Shown here one piece after another: positions 1 through 64,000 of a DNA stretch of 64,000 bases (the stretch's first letter is position 1; each line of letters begins with the position of its first letter). This DNA is from Chitinophagales bacterium. GTDB lineage: Bacteria; Bacteroidota; Bacteroidia; Chitinophagales; Chitinophagaceae. Position numbers and translations under genes: made by a program. Under the pieces are notes generated by a model, which saw only the letters and a list, made by a program, of their open reading frames with translations, was not told where the DNA came from and made no database searches. The DNA lies in the NCBI GenBank assembly GCA_026936105.1, contig JAIXKI010000002.1, positions 325,556 through 389,555 of the forward strand, in the 5' to 3' direction.

Positions 1-28
1 CTTGTTTAGATTTTTAAAATTCTTTTCT

Positions 29-751
29 ATGGCCGGTTTTCCTGTTGATACTATTCTGTTTCTTGATATAGAAACCGTTCCCCAACAACCATCATATTCT
101 GAACTTTCACCGGAATGGAAAACATTGTGGGATCACAAAGCTTCTTTCCTGCTTCGTAATAAAGAAACTGAAACGGCTGAATCTGTTTATCCCCGTGCGG
201 GAATTTATGCAGAGTTCGGGAAGATCATTTGTATTGGATGTGGACTCTTGTCCGGAAACAGGGAAAACAGAAAGTTTTTTGTAAAATGTTTTTCGGGTGA
301 TGATGAAAAGTTATTGCTGAAAGGCTTTTCCGAAATGCTGGAACGGTGGGCACCATCCGGTGTAAAATTTCTTTGTGCCCACAACGGAAAAGAATTTGAT
401 TTTCCCTATCTGTGCAGAAGGTTTGTTGTAAACCGTATGTCCATTCCCCCGGAGCTTCAGCTTTCTGGTAAAAAACCCTGGGAGGTAAATCATCTGGACA
501 CTTTGGAACTTTGGAAATTCGGTGATTTTAAAAGTTATACCTCTCTTAACCTGCTGGCACATGCTCTTGACATTCCCACACCAAAAGACGATATAGATGG
601 AAGCCAGGTCTGGGAAGTGTATTGGAAAGAAAAAAACATAAACCGTATTACGACTTATTGTCAAAAAGATGTGATAACCGTTGCCCAGATCTTTCTCCGG
701 CTTCAAAATGAACCGTTGATCAAAAAAGAAAATATAGAAATAAAATCATAA
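29..751 (+). CDS. Predicted PolB-like 3'-5' exonuclease
   Basis: A DnaQ-fold (DEDD) 3'-5' exonuclease that stands alone without a polymerase domain. The three exonuclease motifs are visible: Exo I with D13-I-E15, Exo II in the stretch HNGKEFDFP (N119, D124), and Exo III as YCQKD (Y210, D214), with numbering from the ATG at 29. This matches the predicted PolB-like exonuclease family (about 240 residues) that is common in Bacteroidota. The reading frame is open to a TTG at position 2 and may extend beyond the window edge, but the ATG at 29 puts the first beta strand (TILFLDIET) near the N-terminus as usual. Its stop overlaps the next start by one base, so the two are probably co-transcribed. 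The role in DNA or RNA trimming is inferred from the family; the substrate is not known. Confidence 0.85.
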   Translation: MAGFPVDTILFLDIETVPQQPSYSELSPEWKTLWDHKASFLLRNKETETAESVYPRAGIYAEFGKIICIGCGLLSGNRENRKFFVKCFSGDDEKLLLKGFSEMLERWAPSGVKFLCAHNGKEFDFPYLCRRFVVNRMSIPPELQLSGKKPWEVNHLDTLELWKFGDFKSYTSLNLLAHALDIPTPKDDIDGSQVWEVYWKEKNINRITTYCQKDVITVAQIFLRLQNEPLIKKENIEIKS

Positions 752-1137
752 TGGAAAGGATCAATTATTCTTCCGGTGCTATATGGGAAGATATCGTTGG
801 TTACAGCCGTGCAGTAAAAATCGGAAATATGATCGAAGTGACCGGCACAGTTGCCGTTGATGAAAATAATATTCTTGCTGGTGGTGACAGCGCTTATGAG
901 CAAACCCGGTTTATTATCCAAAAGATAGAAAGGATTTTACAAAATGCCGGCGCCTCTTTGAAAGATGTAATACGGACCCGAATGTTTGTTACCGACATTT
1001 CCCGTTGGGAAGAATATGGCAAAGCACATGGAGAATTTTTTAAAGATATCAGGCCTTGTACCACTATGGTGCAGGTCTGTGGACTGATTGGGGCAGAATT
1101 TTTAATAGAAATAGAAGCCACAGCTATTATCAGCTAA
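751..1137 (+). CDS. RidA/YjgF/YER057c-family protein lacking the catalytic arginine
   Basis: A 128-residue protein of the Rid (YjgF) family, whose trimeric members such as RidA hydrolyse reactive enamine/imine intermediates released by PLP enzymes. The fold signature is clear: a conserved helix-rich middle with RTRMFVTD near residues 76-82 and the C-terminal strand FLIEIEATA. In RidA the deaminase-critical arginine lies in PARSCVEV; here the same place reads PCTTMVQV, so Thr104 replaces Arg. Members without this Arg (the Rid4-7 type subfamilies) are not established imine deaminases. The gene overlaps the exonuclease stop by one base (TAATG), so it sits in the same transcript. General fold is certain, function is open. 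Confidence 0.88.
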   Translation: MERINYSSGAIWEDIVGYSRAVKIGNMIEVTGTVAVDENNILAGGDSAYEQTRFIIQKIERILQNAGASLKDVIRTRMFVTDISRWEEYGKAHGEFFKDIRPCTTMVQVCGLIGAEFLIEIEATAIIS

Positions 1138-1138
1138 A

Positions 1139-1500
1139 ATGAATATAGAATCGCTGCGTGAATATTGCCTGTAAAAACCGGAGCAGAAGAGTCTCTTCCT
1201 TTTGGGCCGGATACATTGGTGTATAAAGTGAATGGTAAAATATTTTTACTTACCGGCCTTGATGAAGAACATCTGAGTTTTAATGTAAAACGTGACCCTG
1301 AGAAAGCGGTTTTATTAAGAGAAGAGTTTTCTTGTGTACTTCCCGGATATCACACCTGCCTGCCTGCCGGCAGGTGAACAAAAAAACACTGGAATATGAT
1401 CCTTGTTGATGGTTCTGTTTCTGAAAGATAACTGAAAGAATGGATAGATCATTCTAATAATCTTGTTGCCGGTAAAAAATTCAAAGAACTTCTAAGAAGA
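1139..1500 (+). pseudogene. Decayed MmcQ/YjbR-family gene with frameshifts, an insertion and a stop
   Basis: The remains of an MmcQ/YjbR-family gene (CyaY-like fold, about 120 residues) lie directly after the RidA-like gene. Translated pieces in family order are: MNIESLREYCL from 1139, then in another frame VKTGAEESLPFGPDTLVYKV and the following residues up to LPGYH at 1353, then NKKHW from 1377, and LKEWIDHSNNLV after an in-frame TAA. Three lesions are visible. A small deletion shifts frame near 1171; the sequence there is compatible with loss of one copy of a CTGT repeat. A 20-nt palindromic repeat at 1355-1374 interrupts what would be the ATG of HMNKKHW. A stop codon follows at about 1430. 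The 3' end is uncertain. The many lesions argue against sequencing error and for a true pseudogene. Confidence 0.82.
1355..1374. repeat. 20-bp palindromic CCTGCC...GGCAGG repeat inserted in a gene
   Basis: The sequence CCTGCCTGCCTGCCGGCAGG contains a perfect 12-nt palindrome at 1363-1374. Removing exactly these 20 bases restores an ATG codon and the family sequence HMNKKHW in the flanking MmcQ/YjbR remnant, so the boundaries can be placed to the base. Related words occur in the group II intron (39633-39653) and inside a small secreted protein gene (near 41139-41155). Confidence 0.7.
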
Positions 1501-1553
1501 ATATCGGTTAATTTTATATTGCATTCTATCCGATCAATTAAAATCCTTTTCTT

Positions 1554-2708
1554 TTGTCACAAATACCGATCCGATCAAAACTTCCAGATGTAGGCACCAC
1601 GATCTTTACTGTAATGAGTGGTTTGGCCAACCAATATAATGCTATCAATCTCGGCCAGGGATTCCCCGATTATGAAATGAGCGAAGAGTTGATGAATAAG
1701 GTAAGTGAAGTAATGAAAAAAGGATGGAATCAATACGTGCCGATGCAGGGGTATATGCCTTTGAGGGAATCTATTGCAGAGAAGATCGGGTTTTTATATC
1801 AAACAAAAATTTTTCCCGACTCACAGATCACCATCACACCCGGCGGTACTTATGCTATCTATACTGCATTAACCACCATACTTCAACCCGGGGATGAGGT
1901 GATCGTCTTTGAACCGGGTTATGACAGTTATATACCCAATATAGAGATCAACGGCGCCATTCCTGTTTTGATCAACCTGAAATTTCCCGGTTATGAAATA
2001 GATTGGGATGAAGTAAGGAAGAAGATCTCTCCTAAAACAAAAGCCATCATTCTGAACTCTCCGCACAACCCAACAGGTTCAGTGATCAGTGAAAAAGATA
2101 TTAAAGAACTGCGTTCTGTTGTGGCCGGTACCAGTATTTTCATTATCTCGGATGAGGTGTATGAGCATTTGATCTTTGATGGCCTGGAACATATGAGTAT
2201 TCTTCGCTATCCTGATCTTTTAGAAAGGAGTTTTGTTTGTTTCTCTTTTGGTAAAACATATAATTGTACCGGTTGGAAACTTGGTTACTGCATCTCTTCA
2301 CCGGAATCAATGATCGAGTTCAGAAAAGTTCATCAGTTCAACTGTTTTTGTTGTCATACTCCTTCACAGGTGGCGCTGGCTGAATTTCTGAAAAACAAAG
2401 AAGCATATCTTTCCTTAAGCCACATTATGCAGGAAAAAAGAGATTATTTCATCGAGTTGATGAAGCAAACGAAATTTGATTTGCTGACAAGCCATGGCAG
2501 TTATTTTATCGGTGCAAAATATGATCGTATCAGTAATGAAGGAGATAAGGATTTTGCGATCAGGATCACTAAAGAGCTCGGTGTTGCCGCTATTCCGGTT
2601 TCCGCATTTTACAGGAACGGAACAGATAATAGAGTTCTTCGTTTTTGTTTCTGCAAAAAGAAAGAAACGCTGGAAGCTGCTGCTGAGAGATTGGCCGGGA
2701 TAAGATGA
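1554..2708 (+). CDS. Methionine aminotransferase (class I/II PLP aminotransferase, YbdL-like)
   Basis: A fold-type I PLP-dependent aminotransferase of 384 residues. Visible landmarks are the NPTG loop at 172-175, D200 and Y203 in ISDEVYEH, the Schiff-base lysine K234 in SFGKTYNCTGWKLGY, and a C-terminal arginine in VLRFCFCK. The N-terminal LGQGFPDY and the FGKTYNCTGWK segment resemble the YbdL methionine/glutamine-type aminotransferases that convert methionine to its 2-oxo acid, or run the final step of methionine salvage in reverse. The start is a TTG at 1554 (SQIPIRSKLPDVGTTIF follows); there is no better ATG upstream in frame. It follows the MmcQ remnant and precedes the AT-rich gap. The omega-amidase at 21.6 kb is a plausible pathway partner. 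Confidence 0.88.
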   Translation: MSQIPIRSKLPDVGTTIFTVMSGLANQYNAINLGQGFPDYEMSEELMNKVSEVMKKGWNQYVPMQGYMPLRESIAEKIGFLYQTKIFPDSQITITPGGTYAIYTALTTILQPGDEVIVFEPGYDSYIPNIEINGAIPVLINLKFPGYEIDWDEVRKKISPKTKAIILNSPHNPTGSVISEKDIKELRSVVAGTSIFIISDEVYEHLIFDGLEHMSILRYPDLLERSFVCFSFGKTYNCTGWKLGYCISSPESMIEFRKVHQFNCFCCHTPSQVALAEFLKNKEAYLSLSHIMQEKRDYFIELMKQTKFDLLTSHGSYFIGAKYDRISNEGDKDFAIRITKELGVAAIPVSAFYRNGTDNRVLRFCFCKKKETLEAAAERLAGIR

Positions 2709-3446
2709 TCATCACGTAAAATCAAAATCCCGGTATTTGTTTTCAGTTTTATTTCAGGTACTCTATCGGTTTGTTCGGTATCATTAAGACAAATCTTAAC
2801 TATTTTATTTTTTACAGGAAGACGATTCATTTCATTTTCAATTCAGGCGGCAATATTCAATCAACTATTCAAATTTTCAAAAATAATTTTTCAACCGTAT
2901 TTATTTGTTTATAATATTAATAGTATAATTTTTTTAGAAATAGCTTATTATTATTACACCTGTTGATTTGTTGAAAATAATTTTTATTTATAAAATAACT
3001 GATCTTATTTAACAGTAATTCACAAAGGTTCGGGAGAAATCCACAGGGTTGAAAACATATCCCGCTTCAAAAAAAATATTTTGTAACATCACTGTTGAAA
3101 AAATAAAATTAGGAGTGTTTATAAAAAAACACATCGGAATATTGTGGATATGATGGGGAATAAGCCTTTTAAAATCACGAAAAGAAAATAAAAAGTTCAA
3201 TTTGGAAATTATATAGCTTTTCTTCATGTTTCATACTAACGTTTCACAATAGAATATTCACAAAAGATCACGATTATCCACCACAAAAAGTGCAAAAAAA
3301 GTTGTGGCAAAAACCGTAAAGCACCCAAATACGGATTTTGAATTTCCTTAAAACAAGGCTCAGTAAAATCTGCTGAAACATACCAAAATCAAGGGTTTTA
3401 GCCGATTTTCACCTCCTCAAAAGCGGAAATCTCACCTATTTTATAC
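2709..3446. other. AT-rich 0.7-kb intergenic region with DnaA-box-like 9-mers (possible origin)
   Basis: No credible gene is present here. Lines 2881-3000 are roughly 85% A+T. Between 3016 and 3282 there are four 9-mers within one mismatch of the DnaA box TTATNCACA: TAATTCACA at 3016-3024, ATATCCACA on the minus strand at 3143-3151, ATATTCACA at 3254-3262 and TTATCCACC at 3274-3282. AAATCCACA at 3037-3045 has two mismatches. A GATCTTATTT word at 3001 resembles an E. coli oriC 13-mer start. Roughly 0.6 such near-matches would be expected by chance in this length. This resembles an unwinding element next to a DnaA-box cluster, but strand usage nearby is not origin-like, so it stays tentative. 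Confidence 0.35.
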
Positions 3447-3454
3447 TATTTTTG
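3447..3454 (+). promoter_or_regulatory. Bacteroidota -7 element (TAnnTTTG) upstream of the PPIase gene
   Basis: TATTTTTG matches the Bacteroidota sigma-A -7 consensus TAnnTTTG. Transcription starting about five bases downstream would give a leader of about 22 nt before the ATG at 3481. No good TTG is found at the -33 spacing, so the call rests on the -7 element alone. Confidence 0.4.
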
Positions 3455-3480
3455 CCGTCCTTTATCAAATACAATGTACT

Positions 3481-5643
3481 ATGTCTGTAATTCAGAAGAT
3501 CAGGGATAAATATGCTCGCATATCTGTGATATTGATTTCTATAGCAATGATCGGCTTTATATTGATAGATTATATTTCAGGAAAGGGCAGCGGCCTATTC
3601 AGTGGCAACACCACCACAATCGGTGTTGTGAACGGGGATAAGATCAATGCCGAAGAATTCCGGATAAAAGTAAAAGAGCAGGAAGATTTTGAACAGCAGA
3701 ATCCGCAGCAGTTTGGACAAAGGGATTTGGGTCAAATAGTTGACGCTGTGTGGAACCGTGAAGTAAGCCAGATATTATTAAATAATGTGGTTGGAAAACT
3801 GGGAATGCAGATTGGAACTAAAGAGCTGAACGACCTGATGTTTGGCGCCAACCCACCCGAAGACATTAAAAGACTGGGAACTGACCCCCAAACCGGTATT
3901 TATAATAGCGCTCTGGCAATTCAACAAATTAACGCTATTAAAAAGAACGGAACAGCAGAGGATAAAATCAGATTGAATGAATTTATCAACCAGCTGGAAG
4001 TTCAACGCTTTTTGGATAAGTACAATTCATTATTGGCCAACAGTACCAATTTTCCAAAATGGTTTTTAGAAAAACAAAATACCGATAATAGTTTACTGGC
4101 AAAGGTTTCCCTGGTAAGGGTTCCTTATACGGACACCATGTTTGTTGACAGCACCATTGTTATCAGCAATTCAGAAATTGCAGACTATATCAAGCAACAC
4201 AAAAATGATTTTAAGCAAAAGGAAAGCCGGAGCATTGAGTATGTAGCATTCAATGCCTCGCCAAGTTCGGCAGACACTGCAGCAATCAGAGAACAGGTTG
4301 CCGCTCTGAAACCTGCATTTGACACCATCACGGACGAACATTCTTTTCTTGCCGCCAACGGAAGTGTGATTCCATATTTTGATGGCTATGTGCCACAGAG
4401 TAAAATGCAAATGCCTAATAAAGGCGAGATTATAAGCCTGCCTAAAAACGGGGTTTTTGGCCCCTATGAAGATGGGTCAAGTTTTGTTTTGGCCAAGATG
4501 GTTGATACGAAAGTTTTGCCTGATTCTGTAAGATGCCGCCATATACTCATTGGCACAGTAAATCCTCAGACCGGCCAGGCGATTATGGATGATTCCGTTG
4601 CGCACAGAAGAGCAGATAGTATTGCATTGGCCATAAAGAACGGAGCTAATTTCGATACACTGGAGACAAAATTCTCCACTGATCTTGCCGCCCATGCAGA
4701 CAAAGGCGTGATGACCTTCTCTTCTGTAGATATACAAGGAGAAAATTTTGCCAAAGAGTTTGGACAATTTATTTTATTTGATGGTAAGCCGGGAGATAAG
4801 AAAGTGGTGAAGACCTCATTTGGCTGGCATTATATTGAGATACTCAAGTTTATTAATCCGGAGCCGCAATATAAGGTAGCTTATATGGCCAAGGAGATTG
4901 TTCCTAGCATAGAGACGGATAATAATGCCAACAACCTTGCTACACAATTTGCCGGAAACAGCAGGGACCTGAAATCTTTTGAAGCGAATTATGAAAAAGA
5001 CCTGCAACCGAAAGGAATCAACAAGTTTACAGCCAACAATATTGACCCCAACGCATATAACATTAACGGCATAAACGGAACTGACCGGCAGTTCATAAGA
5101 GATATTTATGATGCAAAACTCGGCGATGTGCTGGAGCCTGAAAGAATAGGAGACCAATATATCGTTGCTGTGCTAACAGAGATCAACGAAGAGGGTACAC
5201 AAAGTCCCGAACAGGCAAGGCTACGGGTGGAACCGATCTTAAGGAACAGAAAGAAAGCAGAGATTTTCAAACAAAAACTCGGACCCATTACCACTCTGGA
5301 AGCGGCAGCAGATAAACTCAAAGCAACGATTGAAACAATTGATAGTCTGCGAATGCAACCCGGCCAGACTGTTTCTATTTCCGGGCATGATCCCAGGGTA
5401 ATAGGAGCTGCTTTTAATCCTGCCAATAATGGAAAGGTGGTTCCTGTTCCTCTTGCCGGTATCTATGGAATTTATATAGAGAGGGTTGATAATGTAACGG
5501 CTACGGCAGTTGAAAACGCTGATATTTCAGCACGCCGTCAGTCGCTTTATCAAAATGCATTACAAATGGCCAGGTTCTCAGATCCTCTGGTTCCATTGCG
5601 CAATGCAGCGAAAATAAAAGATAATCGGTCTAAGTTTTATTAA
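3481..5643 (+). CDS. SurA/PpiD-type periplasmic peptidyl-prolyl isomerase
   Basis: A 720-residue membrane-anchored folding factor. A short basic N-terminus is followed by one transmembrane helix (about residues 14-33, ISVILISIAMIGFILIDYI), then a SurA_N-like chaperone region, and a parvulin (PpiC-type) domain at about 350-457 with RHILIGT and GWHYIEILKF as the first and last strands. The long C-terminal region returns to chaperone-like helices. Homologues of this size and layout (PpiD-like) act on the periplasmic face of the inner membrane during outer-membrane protein folding. The gene is monocistronic, with an AT-rich region upstream and a strong hairpin terminator downstream. Confidence 0.9.
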   Translation: MSVIQKIRDKYARISVILISIAMIGFILIDYISGKGSGLFSGNTTTIGVVNGDKINAEEFRIKVKEQEDFEQQNPQQFGQRDLGQIVDAVWNREVSQILLNNVVGKLGMQIGTKELNDLMFGANPPEDIKRLGTDPQTGIYNSALAIQQINAIKKNGTAEDKIRLNEFINQLEVQRFLDKYNSLLANSTNFPKWFLEKQNTDNSLLAKVSLVRVPYTDTMFVDSTIVISNSEIADYIKQHKNDFKQKESRSIEYVAFNASPSSADTAAIREQVAALKPAFDTITDEHSFLAANGSVIPYFDGYVPQSKMQMPNKGEIISLPKNGVFGPYEDGSSFVLAKMVDTKVLPDSVRCRHILIGTVNPQTGQAIMDDSVAHRRADSIALAIKNGANFDTLETKFSTDLAAHADKGVMTFSSVDIQGENFAKEFGQFILFDGKPGDKKVVKTSFGWHYIEILKFINPEPQYKVAYMAKEIVPSIETDNNANNLATQFAGNSRDLKSFEANYEKDLQPKGINKFTANNIDPNAYNINGINGTDRQFIRDIYDAKLGDVLEPERIGDQYIVAVLTEINEEGTQSPEQARLRVEPILRNRKKAEIFKQKLGPITTLEAAADKLKATIETIDSLRMQPGQTVSISGHDPRVIGAAFNPANNGKVVPVPLAGIYGIYIERVDNVTATAVENADISARRQSLYQNALQMARFSDPLVPLRNAAKIKDNRSKFY

Positions 5644-5669
5644 TACTTGTGTGACCAAAACCAACTGCG

Positions 5670-5700
5670 ACCCCGGGGCTTGCTCCGGGGTTTTCTTTTA
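5670..5700. terminator. Intrinsic terminator between convergent PPIase and corA genes
   Basis: A 10-bp stem (5670-5679 with 5682-5691, ACCCCGGGGC against GCTCCGGGGT, one G-T pair) is followed by TTTTCTTTT on the plus strand. It ends the PPIase transcript; corA converges on it from the other side. Confidence 0.85.
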
Positions 5701-5746
5701 TGATAATATTTGGGTGAAAGTATTATACAGGCGGATCACGTTTGTA

Positions 5747-6862
5747 CTAAAACCATCCTCTTTTTTTAAAGAACCACAGCATCCACACCGGGATGAACAG
5801 CATCATTCCTACCGCAATAAAAAACCCGTATGGACTGTGGAGCCAGGGAATATTCTGAAAGTTCATTCCGAAAATCCCACCAATCACAGTGGCAGGAGCC
5901 AGGAGGCAGGTTACTATCGCCATCACCTTCATTACCTCATTCAGCTTCAGATTTACATTGTTAATGTACAGATCGTGCATATTGATCATCATATCACGAT
6001 AGTTTTCGGTAAGATCATTGGCCTGAACGATATGATCATAAACGTCTTTAAAATATTTGGTAGTGTTATCGTCCAGCAGCTCACTGTCGTTTCGTACAAA
6101 ACCGTTGACCAGTTCTCTTACCGGGGAAATATTTCTTTTTAAAATAATCAGCTCTTTTCTCAGTTGGTTGATATGCCCCAGCGTGATCTTGTTGCTGCTG
6201 TGCACCACCTCTTCTTCCAGGGCCTCAACACGGTCACCAAGCTGCTCCATCACCAGGAAATAATTATCCACGATCAGGTCGAGCATGGTGTAACACAGAT
6301 AATCGGCGCCACGCTGCCTGATACGGCTGTTGTTCATACGCAGCCGTTCTCTTATGGTATTGAAGACGTCCCTGGTGGCATCCTCCTGGAAGCTGATCAC
6401 ATAATTTTTTCCCAGTACGATACTGATCTGCTCCTGTTCTACGGTTTGATCGTTTTTATTATAGTAAAGCATGTTCAAGAGGCAAAACAGGTGATTATCC
6501 ACTTCGTCCATCTTGGGCCGTTGGTTTTGACTAAGGATATCTTCGGCTACGAGCGGATGGATGTCAAAATAATTACAGACCCGATCCACATCTGACTTTC
6601 TGAGACCGTCAATGTTGATCCAGCTGATGCGTTTACTGTCCTTGTAAGGCAAGCAACCCGAAATGTCAGAAAATTTTTTTTCTTCCACGGTTTCACTGTC
6701 ATAATCAAATACGAGTACAGAAACCGTTGCTGCTTCTTCTCTTTTGGGGGCAATGGTGGGGTTTACCGAAAGGATCTCTTTGGTTCGCTGAGTGGCAAAT
6801 AAACCGGACGGATACAGGTACCTGAGATATTTTTGGGGTTTTATTTTTTTTACATTTACCAT
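5747..6862 (-). CDS. corA: CorA-family Mg2+/Co2+ transporter
   Basis: A 371-residue CorA channel for divalent cations in the inner membrane. The large N-terminal cytoplasmic domain ends in a long helix (about 200-310). Two transmembrane helices follow, and the signature selectivity motif GMN is at residues 332-334 in IGGIFGMNFQNIP, just after the first helix. The short positively charged tail is FKKRGWF. Length and layout are those of the family. The gene stands alone and converges on the PPIase terminator. Mg2+ is the usual physiological substrate; Co2+ and Ni2+ are also carried by family members. Confidence 0.95.
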   Translation of the reverse strand: MVNVKKIKPQKYLRYLYPSGLFATQRTKEILSVNPTIAPKREEAATVSVLVFDYDSETVEEKKFSDISGCLPYKDSKRISWINIDGLRKSDVDRVCNYFDIHPLVAEDILSQNQRPKMDEVDNHLFCLLNMLYYNKNDQTVEQEQISIVLGKNYVISFQEDATRDVFNTIRERLRMNNSRIRQRGADYLCYTMLDLIVDNYFLVMEQLGDRVEALEEEVVHSSNKITLGHINQLRKELIILKRNISPVRELVNGFVRNDSELLDDNTTKYFKDVYDHIVQANDLTENYRDMMINMHDLYINNVNLKLNEVMKVMAIVTCLLAPATVIGGIFGMNFQNIPWLHSPYGFFIAVGMMLFIPVWMLWFFKKRGWF

Positions 6863-7079
6863 AAGCCGGTCGGTATTTATTCTTTATAAAATCGTACTCC
6901 CGATTCCCGGTTGACAAACTACAAAAAAAATCATTAAAACGATACCCCAACTCATTTCTTTAGAAATTTAAATTAACCTTAAAAAGAAAACATCTAAACT
7001 GATACAGGACTATGGTCAACTTGCAATGAATGTTTGGTAAAAATTGTATTTTGTTTTTGAATCAAAAGATATTAAAAGC

Positions 7080-8000
7080 ATGAAATTTAAAACAATCTCT
7101 TCCTTTTTCCTTTTTTGTTGCCTGAATCAAACCTCACTGGCACAAAAAGAAAACGGGCGGGAATTATTTTTTTCAAAAGCAATTACGCCGGTAAACAGTT
7201 TTACCGAAGGAATAGAGGGGCCTGCCGTTGACAAGGAGGGCAATTTATATGTAGTAAACTTTCAGCGGCAGGGGACCATCGGAAAGATCACACCCGGAGG
7301 AGAAGCAACAGTCTTTATAGAACTGCCTGAGGGAAGTATAGGGAACGGGATCCGGTTTGGCAGCAGGGGCAATATGTTCGTTGCAGATTATACGGGGCAT
7401 AATATTTATAAGGTTGATATGATTACAAAACGGATCAGGATATTTGCTCATGAAAATAAGATGGTACAGCCCAATGATATCGCCATCACCAAAAGAAATA
7501 CAATTTTTGCCAGTGACCCTGATTGGAAAAACAACAAGGGCTCTATATGGTATATTAATAAAAGAGGCAAGACCCGCCTGCTGGAAAAAAATATGGGAAC
7601 AACAAATGGCATTGAAGTAAGCCCTGATAATAAAAGATTGTATGTAAACGAATCGGCTCAAAGAAAGATCTGGGTGTATGATATTTCTAAAAAAGGAAGA
7701 ATCAGGAATAAAAGATTGCTGACCGAATTCCCGGATTTTGGAATGGACGGAATGCGCTGCGATCAAAAAGGAAATCTTTATATTGCCCGGTATGATAAAG
7801 GGGTGGTGGCCATTGTTTCACCGGAAGGAAAAATGATAAGAGAGATTTTTCTGATCGGAAAAAAACCAACCAATATTGCATTTGGCGGAAATGATGGAAA
7901 AACCGTTTATGTAACACTTCAGGACAACAGGAATGTTGAAAGTTTCCGGACAGATATTCCAGGTCAGGAATGGATTTTAAGACAAACACAAAGAAATTGA
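7080..8000 (+). CDS. Secreted SMP-30/gluconolactonase-like beta-propeller protein
   Basis: A 306-residue exported protein. A signal peptide (MKFKTISSFFLFCC...SLAQ) starts at the ATG at 7080; a longer reading frame from 7044 would bury it. The mature part has repeated propeller-blade motifs such as GPAVDKEGNLYVVN, NGIRFGSRGNMFVADY, NDIAITKRNTIFASD and NGIEVSPDNKRLYVNE, as in the SMP-30/gluconolaconase/LRE-like family of calcium-dependent lactonases. The conserved N-D and N-G positions for metal binding are present (PNDIA, TNGIE). The substrate is unknown. It converges on the ROK gene with only a few bases between. Confidence 0.85.
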   Translation: MKFKTISSFFLFCCLNQTSLAQKENGRELFFSKAITPVNSFTEGIEGPAVDKEGNLYVVNFQRQGTIGKITPGGEATVFIELPEGSIGNGIRFGSRGNMFVADYTGHNIYKVDMITKRIRIFAHENKMVQPNDIAITKRNTIFASDPDWKNNKGSIWYINKRGKTRLLEKNMGTTNGIEVSPDNKRLYVNESAQRKIWVYDISKKGRIRNKRLLTEFPDFGMDGMRCDQKGNLYIARYDKGVVAIVSPEGKMIREIFLIGKKPTNIAFGGNDGKTVYVTLQDNRNVESFRTDIPGQEWILRQTQRN

Positions 8001-8005
8001 TCTTG

Positions 8006-8926
8006 TCAGCCGGCAACTAAAGCAGCAGCGCCAAACACACCGGCACTATCACCGAGAGAAGGCTTTAATACAGGAACATCAACCCTGTTATTAAAAATGA
8101 AGGTTCTTAATGATTTCAGCCCCTCGGTATAAATTGAATCAATATTTCCGACACCGCCACCCACAACGATCACATCCGGGTCCAGGATATTGACAACAAC
8201 AGAAATTGCTTTTCCGAAAAAGTAATGAAGGCGTTCAATTGTTTTTATTGCAGCCTTGTCGTTCTGCCCGGAGCGGTTCACAATTTCCTGCAATGAAATA
8301 TTTTCTCTTGTAATATCCAGGTAAAATTTTTGTAAAGCCGACCCTGAAATAACCGTTTCCACGCAGCCCGTTTTTCCGCAATAACAATCTCCGCCTGATT
8401 CATCCAGAAAATTATGTCCCCACTCACCGGCAATTCCATGAAGGCCATTCCATATTTTTCCGTTTATCACAATGCCTCCGCCAACTCCGGAGCCCAGGAT
8501 GATGCCAAAAACAACAGTGGCCGGAGAAAATTTTTCTTTTACAACACCCCAATGTGTTTCTGCAAGCGTGAAACAGTTGGCATCGTTGGCTATGCTGACA
8601 GGTACCCCTAAAATATTTTCAAGATCTTTTTTCAGTGACCTGCCGTTTAATGCAGTGGTATTGCAATTCTTCATGACCTGCATCAGAGGATCTAAAATGC
8701 CCGGAGTTCCGAACCCGATCTTTTGGGGAGTAAATCCCGATTCTTCTTTCATTGAATCAACAAGTACTTTGATTTGTGCAAGAATATGATCATATCCTTT
8801 TTGAGATCCGGTATCAATTCTTTTCCTGACAATGGGAGTGGTATCATTAAGAGAAGGAAGAATGATACCCTCGATCTTTGTTCCGCCAAGATCAAAACCC
8901 CACAATGGTTCGCCCATATCATACAT
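8006..8926 (-). CDS. ROK-family sugar kinase (glucokinase-like)
   Basis: A 306-residue ROK kinase. The phosphate-binding motif DLGGTK is at 12-17, the catalytic aspartate is D115 in IANDANCF, and the ROK zinc site is complete (H171, C181, C183 and C188 in CYCGKTGCVE). The adenosine-binding stretch VVGGGVGN lies near the C-terminus. Such enzymes phosphorylate glucose, N-acetylglucosamine or related sugars; the specificity cannot be read here. The gene is last in a tight minus-strand run (HXXEE protein, DUF4345 protein, kdsB, ROK kinase) with gaps under 40 bp. The start could equally be the second Met, three codons further in. Confidence 0.9.
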   Translation of the reverse strand: MYDMGEPLWGFDLGGTKIEGIILPSLNDTTPIVRKRIDTGSQKGYDHILAQIKVLVDSMKEESGFTPQKIGFGTPGILDPLMQVMKNCNTTALNGRSLKKDLENILGVPVSIANDANCFTLAETHWGVVKEKFSPATVVFGIILGSGVGGGIVINGKIWNGLHGIAGEWGHNFLDESGGDCYCGKTGCVETVISGSALQKFYLDITRENISLQEIVNRSGQNDKAAIKTIERLHYFFGKAISVVVNILDPDVIVVGGGVGNIDSIYTEGLKSLRTFIFNNRVDVPVLKPSLGDSAGVFGAAALVAG

Positions 8927-8947
8927 TTTACTGGTTCAACAAAAAAA

Positions 8948-9718
8948 TTATAAGAGGTCAATAGCTTTTTTAAGATCCTCGGGAGTATCAATGGCCACAC
9001 CTGCATGATCGGTGATCGCCATACGAAGGGGAATTCCGTTTTCCAGAAAACGGAGGCATTCAATTTTTTCTGCAGCTTCAAGTGGAGTTATTTTCCATTT
9101 AGAAAATTCCACTAAGGGCTTTTTACGGAAAGCATACACTCCGATATGTCTGTAATAAGTAATTGGAATAATTTTTTCTCTGGGATAAGGAATAGGGCTG
9201 CGACTGAATAGCAGAGAGTTCATTTTATTGTCCACCGCCACTTTTACACAATTCGGATCATTGATCAGAGACAAATCTTTTATTACCTGCATCAATGAGG
9301 CTACCTGTACCAACGGATCTCCAAACAAACCGAGAAGTTTTTCCAACGGTTCCTTTTTTACAAAAGGTTCATCACCCTGAACATTAAGGAAAACATCCGC
9401 ATCAACGTCAGAAGCGGCTTCAGCGATCCTGTCTGTTCCGCACTCATGATTTTTTTTGCTCTTAATGGCCCTGCCGCCATGAGATGTTATTTCATTAAAA
9501 ATAATATCGCTGTCGGTGACCACCACCACCTCGTCAAACAATCCGGTGGCAACCGTTGCTTCATAGGTATGCCGAATCACGGGTTTATCTCCGAGCATTT
9601 GCATCAGCTTGGCGGGAAACCTTGTTGCGGCGTATCGTGCCGGAATCATGGCAACGACAGAGCCGTTATTTTTGGAATTCGAGAGACTGGAAAAAGAGGG
9701 TGGATTTTTACCTTGCAC
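8948..9718 (-). CDS. kdsB: 3-deoxy-manno-octulosonate cytidylyltransferase (CMP-Kdo synthetase)
   Basis: This enzyme activates Kdo with CTP to CMP-Kdo for lipid A-core assembly, in the cytoplasm. The nucleotide-binding loop MIPARYAATRFPAKLM, the HECGTDRIAEA motif, the VQGDEPF motif and the C-terminal AIDTPEDLKKA are all characteristic of KdsB. The frame starts with a GTG at 9718, giving 256 residues with a short non-conserved N-terminal extension; no ATG lies before the conserved first strand. The gene is tightly packed between a DUF4345 membrane protein and the ROK kinase. Confidence 0.95.
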   Translation of the reverse strand: MQGKNPPSFSSLSNSKNNGSVVAMIPARYAATRFPAKLMQMLGDKPVIRHTYEATVATGLFDEVVVVTDSDIIFNEITSHGGRAIKSKKNHECGTDRIAEAASDVDADVFLNVQGDEPFVKKEPLEKLLGLFGDPLVQVASLMQVIKDLSLINDPNCVKVAVDNKMNSLLFSRSPIPYPREKIIPITYYRHIGVYAFRKKPLVEFSKWKITPLEAAEKIECLRFLENGIPLRMAITDHAGVAIDTPEDLKKAIDLL

Positions 9719-9752
9719 TTTAGATTGTTTTGGTGTAATGGATAAAAAGTTT

Positions 9753-10124
9753 TTAGCTTAGCCACTTCAGTAAAATGATTGAGAAACCAAGAACAATTTC
9801 AACAACCATGATGATGTCAAAATAATTGCCCGCCGGGCAGATTTTTAATCGGAAATACAAGCGCCCCAATCCGGAAAACACGACAATAAGCCCCAGGAAA
9901 TAAATAATGTTTCCCAAACTTTCTGCATGAAATGATGCATAAGCACAAAGAAATCCGGAACCTAAATATATCCCGGTTAAAAAGCGAACTAAATTATCTA
10001 AAACCAATTGGGCCGGAGTCTCTTTGGGTAAAAAATGCATCGCACCCTTGATCATAATATTTGCGCTTCCTAAAAAACATATTATCCCGACAAGTCCCAA
10101 TAAAATACTAATTGCCAGTGCCAT
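9753..10124 (-). CDS. DUF4345-like four-helix membrane protein
   Basis: A 123-residue inner membrane protein with four predicted transmembrane helices. It carries the family-like stretch LVRFLTGIYLGSGFL and a later GLGRLYFRL, which fits the DUF4345 family of unknown function. It is transcribed with the HXXEE-domain gene upstream (15-bp gap) and kdsB downstream (34-bp gap). Nothing in the sequence indicates a specific role. Confidence 0.75.
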   Translation of the reverse strand: MALAISILLGLVGIICFLGSANIMIKGAMHFLPKETPAQLVLDNLVRFLTGIYLGSGFLCAYASFHAESLGNIIYFLGLIVVFSGLGRLYFRLKICPAGNYFDIIMVVEIVLGFSIILLKWLS

Positions 10125-10139
10125 AAATTATTTTTTATT

Positions 10140-10778
10140 TTACAAACGTAATTTCCGGTCACGGAGCAATAACTGGTTGTTGCTGAAAACAAATACTGTA
10201 TTTCTGTCCGCAAGCCAGGTTATAAGCTTAAATACGCCAATAAAGTTAATTAGTATTCCCATTAGAACACCAATGAAATAGTCGGTAAAGGTGGCCAGGT
10301 TATCTTCGTGGATTATTTTGAAGAAGAAGAAAACACAGGGTGCAAAGAGCAACCAACAGGTTACTAATCCGGCATTGTAAAAAGTCTTCCCTTTAATATT
10401 AAATATAAATGTATGCGCAATAAAATTACCTAATGATATCATAATGGAGGACATGCCAAGCCAAATAAACCGCTCACCCGTGATTGCTGCAAAAAAATAA
10501 AGGGTCCACCCGATCCATACATTAATTATTAGTGAGGTATTGCTGTTTAGAGGATATCTGTCCGGCCAATCACTGTGAAACATTACCCGGTTGATCATTC
10601 CGGGAAAAGTTCCGGGTATTCGGTATTCTTCCATTTGATGAATAAAAAGAGAAACCAGGCTTAGCCACATTAATAATTGATAATTTGAAAATTCAGAACG
10701 AAAAGAAAAAACAGATATAAGTGTTATTACTCCTAAAACCCCACCAAGGTCAAACCAATGTTTCTGTAAAAACCTCAC
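10140..10778 (-). CDS. HXXEE-domain multi-pass membrane protein
   Basis: A 212-residue membrane protein with about six hydrophobic helices. The defining motif HQMEE (H-x-x-E-E) sits in the second helix region (VSLFIHQMEEYRIPG), followed by a conserved stretch of polar residues facing the membrane. This is the HXXEE family, whose function is unknown. The start is a GTG (MRFLQKHW). It leads the tight four-gene minus-strand group ending in the ROK kinase. The C-terminus is basic (RDRKLRL). Confidence 0.75.
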   Translation of the reverse strand: MRFLQKHWFDLGGVLGVITLISVFSFRSEFSNYQLLMWLSLVSLFIHQMEEYRIPGTFPGMINRVMFHSDWPDRYPLNSNTSLIINVWIGWTLYFFAAITGERFIWLGMSSIMISLGNFIAHTFIFNIKGKTFYNAGLVTCWLLFAPCVFFFFKIIHEDNLATFTDYFIGVLMGILINFIGVFKLITWLADRNTVFVFSNNQLLLRDRKLRL

Positions 10779-10855
10779 ACTAATATATTGCGGTATTTTT
10801 TAAAAATTCTTTACGGTCCGGTATGGAAAAAAGGTGGTCGGCATTCAAAGGAAAA

Positions 10856-11677
10856 CTATTCATGGTTTTCAAAAGGAAATTTCATCAATTTTACAAAATC
10901 CTCATCTTTCTCTTCGGGGTAGTAACGGTCAATACCATAACGGATTTTCTTTGGGTCCAGTTTTGAAAATGTTCCCAATAATCTGTCCCATATTGAAAAC
11001 ACAGCGCCATAGTTGGTGTCTGTATAAGGCTGTTCACGGTGATGATGTACCTTGTGCATGTTGGGAGAGATCAGGATAAAACTAAGAGCATTATCCAGCC
11101 ATACCGGGAGACTGATATTGGCATGGGTGAATGCGGTTGCCAGCACCAGCAGTGTCTGATAGAACATAACCGCATAAACGGGTGCGCCGGAAACGAAATT
11201 CAACAGCAGGAAAAATATTCCTCTCAGGATGCTGTCTCCGGGATGATGGCGCAGGCCGGTCGTTACATCTACGTTGTTATCTGCGTGATGGATCAGGTGG
11301 AAACGCCACAGGTAACCATTTTTATGCATCACCCAGTGCACCAGCCAGCTGCTGAAATCAAGAGCTAACACACCGATCAGTATCGTCATAGGTATATTAG
11401 CATGAAACCAGTAAACAAGGCCCCACGATTCTTTTTTACACCAGTCTGCCAGCAATACAATCAATATGGCCAGGAAAGTGTGAATGATCAGGTGGATGAC
11501 GGTAAAACCAAAATTGACAGCGGCATGCCGCATTTTGTTCTTTCGGTAATGAAGAGGAAAAAGAGGAATGGCACCTTCAATGATCCAAAAGAACATTATG
11601 CCTGCCACCAGGAAACTAAGTCTCAGAAGAGGATAGTTCTCCAAAGTTTCAAAAAAAGCGGCAATACGGCTCCACAT
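10856..11677 (-). CDS. Sterol desaturase / fatty acid hydroxylase superfamily protein
   Basis: A 273-residue integral membrane di-iron oxygenase. Three histidine clusters are visible: HWVMHK, HLIHHAD and HKVHHHR, spaced as in the fatty acid hydroxylase superfamily, with hydrophobic helices before and between them. Bacteroidota homologues act on membrane lipids such as fatty acid or sphingolipid chains, but the substrate cannot be told from sequence. It is on the minus strand between the DUF2007 and HXXEE genes. Confidence 0.88.
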   Translation of the reverse strand: MWSRIAAFFETLENYPLLRLSFLVAGIMFFWIIEGAIPLFPLHYRKNKMRHAAVNFGFTVIHLIIHTFLAILIVLLADWCKKESWGLVYWFHANIPMTILIGVLALDFSSWLVHWVMHKNGYLWRFHLIHHADNNVDVTTGLRHHPGDSILRGIFFLLLNFVSGAPVYAVMFYQTLLVLATAFTHANISLPVWLDNALSFILISPNMHKVHHHREQPYTDTNYGAVFSIWDRLLGTFSKLDPKKIRYGIDRYYPEEKDEDFVKLMKFPFENHE

Positions 11678-11726
11678 GAATTGATGAATGAAACAACAAT
11701 TTACGAATGAAAAATGGTAAGACGAA

Positions 11727-11948
11727 TCAATCGTCTTCGGGTTTCCTGTTGAAAAGCTCGATCAGTTCCAGTGCTCTTTCCACCTGGGACTCCGCTACCA
11801 TTAATCTGATGCCACCTATGGGTATGGGAGCGAACATAGCGGAGTTTTCATTTTTCAGCCAGCAACTGATCCCTTCATTCTGAAGCCGCCCGAGAATGAT
11901 GTTAGCCTCAATATAATCGTTGAAAGATTGGACAAATACATATTCCAT
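11727..11948 (-). CDS. DUF2007 small putative signal-transducing protein
   Basis: A 73-residue cytoplasmic protein with the DUF2007 pattern: an aromatic first strand (YVFVQSFNDYIEA), a helix, ISCWLKNE, and a final strand with helix IRLMVAESQVERALELIE. The fold is PII-like in related proteins, and function is not established. It lies directly downstream of dnaN on the same strand (72-bp gap). Confidence 0.8.
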   Translation of the reverse strand: MEYVFVQSFNDYIEANIILGRLQNEGISCWLKNENSAMFAPIPIGGIRLMVAESQVERALELIELFNRKPEDD

Positions 11949-12020
11949 TTCCTAAAAATAAAGAATCTCCGCCTGATAACAGGGAGATCCTTTGTGAAGG
12001 ATATGTATTAAAAACGGAGC

Positions 12021-13136
12021 TTATTGGTTCAGCATAAGAGGCATCACCAGCATCAGAAGATCTTCATCTTCGCTTTGCTCAGATGGTTTCAGCAGGCCGG
12101 CTTTGTTGTGAGACGAAAGTTCCATTTTCACTTCACTGCTGTCGGTGGCGCTCAGCATTTCAATAAGGAAGCGTGCATTGAAAGCGATCATCATATCCTC
12201 GCCGTTGTACTGGCATTTCATTCTCTCATTTCCTTCAAAGTTAAAGTCAACATCCTGTGCTGCCAGTTGTAACTCACTTCCGGTGATGCTCAATGCAACC
12301 TGGTTGGTGCTTTTGTTGCTGAATACGCTTACCCTTCTCAGGGAATTCTGAAAATCACTTCTGTTCACCGTAAGCAGATATGGATTATCTGTAGGGATAA
12401 CAACTTTATAGTCGGGGAATCTTCCGTCAATCAGCCGGCAACTCATTTGGGTGTTGCCGTGGTTTATGAATAAGTGGTTATTGTTGTAGCTGATGGTGAT
12501 CTCTTCTTCGCTGTCCGGTATGGCCGATTTTAAAAGATTCAATGGTTTGCGGGGAACAATGAATGTATCGCTCTTCGGGCAGTGCACATCTTTTCTTTTA
12601 TAGCGGACCAGGCGGTGTGCATCAGTAGCAACGAATTGCAGGCCTTTTTTATCCAGTTCAAACAAAACCCCGGTCATGGCCGGACGAAGATCATCATTGC
12701 TGGTAGCAAAGATCGTTTTGTTGATAGCGGTCACCAATGCAGAGGCCGTCATCTTAAAAGATGTGGCATCATCGGCAGCAGGCTCTTTCGGAAAGTTGTC
12801 GGCGCTTTCACCCATCACTTTGTATTTACCGCTGTCACTGGTGATTTCAATGGCCGAGTTGCTGTCAATATTGAATGTGAGAGGTTGGTCGGGAAGATTT
12901 TTTAAAGAATCTATCAATATCCGGGCAGGAATACAAACCCTGCCGCTTTCTTTGGCTTCTATATCCAATTGAATGCGCATTACTGTTTCCAGGTCGGTAG
13001 CAACGACAGAAAGCTTGTTTTTTTCTATTTCAAACAGGAAATCTTCCAGGATTGGCAAAACGGTATTGGCGCTGATGACACCAGATATATGTTGCAATTG
13101 TTTCAGTAAGGCTGAAGACGATACGATAAACTTCAT
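12021..13136 (-). CDS. dnaN: DNA polymerase III beta sliding clamp
   Basis: A 371-residue beta clamp that tethers DNA polymerase III to DNA. The N-terminus MKFIVSSSALLKQLQHISGVI, the middle GVLFELDKKGLQFVATDAHRLVRYK and the C-terminal VMPLMLNQ are typical of DnaN. A longer open frame from 13190 exists but the ATG at 13136 fits the family start and the promoter just upstream. dnaA, recF and gyrB are not next to it, as is often the case in Bacteroidota. DUF2007 follows on the same strand. Confidence 0.97.
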   Translation of the reverse strand: MKFIVSSSALLKQLQHISGVISANTVLPILEDFLFEIEKNKLSVVATDLETVMRIQLDIEAKESGRVCIPARILIDSLKNLPDQPLTFNIDSNSAIEITSDSGKYKVMGESADNFPKEPAADDATSFKMTASALVTAINKTIFATSNDDLRPAMTGVLFELDKKGLQFVATDAHRLVRYKRKDVHCPKSDTFIVPRKPLNLLKSAIPDSEEEITISYNNNHLFINHGNTQMSCRLIDGRFPDYKVVIPTDNPYLLTVNRSDFQNSLRRVSVFSNKSTNQVALSITGSELQLAAQDVDFNFEGNERMKCQYNGEDMMIAFNARFLIEMLSATDSSEVKMELSSHNKAGLLKPSEQSEDEDLLMLVMPLMLNQ

Positions 13137-13153
13137 CTTGGAATTGATTTGGG

Positions 13154-13183
13154 CGAAACTACTGATTTTTATTTTACAGCCAA
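13154..13183 (-). promoter_or_regulatory. dnaN promoter (TTG, 19 bp, TAGTTTCG)
   Basis: On the minus strand TTG (13181-13183) is followed after exactly 19 bp by TAGTTTCG (13161-13154), one base off the Bacteroidota -7 consensus TAnnTTTG. Initiation about 5 bp further gives a 13-nt leader before the dnaN ATG. Confidence 0.55.
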
Positions 13184-13479
13184 CAGTCATAAGCCCGTTG
13201 GGGATTATTTGTTTTTTGAAATTTACTTATAGAAGACCGGTATGGAAAAGCTAACAGAGATGGCGGATTCTACAATGCAAGTGTGTTTTATTGGCTATCC
13301 TGAGAAAAGAGCCGGACACATATTGAATTTTGGGATGTTTCTTCCATTTCCTAACCTTTGAAAACAGGGGCTTACGGTATTTGTTTTTTAAAACGGGATT
13401 ATAGGAAAACTCTATCAGGTTATTGAAATAAATGATCTTTTGCGGTAAAGCCCGATCCCCGAAATGGAGCAATTTCTGT
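13184..13479. other. Divergent intergenic region between dnaN and recX
   Basis: About 300 bp without a credible gene, RNA or repeat. Apart from the two promoter elements at its edges no structure was recognised. Confidence 0.6.
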
Positions 13480-13487
13480 TAGATTTG
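13480..13487 (+). promoter_or_regulatory. -7 element placed 4 nt before the recX start
   Basis: TAGATTTG matches TAnnTTTG and ends 4 nt before the recX ATG, so transcription would begin at or next to the A of ATG. No TTG is found at the usual -33 distance. The same spacing occurs at 21609 and 30227. Confidence 0.5.
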
Positions 13488-13491
13488 TTGC

Positions 13492-13956
13492 ATGCTGCAA
13501 CGGAAGATACTCACTGCCGAACAAGCGCTGCAAAAACTCAGGCATTTCTGCGGCTACCAGGAGCGTTGCCATCAGGATGTAAAAGAAAAACTGTTTCAGC
13601 TTGGAGTAAAAAGGAGTGAGCATGACAGGATCATTGCGACCCTGATCGAAGAGACTTATCTGAACGAAGAACGGTTTGCCATGGCTTTTGCACGAGGTAA
13701 GTTCAGGATGAATGAATGGGGACGGGTGAAGATCAAAGCAGAACTGAAGAAGAAAAAGATCAGTGACTACTGCATCAGGAAAGCGATGAATCAAATAGAT
13801 GAAAAAGAGTATCGGCAACTGTTGAAAAAACTGGCTGAAAAAAAATATGCCTCTCTGAAAAACGATCAATACCTGGTTCGTAAAAAGAAAACCATGGACT
13901 ACCTGTTGCAAAAAGGATTTGAAAGCCCGCTGATATCAGAAGCTTTAAAATTTTAA
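13492..13956 (+). CDS. recX: Regulatory protein RecX
   Basis: A 154-residue all-helical modulator that binds RecA filaments and limits recombinase activity. The N-terminal ALQKLRHFCGYQERCHQDVKEKL, then LIEETYLNEERFAMAFARGKFRMNEWGRVKI and the C-terminal KDNQYLVRKKKTMDYLLQKGF-like tail match the three tandem three-helix repeats of the family. The start is supported by the conserved N-terminus. recA is not adjacent. It converges with pncA, 18 bp apart. Confidence 0.92.
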   Translation: MLQRKILTAEQALQKLRHFCGYQERCHQDVKEKLFQLGVKRSEHDRIIATLIEETYLNEERFAMAFARGKFRMNEWGRVKIKAELKKKKISDYCIRKAMNQIDEKEYRQLLKKLAEKKYASLKNDQYLVRKKKTMDYLLQKGFESPLISEALKF

Positions 13957-13974
13957 GTTCAATGCGGCCTGTTC

Positions 13975-14586
13975 TCATAATATTTCAGATGAACGGACCC
14001 TTTTCGCACCCGCTTCTTCCATTTCTTTCCATGCTTTGGCAACCGAATTATCCAGGTTGATTCCTTCAACTGCATCTTCGATCACGTATACTTTGAATCC
14101 TTCACGGATGCCGTCAATGGCCGACCACTTAACGCAAAAGTCGGTTGCCAGCCCGCAGAAATACAGTTCATCAATTCCCAGGTTTTTCAGATACCCGGTA
14201 AGCCCTGTGGCAGTCTTTTTATCATTCTCATAAAAAGCAGAATAGGAATCTATGGCCTTGCGGAAACCCTTCCGTATGATAAGCTGCGTGGCGGGGGTAT
14301 GAAGCCGGGGATGAAAGTCTGCTCCTGCGCTGCCTTGTATGCAATGGTCGGGCCACAGCACCTGCGTGCCGTAAAACATCTCAATGGTTTCATAAGGTTT
14401 CTTCCCCGGATGTACGGATGCAAAGGAAGAATGGCCTGCCGGATGCCAGTCCTGAGTCTGGACCACCGCATCAAAACGGCCTGAGATGCTGTTGATCACG
14501 GGAATGATCCTGTCACCATTCTCTACAGCCAGCGCCCCACCCGGGCAAAAATCATTTTGAACATCTACAATAATAAGAGCTTTCAT
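13975..14586 (-). CDS. pncA: Bifunctional nicotinamidase/pyrazinamidase
   Basis: A 203-residue cysteine hydrolase that deamidates nicotinamide to nicotinate for NAD salvage. Catalytic residues are visible: D8 in IVDVQNDF, the lysine in IIRKGF (K106) and the nucleophile C151 in CGLATDFCVKWSA. The metal site is D46-W-H48 with H52 in DWHPAGHSSF. Length matches the family. It is monocistronic and divergent from the MORN protein gene. With pnuC and the NadR-like kinase at 33-37 kb it is one of three NAD precursor salvage genes in the window. Confidence 0.95.
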   Translation of the reverse strand: MKALIIVDVQNDFCPGGALAVENGDRIIPVINSISGRFDAVVQTQDWHPAGHSSFASVHPGKKPYETIEMFYGTQVLWPDHCIQGSAGADFHPRLHTPATQLIIRKGFRKAIDSYSAFYENDKKTATGLTGYLKNLGIDELYFCGLATDFCVKWSAIDGIREGFKVYVIEDAVEGINLDNSVAKAWKEMEEAGAKRVRSSEIL

Positions 14587-14855
14587 TTCTATTCAATACT
14601 TTTATTAGGCTCAGAAAAAAACTATTTCAGAAATTCACCTTTTCCGGCAGCAAGATAGTGAACTCCAAAATTGTAGCAATTGATGTGCGGCGAAGATAAT
14701 GCAGATATATTCCAATGAACAGACCTTAGATTAAAGATGGCTGAGAAAGCAGGGAGTCGCAGTCCGGCAAATAAAGGATAACCATAATTTTCATTGAGCA
14801 TAGCCGGGGCTGGACAATCTTAGGATAAAACATTATTTTTATTCAAAATTCGTAT

Positions 14856-16877
14856 ATGTTGCTCAGGATAATATTTCTTATTGCATGCTGCATTAGTATG
14901 AAAACCCCGTTTGCCCAATGCCTTAGTGGTGATTGTGCTAATGGGTTCGGAAAATACAAATTCAAAAATGATGATGTATATGAAGGGAATTGGAAAAACA
15001 GTTCTTCTAATGGCAAAGGGAAAAGAATCTATTCCAATGGCGATGTATTTGAAGGAGACTGGGTAAATGGTTACTGGAACGGAAAGGGAAAATATACCTG
15101 GAAAGACGGAAGGGTGTATGAAGGAGAAGTAAAGGACGGATATTTTGAAGGCTATGGTATTTTTAAAGGGAGTGACGGAGGTACCTATGAAGGCTATTGG
15201 AAATTAGGCAATAAAGAGGGTCAGGGAAAACAAGTTTTTCCCTCAGGAAACAGCTACGAAGGAACTTTTGTAAAAGGCAATAGGGAAGGAAAGGGCAAGT
15301 TTATCTGGAAAACGGGAGGCAGTTATATTGGCGATTGGAAAGATGATAAAATAAATGGCTATGGAAAAAGAATATACTCCGACTCTTCATGGTACGAAGG
15401 CGATTGGGTAAATGAAATGCGCGATGGAAAAGGGAAAGAATTATATAATAATGGCGATACGTATGAAGGAGCATTCAAAGAGAATAAAAGAAATGGCTAT
15501 GGAAAATATGTTGTTAAAAAATCGGGTGATGTATATGAAGGTAACTACTATAATGGCAAAGCAAATGGAAAAGGAAAATTGTTACTGGGAAATAAAGATT
15601 CTTATGAAGGCGATTTTGTTGACGAACTAGCCGAAGGTTTTGGTGTAGGCACTTATGCCGATGGCCGAATATATACAGGACAATGGAAGGACGGCAAATG
15701 GAATGGAAAAGGCAAGGCCACCTGGAAAAACGGCGATAGTTATGAAGGCGACTGGGTGAATGAAAAAAAAGAAGGCAATGGAGTTATGAAATATGCCAAT
15801 GGAAATACAGTAACCGGTACATGGAAAGATGATATGCTGAATGGCAATGCCACCTACACCTGGAAGAATGGTGATGTATATAAAGGCGATTATCTGAGAG
15901 GGCAAAGATCAGGACAGGGTGTGATGACCTGGGCAAATAAAAACAGGTATGAAGGGAAATTTCAATATGATTTTGCCAATGGCCAAGGAAAATTTTTCAA
16001 AAATGATGTTTTGTTTTTTGAAGGAGATTTTTCAGGCGGAACTACAAGCACTTATGGCAAAAACTGGATTTTGGATGATGGAACATTGGCTAAAAGAACA
16101 ATTTATGGTGACGGCTCTTTATTTGAATTATACTTTCCTGATGGCAGGGTTTTCTATGGTGCCATTAAAAATATTGGCAGTTATATGCCCACAAAAGAAA
16201 TTGAACCGCAGGAAGGATTTATGCTTTATCCCGATGGAAAACAAATAATAGGTCAATGGGAGAAAGGAGAATTAAAAAAAACATCTTCTGTGATGAACCT
16301 GAAAATGAATAATGCGGTTTATGATTATGTAAAAGGGAAGGCATTTTATGGATATCAGAAATATGCAGACGCAATAAAATCTTTTAATACAGCCGCATCT
16401 AAAAATTGTAAAGAAGACAGCCTGAGACTTTACAGGGGGCTTTCCTATTTCAGTATTTCAAAGAATGATTCTGCCATCATAGATATCAGCGCTTACCTCA
16501 AAAAAGTTCCCAAAAGCAAAGAAGCTCTGGAATACAGGGCAAAATCTTTTTTTGCCAAAAAAGATACAGCATCAGGTTTGGCAGATTTAAATTCATGTAT
16601 CAAAAACTATCCTAATGACACCAGTGGCTATTGGATGCGTGCTGTTATCTATCACAATCAGAAACAATATGCAAAAGCCATTGCAGACTACAGCAAGTAT
16701 CTTGAGTTTGCAAAAGCAAAATCGGATAATGTATATTACTATCGCGGTGTATGCTATGAAAACCTGGGGAAGACAGCGGAAGCCTGTGCTGATTATAAAA
16801 AAGCAAAAGAGCAGGGAAATAAATATGTTGATGACAAAATAAAAAAATTGTGCGACCCTGCCACCGGCGGTACTTAG
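14856..16877 (+). CDS. Secreted MORN-repeat protein with C-terminal TPR repeats
   Basis: A 673-residue exported protein. After a signal peptide (MLLRIIFLIACC...FAQ) there are roughly 17-18 MORN repeats of 22-23 residues (pattern YEGxWKxGxxxGxGxxxxxxG) from about residue 35 to 420. The C-terminal third (about 485-660) has TPR-like helical pairs, for example YGYQKYADAIKSFNTAA and YYYRGVCYENLGKTAEACADYKKA. MORN repeats form an elongated beta sheet that can bind lipid or protein; the TPR part suggests a protein partner. No catalytic domain is seen. Function in bacteria of this architecture is unknown. The gene stands alone; 270 bp upstream hold no other recognisable feature. Confidence 0.88.
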   Translation: MLLRIIFLIACCISMKTPFAQCLSGDCANGFGKYKFKNDDVYEGNWKNSSSNGKGKRIYSNGDVFEGDWVNGYWNGKGKYTWKDGRVYEGEVKDGYFEGYGIFKGSDGGTYEGYWKLGNKEGQGKQVFPSGNSYEGTFVKGNREGKGKFIWKTGGSYIGDWKDDKINGYGKRIYSDSSWYEGDWVNEMRDGKGKELYNNGDTYEGAFKENKRNGYGKYVVKKSGDVYEGNYYNGKANGKGKLLLGNKDSYEGDFVDELAEGFGVGTYADGRIYTGQWKDGKWNGKGKATWKNGDSYEGDWVNEKKEGNGVMKYANGNTVTGTWKDDMLNGNATYTWKNGDVYKGDYLRGQRSGQGVMTWANKNRYEGKFQYDFANGQGKFFKNDVLFFEGDFSGGTTSTYGKNWILDDGTLAKRTIYGDGSLFELYFPDGRVFYGAIKNIGSYMPTKEIEPQEGFMLYPDGKQIIGQWEKGELKKTSSVMNLKMNNAVYDYVKGKAFYGYQKYADAIKSFNTAASKNCKEDSLRLYRGLSYFSISKNDSAIIDISAYLKKVPKSKEALEYRAKSFFAKKDTASGLADLNSCIKNYPNDTSGYWMRAVIYHNQKQYAKAIADYSKYLEFAKAKSDNVYYYRGVCYENLGKTAEACADYKKAKEQGNKYVDDKIKKLCDPATGGT

Positions 16878-16912
16878 CATTCTTTAAGAAAAATGGCTTA
16901 GATGAATTAGTA

Positions 16913-17854
16913 TCATCCGCCTATGTTTTTATATGCTTCATTGATTAAATATTTTGTTTCTTCAAAGTCGGCCAAATCTTTTATTGTTAATTCAAAATCG
17001 CCTGTTCCAAAGTGCCCAATGCCCTTAACATTTCGTCCTTGTTTAGGCATTGGATTTACTTCTTCGGGATTTAATTTCAGATATAAGGTCAGTTTTTTCC
17101 TGTATGCTTGCAAACAAACGAAGTTTTGACTCGTCTTGTAAGCAATATAATTTTTCTTTGGGGTTTCTTGTATGGAGCTATCTAAAGTCACTATATAGTC
17201 CCGGATTACATAAAATAATTCGTACATTCTTTTATTAAGATTCTTATAATGTTCTTCGAGTGTATAAGTTGCCGTTTTTCTTGTCAATGCCGCTTTTTTC
17301 CCGGCTTCTACCATAACCGGGTTTTTACCCGTGGACTCTTCAGTATTTTGGTTTGCGGATGAAGTTGTTCGTTTAAAAACCTCATCTATGTTTAATATTC
17401 CATTTTCATAAATTTTGTATTGCCATAGCTCAATGTTAGCTCCCATTACCTGAACTGCATGTATATCGTATTTTTTGTATTCTGGGGCCAAGCAAATTAC
17501 TCTAATATCAGACCAATCAACGTCGGTAATATTTCCCAAAGCATTATTTGCTGCGATTTGAAAGTCGCCTTTATGGTCTCTGATCCAATGCAGATAGTAA
17601 AGGCTTTGATTTATCAAGTCCGAGGATGCCGCTTTTTTATATTCAATAATCACGGGGTTGTTATCCTCTGAAATGGCTAAAGTGTCAATTCTTCCGGAAT
17701 GAACGTTCCCTGTTGAGAATTCAGTTGCAATAAATCGGCAATTGAAGATTGTTTCTAAATTTCCTTCTATCAACTTTTGCAGATCTTTTTCAAGCTTAAA
17801 TTCACTTAATCTTATCCGTTTTGCTTTTCCTTTATCAATTTCAAAAATTGCCAT
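16913..17854 (-). CDS. PD-(D/E)XK nuclease-like protein with C-terminal DUF5655
   Basis: A 313-residue cytoplasmic protein in two parts. The N-terminal half looks like a restriction-type PD-(D/E)XK fold related to NucS/DUF91: LEKDLQKLIEGNLETIF, then GRIDTLAISEDNNPVIIEYKK with the D, E-x-K residues of the active site. The C-terminal half (about 215-313) matches DUF5655 (YVCLQAYRKKLTLYLKLNPEEV-like). The pair is a known annotation but has no proven function; nucleic acid cleavage is an inference from the motif. No methylase, helicase or partner gene is next to it, so a restriction system is not supported. AT-rich flanks hint at independent acquisition. Confidence 0.75.
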   Translation of the reverse strand: MAIFEIDKGKAKRIRLSEFKLEKDLQKLIEGNLETIFNCRFIATEFSTGNVHSGRIDTLAISEDNNPVIIEYKKAASSDLINQSLYYLHWIRDHKGDFQIAANNALGNITDVDWSDIRVICLAPEYKKYDIHAVQVMGANIELWQYKIYENGILNIDEVFKRTTSSANQNTEESTGKNPVMVEAGKKAALTRKTATYTLEEHYKNLNKRMYELFYVIRDYIVTLDSSIQETPKKNYIAYKTSQNFVCLQAYRKKLTLYLKLNPEEVNPMPKQGRNVKGIGHFGTGDFELTIKDLADFEETKYLINEAYKNIGG

Positions 17855-17990
17855 TTCCTATATTATGATTGTTAGTTTTAAAATGAAACCTAACTAATAA
17901 ATGTACAATATCATTTTAAAAATTTTTTATTACTCCATTCTCTTCGGGTTAATATAGACTGTTTTAATATTTACTGCGTAATATATTTTC

Positions 17991-18788
17991 TTACGCCGAA
18001 AGAAACCCTCCATCCACAGGAATAATGGACCCATAAACATAGCTGGACAGGTCGCTGGCAAGCACCAGGATCATCCGTGCAATTTCATCGGTGTTTCCCA
18101 ACCTTCCTGCAGGAAGCCGTTGTAAAAATTTATATGAATCAGAGATTAGTTGAAAGTCAAGAGTGGCAATAGCTTTCTTTGCCGCACCCTTTGTTCCTGA
18201 TGAAATGATACCGCCGGGTACCACTGCATTTACCCTGAAACCTTTTTTACCGAAATCACGCACCAGGTCACGGGTCAGCGCAATCACTCCCACCTTGCTT
18301 ACCGAATAATGAGCAAGGTCGCTTTTGAATGGCATGATGGCCTCAATAGAGCCCGTGTTTACGATCGTACCGCCTTTTTTGATCCTGCTTTTTATAAAAT
18401 GCTGGCACATCCAAAGAACAGAAAGAAGATTCACCTGCATCACCTTGTTCAGGTATGCTTCATCAAGGTCCAGGAATTTTTTAAATGGATAAATGCCCGC
18501 ATTGTTGATCAGGATATCAACAGAGCCCCCATGGATATTTTTCCAGAATTGATCAATGGATTTTTTATCCGAAAGGTCGAATGCAAAGAAAGACACATTG
18601 ATGTTGAATTCCGACAATTGAGTTTTCAGTTTTTCAAGGCCTTTGGCATCTTTGTCAATAAGAACCAGGTCTGCACCGGCCTCGGCGAATCTCAATGCAA
18701 TGGCATTGCCGATTCCATTGGCAGCGCCGGTGATGATCGCTTTTTTATTTTTTAAAGAGATCAGATCAGCAAGAGGAACATGTTTCAT
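17991..18788 (-). CDS. SDR-family oxidoreductase
   Basis: A 265-residue short-chain dehydrogenase/reductase. The nucleotide motif TGAANGIG (TGxxxGxG) is near residue 20, NNAGIYP follows, then the catalytic Ser and Y-x-x-x-K in HYSVSKVGVIALTR. The C-terminal GGFLSA is typical of the family. D-type acidic residue after the second strand (LVLIDKD) favours NAD(H). It lies downstream of an acyl-CoA ligase on the same strand (54-bp gap), so it may act on a fatty acyl or related intermediate, but the substrate is not known. Confidence 0.88.
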   Translation of the reverse strand: MKHVPLADLISLKNKKAIITGAANGIGNAIALRFAEAGADLVLIDKDAKGLEKLKTQLSEFNINVSFFAFDLSDKKSIDQFWKNIHGGSVDILINNAGIYPFKKFLDLDEAYLNKVMQVNLLSVLWMCQHFIKSRIKKGGTIVNTGSIEAIMPFKSDLAHYSVSKVGVIALTRDLVRDFGKKGFRVNAVVPGGIISSGTKGAAKKAIATLDFQLISDSYKFLQRLPAGRLGNTDEIARMILVLASDLSSYVYGSIIPVDGGFLSA

Positions 18789-18842
18789 GGTGCTGAATTG
18801 AATGAATTAAAAACTCACAGGTGATCAAAGGAGCCTGACCGG

Positions 18843-20501
18843 TCAGATCTCGCCTTTTTCAATCTTGATCCGGATCAGCTTCTTGTCAATTTTTCCCACG
18901 CTTGTTTTGGGTATCTCCTGCACAAAGCGGAACTCTTCAGGCACGGCCCATTTGCTTAAATGGCCGGTGTTCACATATTGCTGAAGGTGGTTTTTCAGAT
19001 CTTTCACACCGATATCTTTTCCTTCACTTAATACCACAAGCGCCAGTGGCCGTTCACCCCATTTTTCATCGTGTATCCCCACGATTGCGGCTTCTTTCAC
19101 TCCGGGATAAGCAGAGATGATGCTTTCCAGCGCCAGCGATGAAATCCATTCACCACCGGATTTGATCACATCTTTTTTGCGGTCCACGATCACCACGGTT
19201 CCATTGGGTTCCACATAAGCCATATCGCCGGTATGCATATAACCGTATTTCCAGAGTTCTTCGCTCCGCTCCTGTTCTTTATAATAAGTTTGAGTAAGCC
19301 AGGGCGCCCTCACCACGATCTCGCCGACCGTCTTTCCGTCGAAAGGCAAAAATTTTCCGGCTTCATCCATCAGCTTCAGGTCAACCATTAAAACAGGGCG
19401 GCCCGTTTTTATTCTTTCTTCCACCTGTTGCTCCGCCGTTAATTTTTCTTTCATGGCGGCCGGCAAATAAGGAATGGTAAGAACAGGACACGTTTCGGAT
19501 AATCCGTAACCGGCAATGATATCAATTCCCATATCATTGGCTGCCTGTGCCAATCCTTTGGGAAGTGCAGAGCCGCCAATGATTACTTTGAAAAAGGAGA
19601 GGTCCAATTCTTTTACTTTCGGATTGTTCACCAGCATTCCCAGGATAGTGGGCACACAATGAGAGAAAGTGACGCGGTGGCCGAGGATCAGTTTCATCAG
19701 CATTGCAGCTTCGTATTGCCCGGGATAGATCTGCTTCATGCCGAACATAGTGGCGGCATAAGGCATTCCCCATGCATGAACATGAAACATGGGTGTCAAC
19801 GGCATGTACACATCGGTGGAATGAATGCGGACAGGAGAGTCAATGGCGCTCAAAGAACCGGACAATGCCAAAGTGTGTAATACCAGTTGGCGGTGGGAAA
19901 AACAAACACCCTTGGGCTGGCCTGTTGTTCCGGTAGTGTAAAACAGGGTGGCCATGCTGTTCTCATCAAAATCAGGAAAATCATATTCTTCCGGATGGCC
20001 CGCCAGCAATGTTTCATATTCCGCATCAATGAAAGAGATTCCTTCCGGCGCTGCATCATCATCTTTCATCAGAACATATTTTTCAACCGTCTGCAGCGTA
20101 GGTTTTACTGCGGCGAGCAGGGGAAAAAAGGTTTTATGGCAAAATACCACTTTGTCTTCTGCATGATTCATGGTATAGCTGATCTGTTCCGCAGACAAGC
20201 GATAATTGATCGTGTGCAATACGGCGCCGATCATGGGAATGGCAAAATAAAGCTCCAGGTAGCGATGGCTGTCAAACTCTAGCACACCGATCACATCTCC
20301 TTCTTTCACGCCGATGGATTTCAGGCCATAGGCCAGTTGTGCAATACGGCCGTTAAGCCGGCGGTAATCCATGCGTACCAGGTCGCGGTAAAAGATCTCC
20401 CTGCCGGGTTCATACTTCAATGATTGCTGCAAGATGGATTTGATGAGCAGCGGCGGGTCATAAGCGGACCCGGTAGGAACTACTTTACGTGTTTCAGCCA
20501 T
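18843..20501 (-). CDS. Long-chain fatty acid--CoA ligase (AMP-binding)
   Basis: A 552-residue acyl-adenylating enzyme that makes acyl-CoA from a fatty acid, ATP and CoA. Motifs in order are the P-loop-like LFYTTGTTGQPKGV, the YGLSETCP motif, GYMHTGDMAYV with the ribose-binding aspartate, and the C-terminal VGKIDKKLIR with the catalytic lysine. The N-terminal region fits medium/long-chain ligases of the FadD/AlkK type. It precedes an SDR gene on the same strand. An acyl-CoA dehydrogenase with its own MarR regulator lies elsewhere in the window (43.5 kb), but no shared regulatory sequence was seen. Confidence 0.92.
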   Translation of the reverse strand: MAETRKVVPTGSAYDPPLLIKSILQQSLKYEPGREIFYRDLVRMDYRRLNGRIAQLAYGLKSIGVKEGDVIGVLEFDSHRYLELYFAIPMIGAVLHTINYRLSAEQISYTMNHAEDKVVFCHKTFFPLLAAVKPTLQTVEKYVLMKDDDAAPEGISFIDAEYETLLAGHPEEYDFPDFDENSMATLFYTTGTTGQPKGVCFSHRQLVLHTLALSGSLSAIDSPVRIHSTDVYMPLTPMFHVHAWGMPYAATMFGMKQIYPGQYEAAMLMKLILGHRVTFSHCVPTILGMLVNNPKVKELDLSFFKVIIGGSALPKGLAQAANDMGIDIIAGYGLSETCPVLTIPYLPAAMKEKLTAEQQVEERIKTGRPVLMVDLKLMDEAGKFLPFDGKTVGEIVVRAPWLTQTYYKEQERSEELWKYGYMHTGDMAYVEPNGTVVIVDRKKDVIKSGGEWISSLALESIISAYPGVKEAAIVGIHDEKWGERPLALVVLSEGKDIGVKDLKNHLQQYVNTGHLSKWAVPEEFRFVQEIPKTSVGKIDKKLIRIKIEKGEI

Positions 20502-20695
20502 TTCGGGAATATTTAAGGGTGAAAAAGTTTCTTTTAAAGATAACGAACTTATGGATTATTTAAATGTGAGTAAGATGATTGGAGTGGGGCTTTTTTGTCC
20601 ATCCCGAAATGAAAACGATTTTGGTTTTTGATACCTCCCCTGCCGGTGGGGGATATAAAAAAGGCTTCAATACCGAAAGGCTTTTTTACCACAAT

Positions 20696-21466
20696 CTACA
20701 AATGTTGTTTTGCCCACATAATGATCAGTTCATTCCAGTCGGAATTCCAGGCCTTTTTATAAAGTTCTCTCACCACTTCCAGCCATTTCTGTTTACGGTC
20801 ATTCTTATCGCCTACATCTTCTTTGCCGCCGCCGGCTTTATAATCCTCGCGGGTGGTACTGGAAATTCTTCCGTACTGCCCCGTTTGCGGTTTCAGGTCT
20901 TCGTTGGTAATGCGCAGGTAAAAATCGAGTTGTTCGGGAGTGCAGGTCTTATCAGCCGGCCACATGGCACTGTCTTTAATGTAAACGGTCACTCCGTCTT
21001 TAAAGACATAAGGTTCATAAAAATCTTTGGTGTACATGTCTTCATACACCACACCCTTCACCGGGAATTGGGCATTGGACTGGTAGTCTATCCAGTTCAG
21101 CAATTTGTGAGTATAGGAAGTATCCACGCTGTGCTTCACCTGCCAGCAGGCAGTGGCCACCCACCATGCCAGTTTTTCGGGCGAAGGATTCAGTAAAAAC
21201 ACTTTCCCGGTCTTGGGTTTTTGAATGTACTTGTCAATGCCCGTTCGGTATTCGTACAGTGTGACAGGAAAACCTTCCCATCCGGGAATGGTGTCGGTGG
21301 TGTATAGCAGGTCCTGCACCATGTATGCATGGCCCAGGATTTCTTTTGACTTTTCAACCAGTGCCGGAAAATCTTTTTTGAAATACTTTTTCGGTATCCG
21401 TTTTTTTTGAGCTATTGATGAAAAAGAAAGCAGGGCGGCAATAAAAAATGTAAGAAGATATCGCAT
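20696..21466 (-). CDS. Secreted protein of unknown function
   Basis: A 256-residue exported protein with a clear signal peptide (MRYLLTFFIAALLSFSSIAQ). I do not recognise the family. The mature part is rich in aromatic residues (EKLAWWVATACWQVKH, FYEPYVF, LDFYLRITNEDL) and has three cysteines, with a charged lysine-rich region near the C-terminus (KNDRKQKWLEVVRELYKKAW). No enzyme motif is visible. It is monocistronic; downstream lies a CCTCCCCTGCCGGTGGGGG-like hairpin near 20633 and an imperfect hairpin with T-run near 20660-20690 that may terminate it. Confidence 0.75.
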   Translation of the reverse strand: MRYLLTFFIAALLSFSSIAQKKRIPKKYFKKDFPALVEKSKEILGHAYMVQDLLYTTDTIPGWEGFPVTLYEYRTGIDKYIQKPKTGKVFLLNPSPEKLAWWVATACWQVKHSVDTSYTHKLLNWIDYQSNAQFPVKGVVYEDMYTKDFYEPYVFKDGVTVYIKDSAMWPADKTCTPEQLDFYLRITNEDLKPQTGQYGRISSTTREDYKAGGGKEDVGDKNDRKQKWLEVVRELYKKAWNSDWNELIIMWAKQHL

Positions 21467-21608
21467 ATACTTTGAAGTTTATGAGGATAAAAAGAGAAAA
21501 GAACCGAAAGCTCTTATCAAAACTAATGGATCGCTCTCATTACTACGCATCTTAATTTTATTGAAACCTGCATTTTCCGGGAAGGGATTACTATTGGAAA
21601 CCTCCTCT

Positions 21609-21616
21609 TAATTTTG
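21609..21616 (+). promoter_or_regulatory. -7 element placed 4 nt before the omega-amidase start
   Basis: TAATTTTG matches TAnnTTTG and ends exactly 4 nt before the ATG at 21621, implying a leaderless transcript. No TTG at the -33 spacing is visible. Confidence 0.5.
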
Positions 21617-21620
21617 CATT

Positions 21621-22466
21621 ATGTCCACACTTACCATTACCACCATTCAGTCCAATCTTCATTGGGAGGACAAGCCATCCAACCTGAACATGTTTGAACG
21701 GAAAATACGTTCCATACAGGAAGAAACCGAAATAGTAGTGCTGCCCGAAATGTTCAGCACCGGGTTCAGCATGAATCCGGAACCCCTGGCAGAAACCATG
21801 GAAGGTGAAACGTTGAACTGGATGAAAAGAGTGGCGGCCGACAATGGTATCATTCTCACGGGAAGCGTGATCATAAAAGAAGTGATCCCCTCTCTTTCGG
21901 GCGAGGCGGGAAAAGAAGTTTATTTTAACCGTTTGATATGGATGCTGCCCAACGGGCAATTTGGTTATTATGATAAAAGGCATCGTTTTGCTTTTGCGGG
22001 AGAAGATGATAAATACACCGCCGGAACAAAACGCCTCATCGCTTCTGCAAAAGGATGGAAAATTAATTTACTGGTATGTTATGATCTCAGATTTCCTGTG
22101 TGGAGCCGACAATCAACTTCTTCTTTTGGCGAAGACAGGAAGGGCCCCGAATACGATGTTCTCATCTATGTTGCCAACTGGCCCGAACGCAGAAGCATTG
22201 CCTGGAAAACCCTGCTGGTGGCAAGAGCTATCGAAAATCAATGTTATGTCGTGGGAGTGAACCGTGTGAATAATGACGGGCTTAATATTTATCACAGCGG
22301 CGACAGCATGATCGTAGATCCTTTGGGAGAGATCTTATATCACTGCAGTGATGATGAAGATATTTTCACCATCTCACTCGATAAAACACACCTGCAGAAT
22401 GTACGGGAAAAGTTTCCTTTCTGGAAAGATGCCGACCGCTTTACCATTCTGAATGATCCCGAATAG
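21621..22466 (+). CDS. Omega-amidase (nitrilase superfamily, YafV-like)
   Basis: A 281-residue carbon-nitrogen hydrolase. The catalytic Glu-Lys-Cys residues are present: E in VVLPEMFSTGF, K in YYDKRHRFAF and C in LLVCYDLRFPVW. The sequence is that of the omega-amidase branch (YafV, Nit2), which hydrolyses 2-oxoglutaramate and 2-oxosuccinamate formed by glutamine or asparagine transamination. Together with a YbdL-type methionine/glutamine aminotransferase such as the one at 1.6 kb this forms the glutamine transaminase cycle of methionine salvage. It is monocistronic and converges on the S41 peptidase gene. Confidence 0.9.
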   Translation: MSTLTITTIQSNLHWEDKPSNLNMFERKIRSIQEETEIVVLPEMFSTGFSMNPEPLAETMEGETLNWMKRVAADNGIILTGSVIIKEVIPSLSGEAGKEVYFNRLIWMLPNGQFGYYDKRHRFAFAGEDDKYTAGTKRLIASAKGWKINLLVCYDLRFPVWSRQSTSSFGEDRKGPEYDVLIYVANWPERRSIAWKTLLVARAIENQCYVVGVNRVNNDGLNIYHSGDSMIVDPLGEILYHCSDDEDIFTISLDKTHLQNVREKFPFWKDADRFTILNDPE

Positions 22467-22489
22467 TTTTCAGCGCAGGGTTTGTTCAT

Positions 22490-23980
22490 TCATTTTTTAG
22501 CAGTATTGATCAGTTCCATCACCTTTTCCATTTTGTAATCGGCTCCTTTGCGGATGGCATTGACAGAGGGATGTGCTTCCACATCGGGCAGGATGCCTCT
22601 TCCGTTCTTCGGATAATTTTTATTCATCACAAGCCGGAACAGGGGCAGGCGGAACTTTATTCCTGTTTCGGGAAGAGTCACATCGGGTATCAGCCAGGCA
22701 TTATTTCCATAAGCGCCGCCGCCGGTCTCTTCACCCACTATGACCACATTCTTCTGCCTGAGTACAGAATTGATGAACAGGGTAGTGGCTGAAAAAGAAT
22801 TTCCTCCGGTGAGAATGTAAACGGTCCCTTTAAAACTCTTGTTTGTTTTGGGTCTGAAGTAATGACGCTCAAAATAACCGAAGTGATAATGGCCATCTGA
22901 TTTCCTGTGTGCAAAAACCCTGATGAAGAGATTATTCCAGAAATTATTCTCAATATATTTTCCGTATTTGCTTTTCCTGGAAACGGCGTACAAAGAATCG
23001 GCTACCTTGAAACGATGGTCTGCCAGGAATCGGGAGAGATAAGTGGAATTGTTCACGCTGCCTCCGCCATTTCCTCTCACGTCAACCACTAAATTTTCAA
23101 CATGATTTTTTCTTAAATACCGGAAGGAACGCCGGAAAAATCTTTTGAGATGGAACTTGCGGCCGAAAGAATTCAGGTCCATAAAAGCAGTTCCTTTGGT
23201 TGAATCCACTCTCAGTGAACGGACAGAAGCAAGCTCTAATTTCTTTCTTTCTTTTTTTGTGAGTTTAGGGAATTGTGGAAAAGGACGGGCCATTCTCTTT
23301 TGCGTCGTGTCGGCTTGCGGATCATACACCGGCAGCATGGTGTTGCGGACCTGACCGTTACTGTCGAGATAACTTATCTCATATTTTGAAGAAAGGCCGA
23401 AAACGGAAGAATATAGCTGGCCGAAATTAAAACGGTTGCTCAGCGACTGGTATTTATGTGTCAGATTGTGCCCGTCGGCAGAAATGAATTGAAATAATGA
23501 ATCGAGGATAAAAGAAACCGGCCGGCCATTGATCTTTTCAATCACGGTGCCTCTTTTCAGGATGCTGTCATTACGGATCATATTGGCGGCCACCACTGCG
23601 GTGTCGGGCCAGAATTTGATGCTTAGCGGAAAAACTTTCAAACGGGCTGTGTCAACATAACGCAGATATTTTTTTGAGCTCCGCACTGTTGTATGCCCGC
23701 AATCAATTTTTGAAAGAACGTAGGCCAGTATGTTTTTGAACTGCGGTTCTGTGAGCGAATCATTAAGTCGTTCCTCCCCTTCCCTGAAAAAGTAATCCAT
23801 ACTGTCTTTGGGAGTGTACCAATAAAGCCCGGGATGTGATCCCTGTAAAATATTTCTGAAAATGGAATAGTCCTTCTGCAACTCTTCCGAGGAATATTTT
23901 TTTGCAGGGTTGTAGGCATGCTTTGTGGTGGAACAGGCAGCGCCCAAAACGATCAGAAGAGAAAATAATACGATCCGCAT
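22490..23980 (-). CDS. S41-family peptidase, lipoprotein
   Basis: A 496-residue envelope protease of the C-terminal processing peptidase (S41/tail-specific) family. The N-terminus has a lipobox (LGAAC, cysteine at 16), so it is probably lipid-anchored. The protease core shows VVDVRGNGGGSVNNS (about 298-312) and the nucleophile region ILTGGNSFSATTLF with S395. A region between about 145 and 240 may hold a PDZ-like module (GTVIEKINGRPV). It is the last gene of the operon suhB-thiL-S41, with 6 bp after thiL. The substrate is unknown. Confidence 0.88.
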   Translation of the reverse strand: MRIVLFSLLIVLGAACSTTKHAYNPAKKYSSEELQKDYSIFRNILQGSHPGLYWYTPKDSMDYFFREGEERLNDSLTEPQFKNILAYVLSKIDCGHTTVRSSKKYLRYVDTARLKVFPLSIKFWPDTAVVAANMIRNDSILKRGTVIEKINGRPVSFILDSLFQFISADGHNLTHKYQSLSNRFNFGQLYSSVFGLSSKYEISYLDSNGQVRNTMLPVYDPQADTTQKRMARPFPQFPKLTKKERKKLELASVRSLRVDSTKGTAFMDLNSFGRKFHLKRFFRRSFRYLRKNHVENLVVDVRGNGGGSVNNSTYLSRFLADHRFKVADSLYAVSRKSKYGKYIENNFWNNLFIRVFAHRKSDGHYHFGYFERHYFRPKTNKSFKGTVYILTGGNSFSATTLFINSVLRQKNVVIVGEETGGGAYGNNAWLIPDVTLPETGIKFRLPLFRLVMNKNYPKNGRGILPDVEAHPSVNAIRKGADYKMEKVMELINTAKK

Positions 23981-23986
23981 GATAGG

Positions 23987-25027
23987 TCAGCTTCCGTTCT
24001 TGTTTAAATGATTCCAGCCTTGTGCAGTAATGGGATGTTTTCCTCCGCCTTTTGTTATGATGTATGCACCCGCTTCGGGTTCTGTCATGTATCCTACCAC
24101 ACTGATGTTCTCATTCAATACGATTTTATCATAGTCTTCCTGCCGGAGAGTAAAAAGCAGCTCATAGTCTTCACCGCCACTGAGGGCACAGGCGGTGGGA
24201 TCTATTTCAAACTTGAATGCAGCTTTTCTCATTTCCTCCGCTATCGGAATTTTTTCTTCATACAGCACGCACCCAAGATTACTGTCGTGGCAGAAGTGAA
24301 GGATCTCCGAACTCAATCCGTCGCTGATATCCATCATGGAAGTGGGAACGATATTTTCTTTTTCAAAAAACTCAATAATGTCTTTTCTTGCTTCGGGCTT
24401 CAGCAATCTGCCTATCACATACGATTCACCTTCCAGGTCGGGCTGTACATCCGGGGATTCGAGAAAGATCTTTTTTTCTCTTTCTAAAAATAATAAGCCT
24501 ACATAAGCAGCGCCAAGGTCGCCGCTGACGCAAAGCAGGTCTCCTTTTTTTGCCGTGCTTCTTTTAATGAATTTTCCCGGAGCCACTTCTCCCAGTGCGG
24601 TTATTGAAATGATGAATCCTTTTTGAGAAGAATTGGTATCGCCGCCGACAAGGTCAACACCATACTTTTCACAGGCAGCATAGATCCCTTCATAAAATTC
24701 ATTCAATGCCTCCACGCTGAACCGGTTGCTGATACCAAGGCTGACAATGATCTGGGTGGGTACTGCATTCATGGCATAGATATCACTCAGATTGACGATC
24801 ACGCTCTTATAACCCAGGTGTTTTAATGGGGTGTAAACGAGATCGAAATGAACTCCTTCGATCAGCAGGTCGGTAGTCACCACCGTTTGTTTTCCGAAAT
24901 GATCAATGACCGCAGCATCATCGCCTACGCCAACCACGGAAGAGGCATTTTGCAATTCAATGTTCCGGGTCAGGTGTTCAATCAGTCCGAATTCACCAAG
25001 AGAAGATATTTCTGTTCGTTGTTCCAT
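23987..25027 (-). CDS. thiL: Thiamine-phosphate kinase
   Basis: A 346-residue ThiL that phosphorylates thiamine monophosphate to thiamine diphosphate with ATP. The N-terminal GVGDDAAVI, the TTDLLIEGVHF motif, GDTNSS and the C-terminal SGGEDYELLF are characteristic. The length is a little longer than E. coli ThiL but usual for Bacteroidota. It sits between suhB (19-bp gap) and the S41 peptidase (6-bp gap). No other thiamine genes or a TPP riboswitch are seen nearby. Confidence 0.95.
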   Translation of the reverse strand: MEQRTEISSLGEFGLIEHLTRNIELQNASSVVGVGDDAAVIDHFGKQTVVTTDLLIEGVHFDLVYTPLKHLGYKSVIVNLSDIYAMNAVPTQIIVSLGISNRFSVEALNEFYEGIYAACEKYGVDLVGGDTNSSQKGFIISITALGEVAPGKFIKRSTAKKGDLLCVSGDLGAAYVGLLFLEREKKIFLESPDVQPDLEGESYVIGRLLKPEARKDIIEFFEKENIVPTSMMDISDGLSSEILHFCHDSNLGCVLYEEKIPIAEEMRKAAFKFEIDPTACALSGGEDYELLFTLRQEDYDKIVLNENISVVGYMTEPEAGAYIITKGGGKHPITAQGWNHLNKNGS

Positions 25028-25046
25028 AAGATTTACGGCTTACCGT

Positions 25047-25826
25047 CTATAATCTTTTTTCATTGTTGATTACTGCCAGCATATCATCGTGGATTATTCC
25101 GTTTGTGGCCAGCACATGCGGCTGATAAGGAGAAAATTTATTTCCCCCGAAGTCAGTCACTTTTCCCCCGGCTTCTTCCACGATAAGCCATCCGGCAGCA
25201 CTGTCCCAGGCCTCCAGTTTATGTTCATAAAATCCGTCAAATCTACCGCAGGCAACCCAGCAAAGATCAATACCCGCAGATCCGAGGCGGCGGACGGGCA
25301 CCCCTTTCCTGATAAATTTTTCAAAGATCTGCAATGGCCCGTTGGGAGTGTCCAGGTAAGTATAGGGAAAACCGGTGACCAGGCATGCTTTGGCCACTTC
25401 TGTCTGCCTGCTTACGTGGATGGGTTTATCGTTCAGAAATGCACCATGACCTTTTTCTGCAAAGAATAATTCTTCCAGATGCGGATTATATATAGCTGAC
25501 ATCACTACTTCACCATTGTGTTCTATAGCAATGCAGACGCAATTCAACGGTATTCCGTGGGCAAAATTCACGGTGCCGTCAATAGGATCAATGATCCATT
25601 TATAACTGGAATCCCGGGCCATTACTCCTGCTTCTTCACTTAAAATATAGTGATCCGGAAAATTTTTTTTGATCACGGCCAGGATGGCTTTTTCTGATGC
25701 ATGATCGGCTTCGGTGACCAGGTTGTTGATGCCTTCTTTATTGCTGATTTTAAAATCTCTGTGGAAGAAACGGCGGATTTCAACAGCACCCGCTTGTACC
25801 GCATCTATCAGTGTGGATTTAAACAT
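25047..25826 (-). CDS. suhB: Inositol-1-monophosphatase family protein
   Basis: A 259-residue lithium-sensitive, magnesium-dependent phosphatase. The metal-binding motifs are present: EEAG, then WIIDPIDGTVNFAHGIP and the C-terminal WDSAAGWLIVEEAGG. The ATG at 25826 (MFKSTLIDAVQ) is chosen because a longer frame would run into the divergent glycosyltransferase gene. It leads the suhB-thiL-S41 operon. It could hydrolyse inositol phosphate or another sugar phosphate. Confidence 0.92.
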   Translation of the reverse strand: MFKSTLIDAVQAGAVEIRRFFHRDFKISNKEGINNLVTEADHASEKAILAVIKKNFPDHYILSEEAGVMARDSSYKWIIDPIDGTVNFAHGIPLNCVCIAIEHNGEVVMSAIYNPHLEELFFAEKGHGAFLNDKPIHVSRQTEVAKACLVTGFPYTYLDTPNGPLQIFEKFIRKGVPVRRLGSAGIDLCWVACGRFDGFYEHKLEAWDSAAGWLIVEEAGGKVTDFGGNKFSPYQPHVLATNGIIHDDMLAVINNEKRL

Positions 25827-25932
25827 GAGCAAAGATAATGATCCGAAGGCCGCCATTAAGAACAATAAATTTCACAATGCTGTAAGAGAACTGTTATTTT
25901 TGACAAAATCATCAGAACGGCCTGCCGTGCGC

Positions 25933-27876
25933 ATGCAATTATCTGTCATTATAGTAAACTACAACGTAAAACATTTTCTGGAGCAATGCCTTTATTCGGT
26001 CCGCAGGGCTTCCCTGGGTTTACAGGCAGAGGTCATTGTGGTAGACAATCATTCCGAAGATAACAGCCTTGCCTATTTGCAACCTCTCTTTCCTGAAGTG
26101 AATTTTTTAGTCAACAAAGAAAACCTGGGCTTTGCCAAAGCCTGCAACCAGGGATGGCAGATGGCAAAGGGAGAATATATCCTGTTTTTAAACCCCGATA
26201 CGATCATTCCCGAAGATTGTTTTGAAAAATGTATATCCTTCTTTATGTCTCATCCTGATGCCGGTGCGCTGGGAGTAAAAATGCTGGACGGTTCCGGCCG
26301 GTTTTTAAAAGAATCAAAACGCTCTTTCCCTTCTCCTTCGGCGGCTTTGTATAAACTGTTTGGGTTATCAAAATTATTTCCACAATCAAAAACGTTTTCA
26401 AAATATCATCTCGGCAACCTGAGTAAAGATCAGACTCATGATGTAGAAGTATTGGCAGGAGCTTTTATGATGATCAAAAAAGAAGTACTGGATAAAACCG
26501 AAGGGTTTGATGAAACTTTTTTCATGTATGGCGAAGATGTGGATCTAAGCTACAGGATCCGGAAAGCTGGGTATAAAAACTATTATTTTCCCGGAGTCAG
26601 CATCGTACATTTCAAAGGAGAGAGTACCCGCAAAGGAACCTTGAATTATATACGGATGTTTTACAGGGCCATGAGCATCTTTGTGAAAAAACAATACGGA
26701 GGCAGCAGAGCCAGAATGTTCAATTTGCTGGTTCACTCTGCAATCTGGTTCCGTGCCATGATGACTGCCGTTGCTAATTTTATCCGCCGGCTGGGTCTTC
26801 CCTTTGTTGATGCAGGAATCACTCTGGCCTCTTTCTGGACCGTGAAATATTTATGGAATGAATATGTGCGGCCCGATGTGCAGTACGACAACAAACTTCT
26901 CTGGACATTGTTTCCTATCCTCACTATTGCTTTTCTGGTCATTGCCTATTATGCGGGATTGTATGACCGGTATTATAAACGGCCGAGACTGATACGCTCT
27001 GCAGTGATCACAATTGTGGTGTTGCTTGCCGGTTATTCATTGCTTCCCGAACAATACCGTTTTTCCCGAGCCATTATTTTGTTCGGCTCTTTCTTATCTT
27101 TTGTTATAATCGGACTACTCAGATGGTTTTTTTCGGTTACCGGTATTATAAATAATCCGCGGAAACAAGATGAGGAATTAAGTACAGTGATCGTTGGCAC
27201 AACCGAAGAATATGAAAATGTGTCCCGCATTATGAAAGGAGCAGGCTATGCAGAAAGAGTGATCGGAAGAGTGGCCGTTTGGGAAGATGATGATGCTTCC
27301 ATGGCGAATTGGAAAGACCTGAAAAAACTGCACAAAAACACCGGCTTCCGGGAAATAATTTTTTGTATAGGAAAATTGCCTTTTAAAGAAGCAATTGGGG
27401 TTATTCCCATATTACCCCATTCTGTCAAGTTAAAGTTCAGTATGGACCAAAGCCTGAGCATTGTGGGAAGTGATTCAAAAGATACAAAAGGCGAGGCGTT
27501 GTCATTAGAAAATGGCTTTGCACTGAGTGATCCTTATCATTGCCGTATGAAACGGCTGGCAGATGTTGCAGTCTCGGTATTGGGATTGATAACTTTTCCC
27601 TTTCATCTGATCTTTATGAAATCGCCCTTTCATTTTTTTGCCAATTGTTTTTCGGTATTGTCCGGAAAAAAAACATGGGTGGGTTATGCCCGAGGAGAAA
27701 AGCCATTTCCCATATTGAAGCCCGGTGTACTTGCCTGCAACGGAGAACCGCTTTCCTCTGCCGGCGAATTGCCGGAAGAAAGTTTCAAAGCCATGAACTA
27801 CTGGTATGCCCATGATTATGAGGTGATGAAAGATATCAGGCTTCTGTGGAGGAGATATAAACAATTAGGTCAATGA
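25933..27876 (+). CDS. GT2 glycosyltransferase fused to a degenerate polyprenyl-phosphate sugar transferase-like half
   Basis: A 647-residue envelope enzyme. Residues 1 to about 270 are a GT-A family 2 transferase like WbbL rhamnosyltransferases: SVIIVNYNVKHFLEQCL, VVDNHSEDNS, LFLNPDT, then the acceptor motif YGEDVDLSYR and FKGEST. About four transmembrane segments follow (roughly 300-400). Then a Rossmann-like module (STVIVGTTEEYENVSR) resembles the CoA-binding-type domain of WbaP/WcaJ priming transferases. The tail has MKRLADVAVSVLGL like the start of a sugar transferase domain but jumps almost directly to SGKKTWVGYA, missing the catalytic segment between. The ATG at 25933 is chosen since MQLSVIIVNY is the usual N-terminus. 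A TATTTTTG -7 element lies at 25895-25902. Confidence 0.85.
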   Translation: MQLSVIIVNYNVKHFLEQCLYSVRRASLGLQAEVIVVDNHSEDNSLAYLQPLFPEVNFLVNKENLGFAKACNQGWQMAKGEYILFLNPDTIIPEDCFEKCISFFMSHPDAGALGVKMLDGSGRFLKESKRSFPSPSAALYKLFGLSKLFPQSKTFSKYHLGNLSKDQTHDVEVLAGAFMMIKKEVLDKTEGFDETFFMYGEDVDLSYRIRKAGYKNYYFPGVSIVHFKGESTRKGTLNYIRMFYRAMSIFVKKQYGGSRARMFNLLVHSAIWFRAMMTAVANFIRRLGLPFVDAGITLASFWTVKYLWNEYVRPDVQYDNKLLWTLFPILTIAFLVIAYYAGLYDRYYKRPRLIRSAVITIVVLLAGYSLLPEQYRFSRAIILFGSFLSFVIIGLLRWFFSVTGIINNPRKQDEELSTVIVGTTEEYENVSRIMKGAGYAERVIGRVAVWEDDDASMANWKDLKKLHKNTGFREIIFCIGKLPFKEAIGVIPILPHSVKLKFSMDQSLSIVGSDSKDTKGEALSLENGFALSDPYHCRMKRLADVAVSVLGLITFPFHLIFMKSPFHFFANCFSVLSGKKTWVGYARGEKPFPILKPGVLACNGEPLSSAGELPEESFKAMNYWYAHDYEVMKDIRLLWRRYKQLGQ

Positions 27877-27944
27877 TGGTTTATAGAATTATATTCGCAG
27901 CGGCAATGAGCAACATTGCTTAACTTTAAGTTCGAACCCGCTTC

Positions 27945-29477
27945 ATGGCAAATATTATTGAGTTTAAATTACCGAGAGCTGTTGCTGCAGCGCTTCGTAT
28001 TCCGCAGAACGATCCCCGGCGCCAGCAGATAAGGGTACTGAAAAAACTATTGAAGAAAGCAAGGTTTACAGAGTTTGGCCAGAATTACCGTTTTGACGAA
28101 ACTTTATTGAGCCGCCATCCGGCAAAAAAATTCCAGGATACGGTTCCCGTTCATGATTATAACAAAATCTATAATGAATGGTGGAAAAAAACGCTGGAAG
28201 GAGTTCCCGACGTTGCATGGCCGGGCAAGATTAAATATTATGCGTTAAGTTCAGGAACTTCGGAAGCTGCCAGCAAATATATTCCTATAACCAAAGAACT
28301 TCTGCGCAGCAATACTATTAATTATGTCCGCCAGTTCGTGACACTTCTCGGTTATGAAAACCTGAATCGTAAAGCAATGACGAGAGGGTTTCTGATGCTG
28401 GGCGGCGCTACAGACCTTAAAAAAGGAAAAGCCGGTTGGTACGAAGGCGACCTCAGCGGGATATTGGCCAAGAAAAGGCCGTTTTGGTTTCAGACCTTTT
28501 ATAAACCCGGCGGAAGAATAGCAGCTATCACCGACTGGAATCAGAAACTTCATGAGATCGTAGAACATGCCAGGGAATGGGATATCGGATTTATAGTGGG
28601 GGTACCCGCATGGTGCCAGATGTGCATGGAAATGGTGATCGAACATTATAAAGTTAAAAACATTCATGAGATATGGCCCAACCTTGGATTTTTTGTCCAC
28701 GGCGGCGTGGCGTTCGAGCCTTATAAAAAAGGATTTGAAAAATTACTGGGTAAACCGATTATTTATATTGAAAACTATTTATCGAGCGAAGGTTTTATCG
28801 GTTATAAAACAAGAGAGCATGCCAAAGGAATGCAACTGATACTAAACAACAATATTTTCTTTGAGTTCGTTCCTTTTGATCATAATAATTTTGACAGCGA
28901 AGGAAATATTGTTTCCAAACCGGAGGCAAAAATGATCCACGAGGTGGAGGAAGGAAAAGAATATGCTTTGCTTATCAGTACCAATGCCGGAGCCTGGAGA
29001 TATTTGCTTGGCGATACACTGAGGTTTGTAGATTTGGAGCGGAGTGAAGTGGCCATCACCGGAAGGACCAGGCATTTTTTAAGCCTGGTGGGCGAACACC
29101 TGAGTGTGGACAATATGAATAAAGCCATTGAACTGGTCAGCGATGAAATGAACATTAGTATTCCGGAATATACCGTGGTAGGAATGCCTTACGGAACATT
29201 CTTTGCACATAAATGGTACATAGCCTGCAATGACACCTGCGATACTGAAGTAATCTGTAAAAAAATTGATCAGCACCTCAGAAAACTGAATGATGACTAT
29301 GCCACAGAAAGAGACAGCGCTTTGAAAGAAGTTTTTCTTGAAAAACTGCCGGAAGAAAAATTCATTGAATTCATGGAATTGAAAGGCAAACTGGGCAGCC
29401 AGAATAAATTCCCCCGTGTGATGAGAGGAAAAATACTGCAAGACTGGAATACGTTTTTAGAAACAGGCAGGATCTGA
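27945..29477 (+). CDS. GH3 auxin-responsive promoter family protein (acyl-adenylase)
   Basis: A 510-residue GH3-family enzyme. In plants GH3 proteins adenylate jasmonate or auxin and conjugate amino acids; bacterial members are widespread in Bacteroidota with unknown substrate. The phosphate-binding-like YYALSSGTSEAASKYIPIT, the middle motif FFVHGGVAFEPYKKGF and the C-terminal YLLGDTLRFVDLERSEVAITGRTRHFLSLVGEH with an adenylate-binding acidic stretch are all present. The mean length is right. It lies after the GT2 gene (67-bp gap) and is followed by a strong terminator. Confidence 0.9.
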   Translation: MANIIEFKLPRAVAAALRIPQNDPRRQQIRVLKKLLKKARFTEFGQNYRFDETLLSRHPAKKFQDTVPVHDYNKIYNEWWKKTLEGVPDVAWPGKIKYYALSSGTSEAASKYIPITKELLRSNTINYVRQFVTLLGYENLNRKAMTRGFLMLGGATDLKKGKAGWYEGDLSGILAKKRPFWFQTFYKPGGRIAAITDWNQKLHEIVEHAREWDIGFIVGVPAWCQMCMEMVIEHYKVKNIHEIWPNLGFFVHGGVAFEPYKKGFEKLLGKPIIYIENYLSSEGFIGYKTREHAKGMQLILNNNIFFEFVPFDHNNFDSEGNIVSKPEAKMIHEVEEGKEYALLISTNAGAWRYLLGDTLRFVDLERSEVAITGRTRHFLSLVGEHLSVDNMNKAIELVSDEMNISIPEYTVVGMPYGTFFAHKWYIACNDTCDTEVICKKIDQHLRKLNDDYATERDSALKEVFLEKLPEEKFIEFMELKGKLGSQNKFPRVMRGKILQDWNTFLETGRI

Positions 29478-29502
29478 AATTATTTTTCATTTTATTAAGC
29501 CG

Positions 29503-29537
29503 CCTCTTTTAATTATGTGAAAGAGGTTTTTTATTTT
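29503..29537 (+). terminator. Intrinsic terminator after the GH3 gene
   Basis: A perfect 7-bp stem CCTCTTT (29503-29509) with AAAGAGG (29520-29526), a 10-nt loop and a run TTTTTTATTTTT downstream. It separates the GH3 and LysE genes. Confidence 0.75.
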
Positions 29538-29559
29538 TAGACATCACTTATAAATTTTT

Positions 29560-30183
29560 ATGCTTGAGGCTTTACTCAAAGGGATCACTTTTGGCTTATT
29601 GCTAAACCTTTCGGTAGGGCCTGTATTGTTTTCCATCATCAAGCAGAGCCTGAGCAGCGGGCATAAGGGAGGATTGGCCTTTGCGTTCGGAGTTTCCGCC
29701 AGCGATATCACCCTGGTGCTGATCAGCAATGTGTTTACAGAACTTTTCAGAAACATGATCGCACACAAAGACATTATTGGAATTGCAGGTTGTGCTTTCC
29801 TGATTTCACTGGGTGTTTATTTACTGTTTTTTAAAAAAGTGGAAGCAACCCCCGAAGGTAAACAGGTCATGAAATTCAGCGCAGGCGATTATGTACGGAT
29901 ATTTTTCTCAGGTTATTTAATGAACACCCTGAATCCTGCCGTATTTATTTTCTGGATCACCACATCAACAGCCGTCATCACCCACACTATTCAACAACGT
30001 ATCATCATTTTTGCTACCTGCCTTGCCCTTACTTTGGGAGGAGATATCCTGAAAGTGATGCTGGCCGGAAAGATCAGGAACCGGCTTACCCCACATAATA
30101 TTCATATCATTAACCGCATCAGCGGAATGATCCTGATCGGATTCGGCATTGCCCTGATCTGGGGACTTCTGATCTACAAGTAA
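29560..30183 (+). CDS. LysE-family translocator
   Basis: A 207-residue inner membrane exporter of the LysE/RhtB family, with six hydrophobic helices and the N-terminal signature GPVLFSIIKQSLSSGHKGGLAFAFGVSASD. Members export basic or neutral amino acids; the substrate here is not determined. It follows the GH3 terminator and is followed by a small secreted protein gene. Confidence 0.88.
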   Translation: MLEALLKGITFGLLLNLSVGPVLFSIIKQSLSSGHKGGLAFAFGVSASDITLVLISNVFTELFRNMIAHKDIIGIAGCAFLISLGVYLLFFKKVEATPEGKQVMKFSAGDYVRIFFSGYLMNTLNPAVFIFWITTSTAVITHTIQQRIIIFATCLALTLGGDILKVMLAGKIRNRLTPHNIHIINRISGMILIGFGIALIWGLLIYK

Positions 30184-30226
30184 AGAATATAATGATCTCT
30201 TAACAACATCACGATAAGGGTATTTG

Positions 30227-30234
30227 TAAGTTTG
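30227..30234 (+). promoter_or_regulatory. -7 element placed 4 nt before the 30239 start
   Basis: TAAGTTTG matches TAnnTTTG and ends 4 nt before the ATG at 30239, so a leaderless mRNA is likely. No TTG at the -33 spacing was seen. Confidence 0.5.
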
Positions 30235-30238
30235 GCAC

Positions 30239-30751
30239 ATGACCCGGCTGTTGACCATTACCATTCTGCTGTTTTTTTCTTTCGTTTCCCGGTCACAAAT
30301 GGCTTATCTGTTTGTGAAAAAAGGATTACAAAAAAAGAAAGTCTATGTGGAAGAAGACCGGATCATTCTGGAAGTGAAGAACGGAACTATTTACCGGGGA
30401 TTGATCACTCACCTGAAAGATGATACCATTTTTGTAAATGGTAAACCTATAGTGGTGGATTCGGTAAAGACAGTGATCATCAGGGAAGGGGCAAAAAAAT
30501 CTTTACAGGTAGATGGTAAAACAATTCTTCTGATAACGGGAGGAGTGGCGCTGACCACATTCGGGCTTACGGCCAGTAAGCAGGCAAAATTCAAGGAAGC
30601 ATTGACGGCGGGATTGGTCATCGGCTATGGACCATTACTGGCTTATTACGCCGGATCAAGGATATCTTTCAAAAGAAAAAAATTTATGATCGGGAAAAAA
30701 TTTCGTTTGCAGTTGTTTGACCTTCGTGTGCCTCCAAAGCGCAGTTTTTAA
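30239..30751 (+). CDS. Exported membrane-associated protein of unknown function
   Basis: A 170-residue protein with a signal peptide (MTRLLTITILLFFSFVSRSQ). The N-terminal mature part is a beta-rich stretch (VYVEEDRIILEVKNGTIYRGLITHLKDDTIFVNGKPIVV) as seen in small Bacteroidota envelope proteins, followed by two hydrophobic segments (ILLITGGVALTTFGL and LTAGLVIGYGPLLAYYAG) and a basic tail. I do not recognise a named family. It precedes mtgA (35-bp gap) on the same strand and may share its transcript. Confidence 0.78.
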   Translation: MTRLLTITILLFFSFVSRSQMAYLFVKKGLQKKKVYVEEDRIILEVKNGTIYRGLITHLKDDTIFVNGKPIVVDSVKTVIIREGAKKSLQVDGKTILLITGGVALTTFGLTASKQAKFKEALTAGLVIGYGPLLAYYAGSRISFKRKKFMIGKKFRLQLFDLRVPPKRSF

Positions 30752-30785
30752 TTTTTTAAAGTGAAATTTTTGGATATTGCAGCCG

Positions 30786-31490
30786 ATGATCAAACGAAGA
30801 GGATTGGTTCCAAGAATGTGGCGGAAGCTAAAAAGACTTTTTTTCATTGTTTTTTTCCTTCAGCTTTTATACATCATGATCTTAAGATGGGTGGATCCTC
30901 CTTTTACCATTACTCAATTGGCCAGTTGGGTGAGTGGCAGCGGATTGAAAAGGGACTATGTAAGCAGTGATGATATTTCGCCTAATGCAAAACTTGCCGT
31001 GATCGCATCGGAAGATCAGTTATTTACCGATCATGAAGGCTTTGACTGGCAGAGCATCAAAAAGGCGATGGCCTATAATAAAAGAAAACCCAACCGCATC
31101 CGCGGAGCCAGTACGATCAGCCAGCAGGTTGCAAAAAATGTTTTTCTCTGGCAGGGGCGAAGCTGGTTCCGCAAAGGACTGGAAGTGTATTTTACCTTTA
31201 TGATCGAAGTGTTTTGGGGAAAGGAAAGGATCCTGGAAGTTTATCTGAATACCATTGAGATGGGCGATGGGATATTCGGAATTGAAGCCGCCTCCGAAAC
31301 ATATTTTAATAAACACGCAAAAAATCTGACCCGCAGTGAAGCGGCAATGATCGCAGCCTGCCTGCCTAACCCGAAGCGTTATAAAGTAAAACCACTTTCC
31401 AGGTATGTGGCAAACCGTTCACAGTGGGTGATGCAGCAAATGAGTTTTCTGGAGCCAGACCCTGATATTCAGAATATTATTGGCAAATAG
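30786..31490 (+). CDS. mtgA: Monofunctional biosynthetic peptidoglycan transglycosylase
   Basis: A 234-residue family 51 glycosyltransferase that polymerises lipid II glycan chains. One N-terminal membrane anchor (LFFIVFFLQLLYIMILRW) precedes the domain. The catalytic glutamates and motifs are present: IASEDQLFTDHEGFDW, RGASTISQQVAKNVFLW, KERILEVYLN and EAASETYF. There is no transpeptidase domain. The ATG at 30786 is taken as start. It converges on the ArnT-like gene with a 6-bp gap. Confidence 0.94.
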   Translation: MIKRRGLVPRMWRKLKRLFFIVFFLQLLYIMILRWVDPPFTITQLASWVSGSGLKRDYVSSDDISPNAKLAVIASEDQLFTDHEGFDWQSIKKAMAYNKRKPNRIRGASTISQQVAKNVFLWQGRSWFRKGLEVYFTFMIEVFWGKERILEVYLNTIEMGDGIFGIEAASETYFNKHAKNLTRSEAAMIAACLPNPKRYKVKPLSRYVANRSQWVMQQMSFLEPDPDIQNIIGK

Positions 31491-31496
31491 CGTTCG

Positions 31497-33143
31497 TCAC
31501 TTTACTTCCAGTTTACAGAAAGTGCTGTTAAGACTGGGAAAGTTGGGAATGGCAGATGGGATGGCGAACCTTGCTTCATATTTTCCGGTAGGTAAATTGA
31601 CAGGTTCTGCAGAATGGATTTCCCATGATAAAGAGTCCGGTAAAGGTTTTGCAATAAGCTTATAGTTGGCAAGTACAGTATCCGCACGGTACACATACAG
31701 ATACGGATTGAAGGGATCGGGCGGGAGCTCGGATCCCGGAACATATCTTAGCAGGCTCTGAATTTCATTGTTTGTAACCGTTATTTTCTTTTCCGCTATC
31801 AGGTTGACTTTTGAATATGAATAAAAATCATTGATCGCTCTTCCACGGATGATTTTTTTTCCTTCCTTACTTATAAGGTCAGAGAAATAGGTTGAATCTT
31901 TCAACACAACTGCATAAACATTTTTCCTGCGGAAAGAATCTTCCAATGGCCAGAAGTTGAAATTGTTTCTGCGGTATAACGGTGTGTTCAGTGAGAAAGA
32001 TCTTTGCCCGGTGTAAAACCAGTATTTTGAAGGTTTTTGGTAAGTATCAATGAAAACCACAGGCAAACCATTCGCTTTTTCTTTTATCAGTTCTGCCCAT
32101 TCCCTGTTCTTGTGAAATTCATCTTTGGGCATCCACCTGAATGGTGAAACATCGGCGGCCATATAGATCCTTATGGCAAACACCAGTATCAGGGTCACCG
32201 GCATCCATTTCCATAACACTTTTTTCCAGAATTCTTTTTCCTGCAATGCCTGTGATGAAAGAATGATCAGCGGTATCCATGCAGGATCGGTCCAGTTGGC
32301 CTCCACACGTCCTTTGAAGGAAGCGAGAAAAAAGAAAATGTAGATTCCTGCCAGGGAAAATTTCAATCCTCTTTCAAAAACATTTTTGGCTTTGTATCCG
32401 AATGATTGCCATAAGAGCAGCCAACCCATCACCGGGCCGGCCAATAATAGTTGGCCTAAAATATAATCAGTGGTGAAAGAAAATTTGTAACCGGAAGAAC
32501 TTCTTTCGAACAGATGATATTGCACAGAAGGAAAATGATGCCGGTATTGCCATAATAAATGCGGAACAAAAAGAACGAAAGCGGCAAGAACGGCTACATA
32601 TGCTTTAGGCTGTTTTAATAGTTTCAGATTGGATAAAAGTGTGAACAGGATGATCAGAACCCCGTGATACTTGCTGTACAACATCAATGACATTCCCAAA
32701 CCAAGCAGTAAAGAGTTGGATAACGAATCGTTTTGTAAAAAACGGCGGTACAGCCAGAAGAAAAGGGCAGTGAAAAATATCAGCGGGATATCAGGCACTG
32801 CTATCATCCCACCGATCTGCAGCACACCCATGGAACAGGCGATGGCAATAAAAAGTTTTTTGTTTTTACAGGGTATCAGGTCATAAATGATGATGAGGCT
32901 TGCCGTACTCATCAATACTATGAACAGCCTTACTCCCAGTTCATTGTGAAAAATAAAATAACCGGCACGTATCAATAATGCGATTATCGGCGGATGATCA
33001 TAATATCCCCATGCGGGAAAACGGGAATAGACCCAGTAATAAGCTTCATCATCAAACAGCTCAGTGGCGAAAGCCTGGATCAGGTTGATGACCAGCCAGG
33101 CTGTAAAAAATAGAGGAATGATATTCTTTTTTATAAAGCTCAT
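31497..33143 (-). CDS. ArnT-like GT39-family glycosyltransferase
   Basis: A 548-residue multi-pass inner membrane glycosyltransferase using a polyprenyl-phosphate sugar donor. The first helix is followed by the acidic periplasmic motif ELFDDEAYYWVYSRFPAWGYYDHPP (D-D/E-x-x-Y type) and about ten further helices, and then a soluble C-terminal domain with beta strands. Family members (ArnT, PMT/GT39) modify lipid A or proteins; the acceptor is not identifiable. The ATG at 33143 is preferred to an earlier start that overlaps the upstream gene. It is the last gene after PAP2 and NadR-like kinase (10-bp gap). Confidence 0.88.
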   Translation of the reverse strand: MSFIKKNIIPLFFTAWLVINLIQAFATELFDDEAYYWVYSRFPAWGYYDHPPIIALLIRAGYFIFHNELGVRLFIVLMSTASLIIIYDLIPCKNKKLFIAIACSMGVLQIGGMIAVPDIPLIFFTALFFWLYRRFLQNDSLSNSLLLGLGMSLMLYSKYHGVLIILFTLLSNLKLLKQPKAYVAVLAAFVLFVPHLLWQYRHHFPSVQYHLFERSSSGYKFSFTTDYILGQLLLAGPVMGWLLLWQSFGYKAKNVFERGLKFSLAGIYIFFFLASFKGRVEANWTDPAWIPLIILSSQALQEKEFWKKVLWKWMPVTLILVFAIRIYMAADVSPFRWMPKDEFHKNREWAELIKEKANGLPVVFIDTYQKPSKYWFYTGQRSFSLNTPLYRRNNFNFWPLEDSFRRKNVYAVVLKDSTYFSDLISKEGKKIIRGRAINDFYSYSKVNLIAEKKITVTNNEIQSLLRYVPGSELPPDPFNPYLYVYRADTVLANYKLIAKPLPDSLSWEIHSAEPVNLPTGKYEARFAIPSAIPNFPSLNSTFCKLEVK

Positions 33144-33153
33144 TTCAGGACGA

Positions 33154-33708
33154 TCATTTTGACAAAAGCCTGTCCACTGCCTTGATCGCTTTTTTAAGTC
33201 GTTGATCATGATCGCCGCTGATATCTGCCCAGGGAACAGATTGATTGATCATGATGTCTTTGTAAATGGAATAAAGTTTTCTTCTTGTTTCAAGATCGGG
33301 ATACTCTCTCAATTCATCTTTCACCCAGGGAAGGTCAATGTTGCACAAAAGATAGAGATCATATTTCCGCTCTGCTATCTGATCCAGTACATATTTGTGG
33401 CATTTGTTGAATACAAATTCACACCATACTTTCATGACATACATTTCTGTGTCAACAAAAAGAAGTTGTTTCCCGCTGATACCGGAATTTTTTCTTTTTA
33501 CCCTTGATTCAAATTCTTTTTCCATTTCTATCTGCTCTTTAGCAATGACAAGCAGGTCATCATAAGAATATTTTTTTCCGTGTTTCAGCAAATACTCTCT
33601 TGCATATTCGGGGCACCATTCAGTATGGTAATGCCTGGCCAGTTGTTCACTTAGTGTGCTTTTTCCTGTTGACTCAGGCCCGGTGATGGCAACTTTCATT
33701 AATTGCAT
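33154..33708 (-). CDS. NadR-like nicotinamide riboside kinase
   Basis: A 184-residue P-loop kinase related to the C-terminal ribosylnicotinamide kinase domain of NadR, without the adenylyltransferase or repressor domains. The Walker A motif is GPESTGKST; PEYAREYL, VDTEMYVMKVW and LPWVKDELREY match NadR kinases. It would phosphorylate nicotinamide riboside delivered by PnuC to NMN. pnuC is 2.7 kb away, separated by PAP2 and the LTA-synthase-like gene, and pncA is at 14 kb. A start three codons further in (MKVAITGPES) is possible. Confidence 0.88.
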   Translation of the reverse strand: MQLMKVAITGPESTGKSTLSEQLARHYHTEWCPEYAREYLLKHGKKYSYDDLLVIAKEQIEMEKEFESRVKRKNSGISGKQLLFVDTEMYVMKVWCEFVFNKCHKYVLDQIAERKYDLYLLCNIDLPWVKDELREYPDLETRRKLYSIYKDIMINQSVPWADISGDHDQRLKKAIKAVDRLLSK

Positions 33709-33747
33709 GACAACAGTTTCTTGATTGTTTAACAGAAGTTCAACAGA

Positions 33748-34344
33748 TCAGGTTTGCAGGACCGGATTTTGCAATGAAAAATTGTGCCTGAAAAGTTTTG
33801 ACCATACATATCCGATGAATAGCCCGACAAAGCTTCCGCAGATCACATCAGCAGGATAGTGTACTCCTACATACACCTGTGCATAGGAAACCAGAAAAGC
33901 CCATACAAGAACCAGGAATGCCCATTTCCCCAAAACATTTTTCATGGTCAGGTAAATAAAAAAAGAAAGGGCAAAATGATTGACGGCATGGGAGGAAACA
34001 AAGCTTGAACTGACGGGACAATAATGAACCAGGAACCGTATATGCCCCGACAAAAGTTCATCCCTGCAGGGGCGGGCACGGTAGATCAGTTCTTTAATTC
34101 CCCAGCTGCTGATAATGTCAGAAGAGGCAACGGTGAGTACAGCTCCCAAAACCCAGTATATTCCTGTGCGCCTGAAATTGATCAGGGCAAATACAATGAA
34201 AAAAAGATAAACAGGAACCCAGGTATTGGGATTGCGGGTATAGGGTAGAATGGTGTCAAAAAGAGAATTGGTCCATTGGCTGTTTACCTCATGAAACAAT
34301 TGCCTGTCCCAACGCAATACTTCCTGTAAGACTGTTAGTACCAT
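33748..34344 (-). CDS. PAP2-family membrane phosphatase
   Basis: A 198-residue inner membrane phosphatase of the type-2 phosphatidic acid phosphatase family with six helices. The three catalytic motifs appear as KELIYRARP, VSSHAVNHF (SSH in place of the usual SGH) and VYVGVHYPADVICG. Candidate substrates are undecaprenyl-diphosphate or phosphatidylglycerophosphate. It leads the minus-strand run PAP2, NadR-like kinase, ArnT-like enzyme, and diverges from the LTA-synthase-like gene. Confidence 0.92.
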   Translation of the reverse strand: MVLTVLQEVLRWDRQLFHEVNSQWTNSLFDTILPYTRNPNTWVPVYLFFIVFALINFRRTGIYWVLGAVLTVASSDIISSWGIKELIYRARPCRDELLSGHIRFLVHYCPVSSSFVSSHAVNHFALSFFIYLTMKNVLGKWAFLVLVWAFLVSYAQVYVGVHYPADVICGSFVGLFIGYVWSKLFRHNFSLQNPVLQT

Positions 34345-34398
34345 AAAGTTCCTGTAACTTGCGGCCTCAAAATTAAGTATTGGCTTCCAGCATTTGTT

Positions 34399-36402
34399 AT
34401 GAAAGCAATAATACCTTCCAGGGTTTTGCGATGGGCTTTGTACACCGGAATATTTTTCCTTGTGCTGATGAGTTTGTTAAGAGTGTTGTTTTTTATTGTT
34501 TTCAGGCAACTTCATCTCACCTGGGGCGAGGCAATGAGTTCCTTTGTTCTTGGTTTCAGATTCGATCTCCGCTCAGTATTCGTACTAATGATGGTCATGC
34601 TCATCTTCGGGAGCATACGGCCTTTCGACCCGTTCAGATCAGCTGCTGCAAAGAAAACCTGGTTTTGGTTGCTGGGTGTTACCGGCTTTTTATTCACTCT
34701 TTTCTACATAGTGGACTTTGCTCATTATTCTTATTTGTCACAAAGACTGAATGCAAGCGTATTGAATTTTTTACAGGACGCCGGAATTTCCATGAACATG
34801 GTATGGCAAAGTTATCCGGTGATAAAACTGATCCTGTTACTGGCAGCTTCAACTTTTCTGATCGTATCGGCGGTGAAATATTTTTATAAAAAAGCAGCCG
34901 CTGCGCCGGTTACTTCAGGCAGAAAGAAAAGGAACATCTCTTATATCATTGCCTTCCTTCTTCTGGCCCTTGGCATTTTCGGAAGAGTTGGGCAATATCC
35001 TTTGCGATGGAGTTTTGCTTTTGCCCTGGGAAATGAGGCCAAGGCAAATCTTTCCCTGAATCCGTTTCAGAGTTTTTTCAGCACATTAAAATTCAGGAGC
35101 TCTACTTTTGATCTTGCAAAAACAAAAAAATGGTACCCGTTGATGGCAGCTCAATTGGGTGTGCAGCATCCTGACGTGAACAATCTGAATTTTACCAGAA
35201 GTTATCCGGCAAGAGACACTTTCAATGGAGTGCGGCCCAATGTTGTTTTAGTGATCTGCGAAAGTTTCAGCAGTTTTCGTACCTCCATGTGGGGAAACCC
35301 GATGAATGCCACTCCTTATTTCGCAGAGATGTGCAGGAACGGAATCTTTTTCAAATATTGTTTTACTCCTTCATTCGGCACGGCAAGAGGTGTGTGGGCA
35401 ACGCTAACCGGGATCCCTGATGTGGAAACACCAAAAACCGCAAGCCGCAATATGGCGATGGTGAACCAGCGGATGATCATCAATGACTTTAAAGGATACC
35501 GCAAGATGTATTTCATTGGAGGCAGCGCCAGCTGGGCCAATATCCGCGGTTTCCTGATGAATAATATTGACAGCCTGCACTTGTATGAAGGAGATGATTT
35601 CAAGGCGCCCAAGGTGGATGTATGGGGCATCAGCGATAAAAACCTGTTTCTGGAGACCAATGAATACCTGAAAAAGGAAACACAGCCTTTTTTTGCCATC
35701 ATTCAGACGGCGGACAATCATCGCCCTTATACGATCCCGGAAGAAGATCAAGCGTCTTTTAAGAAAGAATCTTTCCCGCTTGATACATTACACAAATACG
35801 GCTACGAGGATAATGACGAATTCAACGCTTTCCGATATACCGATTTCAGTATTCAGCATTTTATTGAAGCAGCAAAAAAAGAGAACTATTTCAGGAACAC
35901 GATCTTCGTTTTTGTCGGGGATCATGGTGTACGGGGCAGTGCCGGTGATATGTTTCCCCGTGCCTGGACTGATAATGGATTGACGACCGAACACGTTCCT
36001 TTACTTTTTTATTCACCTTCATTGCTTCAGCCTGAAGTGAGGACAGATGCCTGTTCCCAGCTTGATATTTTTTCGTCGGTCGCCTCGCTGACAGGGCAGT
36101 CATTTCACAACTATACGCTGGGAAGGAATTTATTTGAAAAAGCAGTTACGCCTTCACAGGGAGAGGCTCCGCAATGTGCTTTTATCTTCGATCCGGATTT
36201 CCGGCAGATTGGAATTGTGGACAGCAACTATTATTATTACCGTCCGATCGCTTCCGGCAAAGAAACCATGGTCTCAATAAAAAATAATGATCCCGTTGGA
36301 AATTCAGCTCCAGTTGAAAAAAGAAAAGAAGAACTACGGGACCTTACAAGCGCTTATTATGAAACAGCCCGGTATATGTTGTTTAACAATAAAAGGGAAT
36401 AG
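34399..36402 (+). CDS. LTA-synthase-like membrane-anchored sulfatase-fold hydrolase
   Basis: A 667-residue inner membrane protein of the LTA synthase/OpgB-like family. Four or five N-terminal helices (to about 190) anchor a periplasmic alkaline-phosphatase-superfamily domain (about 250-600). The catalytic nucleophile region is FGTARGVWATLTGIP; metal-binding residues are in RPNVVLVICESF and FVGDHGVRG. Gram-negative members transfer glycerol- or ethanolamine-phosphate groups to envelope glycans. It is divergent from PAP2, and converges on pnuC (8-bp gap). Confidence 0.9.
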   Translation: MKAIIPSRVLRWALYTGIFFLVLMSLLRVLFFIVFRQLHLTWGEAMSSFVLGFRFDLRSVFVLMMVMLIFGSIRPFDPFRSAAAKKTWFWLLGVTGFLFTLFYIVDFAHYSYLSQRLNASVLNFLQDAGISMNMVWQSYPVIKLILLLAASTFLIVSAVKYFYKKAAAAPVTSGRKKRNISYIIAFLLLALGIFGRVGQYPLRWSFAFALGNEAKANLSLNPFQSFFSTLKFRSSTFDLAKTKKWYPLMAAQLGVQHPDVNNLNFTRSYPARDTFNGVRPNVVLVICESFSSFRTSMWGNPMNATPYFAEMCRNGIFFKYCFTPSFGTARGVWATLTGIPDVETPKTASRNMAMVNQRMIINDFKGYRKMYFIGGSASWANIRGFLMNNIDSLHLYEGDDFKAPKVDVWGISDKNLFLETNEYLKKETQPFFAIIQTADNHRPYTIPEEDQASFKKESFPLDTLHKYGYEDNDEFNAFRYTDFSIQHFIEAAKKENYFRNTIFVFVGDHGVRGSAGDMFPRAWTDNGLTTEHVPLLFYSPSLLQPEVRTDACSQLDIFSSVASLTGQSFHNYTLGRNLFEKAVTPSQGEAPQCAFIFDPDFRQIGIVDSNYYYYRPIASGKETMVSIKNNDPVGNSAPVEKRKEELRDLTSAYYETARYMLFNNKRE

Positions 36403-36410
36403 AGATCTTT

Positions 36411-37070
36411 TTAAATCGCTTTTTCAAACTCAAATGCTTTTTGTTTTTTTACTTTCCGGGCACGTCTCATCCATTCGGTAAGCCCGAAAATTGCCATGAC
36501 CAGTAATATCAGGTAGTAAACGCTGGTAAAAACATAGTGCTTGATAAAGTATAAGGGTATGGAGGCAATGTTGGTTGCGATCCACCAATACCAGCTTTCC
36601 ACTTTCTTTTTTGCCATCAGCCACATTCCGGTAAAGGCAGTGGCGCTGGCAAATGCATCTGCAAATGGAATGGCTCCCGGAGCGAAACTTTTTTTCAGGT
36701 AAGTAAGAGAAAAGAAAATGGTAAAATAAAATGCGGCAAAGAATAAGATCTGGTAGGTCCACCATCGTTTATCCGAGAATTCAATGTTCACCACGTGGTG
36801 TTGTTCCTTGTCCCTCTTCGACCAGAGAATCCATCCGTAGATGCTCATTACTGTGTAATAAAAATTTACGCTTGCTTCACCGATCAGGCTGCCTTTGATG
36901 CTGAGATAAACGTAAAAAGTTGTGTTCAGAAGTCCGGTGGGATAGACCAGGATATTTTCTTTTCGGGAGAACCATACGCTTACGATTCCTGAAAAGACAG
37001 CAACATATTCCAGCCAGGTGGTTTCTTTCATACCATCCAGAAACTGTTGCCAAATTTCCTGTAACTCCAT
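36411..37070 (-). CDS. pnuC: Nicotinamide riboside transporter PnuC-like
   Basis: A 219-residue integral membrane facilitator with about seven helices. The conserved family motifs EYVAVFSGIVSVWFSRKENILVYPTGLLNTTFYVY and WYWWIATNIASIPLYFIKHYVFTSVYY are present, both lining the vitamin-binding site of PnuC. Because a NadR-like kinase lies nearby, nicotinamide riboside is the likely substrate. In Bacteroidota some PnuC paralogues (PnuT) carry thiamine and sit behind TPP riboswitches; none is seen in the 140 bp upstream of this gene. Confidence 0.92.
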   Translation of the reverse strand: MELQEIWQQFLDGMKETTWLEYVAVFSGIVSVWFSRKENILVYPTGLLNTTFYVYLSIKGSLIGEASVNFYYTVMSIYGWILWSKRDKEQHHVVNIEFSDKRWWTYQILFFAAFYFTIFFSLTYLKKSFAPGAIPFADAFASATAFTGMWLMAKKKVESWYWWIATNIASIPLYFIKHYVFTSVYYLILLVMAIFGLTEWMRRARKVKKQKAFEFEKAI

Positions 37071-37205
37071 AACGAATATTATACTCCGAATCTGGTTTTG
37101 TGAAGTTTTGAATAATGATAAGATTGCAAATTATGGATATTGTATTTATAAATCTACTTTCAGATCAAAGATAAAAGTGAAGGTGTTTTGTGCGGATGAA
37201 TCAAT

Positions 37206-37781
37206 TCACTCTTCTTTAGCCACCACATCTTTCAGCTCGGGGATCATTCTTTTCATTATGCTTTCAACGCCGGCTTTTAAAGTAATTATCGAAGAAGGGC
37301 ATCCACTGCAGCTTCCCTGCAGTTTCAGATTGAGGATTCCGTTATCATAACTTCTGAACAAAATGGCGCCGCCGTCCATTTCAACAGCAGGACGTACATA
37401 ACGGTCAAGGATCTCCTTGATCTTTTTTACGATGTCCGGATCACCTGAATGGATAGCATTACCATTACTTAACTTATCAATTTCTATTTCATCTTCCCGG
37501 ATTACAGGCTTGCCGCTTTCAAGATATTCTTTTAAAAAATGTTTAAGTAAAGGAATAGCCTCATTCCAGTTTGCTCCAGGGGTTTTCGTCAGTGTAACAA
37601 AGTCGACGGCGATAAATACAGACCTGATGAAAGGAAATTTGAATAACTCAGTTGCCATCGGCGATGAGTCAGAACTATTTGCATCCGGGAAATCAATACT
37701 GTTTCCGGGGTATATGAGTTGGTTGGTTACAAACTTCAGGGTTTCCGGATTCGGAGTTGCTTCCGTATAAATTCTGACCAT
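37206..37781 (-). CDS. Nfu-type Fe-S cluster scaffold/carrier protein
   Basis: A 191-residue iron-sulfur carrier. An Nfu N-terminal domain (MVRIYTEATPNPETLKF...) is followed by the NifU C-terminal domain, whose cluster-binding motif C-x-x-C is seen in LQGSCSGCPSS. Preceding VRPAVEMDGGAILFRSYDNG matches the NifU_C start. The ATG at 37781 gives the canonical N-terminus; a longer frame is not supported. The gene stands alone. A 7-bp hairpin (37844-37861, CTGTGTT/AACACAG) lies upstream without a clear role. Confidence 0.92.
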   Translation of the reverse strand: MVRIYTEATPNPETLKFVTNQLIYPGNSIDFPDANSSDSSPMATELFKFPFIRSVFIAVDFVTLTKTPGANWNEAIPLLKHFLKEYLESGKPVIREDEIEIDKLSNGNAIHSGDPDIVKKIKEILDRYVRPAVEMDGGAILFRSYDNGILNLKLQGSCSGCPSSIITLKAGVESIMKRMIPELKDVVAKEE

Positions 37782-38079
37782 ATTTTTTCCCCTTTTGATC
37801 ATTGCCGGGTTATTGCAATATAAAACTAATAAGAAAACCGGCGCTGTGTTTACCAACACAGAAAACATCATCTTGCGAAAAGCGAATAAAATAATGAGGT
37901 TGAATGATAAATAAGTCTCTTATTATAAGGGATTTACGCAGATGCAATTCAAACAAGGAATAAAACATGGTATTAACAGAATATCAGGGGATATTTACAT
38001 GGGCTGTTCTATATTTGCCGCAATCAAAGAATCACCTTGACCCGATAACCGCTAATTGTTTATTTTAAAAGTATTTATT

Positions 38080-38970
38080 ATGAAAAAGTTGTATTCGCTT
38101 CCATTGTTGATTCTTTCCGTGTTTTTGTTTTCCTGTGTCAGCACTAAAAAATATAAGGCGGCTCAGGCGCAATACGGAGAACTGCAGACCAAGTACACGC
38201 AGTTACAGGGTGATCTGAATAGTTGCAATGATGCAAAGAATGATCTTGCCCGGCAGAAATCAGATCTTGAAAATGATAATGCCAATCTTAAAGGCAAAAT
38301 TTCTGACCTGAACAAGCAGATTGATTTTCTGAAAGAGAATAACACAACCGTATTGAAACAACTTCAGGATCTTTCTGTACTCTCCTCTCAGCAGGCTGAA
38401 AGTATTAAAAAGTCATTGGATAATATTGGCGCCAAAGACCTGTATATTCAAAATCTGCAGGAGTCCATGGCCCGTAAGGATTCTCTCAACATGGCATTGG
38501 TGATGAACCTGAAAGGAGCGATTGGCAACCTTGAAGACAATGACATCAACATTAAAGTTGATAAAGGAGTTGTTTATATTGATATTTCAGACAAACTTCT
38601 TTTCAAGAGCGGAAAATATGAAGTGACCGATAAAGCAAAGCTGGTTTTAGGAAAAGTAGCCCAGGTTTTAAAGAATCAGCCTGATATTGAATTCATGGTA
38701 GAAGGACATACCGATAATGTTCCTTACCGCAGCGGTGTATTGCTGGACAACTGGGATCTGAGTGTGAAAAGAGCAACTTCTGTCATCCGCATTCTTCAAA
38801 ACCAATATGGCCTGGATCCGGCAAAGATGGCGGCAGCGGGCCGCAGTGAATACCTGCCCATTGCTTCGAATGACACAGCCGAGGGCAGGGCAGCTAACCG
38901 CAGAACCAGGATCGTGATATTGCCTCAACTGGATCAGTTTTTCAAACTGCTGGAGCCGAAAAAAATGTAG
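38080..38970 (+). CDS. OmpA-family lipoprotein with coiled coil
   Basis: A 296-residue outer-membrane lipoprotein. The signal peptide ends in a lipobox (LFSC, cysteine near 19). A long coiled coil (about 25-130, rich in heptads such as KYTQLQGDLNSCNDAKNDL) precedes a C-terminal OmpA domain (about 160-285) with the peptidoglycan-binding pattern MVEGHTDNVPY, WDLSVKRATSVIRIL and NRRTRIVI. It links the outer membrane to the cell wall. The ATG at 38080 is used. It is followed by an intrinsic terminator, then directly by the group II intron. A TATATTTG -7 element is at 38010-38017. Confidence 0.93.
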   Translation: MKKLYSLPLLILSVFLFSCVSTKKYKAAQAQYGELQTKYTQLQGDLNSCNDAKNDLARQKSDLENDNANLKGKISDLNKQIDFLKENNTTVLKQLQDLSVLSSQQAESIKKSLDNIGAKDLYIQNLQESMARKDSLNMALVMNLKGAIGNLEDNDINIKVDKGVVYIDISDKLLFKSGKYEVTDKAKLVLGKVAQVLKNQPDIEFMVEGHTDNVPYRSGVLLDNWDLSVKRATSVIRILQNQYGLDPAKMAAAGRSEYLPIASNDTAEGRAANRRTRIVILPQLDQFFKLLEPKKM

Positions 38971-38993
38971 TAATAAAAATTTACTGATAATTG

Positions 38994-39026
38994 AAAAGCC
39001 ATCAGGATGATCCCGATGGCTTTTTT
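38994..39026 (+). terminator. Intrinsic terminator of the OmpA lipoprotein gene
   Basis: A 10-bp stem AAAAGCCATC (38994-39003) with GATGGCTTTT (39015-39024), plus an inner GGA/TCC pairing, followed by T residues to 39026. The group II intron begins one base further on. Confidence 0.85.
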
Positions 39027-39632
39027 AGTGTGTCAGGCATGTATATCAGCTATAGGGTGCAAGTCCCGAATACACTTTACAGTAGGGAGTATTAGCCAAG
39101 GGCAAGGGTGTCCATCGTGAGATGGAATCTGAAGGAAGCAGGCGGCAAACATTCGAGCCTACGAACAGAAACTGCATATAAGGCAGGGTAGTGTGGGTGA
39201 TGTTGCTAAACAAACAAAAGCCCGATACTGTACAGAACGCTATCATGTAAATGCAGAGGCTACATGAATGGAAAGCGGATATACTTACCCTGAGAGATCT
39301 GAGAATAATCCGGCAGAGACATGAGGGAATGTCGAAGCGGAAACAGATGTTAGAACAAAGAATGACATCATGGTATTTTCAGAAGTCAGCAGAGGTCATA
39401 GTAAGCCGGAAACGAGCCGCACCCGAAAAAAAAAGGTACAGGCGGAAGTCTCACAGAAGGACGAAGGACTGAATGTTAGAATGGTGAAGCAATCAGGAAG
39501 TTTATGGTACAGCAACAACAACCGAAACACGTAAGAGAACTTTCTGTGCAAGGATAAGCCGGAAGCTGAAAGGAACACAGAAGGAGTTGAGCCAAACCAC
39601 ACAACCAATGAGAGCAACACCGGGAAACCTGT

Positions 39633-39653
39633 CTGCCGAACAGGCAGGAAAGT
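39633..39653. repeat. CCTG...CAGG palindromic repeat within the intron
   Basis: Just upstream of the maturase start there is a CTGCC/GGCAG hairpin with a GAACA loop, closely related in sequence to the 20-bp repeat inserted in the MmcQ remnant at 1355. It may be an intron domain IV stem or a copy of the repeat family. Confidence 0.45.
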
Positions 39654-39666
39654 TTTTTTTAGTAGT

Positions 39667-40941
39667 ATGCTTGAAGAAATATTAGACATCCGCAACGTAC
39701 AAAAAGCCTTTAAACAGGTAACTGCAAACAAAGGAGCCGGAGGCATTGATGGTATGCAGACCGATGAACTTCGCGACTACCTCAACGCCAACTGGCAAAC
39801 GCTAAGGAAAGATATTTTGGAAGGCAATTATCGTCCACAGGCAGTGCGCAAGGTAGAAATACCCAAACCGCAAGGCGGAAGGAGAATGTTAGGAATACCC
39901 ACGGTAACAGACAGGCTACTGCAGCAAGCCATTGCCCAATGGTTAAGTCCGAAGTATGAAGAAGAATTTTCCAATTACAGTTATGGGTTTAGAGAAAGGC
40001 GCAATGCACACCAGGCGGTATTGCAGGCACAAATAAACCTGAATGAAGATTATGAATGGATAATAGAACTGGATTTGGAGAAGTTCTTTGATAGAGTAAA
40101 CCACGACAAACTCATGGGGCTGCTAACAAAGAAGATAAGCGACAAGCGAACACTAAAGCTAATACGGAGCTATCTCAACAGTGGCATCATGGAAGAAGGC
40201 GTAATAATACCACGTACAGAAGGCACACCACAAGGCAGTCCGTTAAGTCCGCTGCTATCCAACATTGTTTTGAACGAACTGGACAAAGAGCTTGAAGCAA
40301 GAGGTCATCGCTATGTACGCTACGCAGATGATTGCAGCATTTATGTAAGAAGTGAGAAATCCGCTAAAAGAGTAATGGGAACTATCACAGCCTACATAGA
40401 AAACAAGCTGAAATTAAAAGTAAACCGTACAAAGAGCAAAGTAAGTCGCCCAAATGAAAGTACACTACTTGGATTTTCTTTTTACAAAAGCGAAAAGGGA
40501 TGGGAAATACGCATCGCTCCAAAATCTTTAAAAAGAATAAAAGAAAAGATGAAGGAGAAAACAAAGCGCAACGACCCATCTAATGCGAGGGAGAAGATAA
40601 AGAAAATGGAAGCCGTAATAAGAGGATGGGTGAACTACTTTTGTATAGCCAAAGCTAAAAGCAAGATGAAGGAATTAGATGAAATGGTAAGAACAAGATT
40701 ACGAATAGGGATATGGAAACAATGGAAGAAGCCGAAAACAAAACGGATAAACTTAGAAAAGTCAGGCATCAAAAGCGGCAAGGCTTATGAATGGAGCAAC
40801 AGCAGAAAAGGCTATTGCAGAGTAGCACACAGCCCCATATTATGTCGTGCGTTAAACAACGAATATTTTACACGACTGCGATACGTAGGCTTTACTAACT
40901 ACTACTATTGGAAAACCGAACACCAAACAAAGTTATTCTAA
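39667..40941 (+). CDS. ltrA: Group II intron reverse transcriptase/maturase
   Basis: A 424-residue intron-encoded protein that helps splicing and retromobility. The RT domain carries the conserved blocks IPKPQGGRRMLGIPTVTDRLLQQAI, FSNYSYGFRERRNAHQAV, LDLEKFFDRVNHD, EGTPQGSPLSPLLSNI and the catalytic YADD in RYVRYADDCSIYV. The X/maturase domain follows (IRGWVNYFCIAKA). It has no obvious C-terminal HNH endonuclease, which resembles endonuclease-less IEPs such as the GsI-IIC protein. It lies in domain IV of the intron. Confidence 0.95.
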   Translation: MLEEILDIRNVQKAFKQVTANKGAGGIDGMQTDELRDYLNANWQTLRKDILEGNYRPQAVRKVEIPKPQGGRRMLGIPTVTDRLLQQAIAQWLSPKYEEEFSNYSYGFRERRNAHQAVLQAQINLNEDYEWIIELDLEKFFDRVNHDKLMGLLTKKISDKRTLKLIRSYLNSGIMEEGVIIPRTEGTPQGSPLSPLLSNIVLNELDKELEARGHRYVRYADDCSIYVRSEKSAKRVMGTITAYIENKLKLKVNRTKSKVSRPNESTLLGFSFYKSEKGWEIRIAPKSLKRIKEKMKEKTKRNDPSNAREKIKKMEAVIRGWVNYFCIAKAKSKMKELDEMVRTRLRIGIWKQWKKPKTKRINLEKSGIKSGKAYEWSNSRKGYCRVAHSPILCRALNNEYFTRLRYVGFTNYYYWKTEHQTKLF

Positions 40942-40944
40942 CAA

Positions 40945-41022
40945 ACCGCCGTGATACGAGACCCGTACGTCCGGTGGTGTGAGAGGACAGGTAGCCAGAT
41001 AATGGCTACCTTCCTACTCGAT
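40945..41022 (+). ncRNA. Group II intron domains V and VI
   Basis: Domain V: CCGCCGTGATACGAG pairs with the complementary CCGTACGTCCGGTGG segment in the usual 34-nt hairpin. Domain VI: an 8-bp stem GGTAGCCA/TGGCTACC (40990-40997, 41003-41010) atop AGG/CCT and GAG/CTC pairs with bulged A41016 as branch point. Confidence 0.8.
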
Positions 41023-41045
41023 TGGACCGTACTTAAACACAAGGA

Positions 41046-41354
41046 TTATTTGTTTTTTGCGATGTCAGGCTTTTTGAACGGATGCCAAACTACGACTGCG
41101 GAGTCACCCATGACAAGGACGTATTTGGGAGTAACCTCTCCGGCCTGCCTGCCTGTTGGGGTGGATCTCTGTCCGTTTCCCCAATGATAAATTTTTCTCT
41201 GATCCATTTGACGGAAGGTCATAAGTTGACCGTGCTCAACTGCCGGGTTTTTCATTTCAGGGATATCTTTTTTTTCAACGGGGCTTTCTTTTTGTGCCAT
41301 GATGATTGCCGGAATCAGCAGGAAGGCGGCAACAGGAAGTATCTTTTTTTTCAT
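41046..41354 (-). CDS. Small secreted protein of unknown function
   Basis: A 102-residue exported protein with a signal peptide (MKKKILPVAAFLLIPAIIMAQ). The mature part is short and hydrophilic, with KIYHWGNGQRSTPTGRQAG and ending in a beta-rich YVLVMGDSAVVVWHPFKK. No family is recognised with confidence. The PTGRQAG stretch is encoded by CCAACAGGCAGGCAGG, which resembles the CCTGCC-type repeat of this window and might be a partial in-frame copy (not proven). The group II intron ends 24 bp downstream of its stop. Confidence 0.72.
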   Translation of the reverse strand: MKKKILPVAAFLLIPAIIMAQKESPVEKKDIPEMKNPAVEHGQLMTFRQMDQRKIYHWGNGQRSTPTGRQAGEVTPKYVLVMGDSAVVVWHPFKKPDIAKNK

Positions 41355-41555
41355 AACCTGATGTTTACAAAAAAGACAGCAAAATCATTGCCTTAAAATC
41401 AGGCTATAAATGAATGGAGTGTATTCTTAATCAGTATTTGTCTTATTATGAATAAGAAAATGATCTAAGACAGGGATCTAAGACCTTTATAATAACATTC
41501 CGGTTACGTTTATTAGCAATTTTTGATAAAGTGATGTCATTAAGTCATGTAGAAA

Positions 41556-41726
41556 TTATGAAGAAGCCTGGTTTCCCAATTTTCTGATCTTGAATATCTG
41601 GAATACGAGATAGATCAAGGTTCCCCATACAATCCCGATAATGCCATATGCCATGAATAGCAGCCATGCCGGGGACTTTCCTCTTGTTGCGTATAAAGAT
41701 CTTATGCCGAAATCACTTTTTGCCAG
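41556..41726 (-). CDS. Possible small single-span membrane protein
   Basis: A 56-codon frame (no ATG at its start) encoding one strong transmembrane helix: SPAWLLFMAYGIIGIVWGTLIYLVFQIFKIRK, here too long to be chance hydrophobicity, with a basic tail. Only a CTG at 41726 gives the whole frame; an ATG at 41654 would give 32 residues. The CTG-start version overlaps the 3' end of the upstream membrane gene by about 25 bp, which suggests translational coupling. Low certainty about the start. Confidence 0.45.
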   Translation of the reverse strand: MAKSDFGIRSLYATRGKSPAWLLFMAYGIIGIVWGTLIYLVFQIFKIRKLGNQASS

Positions 41727-42067
41727 ATATTAAGGTATTCTCTAATGAAGGGTTTTTTAGAAAACAAAGGAATCCAGAATAAAAGAGAAAACAGAGCCCA
41801 GATCTTCAGGAAGGAATGATCAAAGAAATTCACGAAGGTTTCGATTGAGTAAGAGGGATAAAGATCTTTCAGTACCAGGCCGAGATAAAGTGTGCCACAT
41901 AATGCATAAGAATAAGGAAGGAAGGAGCGTACCACAGCAGGAAACCTCAACTGTTTTATTTTTTTATCATTGAATAAGACCGATACGATTGCATAGGCCA
42001 GCGGGTATCCGGAAAAAAAAGCCAGTAGTACCAGCCGGTCAATATATTGCAGGAAGTCATTGTTCAT
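41702..42067 (-). CDS. Four-helix membrane protein of unknown function
   Basis: A 121-residue membrane protein with three or four hydrophobic segments (LVLLAFFSGYPLAYAIVSVLF, YALCGTLYLGLVL, IWALFSLLFWIPLF). No family motif is recognised. It is on the minus strand after the alpha/beta hydrolase gene (gap about 40 bp) and before the small membrane ORF, so they may form one unit. Confidence 0.72.
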   Translation of the reverse strand: MNNDFLQYIDRLVLLAFFSGYPLAYAIVSVLFNDKKIKQLRFPAVVRSFLPYSYALCGTLYLGLVLKDLYPSYSIETFVNFFDHSFLKIWALFSLLFWIPLFSKKPFIREYLNIWQKVISA

Positions 42068-42106
42068 GATCGTGTATTAGATGTAAAATAAAAGATTATC
42101 GTTTAG

Positions 42107-42937
42107 TTATTTGAAAACGGAATGTTGTTTTTTGTCATCCAGTAAAACAGGGAGTATTTCCCTGATATTATTTTCCTGGAGAATCTGATGGCCTGAGTTG
42201 ATCACTTTAAGAGAGCATTGATCTTCGATGCCTTTCCGGAATTCTTCTCCCCGCGAGGGTAAAATAATGCGGTCGTATTTTCCGTAAATAAGCTGAACGG
42301 GAGTATGGTATTGCCTGATCTCTGTTTTTATTTCTTTTAGTGAAGGTTTTAATTTTCTGAAAGCGGTCCAGCGTTCATATAACCGGCTTCGCACTTCTTT
42401 ATCGCCGATATAATGGTTGACAAATTTGAAGACACTTGCATTGACGAGGCCAAGTTTATTCACGGTTTTTAAAAATGTAAAGAACCATCCGGGATGCTCC
42501 ATGGTAAACTGAAAAAGCCTATTGCCTGCACTTGTCTGTGTAGTCAGCCAATACCAGAAATTTACTTTTAACCCATCAGGTGCCAGCAGGATCATTTTCT
42601 CCACTTGCTGAGGAATGGCTTCGTATAAGCTGAGTGCTATGCGGCCTCCAAGGCTGTAGCCGATCAGTGTGATCTGCCGGCCGGAAAAACCGGGAAGCTC
42701 GTTCAGTATGTTCAGCAGGTCAGATGAGTTGAAATTCAATCCTTCTTTCCAGGTAGTTTGGCCATGAAAGGGCAGGTCAATGGCATAAAAACTGTATTTA
42801 TCGCCGGCAAATTTTTCCAGGATCGAGAACGAACCGGCATCCTGCCCGTAACCATGAATACAGAAAGCCATTTTACTTCCTGTGCCAAAGCGTCGGTAGC
42901 GGATCGGAGAATTTTTATAAAGAAGAAGGTCGTCCAT
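42107..42937 (-). CDS. Alpha/beta hydrolase
   Basis: A 276-residue serine hydrolase. The oxyanion region FCIHGYGQDAGSF, the nucleophile elbow GYSLGG (S in ITLIGYSLGGRIAL), an acid in IYGKYDRII and the late histidine in INSGHQILQEN form the catalytic set. Substrate is unknown. The start is the ATG at 42937; a longer frame into the marR promoter is not supported. It is divergent from marR, and a TATTTTTG -7 element on the minus strand at 42986-42979 may drive it. The MarR operator lies 15-32 bp further upstream, so it may share control. Confidence 0.85.
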   Translation of the reverse strand: MDDLLLYKNSPIRYRRFGTGSKMAFCIHGYGQDAGSFSILEKFAGDKYSFYAIDLPFHGQTTWKEGLNFNSSDLLNILNELPGFSGRQITLIGYSLGGRIALSLYEAIPQQVEKMILLAPDGLKVNFWYWLTTQTSAGNRLFQFTMEHPGWFFTFLKTVNKLGLVNASVFKFVNHYIGDKEVRSRLYERWTAFRKLKPSLKEIKTEIRQYHTPVQLIYGKYDRIILPSRGEEFRKGIEDQCSLKVINSGHQILQENNIREILPVLLDDKKQHSVFK

Positions 42938-42968
42938 AACACCCCGGAAATTTTCAGGATTAAAAAAA

Positions 42969-42998
42969 TTGGCTATATCAAAAATAACACTAATTTTG
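42969..42998 (+). promoter_or_regulatory. marR promoter (TTG, 19 bp, TAATTTTG)
   Basis: TTG at 42969-42971 is followed after 19 bp by TAATTTTG (42991-42998), a full match to the Bacteroidota consensus. The predicted start of transcription is about 43003, inside the operator palindrome and 17 nt before the marR ATG. Confidence 0.7.
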
Positions 42999-43000
42999 AT

Positions 43001-43018
43001 TAGTTGTATAAACAACTA
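43001..43018. promoter_or_regulatory. Palindromic MarR-type operator
   Basis: TAGTTGT (43001-43007), four bases, ACAACTA (43012-43018): a perfect 7-bp inverted repeat of the size and symmetry bound by MarR dimers. It overlaps the predicted marR transcription start and ends at the marR ATG, which fits autorepression. Confidence 0.65.
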
Positions 43019-43019
43019 T

Positions 43020-43460
43020 ATGCATAACAACCAATTTAGAAAAGGCGAGCTGTACAGCTTTATCACCGGCATGGCTTCTACCGCCATTGCCCGGAGACTG
43101 CAGAAGAAGCTGAACCAGGCCGGTTTGAATATCACCATTGAGCAATGGAGCGTACTTTATCATTTATGGAAAAAGCATGGATTAAGCCAGCAGGAGTTGT
43201 GCAATGCCACTTTTCGTGACAAGCCGAGCATAACAAGACTGGTGGACAATCTGGAAAAGCAAAACCTGGTAAAGAGAGTACCATCGCAAAGCGACAGGCG
43301 TATCAATCTTATTTACCTGACCAAACATGGGCAGAAACTGGAAGAACAGACCATGCGGCTTGCAGACCAGACATTGACCGAAGCATTAAAAACAGTGCCG
43401 GCATCAAAAATCGAGATGTGCAAGGAGGTGCTGCAAGTCGTGTATGATAACCTGACATAA
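43020..43460 (+). CDS. MarR-family transcriptional regulator
   Basis: A 146-residue winged-helix regulator. The DNA-binding helices and wing are visible in LSQQELCNATFRDKPSITRLVDNLEKQNLVKRVPSQSDRRINLIYLTKHG. The start is the ATG at 43020, set by the operator and promoter just upstream. It is directly followed by a perfect 19-bp palindrome and an acyl-CoA dehydrogenase gene, so it may govern fatty acid catabolism as other MarR repressors do (ligand not known). Its own promoter contains a good operator, suggesting autoregulation; the divergent hydrolase may be co-regulated. Confidence 0.92.
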   Translation: MHNNQFRKGELYSFITGMASTAIARRLQKKLNQAGLNITIEQWSVLYHLWKKHGLSQQELCNATFRDKPSITRLVDNLEKQNLVKRVPSQSDRRINLIYLTKHGQKLEEQTMRLADQTLTEALKTVPASKIEMCKEVLQVVYDNLT

Positions 43461-43479
43461 TTTTATTGACTCAATAAAA
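43461..43479. promoter_or_regulatory. Perfect 19-bp palindrome between marR and acyl-CoA dehydrogenase
   Basis: TTTTATTGACTCAATAAAA: nine bases, one central base, nine complementary bases, placed between the marR stop and the dehydrogenase ATG (7 bp before it). Being almost spacerless it is more like an operator than a terminator stem. The binding protein is unknown. Confidence 0.5.
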
Positions 43480-43486
43480 CCATTTT

Positions 43487-45301
43487 ATGCAAACATCAAC
43501 AGAGAAAAAAAATGTTTTAAAAGGCGGCGAATGGCTGATCAAGGAATCCTCGCCGGCAGATACTTTTATTGCGGAAGAGTTTACCGAGGAGCAAAAGATG
43601 ATCCGCGACATGTGCGATCAGTTTCTGGACAAGGAAGTGTATCCCATCCTCGACAGGATTGACAACCTGGAGCCGGGGCTGATGCAGTCGCTGGTGCAAA
43701 AGACGGGAGAGCAGGGCCTTCTTGCAGTTTCTTTTCCCGAAGAATATGGTGGAATGGGAAAAGATTTTGTTACCTCCACCATAGTTAATGAATATCTGGG
43801 AGCAGGACATTCTTTTTCTGTAGCAATTGCCGCTCATACAGGCATAGGCACTTTGCCTATTTTGTATTTTGGAACGCCGGAGCAAAAACAAAAATATCTT
43901 CCCAAGCTCATCACCGGTGAATGGGCCGGATCATACGGGCTTACCGAACCCAACAGCGGAAGCGATGCATTGGGAGCAAGAACAACTGCCAAACTGAGTG
44001 ATGATGGCAAGTATTATATTCTGAACGGACAGAAATGCTGGATCACCAACGGCGGCTTTTCCCATGTATATACGGTCTTTGCCAAAGTAGTGGGAGACAA
44101 CCTGCCTGATGACAAAAAGGGATTCACCGCTTTTATCATAGAGAGGGGAATGGAAGGATTTACACAGGGACCCGAAGAGCATAAAATGGGTATCAAAGGT
44201 TCTTCTACCGTTCAATTGTATTTCCAGGATTGCAAGGTGCCTGTTGAAAATGTATTGGGTGAAATCGGTAAAGGGCATAAGATAGCGTTTAACATCCTGA
44301 ACATAGGCCGGTTAAAACTGTGTGCTGCTGCCGTTGGGGGTTCCAGAAGGGCCATCACCGATTCAGTGCAGTATGCAAAAACAAGAGAGCAATTCAAACA
44401 ACCAATTTCGAACTTTGGCGCCATCAAGCATAAACTGGCACAAATGGCCATTGAAATATTTGTTGGCGAATCTGCTTTGTACCGCACGGCAAAATGGATA
44501 GATGAAAAAGAACAGGAACTGTCGGCAGAAGGAAAGCCCTACAACGAATCATTGCTGGGTGCAGCAGAAGAATATGCCATTGAATGTGCCATGCTGAAAG
44601 TGTTCGGAAGCGAGGCACTGGATTTTGTCGTGGATGAAGGAGTGCAGATACATGGTGGTAACGGATTCAGTGCAGAGTATAATATTTCCAGGGCCTACCG
44701 TGATTCCCGCGTCAATAGAATTTACGAAGGAACTAACGAAATCAACCGCCTGCTCACTCTGGACATGACCTTAAAAAGAGCGATGAAAGGAAGGCTGGAT
44801 TTGATGGGACCTGCAATAGCCGTTCAAAAAGAATTGATGAGTATTCCGGATTTCAGCAGTGACAATGAAGCACCTTTTTCCAAAGAAAAAAAACTGGTGG
44901 CCAACCTTAAGAAAGCGATCTTAATGACAGCTGGCGCTGCCGTTCAGAAACTGATGATGAAAATAGACAGTGAACAGGAAGTGTTGATGAACATTGCAGA
45001 TATGGCTATTCAGACATTTCATGCAGAAAGCATATTGCTCCGTGTTATGAAAATGGTGGAAGAGAAAGGAGAAGCTGCATGTGGCGAATACCTCGATATC
45101 ATGAGGACATTCCTGTATGATGCTGCCGACCATGTAAATAAATCTGGAAAAGATGCTGTCAATGCATTTGCAGAAGGGGATGAACAAAGAATGATCCTGA
45201 TGGGATTAAAGCGTTTCACCAAGGCAGAGCCTTTCAATTCAAAGGAAGCAAGAAGGAGAATTGCCGATAAAATGATCGCTGAAGGAAAATATTGTTTTTA
45301 A
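43487..45301 (+). CDS. Acyl-CoA dehydrogenase family protein (long-chain type)
   Basis: A 604-residue FAD-dependent dehydrogenase that starts beta-oxidation. The domain order is N-terminal helical, middle beta (GLTEPNSGSDALGA, KCWITNGGFS), C-terminal helical with the catalytic glutamate in RIYEGTNEINRLL. The extra C-terminal region of about 170 residues makes it the VLCAD/ACAD9-like or long type common in Bacteroidota. It is preceded by marR and the 19-bp palindrome; an electron transfer flavoprotein is not in the window. Confidence 0.93.
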   Translation: MQTSTEKKNVLKGGEWLIKESSPADTFIAEEFTEEQKMIRDMCDQFLDKEVYPILDRIDNLEPGLMQSLVQKTGEQGLLAVSFPEEYGGMGKDFVTSTIVNEYLGAGHSFSVAIAAHTGIGTLPILYFGTPEQKQKYLPKLITGEWAGSYGLTEPNSGSDALGARTTAKLSDDGKYYILNGQKCWITNGGFSHVYTVFAKVVGDNLPDDKKGFTAFIIERGMEGFTQGPEEHKMGIKGSSTVQLYFQDCKVPVENVLGEIGKGHKIAFNILNIGRLKLCAAAVGGSRRAITDSVQYAKTREQFKQPISNFGAIKHKLAQMAIEIFVGESALYRTAKWIDEKEQELSAEGKPYNESLLGAAEEYAIECAMLKVFGSEALDFVVDEGVQIHGGNGFSAEYNISRAYRDSRVNRIYEGTNEINRLLTLDMTLKRAMKGRLDLMGPAIAVQKELMSIPDFSSDNEAPFSKEKKLVANLKKAILMTAGAAVQKLMMKIDSEQEVLMNIADMAIQTFHAESILLRVMKMVEEKGEAACGEYLDIMRTFLYDAADHVNKSGKDAVNAFAEGDEQRMILMGLKRFTKAEPFNSKEARRRIADKMIAEGKYCF

Positions 45302-45320
45302 ACCACAGGTCTTTTTCAAC

Positions 45321-46028
45321 TTACTGTTTGAATGAAACAGTGGTCACTGGTTGTGAATCGTCGTAGATCAGTTTTAATTCTTTACGGGTCCTTCTGAGCT
45401 CCAGAAGCTTTTTGATCCTTTTGTTTTCGATCAGAATTCCCGACGAAAGCATCAATGTAGATATTACTGTAGAGAAATAATACATGGTGAATATATCATT
45501 GAGTTCTTTTGAATCCAGGACATAAAAGAACACATAAATGATCGCATAACTTCCATATGCAAATAACAGAGAGGTAATCATTAATGCTTTCCCTATTGTT
45601 TTTCCCTGAATGATAGCAATCTTGATATAGCGCAGCGAGAACCACACACTGAAAAAGAGCAGCAGGCTAATTTCCGGAGCCATGATAATTGTCATGGAGG
45701 TCCGGTTGAAACCAAAGGCCAAAACAATGATCAGCTCAAATAGTAAAATAGCAACAACAGAGATTCGTATTTTTTTTGCAAATTTTAAGGAAGGGCTGAA
45801 ATAAGAAATGAAGATAAACATTAACGGAAACTCAAGAAGATTGGTGGTAATTCCGAAAGCTCTTCTGAAATTTTCATTTACAGGAATATAACCTTCACTC
45901 ATCACATTAAAACAAAAGTCAAGAAGATAATAAATGGCTAAAGCAAGAAAGCATTTGGAACGATACAATTGCAAAACCAAAACAAGGACAACAGGAAATA
46001 TTAAGGTTATAATGGAAATGATTGCCAT
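45321..46028 (-). CDS. Seven-helix-like membrane protein of unknown function
   Basis: A 235-residue inner membrane protein with about seven hydrophobic helices and a soluble, highly charged C-terminal tail (KRIKKLLELRRTRKELKLIYDD). I recognise no named family. It converges with the acyl-CoA dehydrogenase gene. Eight bp upstream of its ATG is a perfect 6-bp inverted repeat (46036-46051). Confidence 0.75.
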   Translation of the reverse strand: MAIISIITLIFPVVLVLVLQLYRSKCFLALAIYYLLDFCFNVMSEGYIPVNENFRRAFGITTNLLEFPLMFIFISYFSPSLKFAKKIRISVVAILLFELIIVLAFGFNRTSMTIIMAPEISLLLFFSVWFSLRYIKIAIIQGKTIGKALMITSLLFAYGSYAIIYVFFYVLDSKELNDIFTMYYFSTVISTLMLSSGILIENKRIKKLLELRRTRKELKLIYDDSQPVTTVSFKQ

Positions 46029-46035
46029 GATTTTT

Positions 46036-46051
46036 ATCCGACATATCGGAT
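46036..46051. promoter_or_regulatory. Short palindrome before the 46028 start
   Basis: ATCCGA (46036-46041), CATA, TCGGAT (46046-46051): perfect inverted repeat a few bases upstream of the start codon. It may be an operator or a leader hairpin. Confidence 0.35.
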
Positions 46052-46233
46052 TATTTTTTCTAATGGATATGGATCTTGTTTACCGGCAACACGGATCAAG
46101 TTGCACTATGATATGAATGTAAACGCCATAAGCTTGCTAAAAGTGCTTTATAATAAGAGTTTGCACTAAAATTCAGTAAAACTGATATGTTAATTAGTAA
46201 TATTACTGCCGGATCACTTAAGTGTTTTTTTAT

Positions 46234-46241
46234 TAACTTTC
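46234..46241 (+). promoter_or_regulatory. Near-consensus -7 element 4 nt before the amidase start
   Basis: TAACTTTC differs from TAnnTTTG only in the last base and ends exactly 4 nt before the ATG at 46246, as in the three full matches at 13480, 21609 and 30227. Confidence 0.35.
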
Positions 46242-46245
46242 TGAA

Positions 46246-47412
46246 ATGATACGATTGATTTTACTTCTTTCGCTTTTTCAACCTTTTATAGCTACATCAC
46301 AGTCCAATACAGGCTATATCACAGGCAAAACGACCGGACCATTACCTTTTCTGAACTTTGGTTTGGGAGAAGACCGTCTTGGTGGGGCAAAAATGGGTTA
46401 TCTCGATAGTAACATCATTATAAAAGTGGTGGACAGCGTGAATGATGTCTATAAAATAGAGTTGTCAAAAAATCACTTTGCTTATTTACCTAAAGTGAAT
46501 TTCAAAAAAGACAGTTCAGTTGTCATACGCCCCTATTATCTTACAAACAGCTGGAAAGTATATGGGGATGATAAATATGATTATGTAGATGTTTCAGTAG
46601 ATGAACATTTGCCTTACAGAAGTATTCAGGAAATAGATCCCGCTGCAATTGTTGTGGATATTTTCGGTGCCACCAGTAATACGAACTGGATTACCCAGCT
46701 TTCTACCGTAAAAGAAATAAAGAATACATGGTCCGAACAAATAGAGGATGATGTATTCCGTATTCATATTGAATTGAAACATGACCAGCATTGGGGTTAT
46801 TTCATTTCTTACGACAGCAGCAAATTGGTGATCCGGGTAAAAAGACAGCCGCCTGTTCCTATATTAAGTAAAATGAGAATAGCAGTAGATGCAGGACATG
46901 GAGGTGAGAATACCGGCGCTTCGGGAATAAAGAGCAAAGTACTGGAGAAAAATTATACGCTGCTGATCGCTAAGGAACTGGAAAAAGCATTGAAGAAAGA
47001 GAAGGCTCAGGTGTTTATGACCAGAGAGAAGGATACCACGCTCAGCATGATTGAAAGGACTCAGATGCTGAGAGAATGGGATCCCGATTTCCTGATCAGC
47101 ATTCATTTGAATTCGTCGGGAAAAGATACAATCAGTGGGGTCAGCACTTATTACCGTTATATCGGATTCCGGCCGCTGACTGAATTTATTTTAAAAAATA
47201 TGAAAGGACTTGGATTGAAAGAATACGGGAATGTCGGCAATTTCAATTTTTCACTAAGCGGACCGACGGAATATCCCAACTGCCTGGTGGAAGTGGCTTT
47301 TCTGAGCAATGTTCAGGATGAGAAAAAAATCCTGAGTCCTGCTTTTCACAGGGCCGTTGCAGCAAAGATCGTTTTGGGAATAAAGGACTGGCTCCGCTCT
47401 CTGAAAAGATAG
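46246..47412 (+). CDS. N-acetylmuramoyl-L-alanine amidase (Amidase_3)
   Basis: A 388-residue exported enzyme that cleaves the amide bond between MurNAc and the stem peptide. The signal peptide is MIRLILLLSLF...TSQ. After an N-terminal region (about 20-205, including an AMIN-like beta domain), the zinc amidase domain has IAVDAGHGGENTG, an E in VLEKNYTLLIAKEL, FLISIHLNSS and the catalytic E in CLVEVAFLSN. It converges on pgl with a 4-bp gap. A start exactly at the -7 spacing suggests a leaderless mRNA. Confidence 0.92.
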   Translation: MIRLILLLSLFQPFIATSQSNTGYITGKTTGPLPFLNFGLGEDRLGGAKMGYLDSNIIIKVVDSVNDVYKIELSKNHFAYLPKVNFKKDSSVVIRPYYLTNSWKVYGDDKYDYVDVSVDEHLPYRSIQEIDPAAIVVDIFGATSNTNWITQLSTVKEIKNTWSEQIEDDVFRIHIELKHDQHWGYFISYDSSKLVIRVKRQPPVPILSKMRIAVDAGHGGENTGASGIKSKVLEKNYTLLIAKELEKALKKEKAQVFMTREKDTTLSMIERTQMLREWDPDFLISIHLNSSGKDTISGVSTYYRYIGFRPLTEFILKNMKGLGLKEYGNVGNFNFSLSGPTEYPNCLVEVAFLSNVQDEKKILSPAFHRAVAAKIVLGIKDWLRSLKR

Positions 47413-47415
47413 ACC

Positions 47416-48138
47416 TTACAGCAATTCAGAAGCCGCAGCCTTGTCTGTCCACCAGTACAATACATCATTGAAGGGCTGAATAATCTGTGCCGGATATAAT
47501 TCCGGATCGTGTTCTTTGGTAAAGACGTTGTACAGCGCTGCAGATTTTGCAGAACCGCTTACAAGAAAGGAAACACACCGTGCTGCATTGACCACCGGTG
47601 CTGTCAAAGTGATCCTGTGAATATTTTCTTCTTTCAGGAAAAAGGAACTCACCCATTTTGTTTTTTCAAAAACCACAGGATATCCAGGGAAGAGAGAAAG
47701 AGTGTGTGCATTATCTCCCAGACCTAACAATACCAGATCAAAAGTGTTATCGCTGCCTGAAAAATATTCCCTGAGAATATTTTCATATTCTGCTGCAGAA
47801 GTTTCGGGATCAGTATCTGTCCGCATCAAATATATCTGACCTTTTTTTGCAGGGATGACATCCAGCAGAGTCTCATGGATCATTCTGCCGTTGTTCCTTT
47901 CGTTTGAATAAGGAACATATCTTTCATCGCCTATAAAAAAATGAATACGGCTCCAGTCTATCTTATCGCGGTATTTTTCTGAGGCTAATAACTGATATAA
48001 TTTTTTGGGTGTGGAACCTCCGGATAGTGCGACGCAGAAACGGTCATTGCCCGTTAAAGTGTTTCCGATATAAGCCACCATCCAGTCAGCAAATTGTCTG
48101 CTCAGGTCATCAATATCATTGGTTACTTTAAAGATCAC
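47416..48138 (-). CDS. pgl: 6-phosphogluconolactonase
   Basis: A 240-residue lactonase for step two of the oxidative pentose phosphate pathway. The family motifs VALSGGSTPKKLYQLL, IHFFIGDERYVPYSNERNNG and DLVLLGLGDNAHTLSLFPG are complete. The start is a GTG at 48138, 7 bp after the zwf stop, consistent with translational coupling. It is the last gene of the gnd-zwf-pgl operon. Confidence 0.95.
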   Translation of the reverse strand: MIFKVTNDIDDLSRQFADWMVAYIGNTLTGNDRFCVALSGGSTPKKLYQLLASEKYRDKIDWSRIHFFIGDERYVPYSNERNNGRMIHETLLDVIPAKKGQIYLMRTDTDPETSAAEYENILREYFSGSDNTFDLVLLGLGDNAHTLSLFPGYPVVFEKTKWVSSFFLKEENIHRITLTAPVVNAARCVSFLVSGSAKSAALYNVFTKEHDPELYPAQIIQPFNDVLYWWTDKAAASELL

Positions 48139-48145
48139 TGTAAAG

Positions 48146-49663
48146 TTATTTTCTTACGACAGGCGGCAGGTTGACCCAATGATGCCCTTCTCTAGCAATT
48201 AATCCTTCTGCGTCTTCGGGACCCCAGCTGCCGGGAGCATAGTTAGGAAAATCAACAGGCGGACGTTTTTGCCATACATCCAGAATAGGTTCAATGACCT
48301 TCCATGCAGCTTCCACCTGGTCGGCACGCATGAACAAGGTCTGATTTCCGGAAATGACATCCTCCAGTAAAGTCTCGTAAGCTTCCGGTTCTCTTTCCTG
48401 ATAAGCTTCAGCATAACTGAATACCATGTCCACCGGGTTCAGTATCATCTCCTGGCCGGGTCGTTTTGCCTGAAAGCGTATTCTTATGTCCATTTCCGGC
48501 TGTATGCTGATCGCTAAACGGTTTGGCCTCCATGTATCTGCTGCTTCGGCGGGAAATGAATAACTCGGTGCATCTTTGAATTGAATGGTGATCAAAGTTG
48601 TTTTTTCCTGCAGCATCTTTCCGGTACGAACATAAAAAGGCACATTGCGCCAGCGCCAGTTGTCAATAAAGAATTTAGCAGCAACAAAGGTCTCTACATT
48701 CGATTGCGGACTTACATCTTTTTCCTGGCGGTATCCCTGGACTTTTTTTCCATTCATCACTCCGGCTGTATATTGTCCCCGCACCGTATTGGCAGCCACC
48801 TGATCAGGCTCCAGTTTACGGATCGCCCTTAACACATCCACTTTTTTATTACGTATCTCATTGGCATCAAAAGATACGGGAGGCTCCATGGCGATCATGC
48901 AGAGTAATTGAAGAATATGGTTCTGAACCATATCCCTCAATGCTCCTGCCTGCTCATAGTAACCGCCCCTGTTTTCCACCCCCACTGTTTCTGCCGCAGT
49001 GATCTGCACATGATCAATATAATTGTTGTTCCATATCGGTTCGAACAATGCATTGGCAAAACGGAAAGCCAGGATGTTTTGCACGGTTTCTTTTCCCAGA
49101 TAGTGGTCTATCCTGAATATTTGTTCTTCATCAAACATGGTGCTTAGTATCTTGTCCAGGTCTCTTGCACTTTGAAGGTCGTGCCCGAACGGTTTTTCAA
49201 ATACTAAGCGGGTATGTTCGGGATTCTCACAAAGTTTTTGTTCGAAAAGTTTACGGGCAAGTTCCTGTGCCAGTTGAGGCGCTACTGCAAGATAAAAGAT
49301 CACCACCGGAGTCTCATTCCAGTCTTTGGTCCTTTCGTTGATGTCATCTTTAATCTTTTGATAACTGCTGTCATCGGTAAGATCGGTAAGATGATAAAAT
49401 ATACTGGAAGAGAATGATTGCCATTTCCCGTCCAGCTCATCTTTTCTGCTGGAAAATTTCTGAACGCCTTCAAATAATTTCTTCCTGTATTCATCGTCCG
49501 ATGCAAAAGGAGTGCGGCCGGCTCCGATTACCACGAATTTTTCAGGTAGATAATCATCAAGGTATAAATTATATAATGCAGGGATCAGCTTGCGGTTAGT
49601 GAGGTCGCCGCTTCCCCCGAATATGAACATGATCGTTGGCGATTGATTCTTTTTTCCTTTCAT
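48146..49663 (-). CDS. zwf: Glucose-6-phosphate 1-dehydrogenase
   Basis: A 505-residue NADP-dependent dehydrogenase for the first step of the oxidative pentose phosphate pathway. The nucleotide motif GGSGDLTNRKLIPALYN, the active site RIDHYLGKETVQNIL and the conserved ETFVAAKFFIDNWRWRNVPFYVRTGK are present. It is the middle gene between gnd (46-bp gap) and pgl (7-bp gap). Confidence 0.96.
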   Translation of the reverse strand: MKGKKNQSPTIMFIFGGSGDLTNRKLIPALYNLYLDDYLPEKFVVIGAGRTPFASDDEYRKKLFEGVQKFSSRKDELDGKWQSFSSSIFYHLTDLTDDSSYQKIKDDINERTKDWNETPVVIFYLAVAPQLAQELARKLFEQKLCENPEHTRLVFEKPFGHDLQSARDLDKILSTMFDEEQIFRIDHYLGKETVQNILAFRFANALFEPIWNNNYIDHVQITAAETVGVENRGGYYEQAGALRDMVQNHILQLLCMIAMEPPVSFDANEIRNKKVDVLRAIRKLEPDQVAANTVRGQYTAGVMNGKKVQGYRQEKDVSPQSNVETFVAAKFFIDNWRWRNVPFYVRTGKMLQEKTTLITIQFKDAPSYSFPAEAADTWRPNRLAISIQPEMDIRIRFQAKRPGQEMILNPVDMVFSYAEAYQEREPEAYETLLEDVISGNQTLFMRADQVEAAWKVIEPILDVWQKRPPVDFPNYAPGSWGPEDAEGLIAREGHHWVNLPPVVRK

Positions 49664-49709
49664 GAAATTTTGTTTTTAAAAATAAATTTTCAAAAGAGGC
49701 TTGTGCATG

Positions 49710-51128
49710 TTACCATTCGGTATGAAAGATTCCTTCTTTATCGGTACGCTGGTAAGTATGTGCTCCGAAATAATCCCGTTGTGCCTGTATCAGGTTAGTG
49801 GGAAGTGTTTCGCTGCAGAAAGCATCAAAATAAGATAAGGCACTGGCAAGTCCGGCTGCAGGAATTCTGGCCGAAGCACAAAGCTGGATGGTCCTTCTTA
49901 ATGCAGCAGTTCTTTTTTTGACAAGCGATGCCGTTTTTCTATGAAGTAAAATATTGGAGAGACTGGAATCTCTTCTGAAAGCAGTTGTGAACAATTCCAG
50001 CAGGGAAGACCGGATGATGCACCCTCCACGCCAGATGCGCACCACATCTTTCAACGGGATGTCCATGTTCAGTTCTGAAGAAGCTTTGTGCAACATAGCC
50101 AGCCCCTGTGCATAACAGATAATGGTTGCAGCAAAGAGGCTGTCGTGCAACTGGTCAATGATTCTTTCTTTGTTTTTTGTAATCGCTTTGATCTTCGGTT
50201 TGTATAATGAAGCTGCTTTTACCCTGTCATCTTTATAAACGGAAAGATCTCTCATGGAGACGGCTGTATCAATAGTAGGTACCGGCACAGGAAGATCCAT
50301 TGCATCCTGTGAGGTCCATTTTCCTGTTCCCTTAGAACCGGCTTTGTCCAGGATCATATCCACCAGGAGGTTACCGGTGAGTTCATCTTTTTTCCGGAAG
50401 ATCTCAGATGTGATTTCAACAAGGAAGGAACTCATTTCACCTTCATTCCATTTTTTAAAGATTTCGTGCATCTCATCATTGGTCAACCCCAGGCTTCTTT
50501 TCATGACGTCATAAACTTCGCTGATGAGCTGCATGATGGCGTATTCAATTCCGTTATGCACCATTTTTACATAGTGGCCCGCAGCTCCTTTTCCCATGTA
50601 CGCAACACAAGGCTCATTTTGCGGAGGATTCACCTTGGCAGATACGGCTTCCAGTATCGGTTTCAGTTCACGCCATGCTGCCACATCACCTCCCGGCATA
50701 ATGCTGGGGCCCGTTCTTGCACCGTGCTCGCCACCGCTGACGCCCATCCCAACAAAATGCACTTTCTTATCTTCCAGGAATTTTATTCTTTTCAGCGTAT
50801 CAACATAATGCGAATTGCCACCGTCAATGATAATATCCCCTTCTTCCAGCAATGGCAAAGCCTCATTGATCACCTGATCTACAATGGGGCCTGCCGGCAC
50901 AAGCATCATCAGCTTGCGGGGCCGTTTTAACTGCCTGACCATTTCCGCTAAAGTGGTAACCCCTTTCACCGTAGTGCCGGGAGTGGCAAAGGATTCGAGG
51001 CTTGTGGCTTTTGCCTGGTCTTTATCAAAACCGACTACATGATATCCGTGGTCGGCCATATTTAATAATAAATTGCGGCCCATCACTCCAAGGCCTATCA
51101 TTCCGAAATCAAAAGATGCTGTTTCCAA
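49710..51128 (-). CDS. gnd: NADP-dependent 6-phosphogluconate dehydrogenase
   Basis: A 472-residue enzyme that decarboxylates 6-phosphogluconate to ribulose 5-phosphate. Motifs in order: GLGVMGRNLLLNMADHG, GDIIIDGGNSHY, GVSGGEHGARTGPSIMPGG, the active lysine in HYVKMVHNGIEYA, KGTGKWTS and IWRGGCIIRS. It leads the operon gnd-zwf-pgl. The length is typical of the decarboxylating NADP form. Confidence 0.96.
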   Translation of the reverse strand: METASFDFGMIGLGVMGRNLLLNMADHGYHVVGFDKDQAKATSLESFATPGTTVKGVTTLAEMVRQLKRPRKLMMLVPAGPIVDQVINEALPLLEEGDIIIDGGNSHYVDTLKRIKFLEDKKVHFVGMGVSGGEHGARTGPSIMPGGDVAAWRELKPILEAVSAKVNPPQNEPCVAYMGKGAAGHYVKMVHNGIEYAIMQLISEVYDVMKRSLGLTNDEMHEIFKKWNEGEMSSFLVEITSEIFRKKDELTGNLLVDMILDKAGSKGTGKWTSQDAMDLPVPVPTIDTAVSMRDLSVYKDDRVKAASLYKPKIKAITKNKERIIDQLHDSLFAATIICYAQGLAMLHKASSELNMDIPLKDVVRIWRGGCIIRSSLLELFTTAFRRDSSLSNILLHRKTASLVKKRTAALRRTIQLCASARIPAAGLASALSYFDAFCSETLPTNLIQAQRDYFGAHTYQRTDKEGIFHTEW

Positions 51129-51216
51129 TTTTCTGTTTAAATTTTATTGATATATGAACAAAGAAATCCAATAAAAAGTTTACCCGTCAGTGACAGTATC
51201 CTCTCTTTTTCGCCGG

Positions 51217-53373
51217 TTATCTGATCCATCTTTCAAAAAACTCATATGTCCTCAGCATCTGGTCAATACGCTGTCGGTTGTTGCCGCTCCTGGTGATCTC
51301 ATGAGTGGCGCCCGGATGACGGACAAACTCAACCGGCCTTCCCAAAACCTTCAGACTGCGGAACATCATTTCATCCTGAATGAATCCGGTACGCCGGTCA
51401 TTGGCTCCGTGAAACATGATATAGGGAGTGGTAATATTCTGTACATAGCTGAACGGAGATTCCCTGTCCAGTATTTTCTTTACCTCCGGTTCCCAGGGAT
51501 ATCCTCCGAAATAATTTGGCACCAGCCTCCAGGCATTGCCTTCTCCAAAAAATGTTGTGAGATCATATACCCCTCTTTGTGAGCAGGCAGCTTTAAAGCG
51601 ATGATCATGACCAACGATCCACCCCACCAGGTAGCCGGCATAGGATCCTCCGGTAACCAATAATTTGGAGGTGTCTGCCCAACCTTCTGCTTTTGTTGTA
51701 AGGTCTAAAGCAGTAAGGACATCGCTTGTCGGTCCGGCACCCCAGTCTTTGATATTGGAACGCAGAAATTCTTCACCATAACCACCACTGCCTCTCGGAT
51801 TACTGTAAACCACGCCATAACCTTTACTGCAGAAAAACTGGTATTCATGCCACATGCTTGCTTCTCCCGGCCCCCACATTGCGGACGGACCGCCATGGAT
51901 CTCCAGCAACAAAGGATATTTTTTCCCGGGCTCAATGAAAGTGGGCTTCATTACCCAATATTCAACGGTTTCGCCTTTGCTGTTAGTGAATGTTCTTTTT
52001 TCAGGAAAAGAGATTTTTTTCTGTGCCAGCCATTCTGTGTTGAAATTGGTGATCCGTACAGGATCTTTCATGGCAGCATTGGTGAGATATATTTCCGAAG
52101 GATCGGCCACTTCTATTTTTGAAAATACAAGTTTGTCTCCTGCAAGATCAAAGCTTGCAACACCACTGTTGTAATCGCTCAGTTGCTCCACCTGTTTTGT
52201 TGCGATATTGACACGATACACAGGTGCTCCTCCATTGCTTTGTGAAGAGAAATACAGATACCTTTCATCCTTGCTCCAGATAAAATTTCCTTTGTTGCGG
52301 TCAAAAGGAATAAACGTCATATCCTTTAATGAACCATTCATGGGCATTATGGCCAGCTGCGGCACATTCACAAAAGAGGTCTTGCCGTATTGGAATGCGA
52401 GCCATTTTCCGGAAGGAGAAAGCGAAGGGGAATTGAAGTTTTTATCTTTTTCCCCGAGTATCTGATGAAAATCATTGCCGTCATTGCGAACCAGGAAAAC
52501 TTCACCTTCCAATACCCGGTCAGGATGACGGGTTGGATCCATGCTGCCCGTGATAATGACCTGTTTTCCATCCGGTGTAAAATCTGCCTGATTGAAGCGA
52601 TAAAAGATCCTGGTCAATAATACGGGCTTTGAAGGTTCGGCAGTATTGATAATGAAAAATTGATTGAATCTCATTTCAGAATTTACATCCATTTCATCCT
52701 GAAAATTCAGTTTATTCACCACGGTTGCTTTTTTATCGGCAGCATTGTTCTCCAGGTAGGCACGTATTTGCTCTATGTTCCCGTCGGGATCCGGTTTTGC
52801 TGTGTTGGCTTTTAGATTTTCATTGTGATCGAATCCGGGTTTTTCAAATGGCCATGCCGGCACTTCTTTGTTTGGGTTCAATAAAGAATCCTTCAACAAG
52901 TCTTTCAGGTTAATGTTTGAAGAAAAGAGGATCTGTTTTCCATCGGGGCTCCATTTGGGGCCCGAAGCGCCATACCTGAAATGAGTGAGCTGAATAGCTT
53001 CTCCGCCGTCCATGGATAATAAAAATATTTGAGGCTTTCCTTCGGCAGTACGCACAAAGGCAAGTTGCTTGCCATCAGGACTCCATGCCGGTTGAGAAGA
53101 ATTTTCTTTGGTGGTCAGCTGGCGCGGAGAAGAACGTCCGTCTGTTTCCACCACCCAGATTTGTGTTACATATTTATATTCCCATTTTTTATCAGTCTCC
53201 GGTTCAATGGAGGTGACAGTGAAAGCAGCTTTTTTGCCATCAGCGCTCAATTTTACATTTCCGGTGGTTTTTATTTTCAGCATATCGGTTATTGTCACCG
53301 GATCTTTACCATTTTGTGCCGGCGAAACATATACTGCTGAAAGAAAAATGAAAGCAAATACAATTTTTCTCAT
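51217..53373 (-). CDS. S9-family (prolyl oligopeptidase-type) peptidase
   Basis: A 718-residue exported serine peptidase with a signal peptide (MRKIVFAFIFLSAVYVSPAQ). An N-terminal beta-propeller with TolB-like blades (QPAWSPDGKQLAFVR, GPKWSPDGKQILFSS) precedes the S9 catalytic domain (about 460-718) with S in VTGGSYAGYLVGW, D in FHGANDRRTGF and H in HPGATHEI. It would act on short periplasmic peptides such as dipeptides or acyl-peptides. It is divergent from the ferredoxin oxidoreductase gene. Confidence 0.92.
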   Translation of the reverse strand: MRKIVFAFIFLSAVYVSPAQNGKDPVTITDMLKIKTTGNVKLSADGKKAAFTVTSIEPETDKKWEYKYVTQIWVVETDGRSSPRQLTTKENSSQPAWSPDGKQLAFVRTAEGKPQIFLLSMDGGEAIQLTHFRYGASGPKWSPDGKQILFSSNINLKDLLKDSLLNPNKEVPAWPFEKPGFDHNENLKANTAKPDPDGNIEQIRAYLENNAADKKATVVNKLNFQDEMDVNSEMRFNQFFIINTAEPSKPVLLTRIFYRFNQADFTPDGKQVIITGSMDPTRHPDRVLEGEVFLVRNDGNDFHQILGEKDKNFNSPSLSPSGKWLAFQYGKTSFVNVPQLAIMPMNGSLKDMTFIPFDRNKGNFIWSKDERYLYFSSQSNGGAPVYRVNIATKQVEQLSDYNSGVASFDLAGDKLVFSKIEVADPSEIYLTNAAMKDPVRITNFNTEWLAQKKISFPEKRTFTNSKGETVEYWVMKPTFIEPGKKYPLLLEIHGGPSAMWGPGEASMWHEYQFFCSKGYGVVYSNPRGSGGYGEEFLRSNIKDWGAGPTSDVLTALDLTTKAEGWADTSKLLVTGGSYAGYLVGWIVGHDHRFKAACSQRGVYDLTTFFGEGNAWRLVPNYFGGYPWEPEVKKILDRESPFSYVQNITTPYIMFHGANDRRTGFIQDEMMFRSLKVLGRPVEFVRHPGATHEITRSGNNRQRIDQMLRTYEFFERWIR

Positions 53374-53451
53374 ATGAAAGAGTGTTTTTGAAAAAATGAA
53401 TATACGATTTTACTATGGATCAGATCCGGAGAAAAAGCAGGAGGGGTTGTG

Positions 53452-53481
53452 TTGTTCCATGAATGATATTATCTAAATTTG
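53452..53481 (+). promoter_or_regulatory. Promoter of the 2-oxoacid:ferredoxin oxidoreductase gene
   Basis: TTG (53452-53454), 19 bp, TAAATTTG (53474-53481): a full match to the Bacteroidota consensus, giving a leader of about 12 nt before the ATG at 53498. Confidence 0.7.
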
Positions 53482-53497
53482 TGAAGAACTTTTTTTT

Positions 53498-54523
53498 ATG
53501 GCAGAAACAGCAACAGCTCCATTGACCGCAAAAGATTTTCAAACAGACCAGGAAGTGCGCTGGTGCCCGGGATGTGGAGATTATTCCATATTGGCACAGG
53601 TACAAAAAGTAATGCCCACTATCGGTGTGCCGAGGGAAAATATTGTATTCATTTCAGGTATCGGATGCAGCAGCCGTTTCCCATACTACATGAATACGTA
53701 TGGCATGCACTCGATCCATGGAAGAGCTACGGCCATTGCCAGTGGATTGAAGGCTGCAAGGCCCGAACTGAGTATATGGATCGTTACCGGCGATGGTGAC
53801 GGATTGAGCATCGGGGGAAACCACACTATCCATATTTTGCGCAGGAATTTTGATGTGAACATTTTATTGTTCAACAATCAGATCTATGGTTTAACGAAGG
53901 GCCAGTATTCCCCTACGTCGGAAGAACACAAGATCACCAAGTCAACTCCTTTCGGTAGTATTGATCATCCCTTTAATCCCCTGGCACTTGCCCGTGGCGC
54001 CGATGCCACTTTCATAGCCAGGACCATGGACAGAGATCCCAAACATATGCAGAATATGCTGTCGAGGGCCAATAAGCACAAAGGAGCTTCTTTCCTGGAG
54101 ATCTATCAGAACTGCAACATCTTTAACGACGGCACATTTGAAATATTCACTGAAAAATCTTCAAAAGCAGAAGAGACCTTGTTCCTGGAACATGGCCAGC
54201 CTCTGATCTTTGGCGCCAATAAGGACAAAGGGATCAGGCTGGATGGTTTCACTCCCGTTATTGCCAATCTGAATGACGGAAACAGCGCCGATGATCTGTG
54301 GGTGCACGATGAACATGATATGTACAAGGCACAAATACTTACCCGCATGTTTGATGACCCGTTTACCGCAGGGCATTTGCCAAGGCCGTTCGGAGTGTTT
54401 TATGAAACAAGCCGCCCCTGTTATGAAGAGGTGATGGCACAGCAGATCGACGATGCGAAAGCTAAGAAACCAGCTGACCTGGACAAGCTGCTTCGCGGCA
54501 ATGAAGTGTGGACAATCAATTAA
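53498..54523 (+). CDS. 2-oxoacid:ferredoxin oxidoreductase, beta subunit
   Basis: A 341-residue TPP-binding beta subunit of a 2-oxoglutarate/2-oxoacid:ferredoxin oxidoreductase (KorB-like). It shows the CPGCGDYSIL cluster/TPP motif, GDGDGLSIGGNHTIHILRRN and the TPP-loop NNQIYGLTKGQYSPTS. The usual alpha subunit (KorA) is not beside it; the S9 peptidase lies upstream in divergent orientation and a terminator follows. It therefore depends on a gene outside this region. Confidence 0.93.
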   Translation: MAETATAPLTAKDFQTDQEVRWCPGCGDYSILAQVQKVMPTIGVPRENIVFISGIGCSSRFPYYMNTYGMHSIHGRATAIASGLKAARPELSIWIVTGDGDGLSIGGNHTIHILRRNFDVNILLFNNQIYGLTKGQYSPTSEEHKITKSTPFGSIDHPFNPLALARGADATFIARTMDRDPKHMQNMLSRANKHKGASFLEIYQNCNIFNDGTFEIFTEKSSKAEETLFLEHGQPLIFGANKDKGIRLDGFTPVIANLNDGNSADDLWVHDEHDMYKAQILTRMFDDPFTAGHLPRPFGVFYETSRPCYEEVMAQQIDDAKAKKPADLDKLLRGNEVWTIN

Positions 54524-54547
54524 AGAACCGGAAGTATATATAAAAAG

Positions 54548-54579
54548 AAAAAGCGTTTCATCACCGAAACGCTTTTTTT
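54548..54579 (+). terminator. Intrinsic terminator after the oxidoreductase beta gene
   Basis: A 12-bp stem (AAAAAGCGTTTC at 54548-54559 with GAAACGC and T-run at 54566-54577) followed by T residues. The A-rich left arm means it can also serve the convergent DUF3347 gene. Confidence 0.85.
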
Positions 54580-54614
54580 AATGAGTTGAATTTCCAGAAA
54601 GATATCACGAAGGA

Positions 54615-55058
54615 TCACTCTTTGGTCTCAACAACTTTGCCGCAACTTAACATGGAAGAACCATAGTACGGGTTCTCGATCTTCTTTTCTTTGCTAAGCC
54701 AGTATCCTTTTGCCATCGGGCAATATTGATAGTACAAAGGCTGGCCTACTTTGTCTGCGTTTTTTACAACCGACCACATAACCGTGGAAACATTATTGAA
54801 AGCATCTCTCTGTCCTTTCAGGTCGGAAGCTTTATTCAATGCATCAGCAGCTTTTAAAAGATCAGCTTTCTGAGAGAAATCTTTTTCCTTGTTTACGGCT
54901 TGGTAAAAAGTTTTAATGGCCTCTGTGGAGGTTTTAACATCGCTGTTCACCAATGCATTTTTTACACTGAGATAATCCGTGACCAGATCTTCTGTTTTCT
55001 GGGAAAATACCGGATAAGCAAACAGCATGAGGGCAAAGGCTAATAGAGTCTTTTTCAT
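54615..55058 (-). CDS. DUF3347-domain exported protein
   Basis: A 147-residue exported protein with a signal peptide (MKKTLLAFALMLFAYPVFSQ). The conserved DUF3347 residues include YLSVKNALVNSD and YYQYCPMAKGYW, with cysteines at both ends of the last third (YYQYCP and MLSCGKV). DUF3347 is common near copper and CusB/HMA genes and may bind metal. It is the most downstream gene of the copper cluster (12-bp gap after HMA). Confidence 0.82.
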   Translation of the reverse strand: MKKTLLAFALMLFAYPVFSQKTEDLVTDYLSVKNALVNSDVKTSTEAIKTFYQAVNKEKDFSQKADLLKAADALNKASDLKGQRDAFNNVSTVMWSVVKNADKVGQPLYYQYCPMAKGYWLSKEKKIENPYYGSSMLSCGKVVETKE

Positions 55059-55070
55059 TCGAGTGTTGAT

Positions 55071-55298
55071 TTAATTGTTTAATGATTCGATTTTATAACC
55101 TGCTTTCTGAACGGTGTCCATGATCTGTTTTTCAGAGATTCCATCAGATTTGACGGTAAGGATCTTGTCTTTGTTGCTTGTGTCCACATTCCATTCATCA
55201 ATGCCCTGTACCTTGTCCAGGTAAGGCTTGACGGTCGCCACGCAGCCGCTGCAATTTATGTTTGTTTTAAATTGAAAAACCTGATTTTTATTTTCCAT
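55071..55298 (-). CDS. HMA-domain copper chaperone-like protein
   Basis: A 75-residue single heavy-metal-associated (CopZ-type) domain with the motif NCSGC (C-x-x-C, about residue 14-18) and an intact beta-alpha-beta layout. It would shuttle Cu(I) to the CopA ATPase. It is 12 bp upstream of DUF3347. CopA lies 1.9 kb away on the same strand, with an ATPase gene and a four-helix-bundle element inserted between. Confidence 0.85.
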   Translation of the reverse strand: MENKNQVFQFKTNINCSGCVATVKPYLDKVQGIDEWNVDTSNKDKILTVKSDGISEKQIMDTVQKAGYKIESLNN

Positions 55299-55477
55299 AA
55301 CAAATAATTTTGAACTACAAAGTTGCAATATTAAAATTAAAAGGTTGTTACACTATTTCAGGTTCGATTTGTGAAATTTACAGTTTGATGCAAAGATGAT
55401 TGGATAGAAATCAGCAATAACAGGCAGATTCAAAATTCCTTTTATTATTTCACATAACATTTCTTCTTATCGATGTT

Positions 55478-56605
55478 TTAACTTTCAAACATTCCGACAA
55501 AATCCCTGAAATTTTCTTTCGTAATAATCTTTACCTCAGCTTTATATGTTTTCACAAAATCAGCCGGAATATTTGTCTTTGCTTTAGGATTCCATTTGAA
55601 TTCAAAACCTGTAATTTTTCCGTTTGTTTCTTCTACATAATCTATTTCCTGTTGTTGTTTTGTTCTCCAGAAATATTTGTTGCAATAATAACTGTGATAA
55701 TGATTACGCTTGAGCCTTTCCGTCATTAAGGAATTTTCCCACAATGCCCCAATATCATTTCTTAAAGTTATAGGATTAAAATTTTGTATAATGGTATTGC
55801 GTACACCATTATCATAAAAATAAATTTTACGGTTTGTTTTAATTTCATTGCGAAGGTTGCGGCTAAACGATGTGATGGGATAAACAATATAAGACAATTC
55901 CAATAAACGTATATAGTTTGCAACCGTATTTTTATCTATCCCGGTTAATTGTGCGATTTCATTAAAGCTGACTTCACTACCTATCTGAAATGCCAATGCC
56001 TGCAAAACTTTTTCTAGAATTTCCGGTTTTCTGATGCCGGCAAAAGACAAGATGTCTTTAAATAAATAGCTCTGGGTAAGCTCGTTTAGAATAGCTCGTT
56101 CTTCTCCTCTGTTATTGATTACATCCGGATAAAAACCATAAATCAACCGGTGATTCAAATCTCTTGAAGCATCTAAATAACCTACTGAATTTTCATATTC
56201 CTCATAAGAAATAGGGAAAAGGTTGTACTCAATTTTGCGCCCTGTCAATGGCTCATTGGTTTTATTGCTTAATTGAAAAGAAGAAGAGCCACTCATGATT
56301 AATTGTACAGTTTTAAATTGGTCGTGAATGATTTTTGCAGTTAAACCAATATTTTCAATACGTTGTGCTTCATCAATAAAAATAATTTTATTCTTTCCAA
56401 TGATTGCACTTAATTCCCTGGTGTTCGGATGATGGAGACGCTCCCTTACGAGTGGATCATCACCATTCAAAAACAGATATTTTTTACCTTCCAGCAATTC
56501 CCGGATTAGCGTTGTTTTACCCACCTGTCTTGCCCCGGTAAGGATGATCGTTTTTTGTTTAAATATCTTTCCGGAAAGCCTGGATTTTAGAATACGTTCT
56601 ATCAT
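55478..56605 (-). CDS. AAA+ ATPase with DUF4143 domain
   Basis: A 375-residue ATPase of the AAA+/STAND-related group in Bacteroidota. The Walker A motif is GARQVGKTTLIREL, Walker B is KIIFIDEAQRI, and the C-terminal DUF4143 portion has a nuclease-like EIDYVEETNGKITGFEFKW. A winged-helix-like stretch (NEIAQLTGIDKNTVANYIRLLEL) suggests DNA binding. Function is unknown; such genes are scattered and often solitary, suggesting mobility or a small selfish or defence role (speculative). Four alternating 13-nt repeats lie upstream. The ATG at 56605 is used. Confidence 0.85.
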   Translation of the reverse strand: MIERILKSRLSGKIFKQKTIILTGARQVGKTTLIRELLEGKKYLFLNGDDPLVRERLHHPNTRELSAIIGKNKIIFIDEAQRIENIGLTAKIIHDQFKTVQLIMSGSSSFQLSNKTNEPLTGRKIEYNLFPISYEEYENSVGYLDASRDLNHRLIYGFYPDVINNRGEERAILNELTQSYLFKDILSFAGIRKPEILEKVLQALAFQIGSEVSFNEIAQLTGIDKNTVANYIRLLELSYIVYPITSFSRNLRNEIKTNRKIYFYDNGVRNTIIQNFNPITLRNDIGALWENSLMTERLKRNHYHSYYCNKYFWRTKQQQEIDYVEETNGKITGFEFKWNPKAKTNIPADFVKTYKAEVKIITKENFRDFVGMFES

Positions 56606-56617
56606 GAACTTTATCTT

Positions 56618-56679
56618 ATTCACCAAAAGTAAAGCTTTTTGGTGAATATATTCACTAAAAGTTACTCTTTTCTGTGAAT
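56618..56679. promoter_or_regulatory. Four alternating 13-nt repeats upstream of the DUF4143 ATPase gene
   Basis: Copies of ATTCACCAAAAGT: plus at 56618-56630, minus at 56635-56647, plus at 56650-56662 (ATTCACTAAAAGT), minus at 56667-56679 (with two mismatches). Start-to-start spacing is 17, 15 and 17 bp. They form two head-to-head inverted pairs in the promoter of the ATPase gene. Likely operator sites for an unidentified regulator, perhaps the ATPase itself. Confidence 0.6.
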
Positions 56680-56696
56680 GATAGAATTGGGGTTAA

Positions 56697-56720
56697 GAGT
56701 TATGAATTATGAGTGATGAG
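56697..56720. repeat. Left terminal inverted repeat of the four-helix-bundle unit
   Basis: Starts GAGTTATGAATTATGAGTGA and agrees at 20 of 24 positions with the reverse complement of 57148-57171. Confidence 0.6.
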
Positions 56721-56733
56721 TTCAATCCTATAA

Positions 56734-57101
56734 TTACTTTTTATTTTTATTGATATTGTTTTTAGTGGTAAGTATAGCACTGCGAAGCATTTTTAAAAGT
56801 GATGTTGCTTCTTCATTAATATTTTCGAATTCTTCTTGTGTTAAATATTTTGTTTGATACAATAGTTCAAGCAATAAATTGTTTCATCACATTCTTTTTG
56901 CGCAATACCTAATTTATGAATAAAGTCGGTTTTGCTTTCTGCATTTTGAGCTTCTCTAATCAATGCCCCAACAGCCGTACCACATCTCAGCAATTGTTTA
57001 CTTATTACAAATTCATGTTGATCGGTTTTCAATTGTTTATAAAGATTTATAATGCGAATAGCAAAAGCAAAGCTCTTTTCTTTTAAAATACTATTTCCCA
57101 T
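56734..57101 (-). pseudogene. Four-helix-bundle (S23/IVP-type) protein, frameshifted
   Basis: The N-terminal 80-odd residues (MGNSILKEKSFAFAIRIINLY..., LLRCGTAVGALIREAQNAESK, QKECDETIYC) are those of the four-helix-bundle/23S rRNA-intervening-sequence protein family. A stop follows soon after TIY in that frame, but the next frame continues with LELLYQTKYLTQEEFENINEEATSLLKML and on, the usual end of the family, to a stop at 56734. Loss of one G (TATTG[G]CTT) explains the break. Full length would be about 121 residues. Members are also found next to reverse transcriptases (Avd). The gene lies within inverted repeats. Confidence 0.8.
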
Positions 57102-57147
57102 AATCTGCTATTTGATTACAATTTAAAAACAAATTCTCAATAAACCA

Positions 57148-57171
57148 TTCATAACCCATAACTCATAACTC
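57148..57171. repeat. Right terminal inverted repeat of the four-helix-bundle unit
   Basis: Contains CCATAACTCATAACTC; its reverse complement agrees at 20 of 24 positions with 56697-56720. Beyond it lies CATCCCTCATCAC and then the copA stop. Confidence 0.6.
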
Positions 57172-57182
57172 ATCCCTCATCA

Positions 57183-59594
57183 CTACCTAAGTTTCAATCT
57201 CAAACTATTCCCCACCACACTTACGCTGCTCAATGCCATTGCAGCACCGGCAATCATTGGGTTTAATAAAAAGCCATTGATTGGATAAAGGATGCCCGCT
57301 GCTATGGGTATGCCCACTACGTTGTAGATAAATGCCCAAAACAAATTTTGTTTGATAGTGGCTACGGTTTGTTTAGAGAGTGAAATGGCTTGTGGAATTT
57401 TTGTTAAGTCTGAAGAGATGATAGTCATCTTCGCAACATCCATTGCAATATCACTGCCCTTGCCCATGGCGATACTCACATCAGCCGTCGCCAATGCGGT
57501 ACTGTCATTGATGCCATCACCCACCATGGCAACCACTTTGCCTTGCTGTTGTAACTGCTGAATAAACTCCGCTTTCTGATGCGGCAACATATCTGCTTTG
57601 AAATTTTTTATGCCCGCCTGTGTTGCGATGGCTGTTGCCGTAGCTGCATTATCACCGGTGAGCATATACAATTCTATACCCATCTCCTGCAACTGTTGAA
57701 TAGCTGTTGCAGATGATTCTTTTACTTTATCCTCAATAGCAATTACCGATAAAGTTTTTTTACTGTCGGCAAACCAGATAACAGTTTTGGAAGCTGCACT
57801 CCAGCCATCAGCTTGTTGCTGCAGTTCAGTACAACCCATGATATGATTTTCCAATAACAATTTTTGGTTGCCTATATAGTATGTTTCTCCCTGATACATT
57901 GCTTGAACTCCTTTACCCGTAATGCTTTCAAAGGAAGATAAAGCAACACCGTTGTTGTTTTTAAAATAACTCACTACTGCTGCTGCCAATGGATGTTCGG
58001 ATTGCCTTTCCATACTCACTAAAATTTGCTGGGTACTGTCATCATCATTCAACCATTTGATACCGGTAACCTGTGGTTTGCCTTCAGTGATGGTACCAGT
58101 TTTGTCCAACACCACTGCATTCACTTTTTTTGCCAGTTCCAGGCTTTCCGCATCTTTGATCAGGATCCCTTTTTCAGCTCCTTTGCCTACGCCGACCATT
58201 ATTGCAGTTGGCGTGGCCAATCCCAAAGCGCAGGGACAGGCGATCACCAATACGGAAACTGCGGCCAGTAATCCATGAACCAAATTGTTGTCGCCACCTA
58301 AGATCATCCATAAAATAAAAGTGAGAACAGCAATGCTGATGACCAAGGGTACAAAGATCGCAGCCACTTTATCTACCAGTTTTTGAACAGGAGCCTTGCT
58401 TCCCTGCGCATCCTGCACCATTTTGATGATATGAGCCAGCATAGTATCCTTTCCGACTTTCAATGCTTTGTATTGAAAACTTCCTTTCTGGTTGATGGTG
58501 CCGGCAAAAACTTTTTCATTTTCTTTTTTCAGAACAGGAACAGGCTCGCCGGTAAGCATGCTTTCATCCACATAAGAGTTACCTGAAATAACCAGGCCAT
58601 CCACGGCAATTTTTTCTCCTGGCTTTGCCAGCAGGGTATCACCTTCCACAACCTCTTCAATGGCAATTTGCTTTTCCATTCCATCCGGCTGAACGGCCGT
58701 TACTGTTTTGGGCTGAAGGCCCATCAGTTTTTTTATTGCTGCCGAAGTATTCCCTTTTGCTTTTTCTTCCAGCATTTTTCCGAGAAGTATGAAGGCGATA
58801 ACCACTGCTGCCGCTTCAAAGTATACATGAACTTCCAGCCCTCTTTTTAACCAAAACTGCGGAAACAGCATGTTGAATACACTAAACAGGTAAGCAATGC
58901 CGGTGCTCAGCGCCACCAGTGTATCCATATTGGCAGAGCGATGTTTTGCCTGTTTCCATGCATTGATAAAAAAATCTTTACCGAACCATAACACTACCGG
59001 AGTGGCAAAAGCCCACATGATGAAATTGGAATAAGGAAGGTCCATAAAAAACATTCCAATGATAAACACCGGAATGGAAAGAATAATGGACCAGATGGTC
59101 TTTGTTTTCAAATCATTGAATTTCTCTTTGTGCAGTGATTCCAGTGAATCCTGTTGTTTGCTTTCATCCTCAATAAGCAGATCGTATCCGATAGACTGCA
59201 CTGCTTTTTGCAAAGCCTGAGGTCCGGTCATGTTAGGAAGATATTCCACGGAGAGCAGGGCATTCGCATAGTTCACCGATGCATTCACTACGCCTTCTGC
59301 TGATTTAACGATACTTTCTGCACTGACTGCACAGGATGCGCAGGTCATATTCAGAACAGGAAAAGTTCTTTTGACGGTAGTTACTCCATAGCCAAGATCT
59401 TTTATTATTTTAACTGCGTCTGCCACCACTTCATTATCATCCACCGTAATGACAGCCCTGTTGTTGTTCAGTTCCACTTTATGGCTTTCAATACCTTTCA
59501 CCTGCGAGAGGCCTTTGTCCACTATCATGGCACAATGTTCACTGTCCACATCTTCAAGCGGGAGATAGATGGTATCATTGTTATTTCCTGTCAT
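57183..59594 (-). CDS. copA: Copper-translocating P-type ATPase
   Basis: An 803-residue P1B-type Cu(I) exporter. Two N-terminal HMA domains come first; the first has SEHC where C-x-x-C is expected, so one metal-binding Cys is missing, while the second has the intact MTCASC. Membrane segments follow with the CPC ion site ([14 protein letters not shown]), then the phosphorylation site DKTGT, HP motif (SEHPLAA), TGDN, and GDGINDS hinge. YN and MxxxS residues in the last helices ([18 protein letters not shown]) complete the copper path. The start is taken as ATG at 59594. The AraC-type regulator with N-terminal HMA lies upstream. Confidence 0.95.
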
Positions 59595-59674
59595 GGTCCC
59601 GGAATTTGATACCACGAAGTTCGCAATTTGTCCAACCGGGGCTGTTACGCTTTTTTAGAAATGATTTGTAAGAT

Positions 59675-60235
59675 TTACACCTTGTCCAGTGGCTTTCTTT
59701 TCTCTTTGCCGATCTGTTTGAAATGACTGGGAGTAAGCCCGGTAACTTTTTTGAACTGGTTGCTCAGGTAGGCAACGCTGGAATAATTAAGCTGATCGGC
59801 AATCTCACTTAAAGAAAGCTCTTTATAGACCAGCAGTTCCTTCACTCTCTCGATTTTCTGGGCAATGAAATATTTCTCGATGGTAGTGCCTTCCACATCG
59901 GAGAACAGGTTGGAGAGATAGTTATAATCATGATGGAGTTCCTTGCTGAGTACATCAGAGAGTTTGTTTTTGGGAGCATCATTACCTCCTCTCACATATT
60001 CAATAATGGTCTTTTTTATTTTTTCAATGGTCCTGCTTTTCTTGTCGTCAATGATCTCAAAACCCAGGGAGTTCAACGATCCTTCTAATTGTTTTCTCTT
60101 TTCTGCTGTTAACTCTTTTTCCAAAATGGCTTCGCCCAGGGTGACGCTTTTTGTCTTTATTCCCAGTTTATCAAGTTCGTTCTGCACCACCATGATGCAC
60201 CGGTTGCAGACCATATTTTTTATGAAGAGTTTCAT
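59675..60235 (-). CDS. AraC-family regulator with N-terminal HMA-like domain
   Basis: A 186-residue regulator with an unusual two-part plan. Residues 1-67 form a heavy-metal-associated-like domain (FIKNMVCNRCIMVVQNELDKLG with C-x-x-C at 10-13). Residues about 85-175 hold an AraC/XylS double helix-turn-helix (LLVYKELSLSEIADQLNYSSVAYLSNQFKKVTGLTPSHFKQ). The position directly upstream of copA suggests copper-responsive control in which metal is sensed by the HMA fold. This arrangement is known mainly from Bacteroidota databases and, as far as I know, not well studied. Confidence 0.9.
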   Translation of the reverse strand: MKLFIKNMVCNRCIMVVQNELDKLGIKTKSVTLGEAILEKELTAEKRKQLEGSLNSLGFEIIDDKKSRTIEKIKKTIIEYVRGGNDAPKNKLSDVLSKELHHDYNYLSNLFSDVEGTTIEKYFIAQKIERVKELLVYKELSLSEIADQLNYSSVAYLSNQFKKVTGLTPSHFKQIGKEKRKPLDKV

Positions 60236-60250
60236 TGTATCCGTATTGTC

Positions 60251-60775
60251 TTACATCTTCTTCAGCACCTTCACAAAAGTATTCATATTGCGGGAAGTAA
60301 AAGAACCCCTGAATTTCTTATTCCCCAATATTTTCCCGAATTCCGAATTAAGGGTGTTCCCTTTTGAAATTCTCCAGTAAAAATTTCCGGATACGATCTT
60401 AGCTTCTTCACCTTCTGATCTTACGGACTTTTTAAATTCCTGTATCAGTATTTTTTCAATGCCATCTGTTCCCGCAAAGCTGTAAATATGAAGTTCAGGA
60501 TGGGCTTCAAATGGATTGTTGCTGACAATACTTTCGATCTCTCTTTTGTCTTTCACAAAAAGAAAAGCCTCATAACTGAAATATTCTGACATTACTTTTT
60601 CCAGGAGCTTTTTTAAAATGCTTTTTGTTTTATCTGATGAGAAAAGGATATTTCCTGAGGCTAAAAAGGCAGAAACATTTTGCATTCCGTTTTTTTCAAA
60701 TAAAGAACATACATGTTCCATTTTCATTACAGTTCCGCTTATGTTTACTCCTCTCAGAAATGCGCAGTATCTGAT
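60251..60775 (-). CDS. DUF1697-family protein without a standard start codon
   Basis: A protein of about 175 residues of the DUF1697 family. The family N-terminus reads IRYCAFLRGVNISGTVMKMEHV (translation of the minus strand), a match to the usual R-x-x-A-x-L-R-G-x-N motif, but it contains no ATG before MKMEH at 60727 and only an ATC at 60775. An ATG start at 60727 would remove the conserved first strand. Either a rare start codon, a recent loss of the start codon, or an error is involved. The rest (SAFLASGNILFSSD, FRGSFTSRNMNTFVKVL) is intact. Function of DUF1697 is not known. Confidence 0.65.
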   Translation of the reverse strand: MRYCAFLRGVNISGTVMKMEHVCSLFEKNGMQNVSAFLASGNILFSSDKTKSILKKLLEKVMSEYFSYEAFLFVKDKREIESIVSNNPFEAHPELHIYSFAGTDGIEKILIQEFKKSVRSEGEEAKIVSGNFYWRISKGNTLNSEFGKILGNKKFRGSFTSRNMNTFVKVLKKM

Positions 60776-60833
60776 TAACGGTTGTGTTGGTTTTTATAAT
60801 GGCATGTGGCGAGCTTGGCTGGCAGAATGAAAA

Positions 60834-61382
60834 TTATTTTTCTTTAATATACTTTTCATATTCAGTTATCTTTTCACTCAATCTTTTTTCGAGATATGAA
60901 TTAGATCCTTTCAGGGCCTGCAGTATCTGTATGGCTTCTATCCTGTATTTTTCTTTTTTGGGAGTATCCCAGGTGTCGGGAGGTTTTTGAAGATTGGTGA
61001 TACGGTCGGCAAGCTTTACCACACCCACTTCTTTGGGTAAGATCATGATCCGGTTCAGGCTGTCTGCCATTCTTATTTGTTTGGGGAGGTCTTTATTCTT
61101 GGTCAAAGCAGAAACGCCCCGGGCTACATCAATACCAAACTCTCTTGACAGATCCGAAAAGGTAGTAGATGTATCTTCCAGCGTATCGTGAAGCAGGGCA
61201 AGAGTTATGGCAAAATCCAGTTTGAAATCCGGAAGGTTCTGATAAGCAATAAAAATTTCCATGGCCACATTACTCAGGTGTACCACATAAGGTAAATTGG
61301 AACCTGGGATCAGTTGATTCTTTTCAGCATGTCTGGCTGCTGCAAATTTTATGGCCAGCTGATAGGTTGATTGTATGCTCAT
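60834..61382 (-). CDS. HD-domain hydrolase (SpoT/MESH1-like)
   Basis: A 182-residue HD-type metal-dependent phosphohydrolase similar in size and motifs to small (p)ppGpp hydrolases (MESH1-like). H-D motif residues are in YVVHLSNVAMEI, LLHDTLEDT and VVKLADRITNLQKPP. The E-D pair in HDTLEDT and the R-x-x-N in ADRITNL are conserved in ppGpp hydrolase domains. There is no synthetase domain. An HD nucleotidase with other substrates is possible. Start at 61382 avoids an overlap with the P1 peptidase. Confidence 0.82.
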   Translation of the reverse strand: MSIQSTYQLAIKFAAARHAEKNQLIPGSNLPYVVHLSNVAMEIFIAYQNLPDFKLDFAITLALLHDTLEDTSTTFSDLSREFGIDVARGVSALTKNKDLPKQIRMADSLNRIMILPKEVGVVKLADRITNLQKPPDTWDTPKKEKYRIEAIQILQALKGSNSYLEKRLSEKITEYEKYIKEK

Positions 61383-61441
61383 TGATGTATTGAAGTTAAT
61401 TGAATTATTATGTTTCATCCGGCCCAATGCTGGTAATCCCG

Positions 61442-62599
61442 TCATTTCATCGGGTTGAATTTTTTTAAAATTTTAATGACTAAGTCGTGGGGCAATGCAT
61501 ATACTTTATTACCGTTGATTCCTTCCATTGTATCAGCGGCAACCATTGCGTTGATGATCGCTTCTTCCACAGCCTGCACGGTTGCTTCGAAGAGAGGGTT
61601 GATCTGGTCATTCGAAATTTGTTCCACCTTTGAATTGGCTTCCCTGCTGAATGCGTTTGGATTGGCAGTGGAAAAGGCGATAAAGATGTCTCCCGAACCA
61701 TTTTCTCCCCGGCCACCTGTCTTACCCACACCTATAGGAACTCTTGCTGCAATTCTTTTTAACTGGTGCGGTAACAAGGGTGCGTCCGTTGCCACAACAA
61801 CAATAATGGATCCATCACCCGGACTGTAAGAAGGGGGCGCTTTGAATTCGATCTTCATTGTGTCCATTAATTCTTTCCCGACAGGCACACCTGCAATGGT
61901 CAGATTTTTCCTTGCTCCGAAATTTGATTGCACCAACACACCCAAAGTGTACGTTGAGTCTTTGATCTTTACTATTCTTGAAGAAGTTCCAGTTCCGCCC
62001 TTGAACCCGAAACAAACCATACCCGTTCCTCCGCCTACGTTTCCTTCTTTTATCGGACCGCTTTTTGCATTATCCAAAGCTTCGAAAGCATTATTCTCTT
62101 TTACATGAAAACCATAGATGTCATTCAGAATTCCATCATAGGTCTCAGCAACCACCGGATAAGTGTACCAAAAATCTTCTTTGTACCAGTTTGTTTTTAC
62201 AAACCATTTCAAAACCGCATCTCTTACCACTCCCACACTGTTGGTATTGGTGATCATGATCGGTGTTTCCAGGAAACCGGATTCCGTTATCCATGTTGTG
62301 CCGGTCATTTCTCCATTGCCGTTCAAGGAATACCAGTTGGCAAAAACGGGATTATTGTTTCTGCCTCTTGGTAATATCGCGGTAACTCCAGTTCTTACCG
62401 GGCCTTTTCCCCTGATATTTTTTCCTTCTCCCGAAATGATAGTGCTGTATCCGACCTCCACCCCTTTCACATCTGTAATTGCATTAAATTTTCCCGGAGC
62501 ACCTTCGAATGGAATACCGATATCTCTTGCTCTTGGTTTTTGTGCTGCGGTTTGCATGTAAACCGCCAACACCATTATAACAATTAAAAGTTTCTTCAT
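61442..62599 (-). CDS. P1-family peptidase (DmpA/BapA-like)
   Basis: A 385-residue exported N-terminal nucleophile-type aminopeptidase, with a signal peptide (MKKLLIVIMVLAVYMQTAAQ). Members (DmpA, BapA) cleave themselves before the catalytic serine, here the S in GDGSIIVVVATDAPL, to form two chains that release beta- or L/D-amino acids from peptides. The N-terminal GAITDVKGVEVGYST-like and EGNVGGGTGMVCFGFKGG are typical. It is 33 bp downstream of the methyltransferase gene on the same strand. Confidence 0.9.
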   Translation of the reverse strand: MKKLLIVIMVLAVYMQTAAQKPRARDIGIPFEGAPGKFNAITDVKGVEVGYSTIISGEGKNIRGKGPVRTGVTAILPRGRNNNPVFANWYSLNGNGEMTGTTWITESGFLETPIMITNTNSVGVVRDAVLKWFVKTNWYKEDFWYTYPVVAETYDGILNDIYGFHVKENNAFEALDNAKSGPIKEGNVGGGTGMVCFGFKGGTGTSSRIVKIKDSTYTLGVLVQSNFGARKNLTIAGVPVGKELMDTMKIEFKAPPSYSPGDGSIIVVVATDAPLLPHQLKRIAARVPIGVGKTGGRGENGSGDIFIAFSTANPNAFSREANSKVEQISNDQINPLFEATVQAVEEAIINAMVAADTMEGINGNKVYALPHDLVIKILKKFNPMK

Positions 62600-62632
62600 T
62601 TAGATAGTTAAATTTTCATTAGGCGAGTATTT

Positions 62633-63331
62633 CTATGCCGTTGGTTTGATGAAGGCCAGTTTGTACATCAATCCGTTGCAAATGATTTCAGATTTTATGT
62701 CTTGCATTTGCAGCGGAATTAAATTGACCGGTATGGATGCTTTGGCTTCATCGGTAAATCCACCTTTCAGGAATGGATTTTTCCGGTAATTCTCTCTTAC
62801 CAGTTTATCCGTTTCATCAACGATCAATAGCTTCGTTCCGGATTTTGCCACCCTGATCATTTCAAGAATTGCTTTTTGCTTATCATTAAAATAATTTATT
62901 CCTCCGCAATGAAAGACCACATCAAAATAATTGTCTTCAAATGGCAGATTTTCTCCTTCGCAATGAACCAGGGTTGCATTTATTTTCCATCTTTTCAAAT
63001 GTCTTTTTGCCTGCAATAGCATTTTCATGGAAATATCCACTCCGGTATAAACAGCTTTTTTATTCAAAAACCGGAAATTATCTCCGGTGCCGGTTGAGAC
63101 TTCTAAAACTTTATCATTGTCGCGGATGGTCAGTTCACTTAAAAAAGGTTCTCTAAACTTTTTTTCTCCGCCAAATTTTATCCGGAAGAAAAAACGTTGT
63201 GAAAGGTTATAAGCCCAGGCTATTCTGTCGTAGATCTTTTTGTATTTGAGATTGTCACCTGTCAGTTCCTTTTCATCAATGAAGGAACAGATCCCGTTAA
63301 CAAGCTTATATTTTTTCTCTTTTAAGAACAT
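62633..63331 (-). CDS. Class I SAM-dependent methyltransferase
   Basis: A 232-residue Rossmann-fold methyltransferase. Motif I is VLEVSTGTGDNFRFL, followed by VYTGVDISMKMLLQAKRH, ENLPFEDNYFDVVFHCGGINYF and LLIVDETDKL. The first 50 residues form a lid. It resembles ubiquinone/menaquinone-type (UbiE-like) and uncharacterised methyltransferases; the substrate is unknown. It is between the hexosaminidase and the P1 peptidase on the same strand. Confidence 0.88.
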   Translation of the reverse strand: MFLKEKKYKLVNGICSFIDEKELTGDNLKYKKIYDRIAWAYNLSQRFFFRIKFGGEKKFREPFLSELTIRDNDKVLEVSTGTGDNFRFLNKKAVYTGVDISMKMLLQAKRHLKRWKINATLVHCEGENLPFEDNYFDVVFHCGGINYFNDKQKAILEMIRVAKSGTKLLIVDETDKLVRENYRKNPFLKGGFTDEAKASIPVNLIPLQMQDIKSEIICNGLMYKLAFIKPTA

Positions 63332-63355
63332 GGATTTACAAAATAAAAAACCGGA

Positions 63356-64000
63356 TCAATATACTATAATCTCATCTGCAAAGATCCATGCGGGCTTTCC
63401 TTCGCCCGGATGGTCTTTGGGTAACCCGTCTAATGCTTTTGCCCTAACACGGATATACCTTGCTTTCTGCTCGGGAAAATCAGCCGAAAAATCTTTTATT
63501 GAAGACTGCACATTGGAAGGAACCGTATTGTTCACTGTTTTTATTTCTTTAAAATTTTCTCCATCGTCAGAGATCTCAAACTTCACCCATAGAGGCATCA
63601 TGATCCAGTCGCGGTAATGCTGCAGGCATCCAATAGAGATCGTATGAATAGTTTCTTCTTTTCCTAAATCAATAGTGGCTATAAGATCTTTGCCCTCAAA
63701 GCCGTGCCAGTACTTACTGATATCAGAATCTGTTCCTCTTATGCCGTCCGTTAAAGCATTCGGCCCGTCAGCGCTGTAGTTCCTGCTTACGGGGTTAGCA
63801 TAGACAACATTTTTGCCGGTTGCTTTATCCATCTCGAATGATTGTTGTGCCACCGTCTTGCTCAGCACTCTTCCGTTCACAACAGTGATCGCTTTCAGCG
63901 TGACGGAAGAATCAATTTGTATGGGATTTGTATAAAGTTTTCCTGACGGTGACGGATCACTCCCGTCGGTGCTGTAATAGATCCTGCCATTGTATATTTC
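63356..64000 (-). CDS. C-terminal part of a probable GH20 beta-N-acetylhexosaminidase (cut by window edge)
   Basis: Only the last 214 residues are in the window. The first 40 or so match the chitobiase/beta-hexosaminidase C-terminal type domain (IYYSTDGSDPSPSGKLYTNPIQI, then SVTLKAITVVNG). The rest (about 60-214) is an F5/8 type C (discoidin) carbohydrate-binding domain (YWHGFEGKDLIATIDLGKEETIHTISIGCL, ARYIRVRAKAL). This order is usual after a GH20 catalytic domain in Bacteroidota, which would lie beyond the window, so the enzyme name is inferred. Confidence 0.78.
   Translation of the reverse strand, partial: EIYNGRIYYSTDGSDPSPSGKLYTNPIQIDSSVTLKAITVVNGRVLSKTVAQQSFEMDKATGKNVVYANPVSRNYSADGPNALTDGIRGTDSDISKYWHGFEGKDLIATIDLGKEETIHTISIGCLQHYRDWIMMPLWVKFEISDDGENFKEIKTVNNTVPSNVQSSIKDFSADFPEQKARYIRVRAKALDGLPKDHPGEGKPAWIFADEIIVY

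Follow-up and report, generated by a model that had tools for sequence, protein, structure and literature searches.

A four-helix-bundle gene between inverted heptamer arrays in Bacteroidota: an apparent transposase-less mobile element related to rRNA intervening sequences

The stretch of Chitinophagales DNA analysed here (64,000 nucleotides; the window) carries, directly behind copA, a short unit in which a gene for a four-helix-bundle (4HB) protein of the IVP/S23p family (PF05635) is bracketed by inverted repeats. What kind of unit is this, and does it recur around other genes of the family? The initial annotation had described 24-nt inverted repeats (20/24 matches), a gene broken by a single base, and a compact insert with no transposase, and this description was borne out with one correction. 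The inverted repeats at 56697-56719 and 57149-57171 measured 23 nt, were 87% complementary (20/23) and had 429 nt between them; their inverted-repeat score of 20 was matched or bettered around ~1% of control genes. The ORF at 56841-57101 (minus strand) was identified by profile search as PF05635 23S_rRNA_IVP (70.5 bits versus a cut-off of 33.8, E 1.6e-19) and was also found in the whole-genome family search, which likewise read a stop codon inside the PF05635 match. This ORF is the N-terminal part of the gene (86 codons, then the stop); after a single-base frameshift the C-terminal part, recognised by homology, resumes in another frame at 56737-56885 (minus strand, start approximate) and extends to ~56737. 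The 4HB gene was the sole ORF between the arms, where no transposase was found; there were no tRNA features in or near the element, and no Rfam match at 55000-58000.

Both repeats proved to be parts of imperfect tandem arrays of a 7-nt word, GAGTTAT. The 5' arm (57144-57186, minus strand; inverted-repeat part 57149-57171) reads, in gene sense, TGATGAG-GGATGAG-TTATGAG-TTATGGG-TTATGAA. The 3' arm (56690-56722, minus strand; inverted-repeat part 56697-56719) carries this word as an inverted array, reading AACTCAT on the gene strand. A period-7 scanner found exactly two such arrays in the 64-kb window, and these were the two arms. The segment is probably a decaying copy of a widespread element of ~480 bp, made of one 4HB gene and two inverted heptamer arrays.

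The upstream neighbour, copA (57183-59615, minus strand), is co-oriented with the element. Its stop codon (57183-57185) is reached, overlapped and supplied by the right-hand arm in window coordinates, and the protein ends RLKLR* here versus RLKWKR* in element-free relatives. The same junction in two congeneric genomes (G002 and G003) was without the element, without its arms and without the downstream neighbour, an AAA_14/DUF4143 ATPase gene (55478-56626, minus strand), which suggests, from sequence comparison, a gain of the element in the lineage of the window. This ATPase gene does not accompany the element at other sites; both were gained at the one copA-HMA junction. The expectation of precise empty sites thus held in part. 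The copA junction is empty in two relatives, but the insert there also takes in the ATPase gene, which limits the claim of precision, and a base-precise site with a target duplication was not found. In another genus, G156 lacked the element and its arms at a site that is filled in four genomes (G110, G094, G121 and G145), which is probably a loss and not a gain; a second element was also missing from G156, and its 3' arm there now forms the N-terminus of the next gene. The junctions of empty sites were diverged or complex, and neither a base-precise filled/empty pair nor a target duplication was established. Many elements are old and have stayed where they were in several genera, as in two orthologous sets that retain their word (L001/L029/L033/L044 and L015/L016/L018/L031), so mobility is slow.

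The genome of the window contained 14 matches to PF05635, most of them with inverted low-complexity arms, each of a different sequence. For each 4HB gene, an arm score was taken from the best-scoring local inverted alignment of its two 220-nt flanks. Across the order (104 loci in 61 genomes) the mean score was 18.3, versus 10.3 for swapped arms and 10.6 at 206 control genes, and scores of at least 15 were reached by 73% of the 4HB loci, versus 4% of swapped pairs and 5% of control genes. In a set of 212 loci drawn from the whole phylum Bacteroidota and named GTDB genomes, the corresponding values were 67%, 5.5% and 7.4% (392 control genes). On cyanobacterial plasmids, 12 of 13 4HB loci likewise scored at least 15. 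The heptamer period was general: within arms, identity was 0.585 at lag 7 and 0.569 at lag 14, versus 0.31 in shuffled arms, and the preferred lag was 7 in 58 of 68 elements and 8 in eight. Within 300 bp of a 4HB gene, period-7 arrays were 17 times denser than elsewhere, while periods 9-13 showed little or no enrichment. Matched inverted heptamer arms are thus the rule around 4HB genes in Bacteroidota and on cyanobacterial plasmids, and a 4HB gene with such arms almost certainly defines a class of elements. The initial annotation had proposed searching for other 4HB genes with the same 24-nt ends. The same anatomy was found at most 4HB genes in Bacteroidota; the fixed 24-nt end was discarded as a search key, since each element has a heptamer word of its own, which varies with the protein subfamily. 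In one orthologous element (L240 in G121, ~5115-5200, reverse strand) the 3' arm has grown to ~8 near-perfect CTGAACTC octamers and the 5' arm is still short. A candidate solo array 15.7 kb into the same locus (L240, 15728-15796) was rejected, being an unrelated palindrome, CATCCTGAACTCGCTTCAGGAT; this palindrome belongs to a different repeat family dispersed throughout the genus.

Each element has a private word, common to its two arms. Word similarity was compared with protein identity after removal of pairs with homologous flanks, and rose from 0.14 (<30% identity) through 0.27 (50-55%) and 0.40 (60-70%) to 0.55 (>70%). With pairs binned by identity, none of 1000 permutations reached the similarity observed at ≥50% protein identity. 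Taken over all pairs, a simple Mantel rank correlation (0.038) fell short of significance, since at protein identities below ~50% the words are too diverged to be matched; the signal emerges when the pairs are binned and permuted. An AGCY core was present in 67% of the arms in one subfamily (alignment A1, scanned in GTDB genomes) versus 8% of others, and AGC-type heptamers were also found in cyanobacterial relatives (L338, L342) at 40-43% protein identity. The word of the window, GAGTTAT, recurred in another family of the order (G048), on both sides of a 4HB gene of the same subfamily lying between restriction-type genes. The word therefore accompanies its protein subfamily across unrelated sites and genomes, even between phyla, and the arms belong to the element. 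Since word similarity rises with protein identity at unlinked sites, the word travels with the protein, and it is likely that each 4HB protein recognises its own word as a putative binding site.

Elements were ~480 bp long (10th-90th percentile 425-584) and tightly fitted between host genes: at the median, the 5' arm overlapped the last 2 nt of the upstream gene, and 6 nt separated the 3' arm from the start codon that followed. Co-orientation with both neighbours was observed for 84% of elements versus 47% of control triples (p=3e-16), and between co-oriented host genes the element ran in the same direction in 156 cases and in the opposite direction in 8. Since 7 is not divisible by 3, an array of heptamers containing a stop codon would supply stops in every frame, which would fit insertion at gene ends. 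On cyanobacterial plasmids, three 4HB elements (L338, L345 and L348) lay among CRISPR-Cas genes, with cas6 and cas4 or cas10 and cmr3 as neighbours, and were co-oriented with them.

Such a strong sense bias within operons would suit an intervening sequence acting at the RNA level, that is, a silent unit of the host mRNA that spreads via an RNA intermediate and whose arms form a stem cleaved by a nuclease such as RNase III. The 23S rRNA intervening sequences (IVSs) of Coxiella and Leptospira offer a precedent, sharing the protein family, a length of ~430-480 bp, terminal inverted repeats and sense orientation in a transcribed unit. The Coxiella IVS, a substrate of RNase III, holds an S23p ORF, 28-bp terminal inverted repeats and, immediately ahead of the start codon, three tandem GACAGAT heptamers, whose number varies between strains (PMC4990558). 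When tested against this arrangement, the window unit likewise had an S23p ORF between inverted repeats and heptamers upstream of the ORF. However, it lies between copA and the DUF4143 ATPase gene and not inside a 23S rRNA gene, and the elements described here differ from the ribosomal IVSs in forming up to ~16 kinds per genome, in their private words tracking the subfamily and in their gene-less derivatives. The arms themselves also speak against an RNA stem. Mismatches compatible with G-U pairing were not in excess on the sense strand (155 vs 172, p=0.38), position-wise pairing barely exceeded the level expected from the shared word (mean z 1.25, a value biased upward by the selection of arms), and Rfam held no family at the window element. 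Since a selected RNA stem gains no support from wobble asymmetry or from position-wise pairing, the arms are likelier to be binding sites. Spread at the RNA level is considered unlikely.

Words were also found dispersed away from 4HB genes, and in some genomes the word of one resident 4HB element gave 100-350 matches. The word of element L039, GGATGNN, had 356 matches in its own genome (G025) and 0-4 in 60 others. Of 20 loci fetched from G025, 17, some of them double, carried inverted pairs without a gene, with spacers of 5-240 nt, and the polarity of the gene-less pairs was always that of the full element. Several arrays distant from 4HB genes were likewise gene-less inverted pairs. AGCTNNN gave 158 matches in G023, where the 4HB gene of L311 has that word, and was amplified in G023, G025, G011, G003 and others. 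Amplification of TTAGGNN in G027 was predicted before the search, which returned 162 matches; gene-less inverted doublets of the gene-flanking repeat were found there in part. Other amplified words had no matching 4HB gene: ATGAG in G020 (both of its 4HB genes were checked) and G055, AGCT in G006, and a TTAGGA variant in G013 (149 matches), for which a matching gene was absent among the four of its six 4HB genes that were examined. When solo arrays were compared with 4HB words of the same genome, a comparison covering part of the 4HB genes, a clear match was seen for 4-5 of 23. Gene and amplification are strongly but not fully linked; lost or decayed 4HB genes could be the source of amplified words without a gene.

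These dispersed arrays also bear on the proposal that the 4HB protein is a resident autoregulator of the host, with the arrays as its operators and no mobility. Orthologous elements that stay at one site across genera with their word kept, and arrays that border start and stop codons, would be expected of such a regulator. The recurrence of one word and protein subfamily at unrelated sites and in other phyla, the empty sites, and hundreds of dispersed arrays, many of them gene-less inverted pairs, are not, and this reading is judged quite improbable. Already disfavoured, and the least credible, is that bacteria simply favour heptamer repeats, with 4HB genes merely among their locations and hairpins spreading by themselves, for although such repeats are commoner than expected in many bacteria (PMC4692102, PMC4679880) and no matching 4HB gene exists for some amplified words, period-7 arrays are concentrated 17-fold at 4HB genes, the two arms of one gene share a word not found at other genes of the same genome, and the word tracks the protein.

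The combination of amplified words and gene-less inverted pairs may, by analogy, represent a counterpart of REP/REPIN in which the protein is not a nuclease. RAYT genes lie beside inverted short repeats, with dispersed gene-less doublets and co-inheritance of protein and repeat (PMC3116915). The present elements share the gene beside inverted short repeats, as well as gene-less doublets in G025 and partly in G027, although not in the genome of the window. They differ in that the protein is a 4HB protein (PF05635) with no HUH/Y1 nuclease, and the repeat is an imperfect heptamer array and not a single palindrome. The lack of a transposase in the window unit also sets it apart from insertion sequences and MITEs. 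Avd, the accessory protein known from diversity-generating retroelements (DGRs), is a small nucleic-acid-linked helical bundle. The PF05635 structure 2GSC has been reported to be homologous to Avd 4DWL (PMC10053308); however, neither a reverse transcriptase, among the neighbouring genes read, nor a template/variable repeat was seen beside the window element, and heptamer arms are not a described feature of DGRs.

Dispersed heptamer arrays and inverted pairs similar to those found here have been described for GGGAATC in Xanthomonas, with 70 inverted pairs in X. campestris, and for GGGGA(C/T)T in Nostoc (PMC4692102). There the heptamers are treated as G-quadruplex repeats, and a link to a 4HB gene is not stated in the main text of that paper. 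X. campestris does encode an S23p-type protein, XCC0516 (PDB 2GSC). Intergenic heptamer arrays are also formed by TAACTGA in Beggiatoaceae, Cyanobacteria and some Bacteroidetes (PMC4679880), but these are direct repeats upstream of genes, with one word across many genomes, and a 4HB gene between inverted arms has not been reported for them. Accounts of IVP elements that lie between genes and bear heptamer arms were not found in the literature searched, whose coverage was incomplete.

Taken as recognition of the word by its own protein, the arms suggest a mechanism. Solved structures of relatives are 2GSC and 2RLD, and 2GSC is given as a homopentamer (Lin 2006, as cited in PMC4990558). A 4HB pentamer might bind the heptamer run of its own arms, perhaps with one heptamer per subunit, the target being single-stranded DNA or RNA of the arms. 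The protein would then bring both ends together and help the unit to be copied or inserted, and it would act in trans on gene-less pairs that carry its word. Copying could proceed via host replication or repair, or by a reverse transcriptase made elsewhere. We know of no catalytic domain in the PF05635 family, and the logic would be that of RAYT and REP/REPIN minus the nuclease. Judged from sequence, mobilisation of the elements by the 4HB protein is put forward tentatively. More speculative is a wider reading, in which IVP/S23p proteins would be word-specific, non-catalytic mobilisers that define a transposase-less superclass in Bacteroidota, Cyanobacteria and Pseudomonadota. Ribosomal IVSs would be the members residing in rRNA, and many heptamer repeats that lack an explanation would be gene-less derivatives.

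The elements appear to represent a class of mobile elements without a transposase that has so far gone unrecognised and is related to rRNA IVSs. What ribosomal IVSs and S23p proteins do, and where they come from, has been an open question since about 1990, and for the heptamer repeats seen in many genomes no cause has been given; a family of proteins with private words joins both puzzles. Its protein-word pairs, which number in the thousands, may hold a recognition code, and the elements may be mobile while working without a nuclease of their own. The copy in the window is probably inert, because its protein is lost and its word is unamplified in its own genome: ATGAGNN occurred once there, and had 221 matches in G048.

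In G023 (L293, G023:C7:40300-42000, at ~800-900) a gene-less inverted pair of AGCT heptamers lies, apparently in frame, within a cysteinyl-tRNA synthetase-like gene, so such hairpins can become protein. In G025 (L128; 2049-2265, ~3947-4333 and 6292-6354) the word of a 4HB gene, GTGAGAC, recurs in a hairpin 1.7 kb upstream and, past the following recQ-like gene, in an inverted array; the arrangement looks as though host genes had been captured or spanned by the unit.
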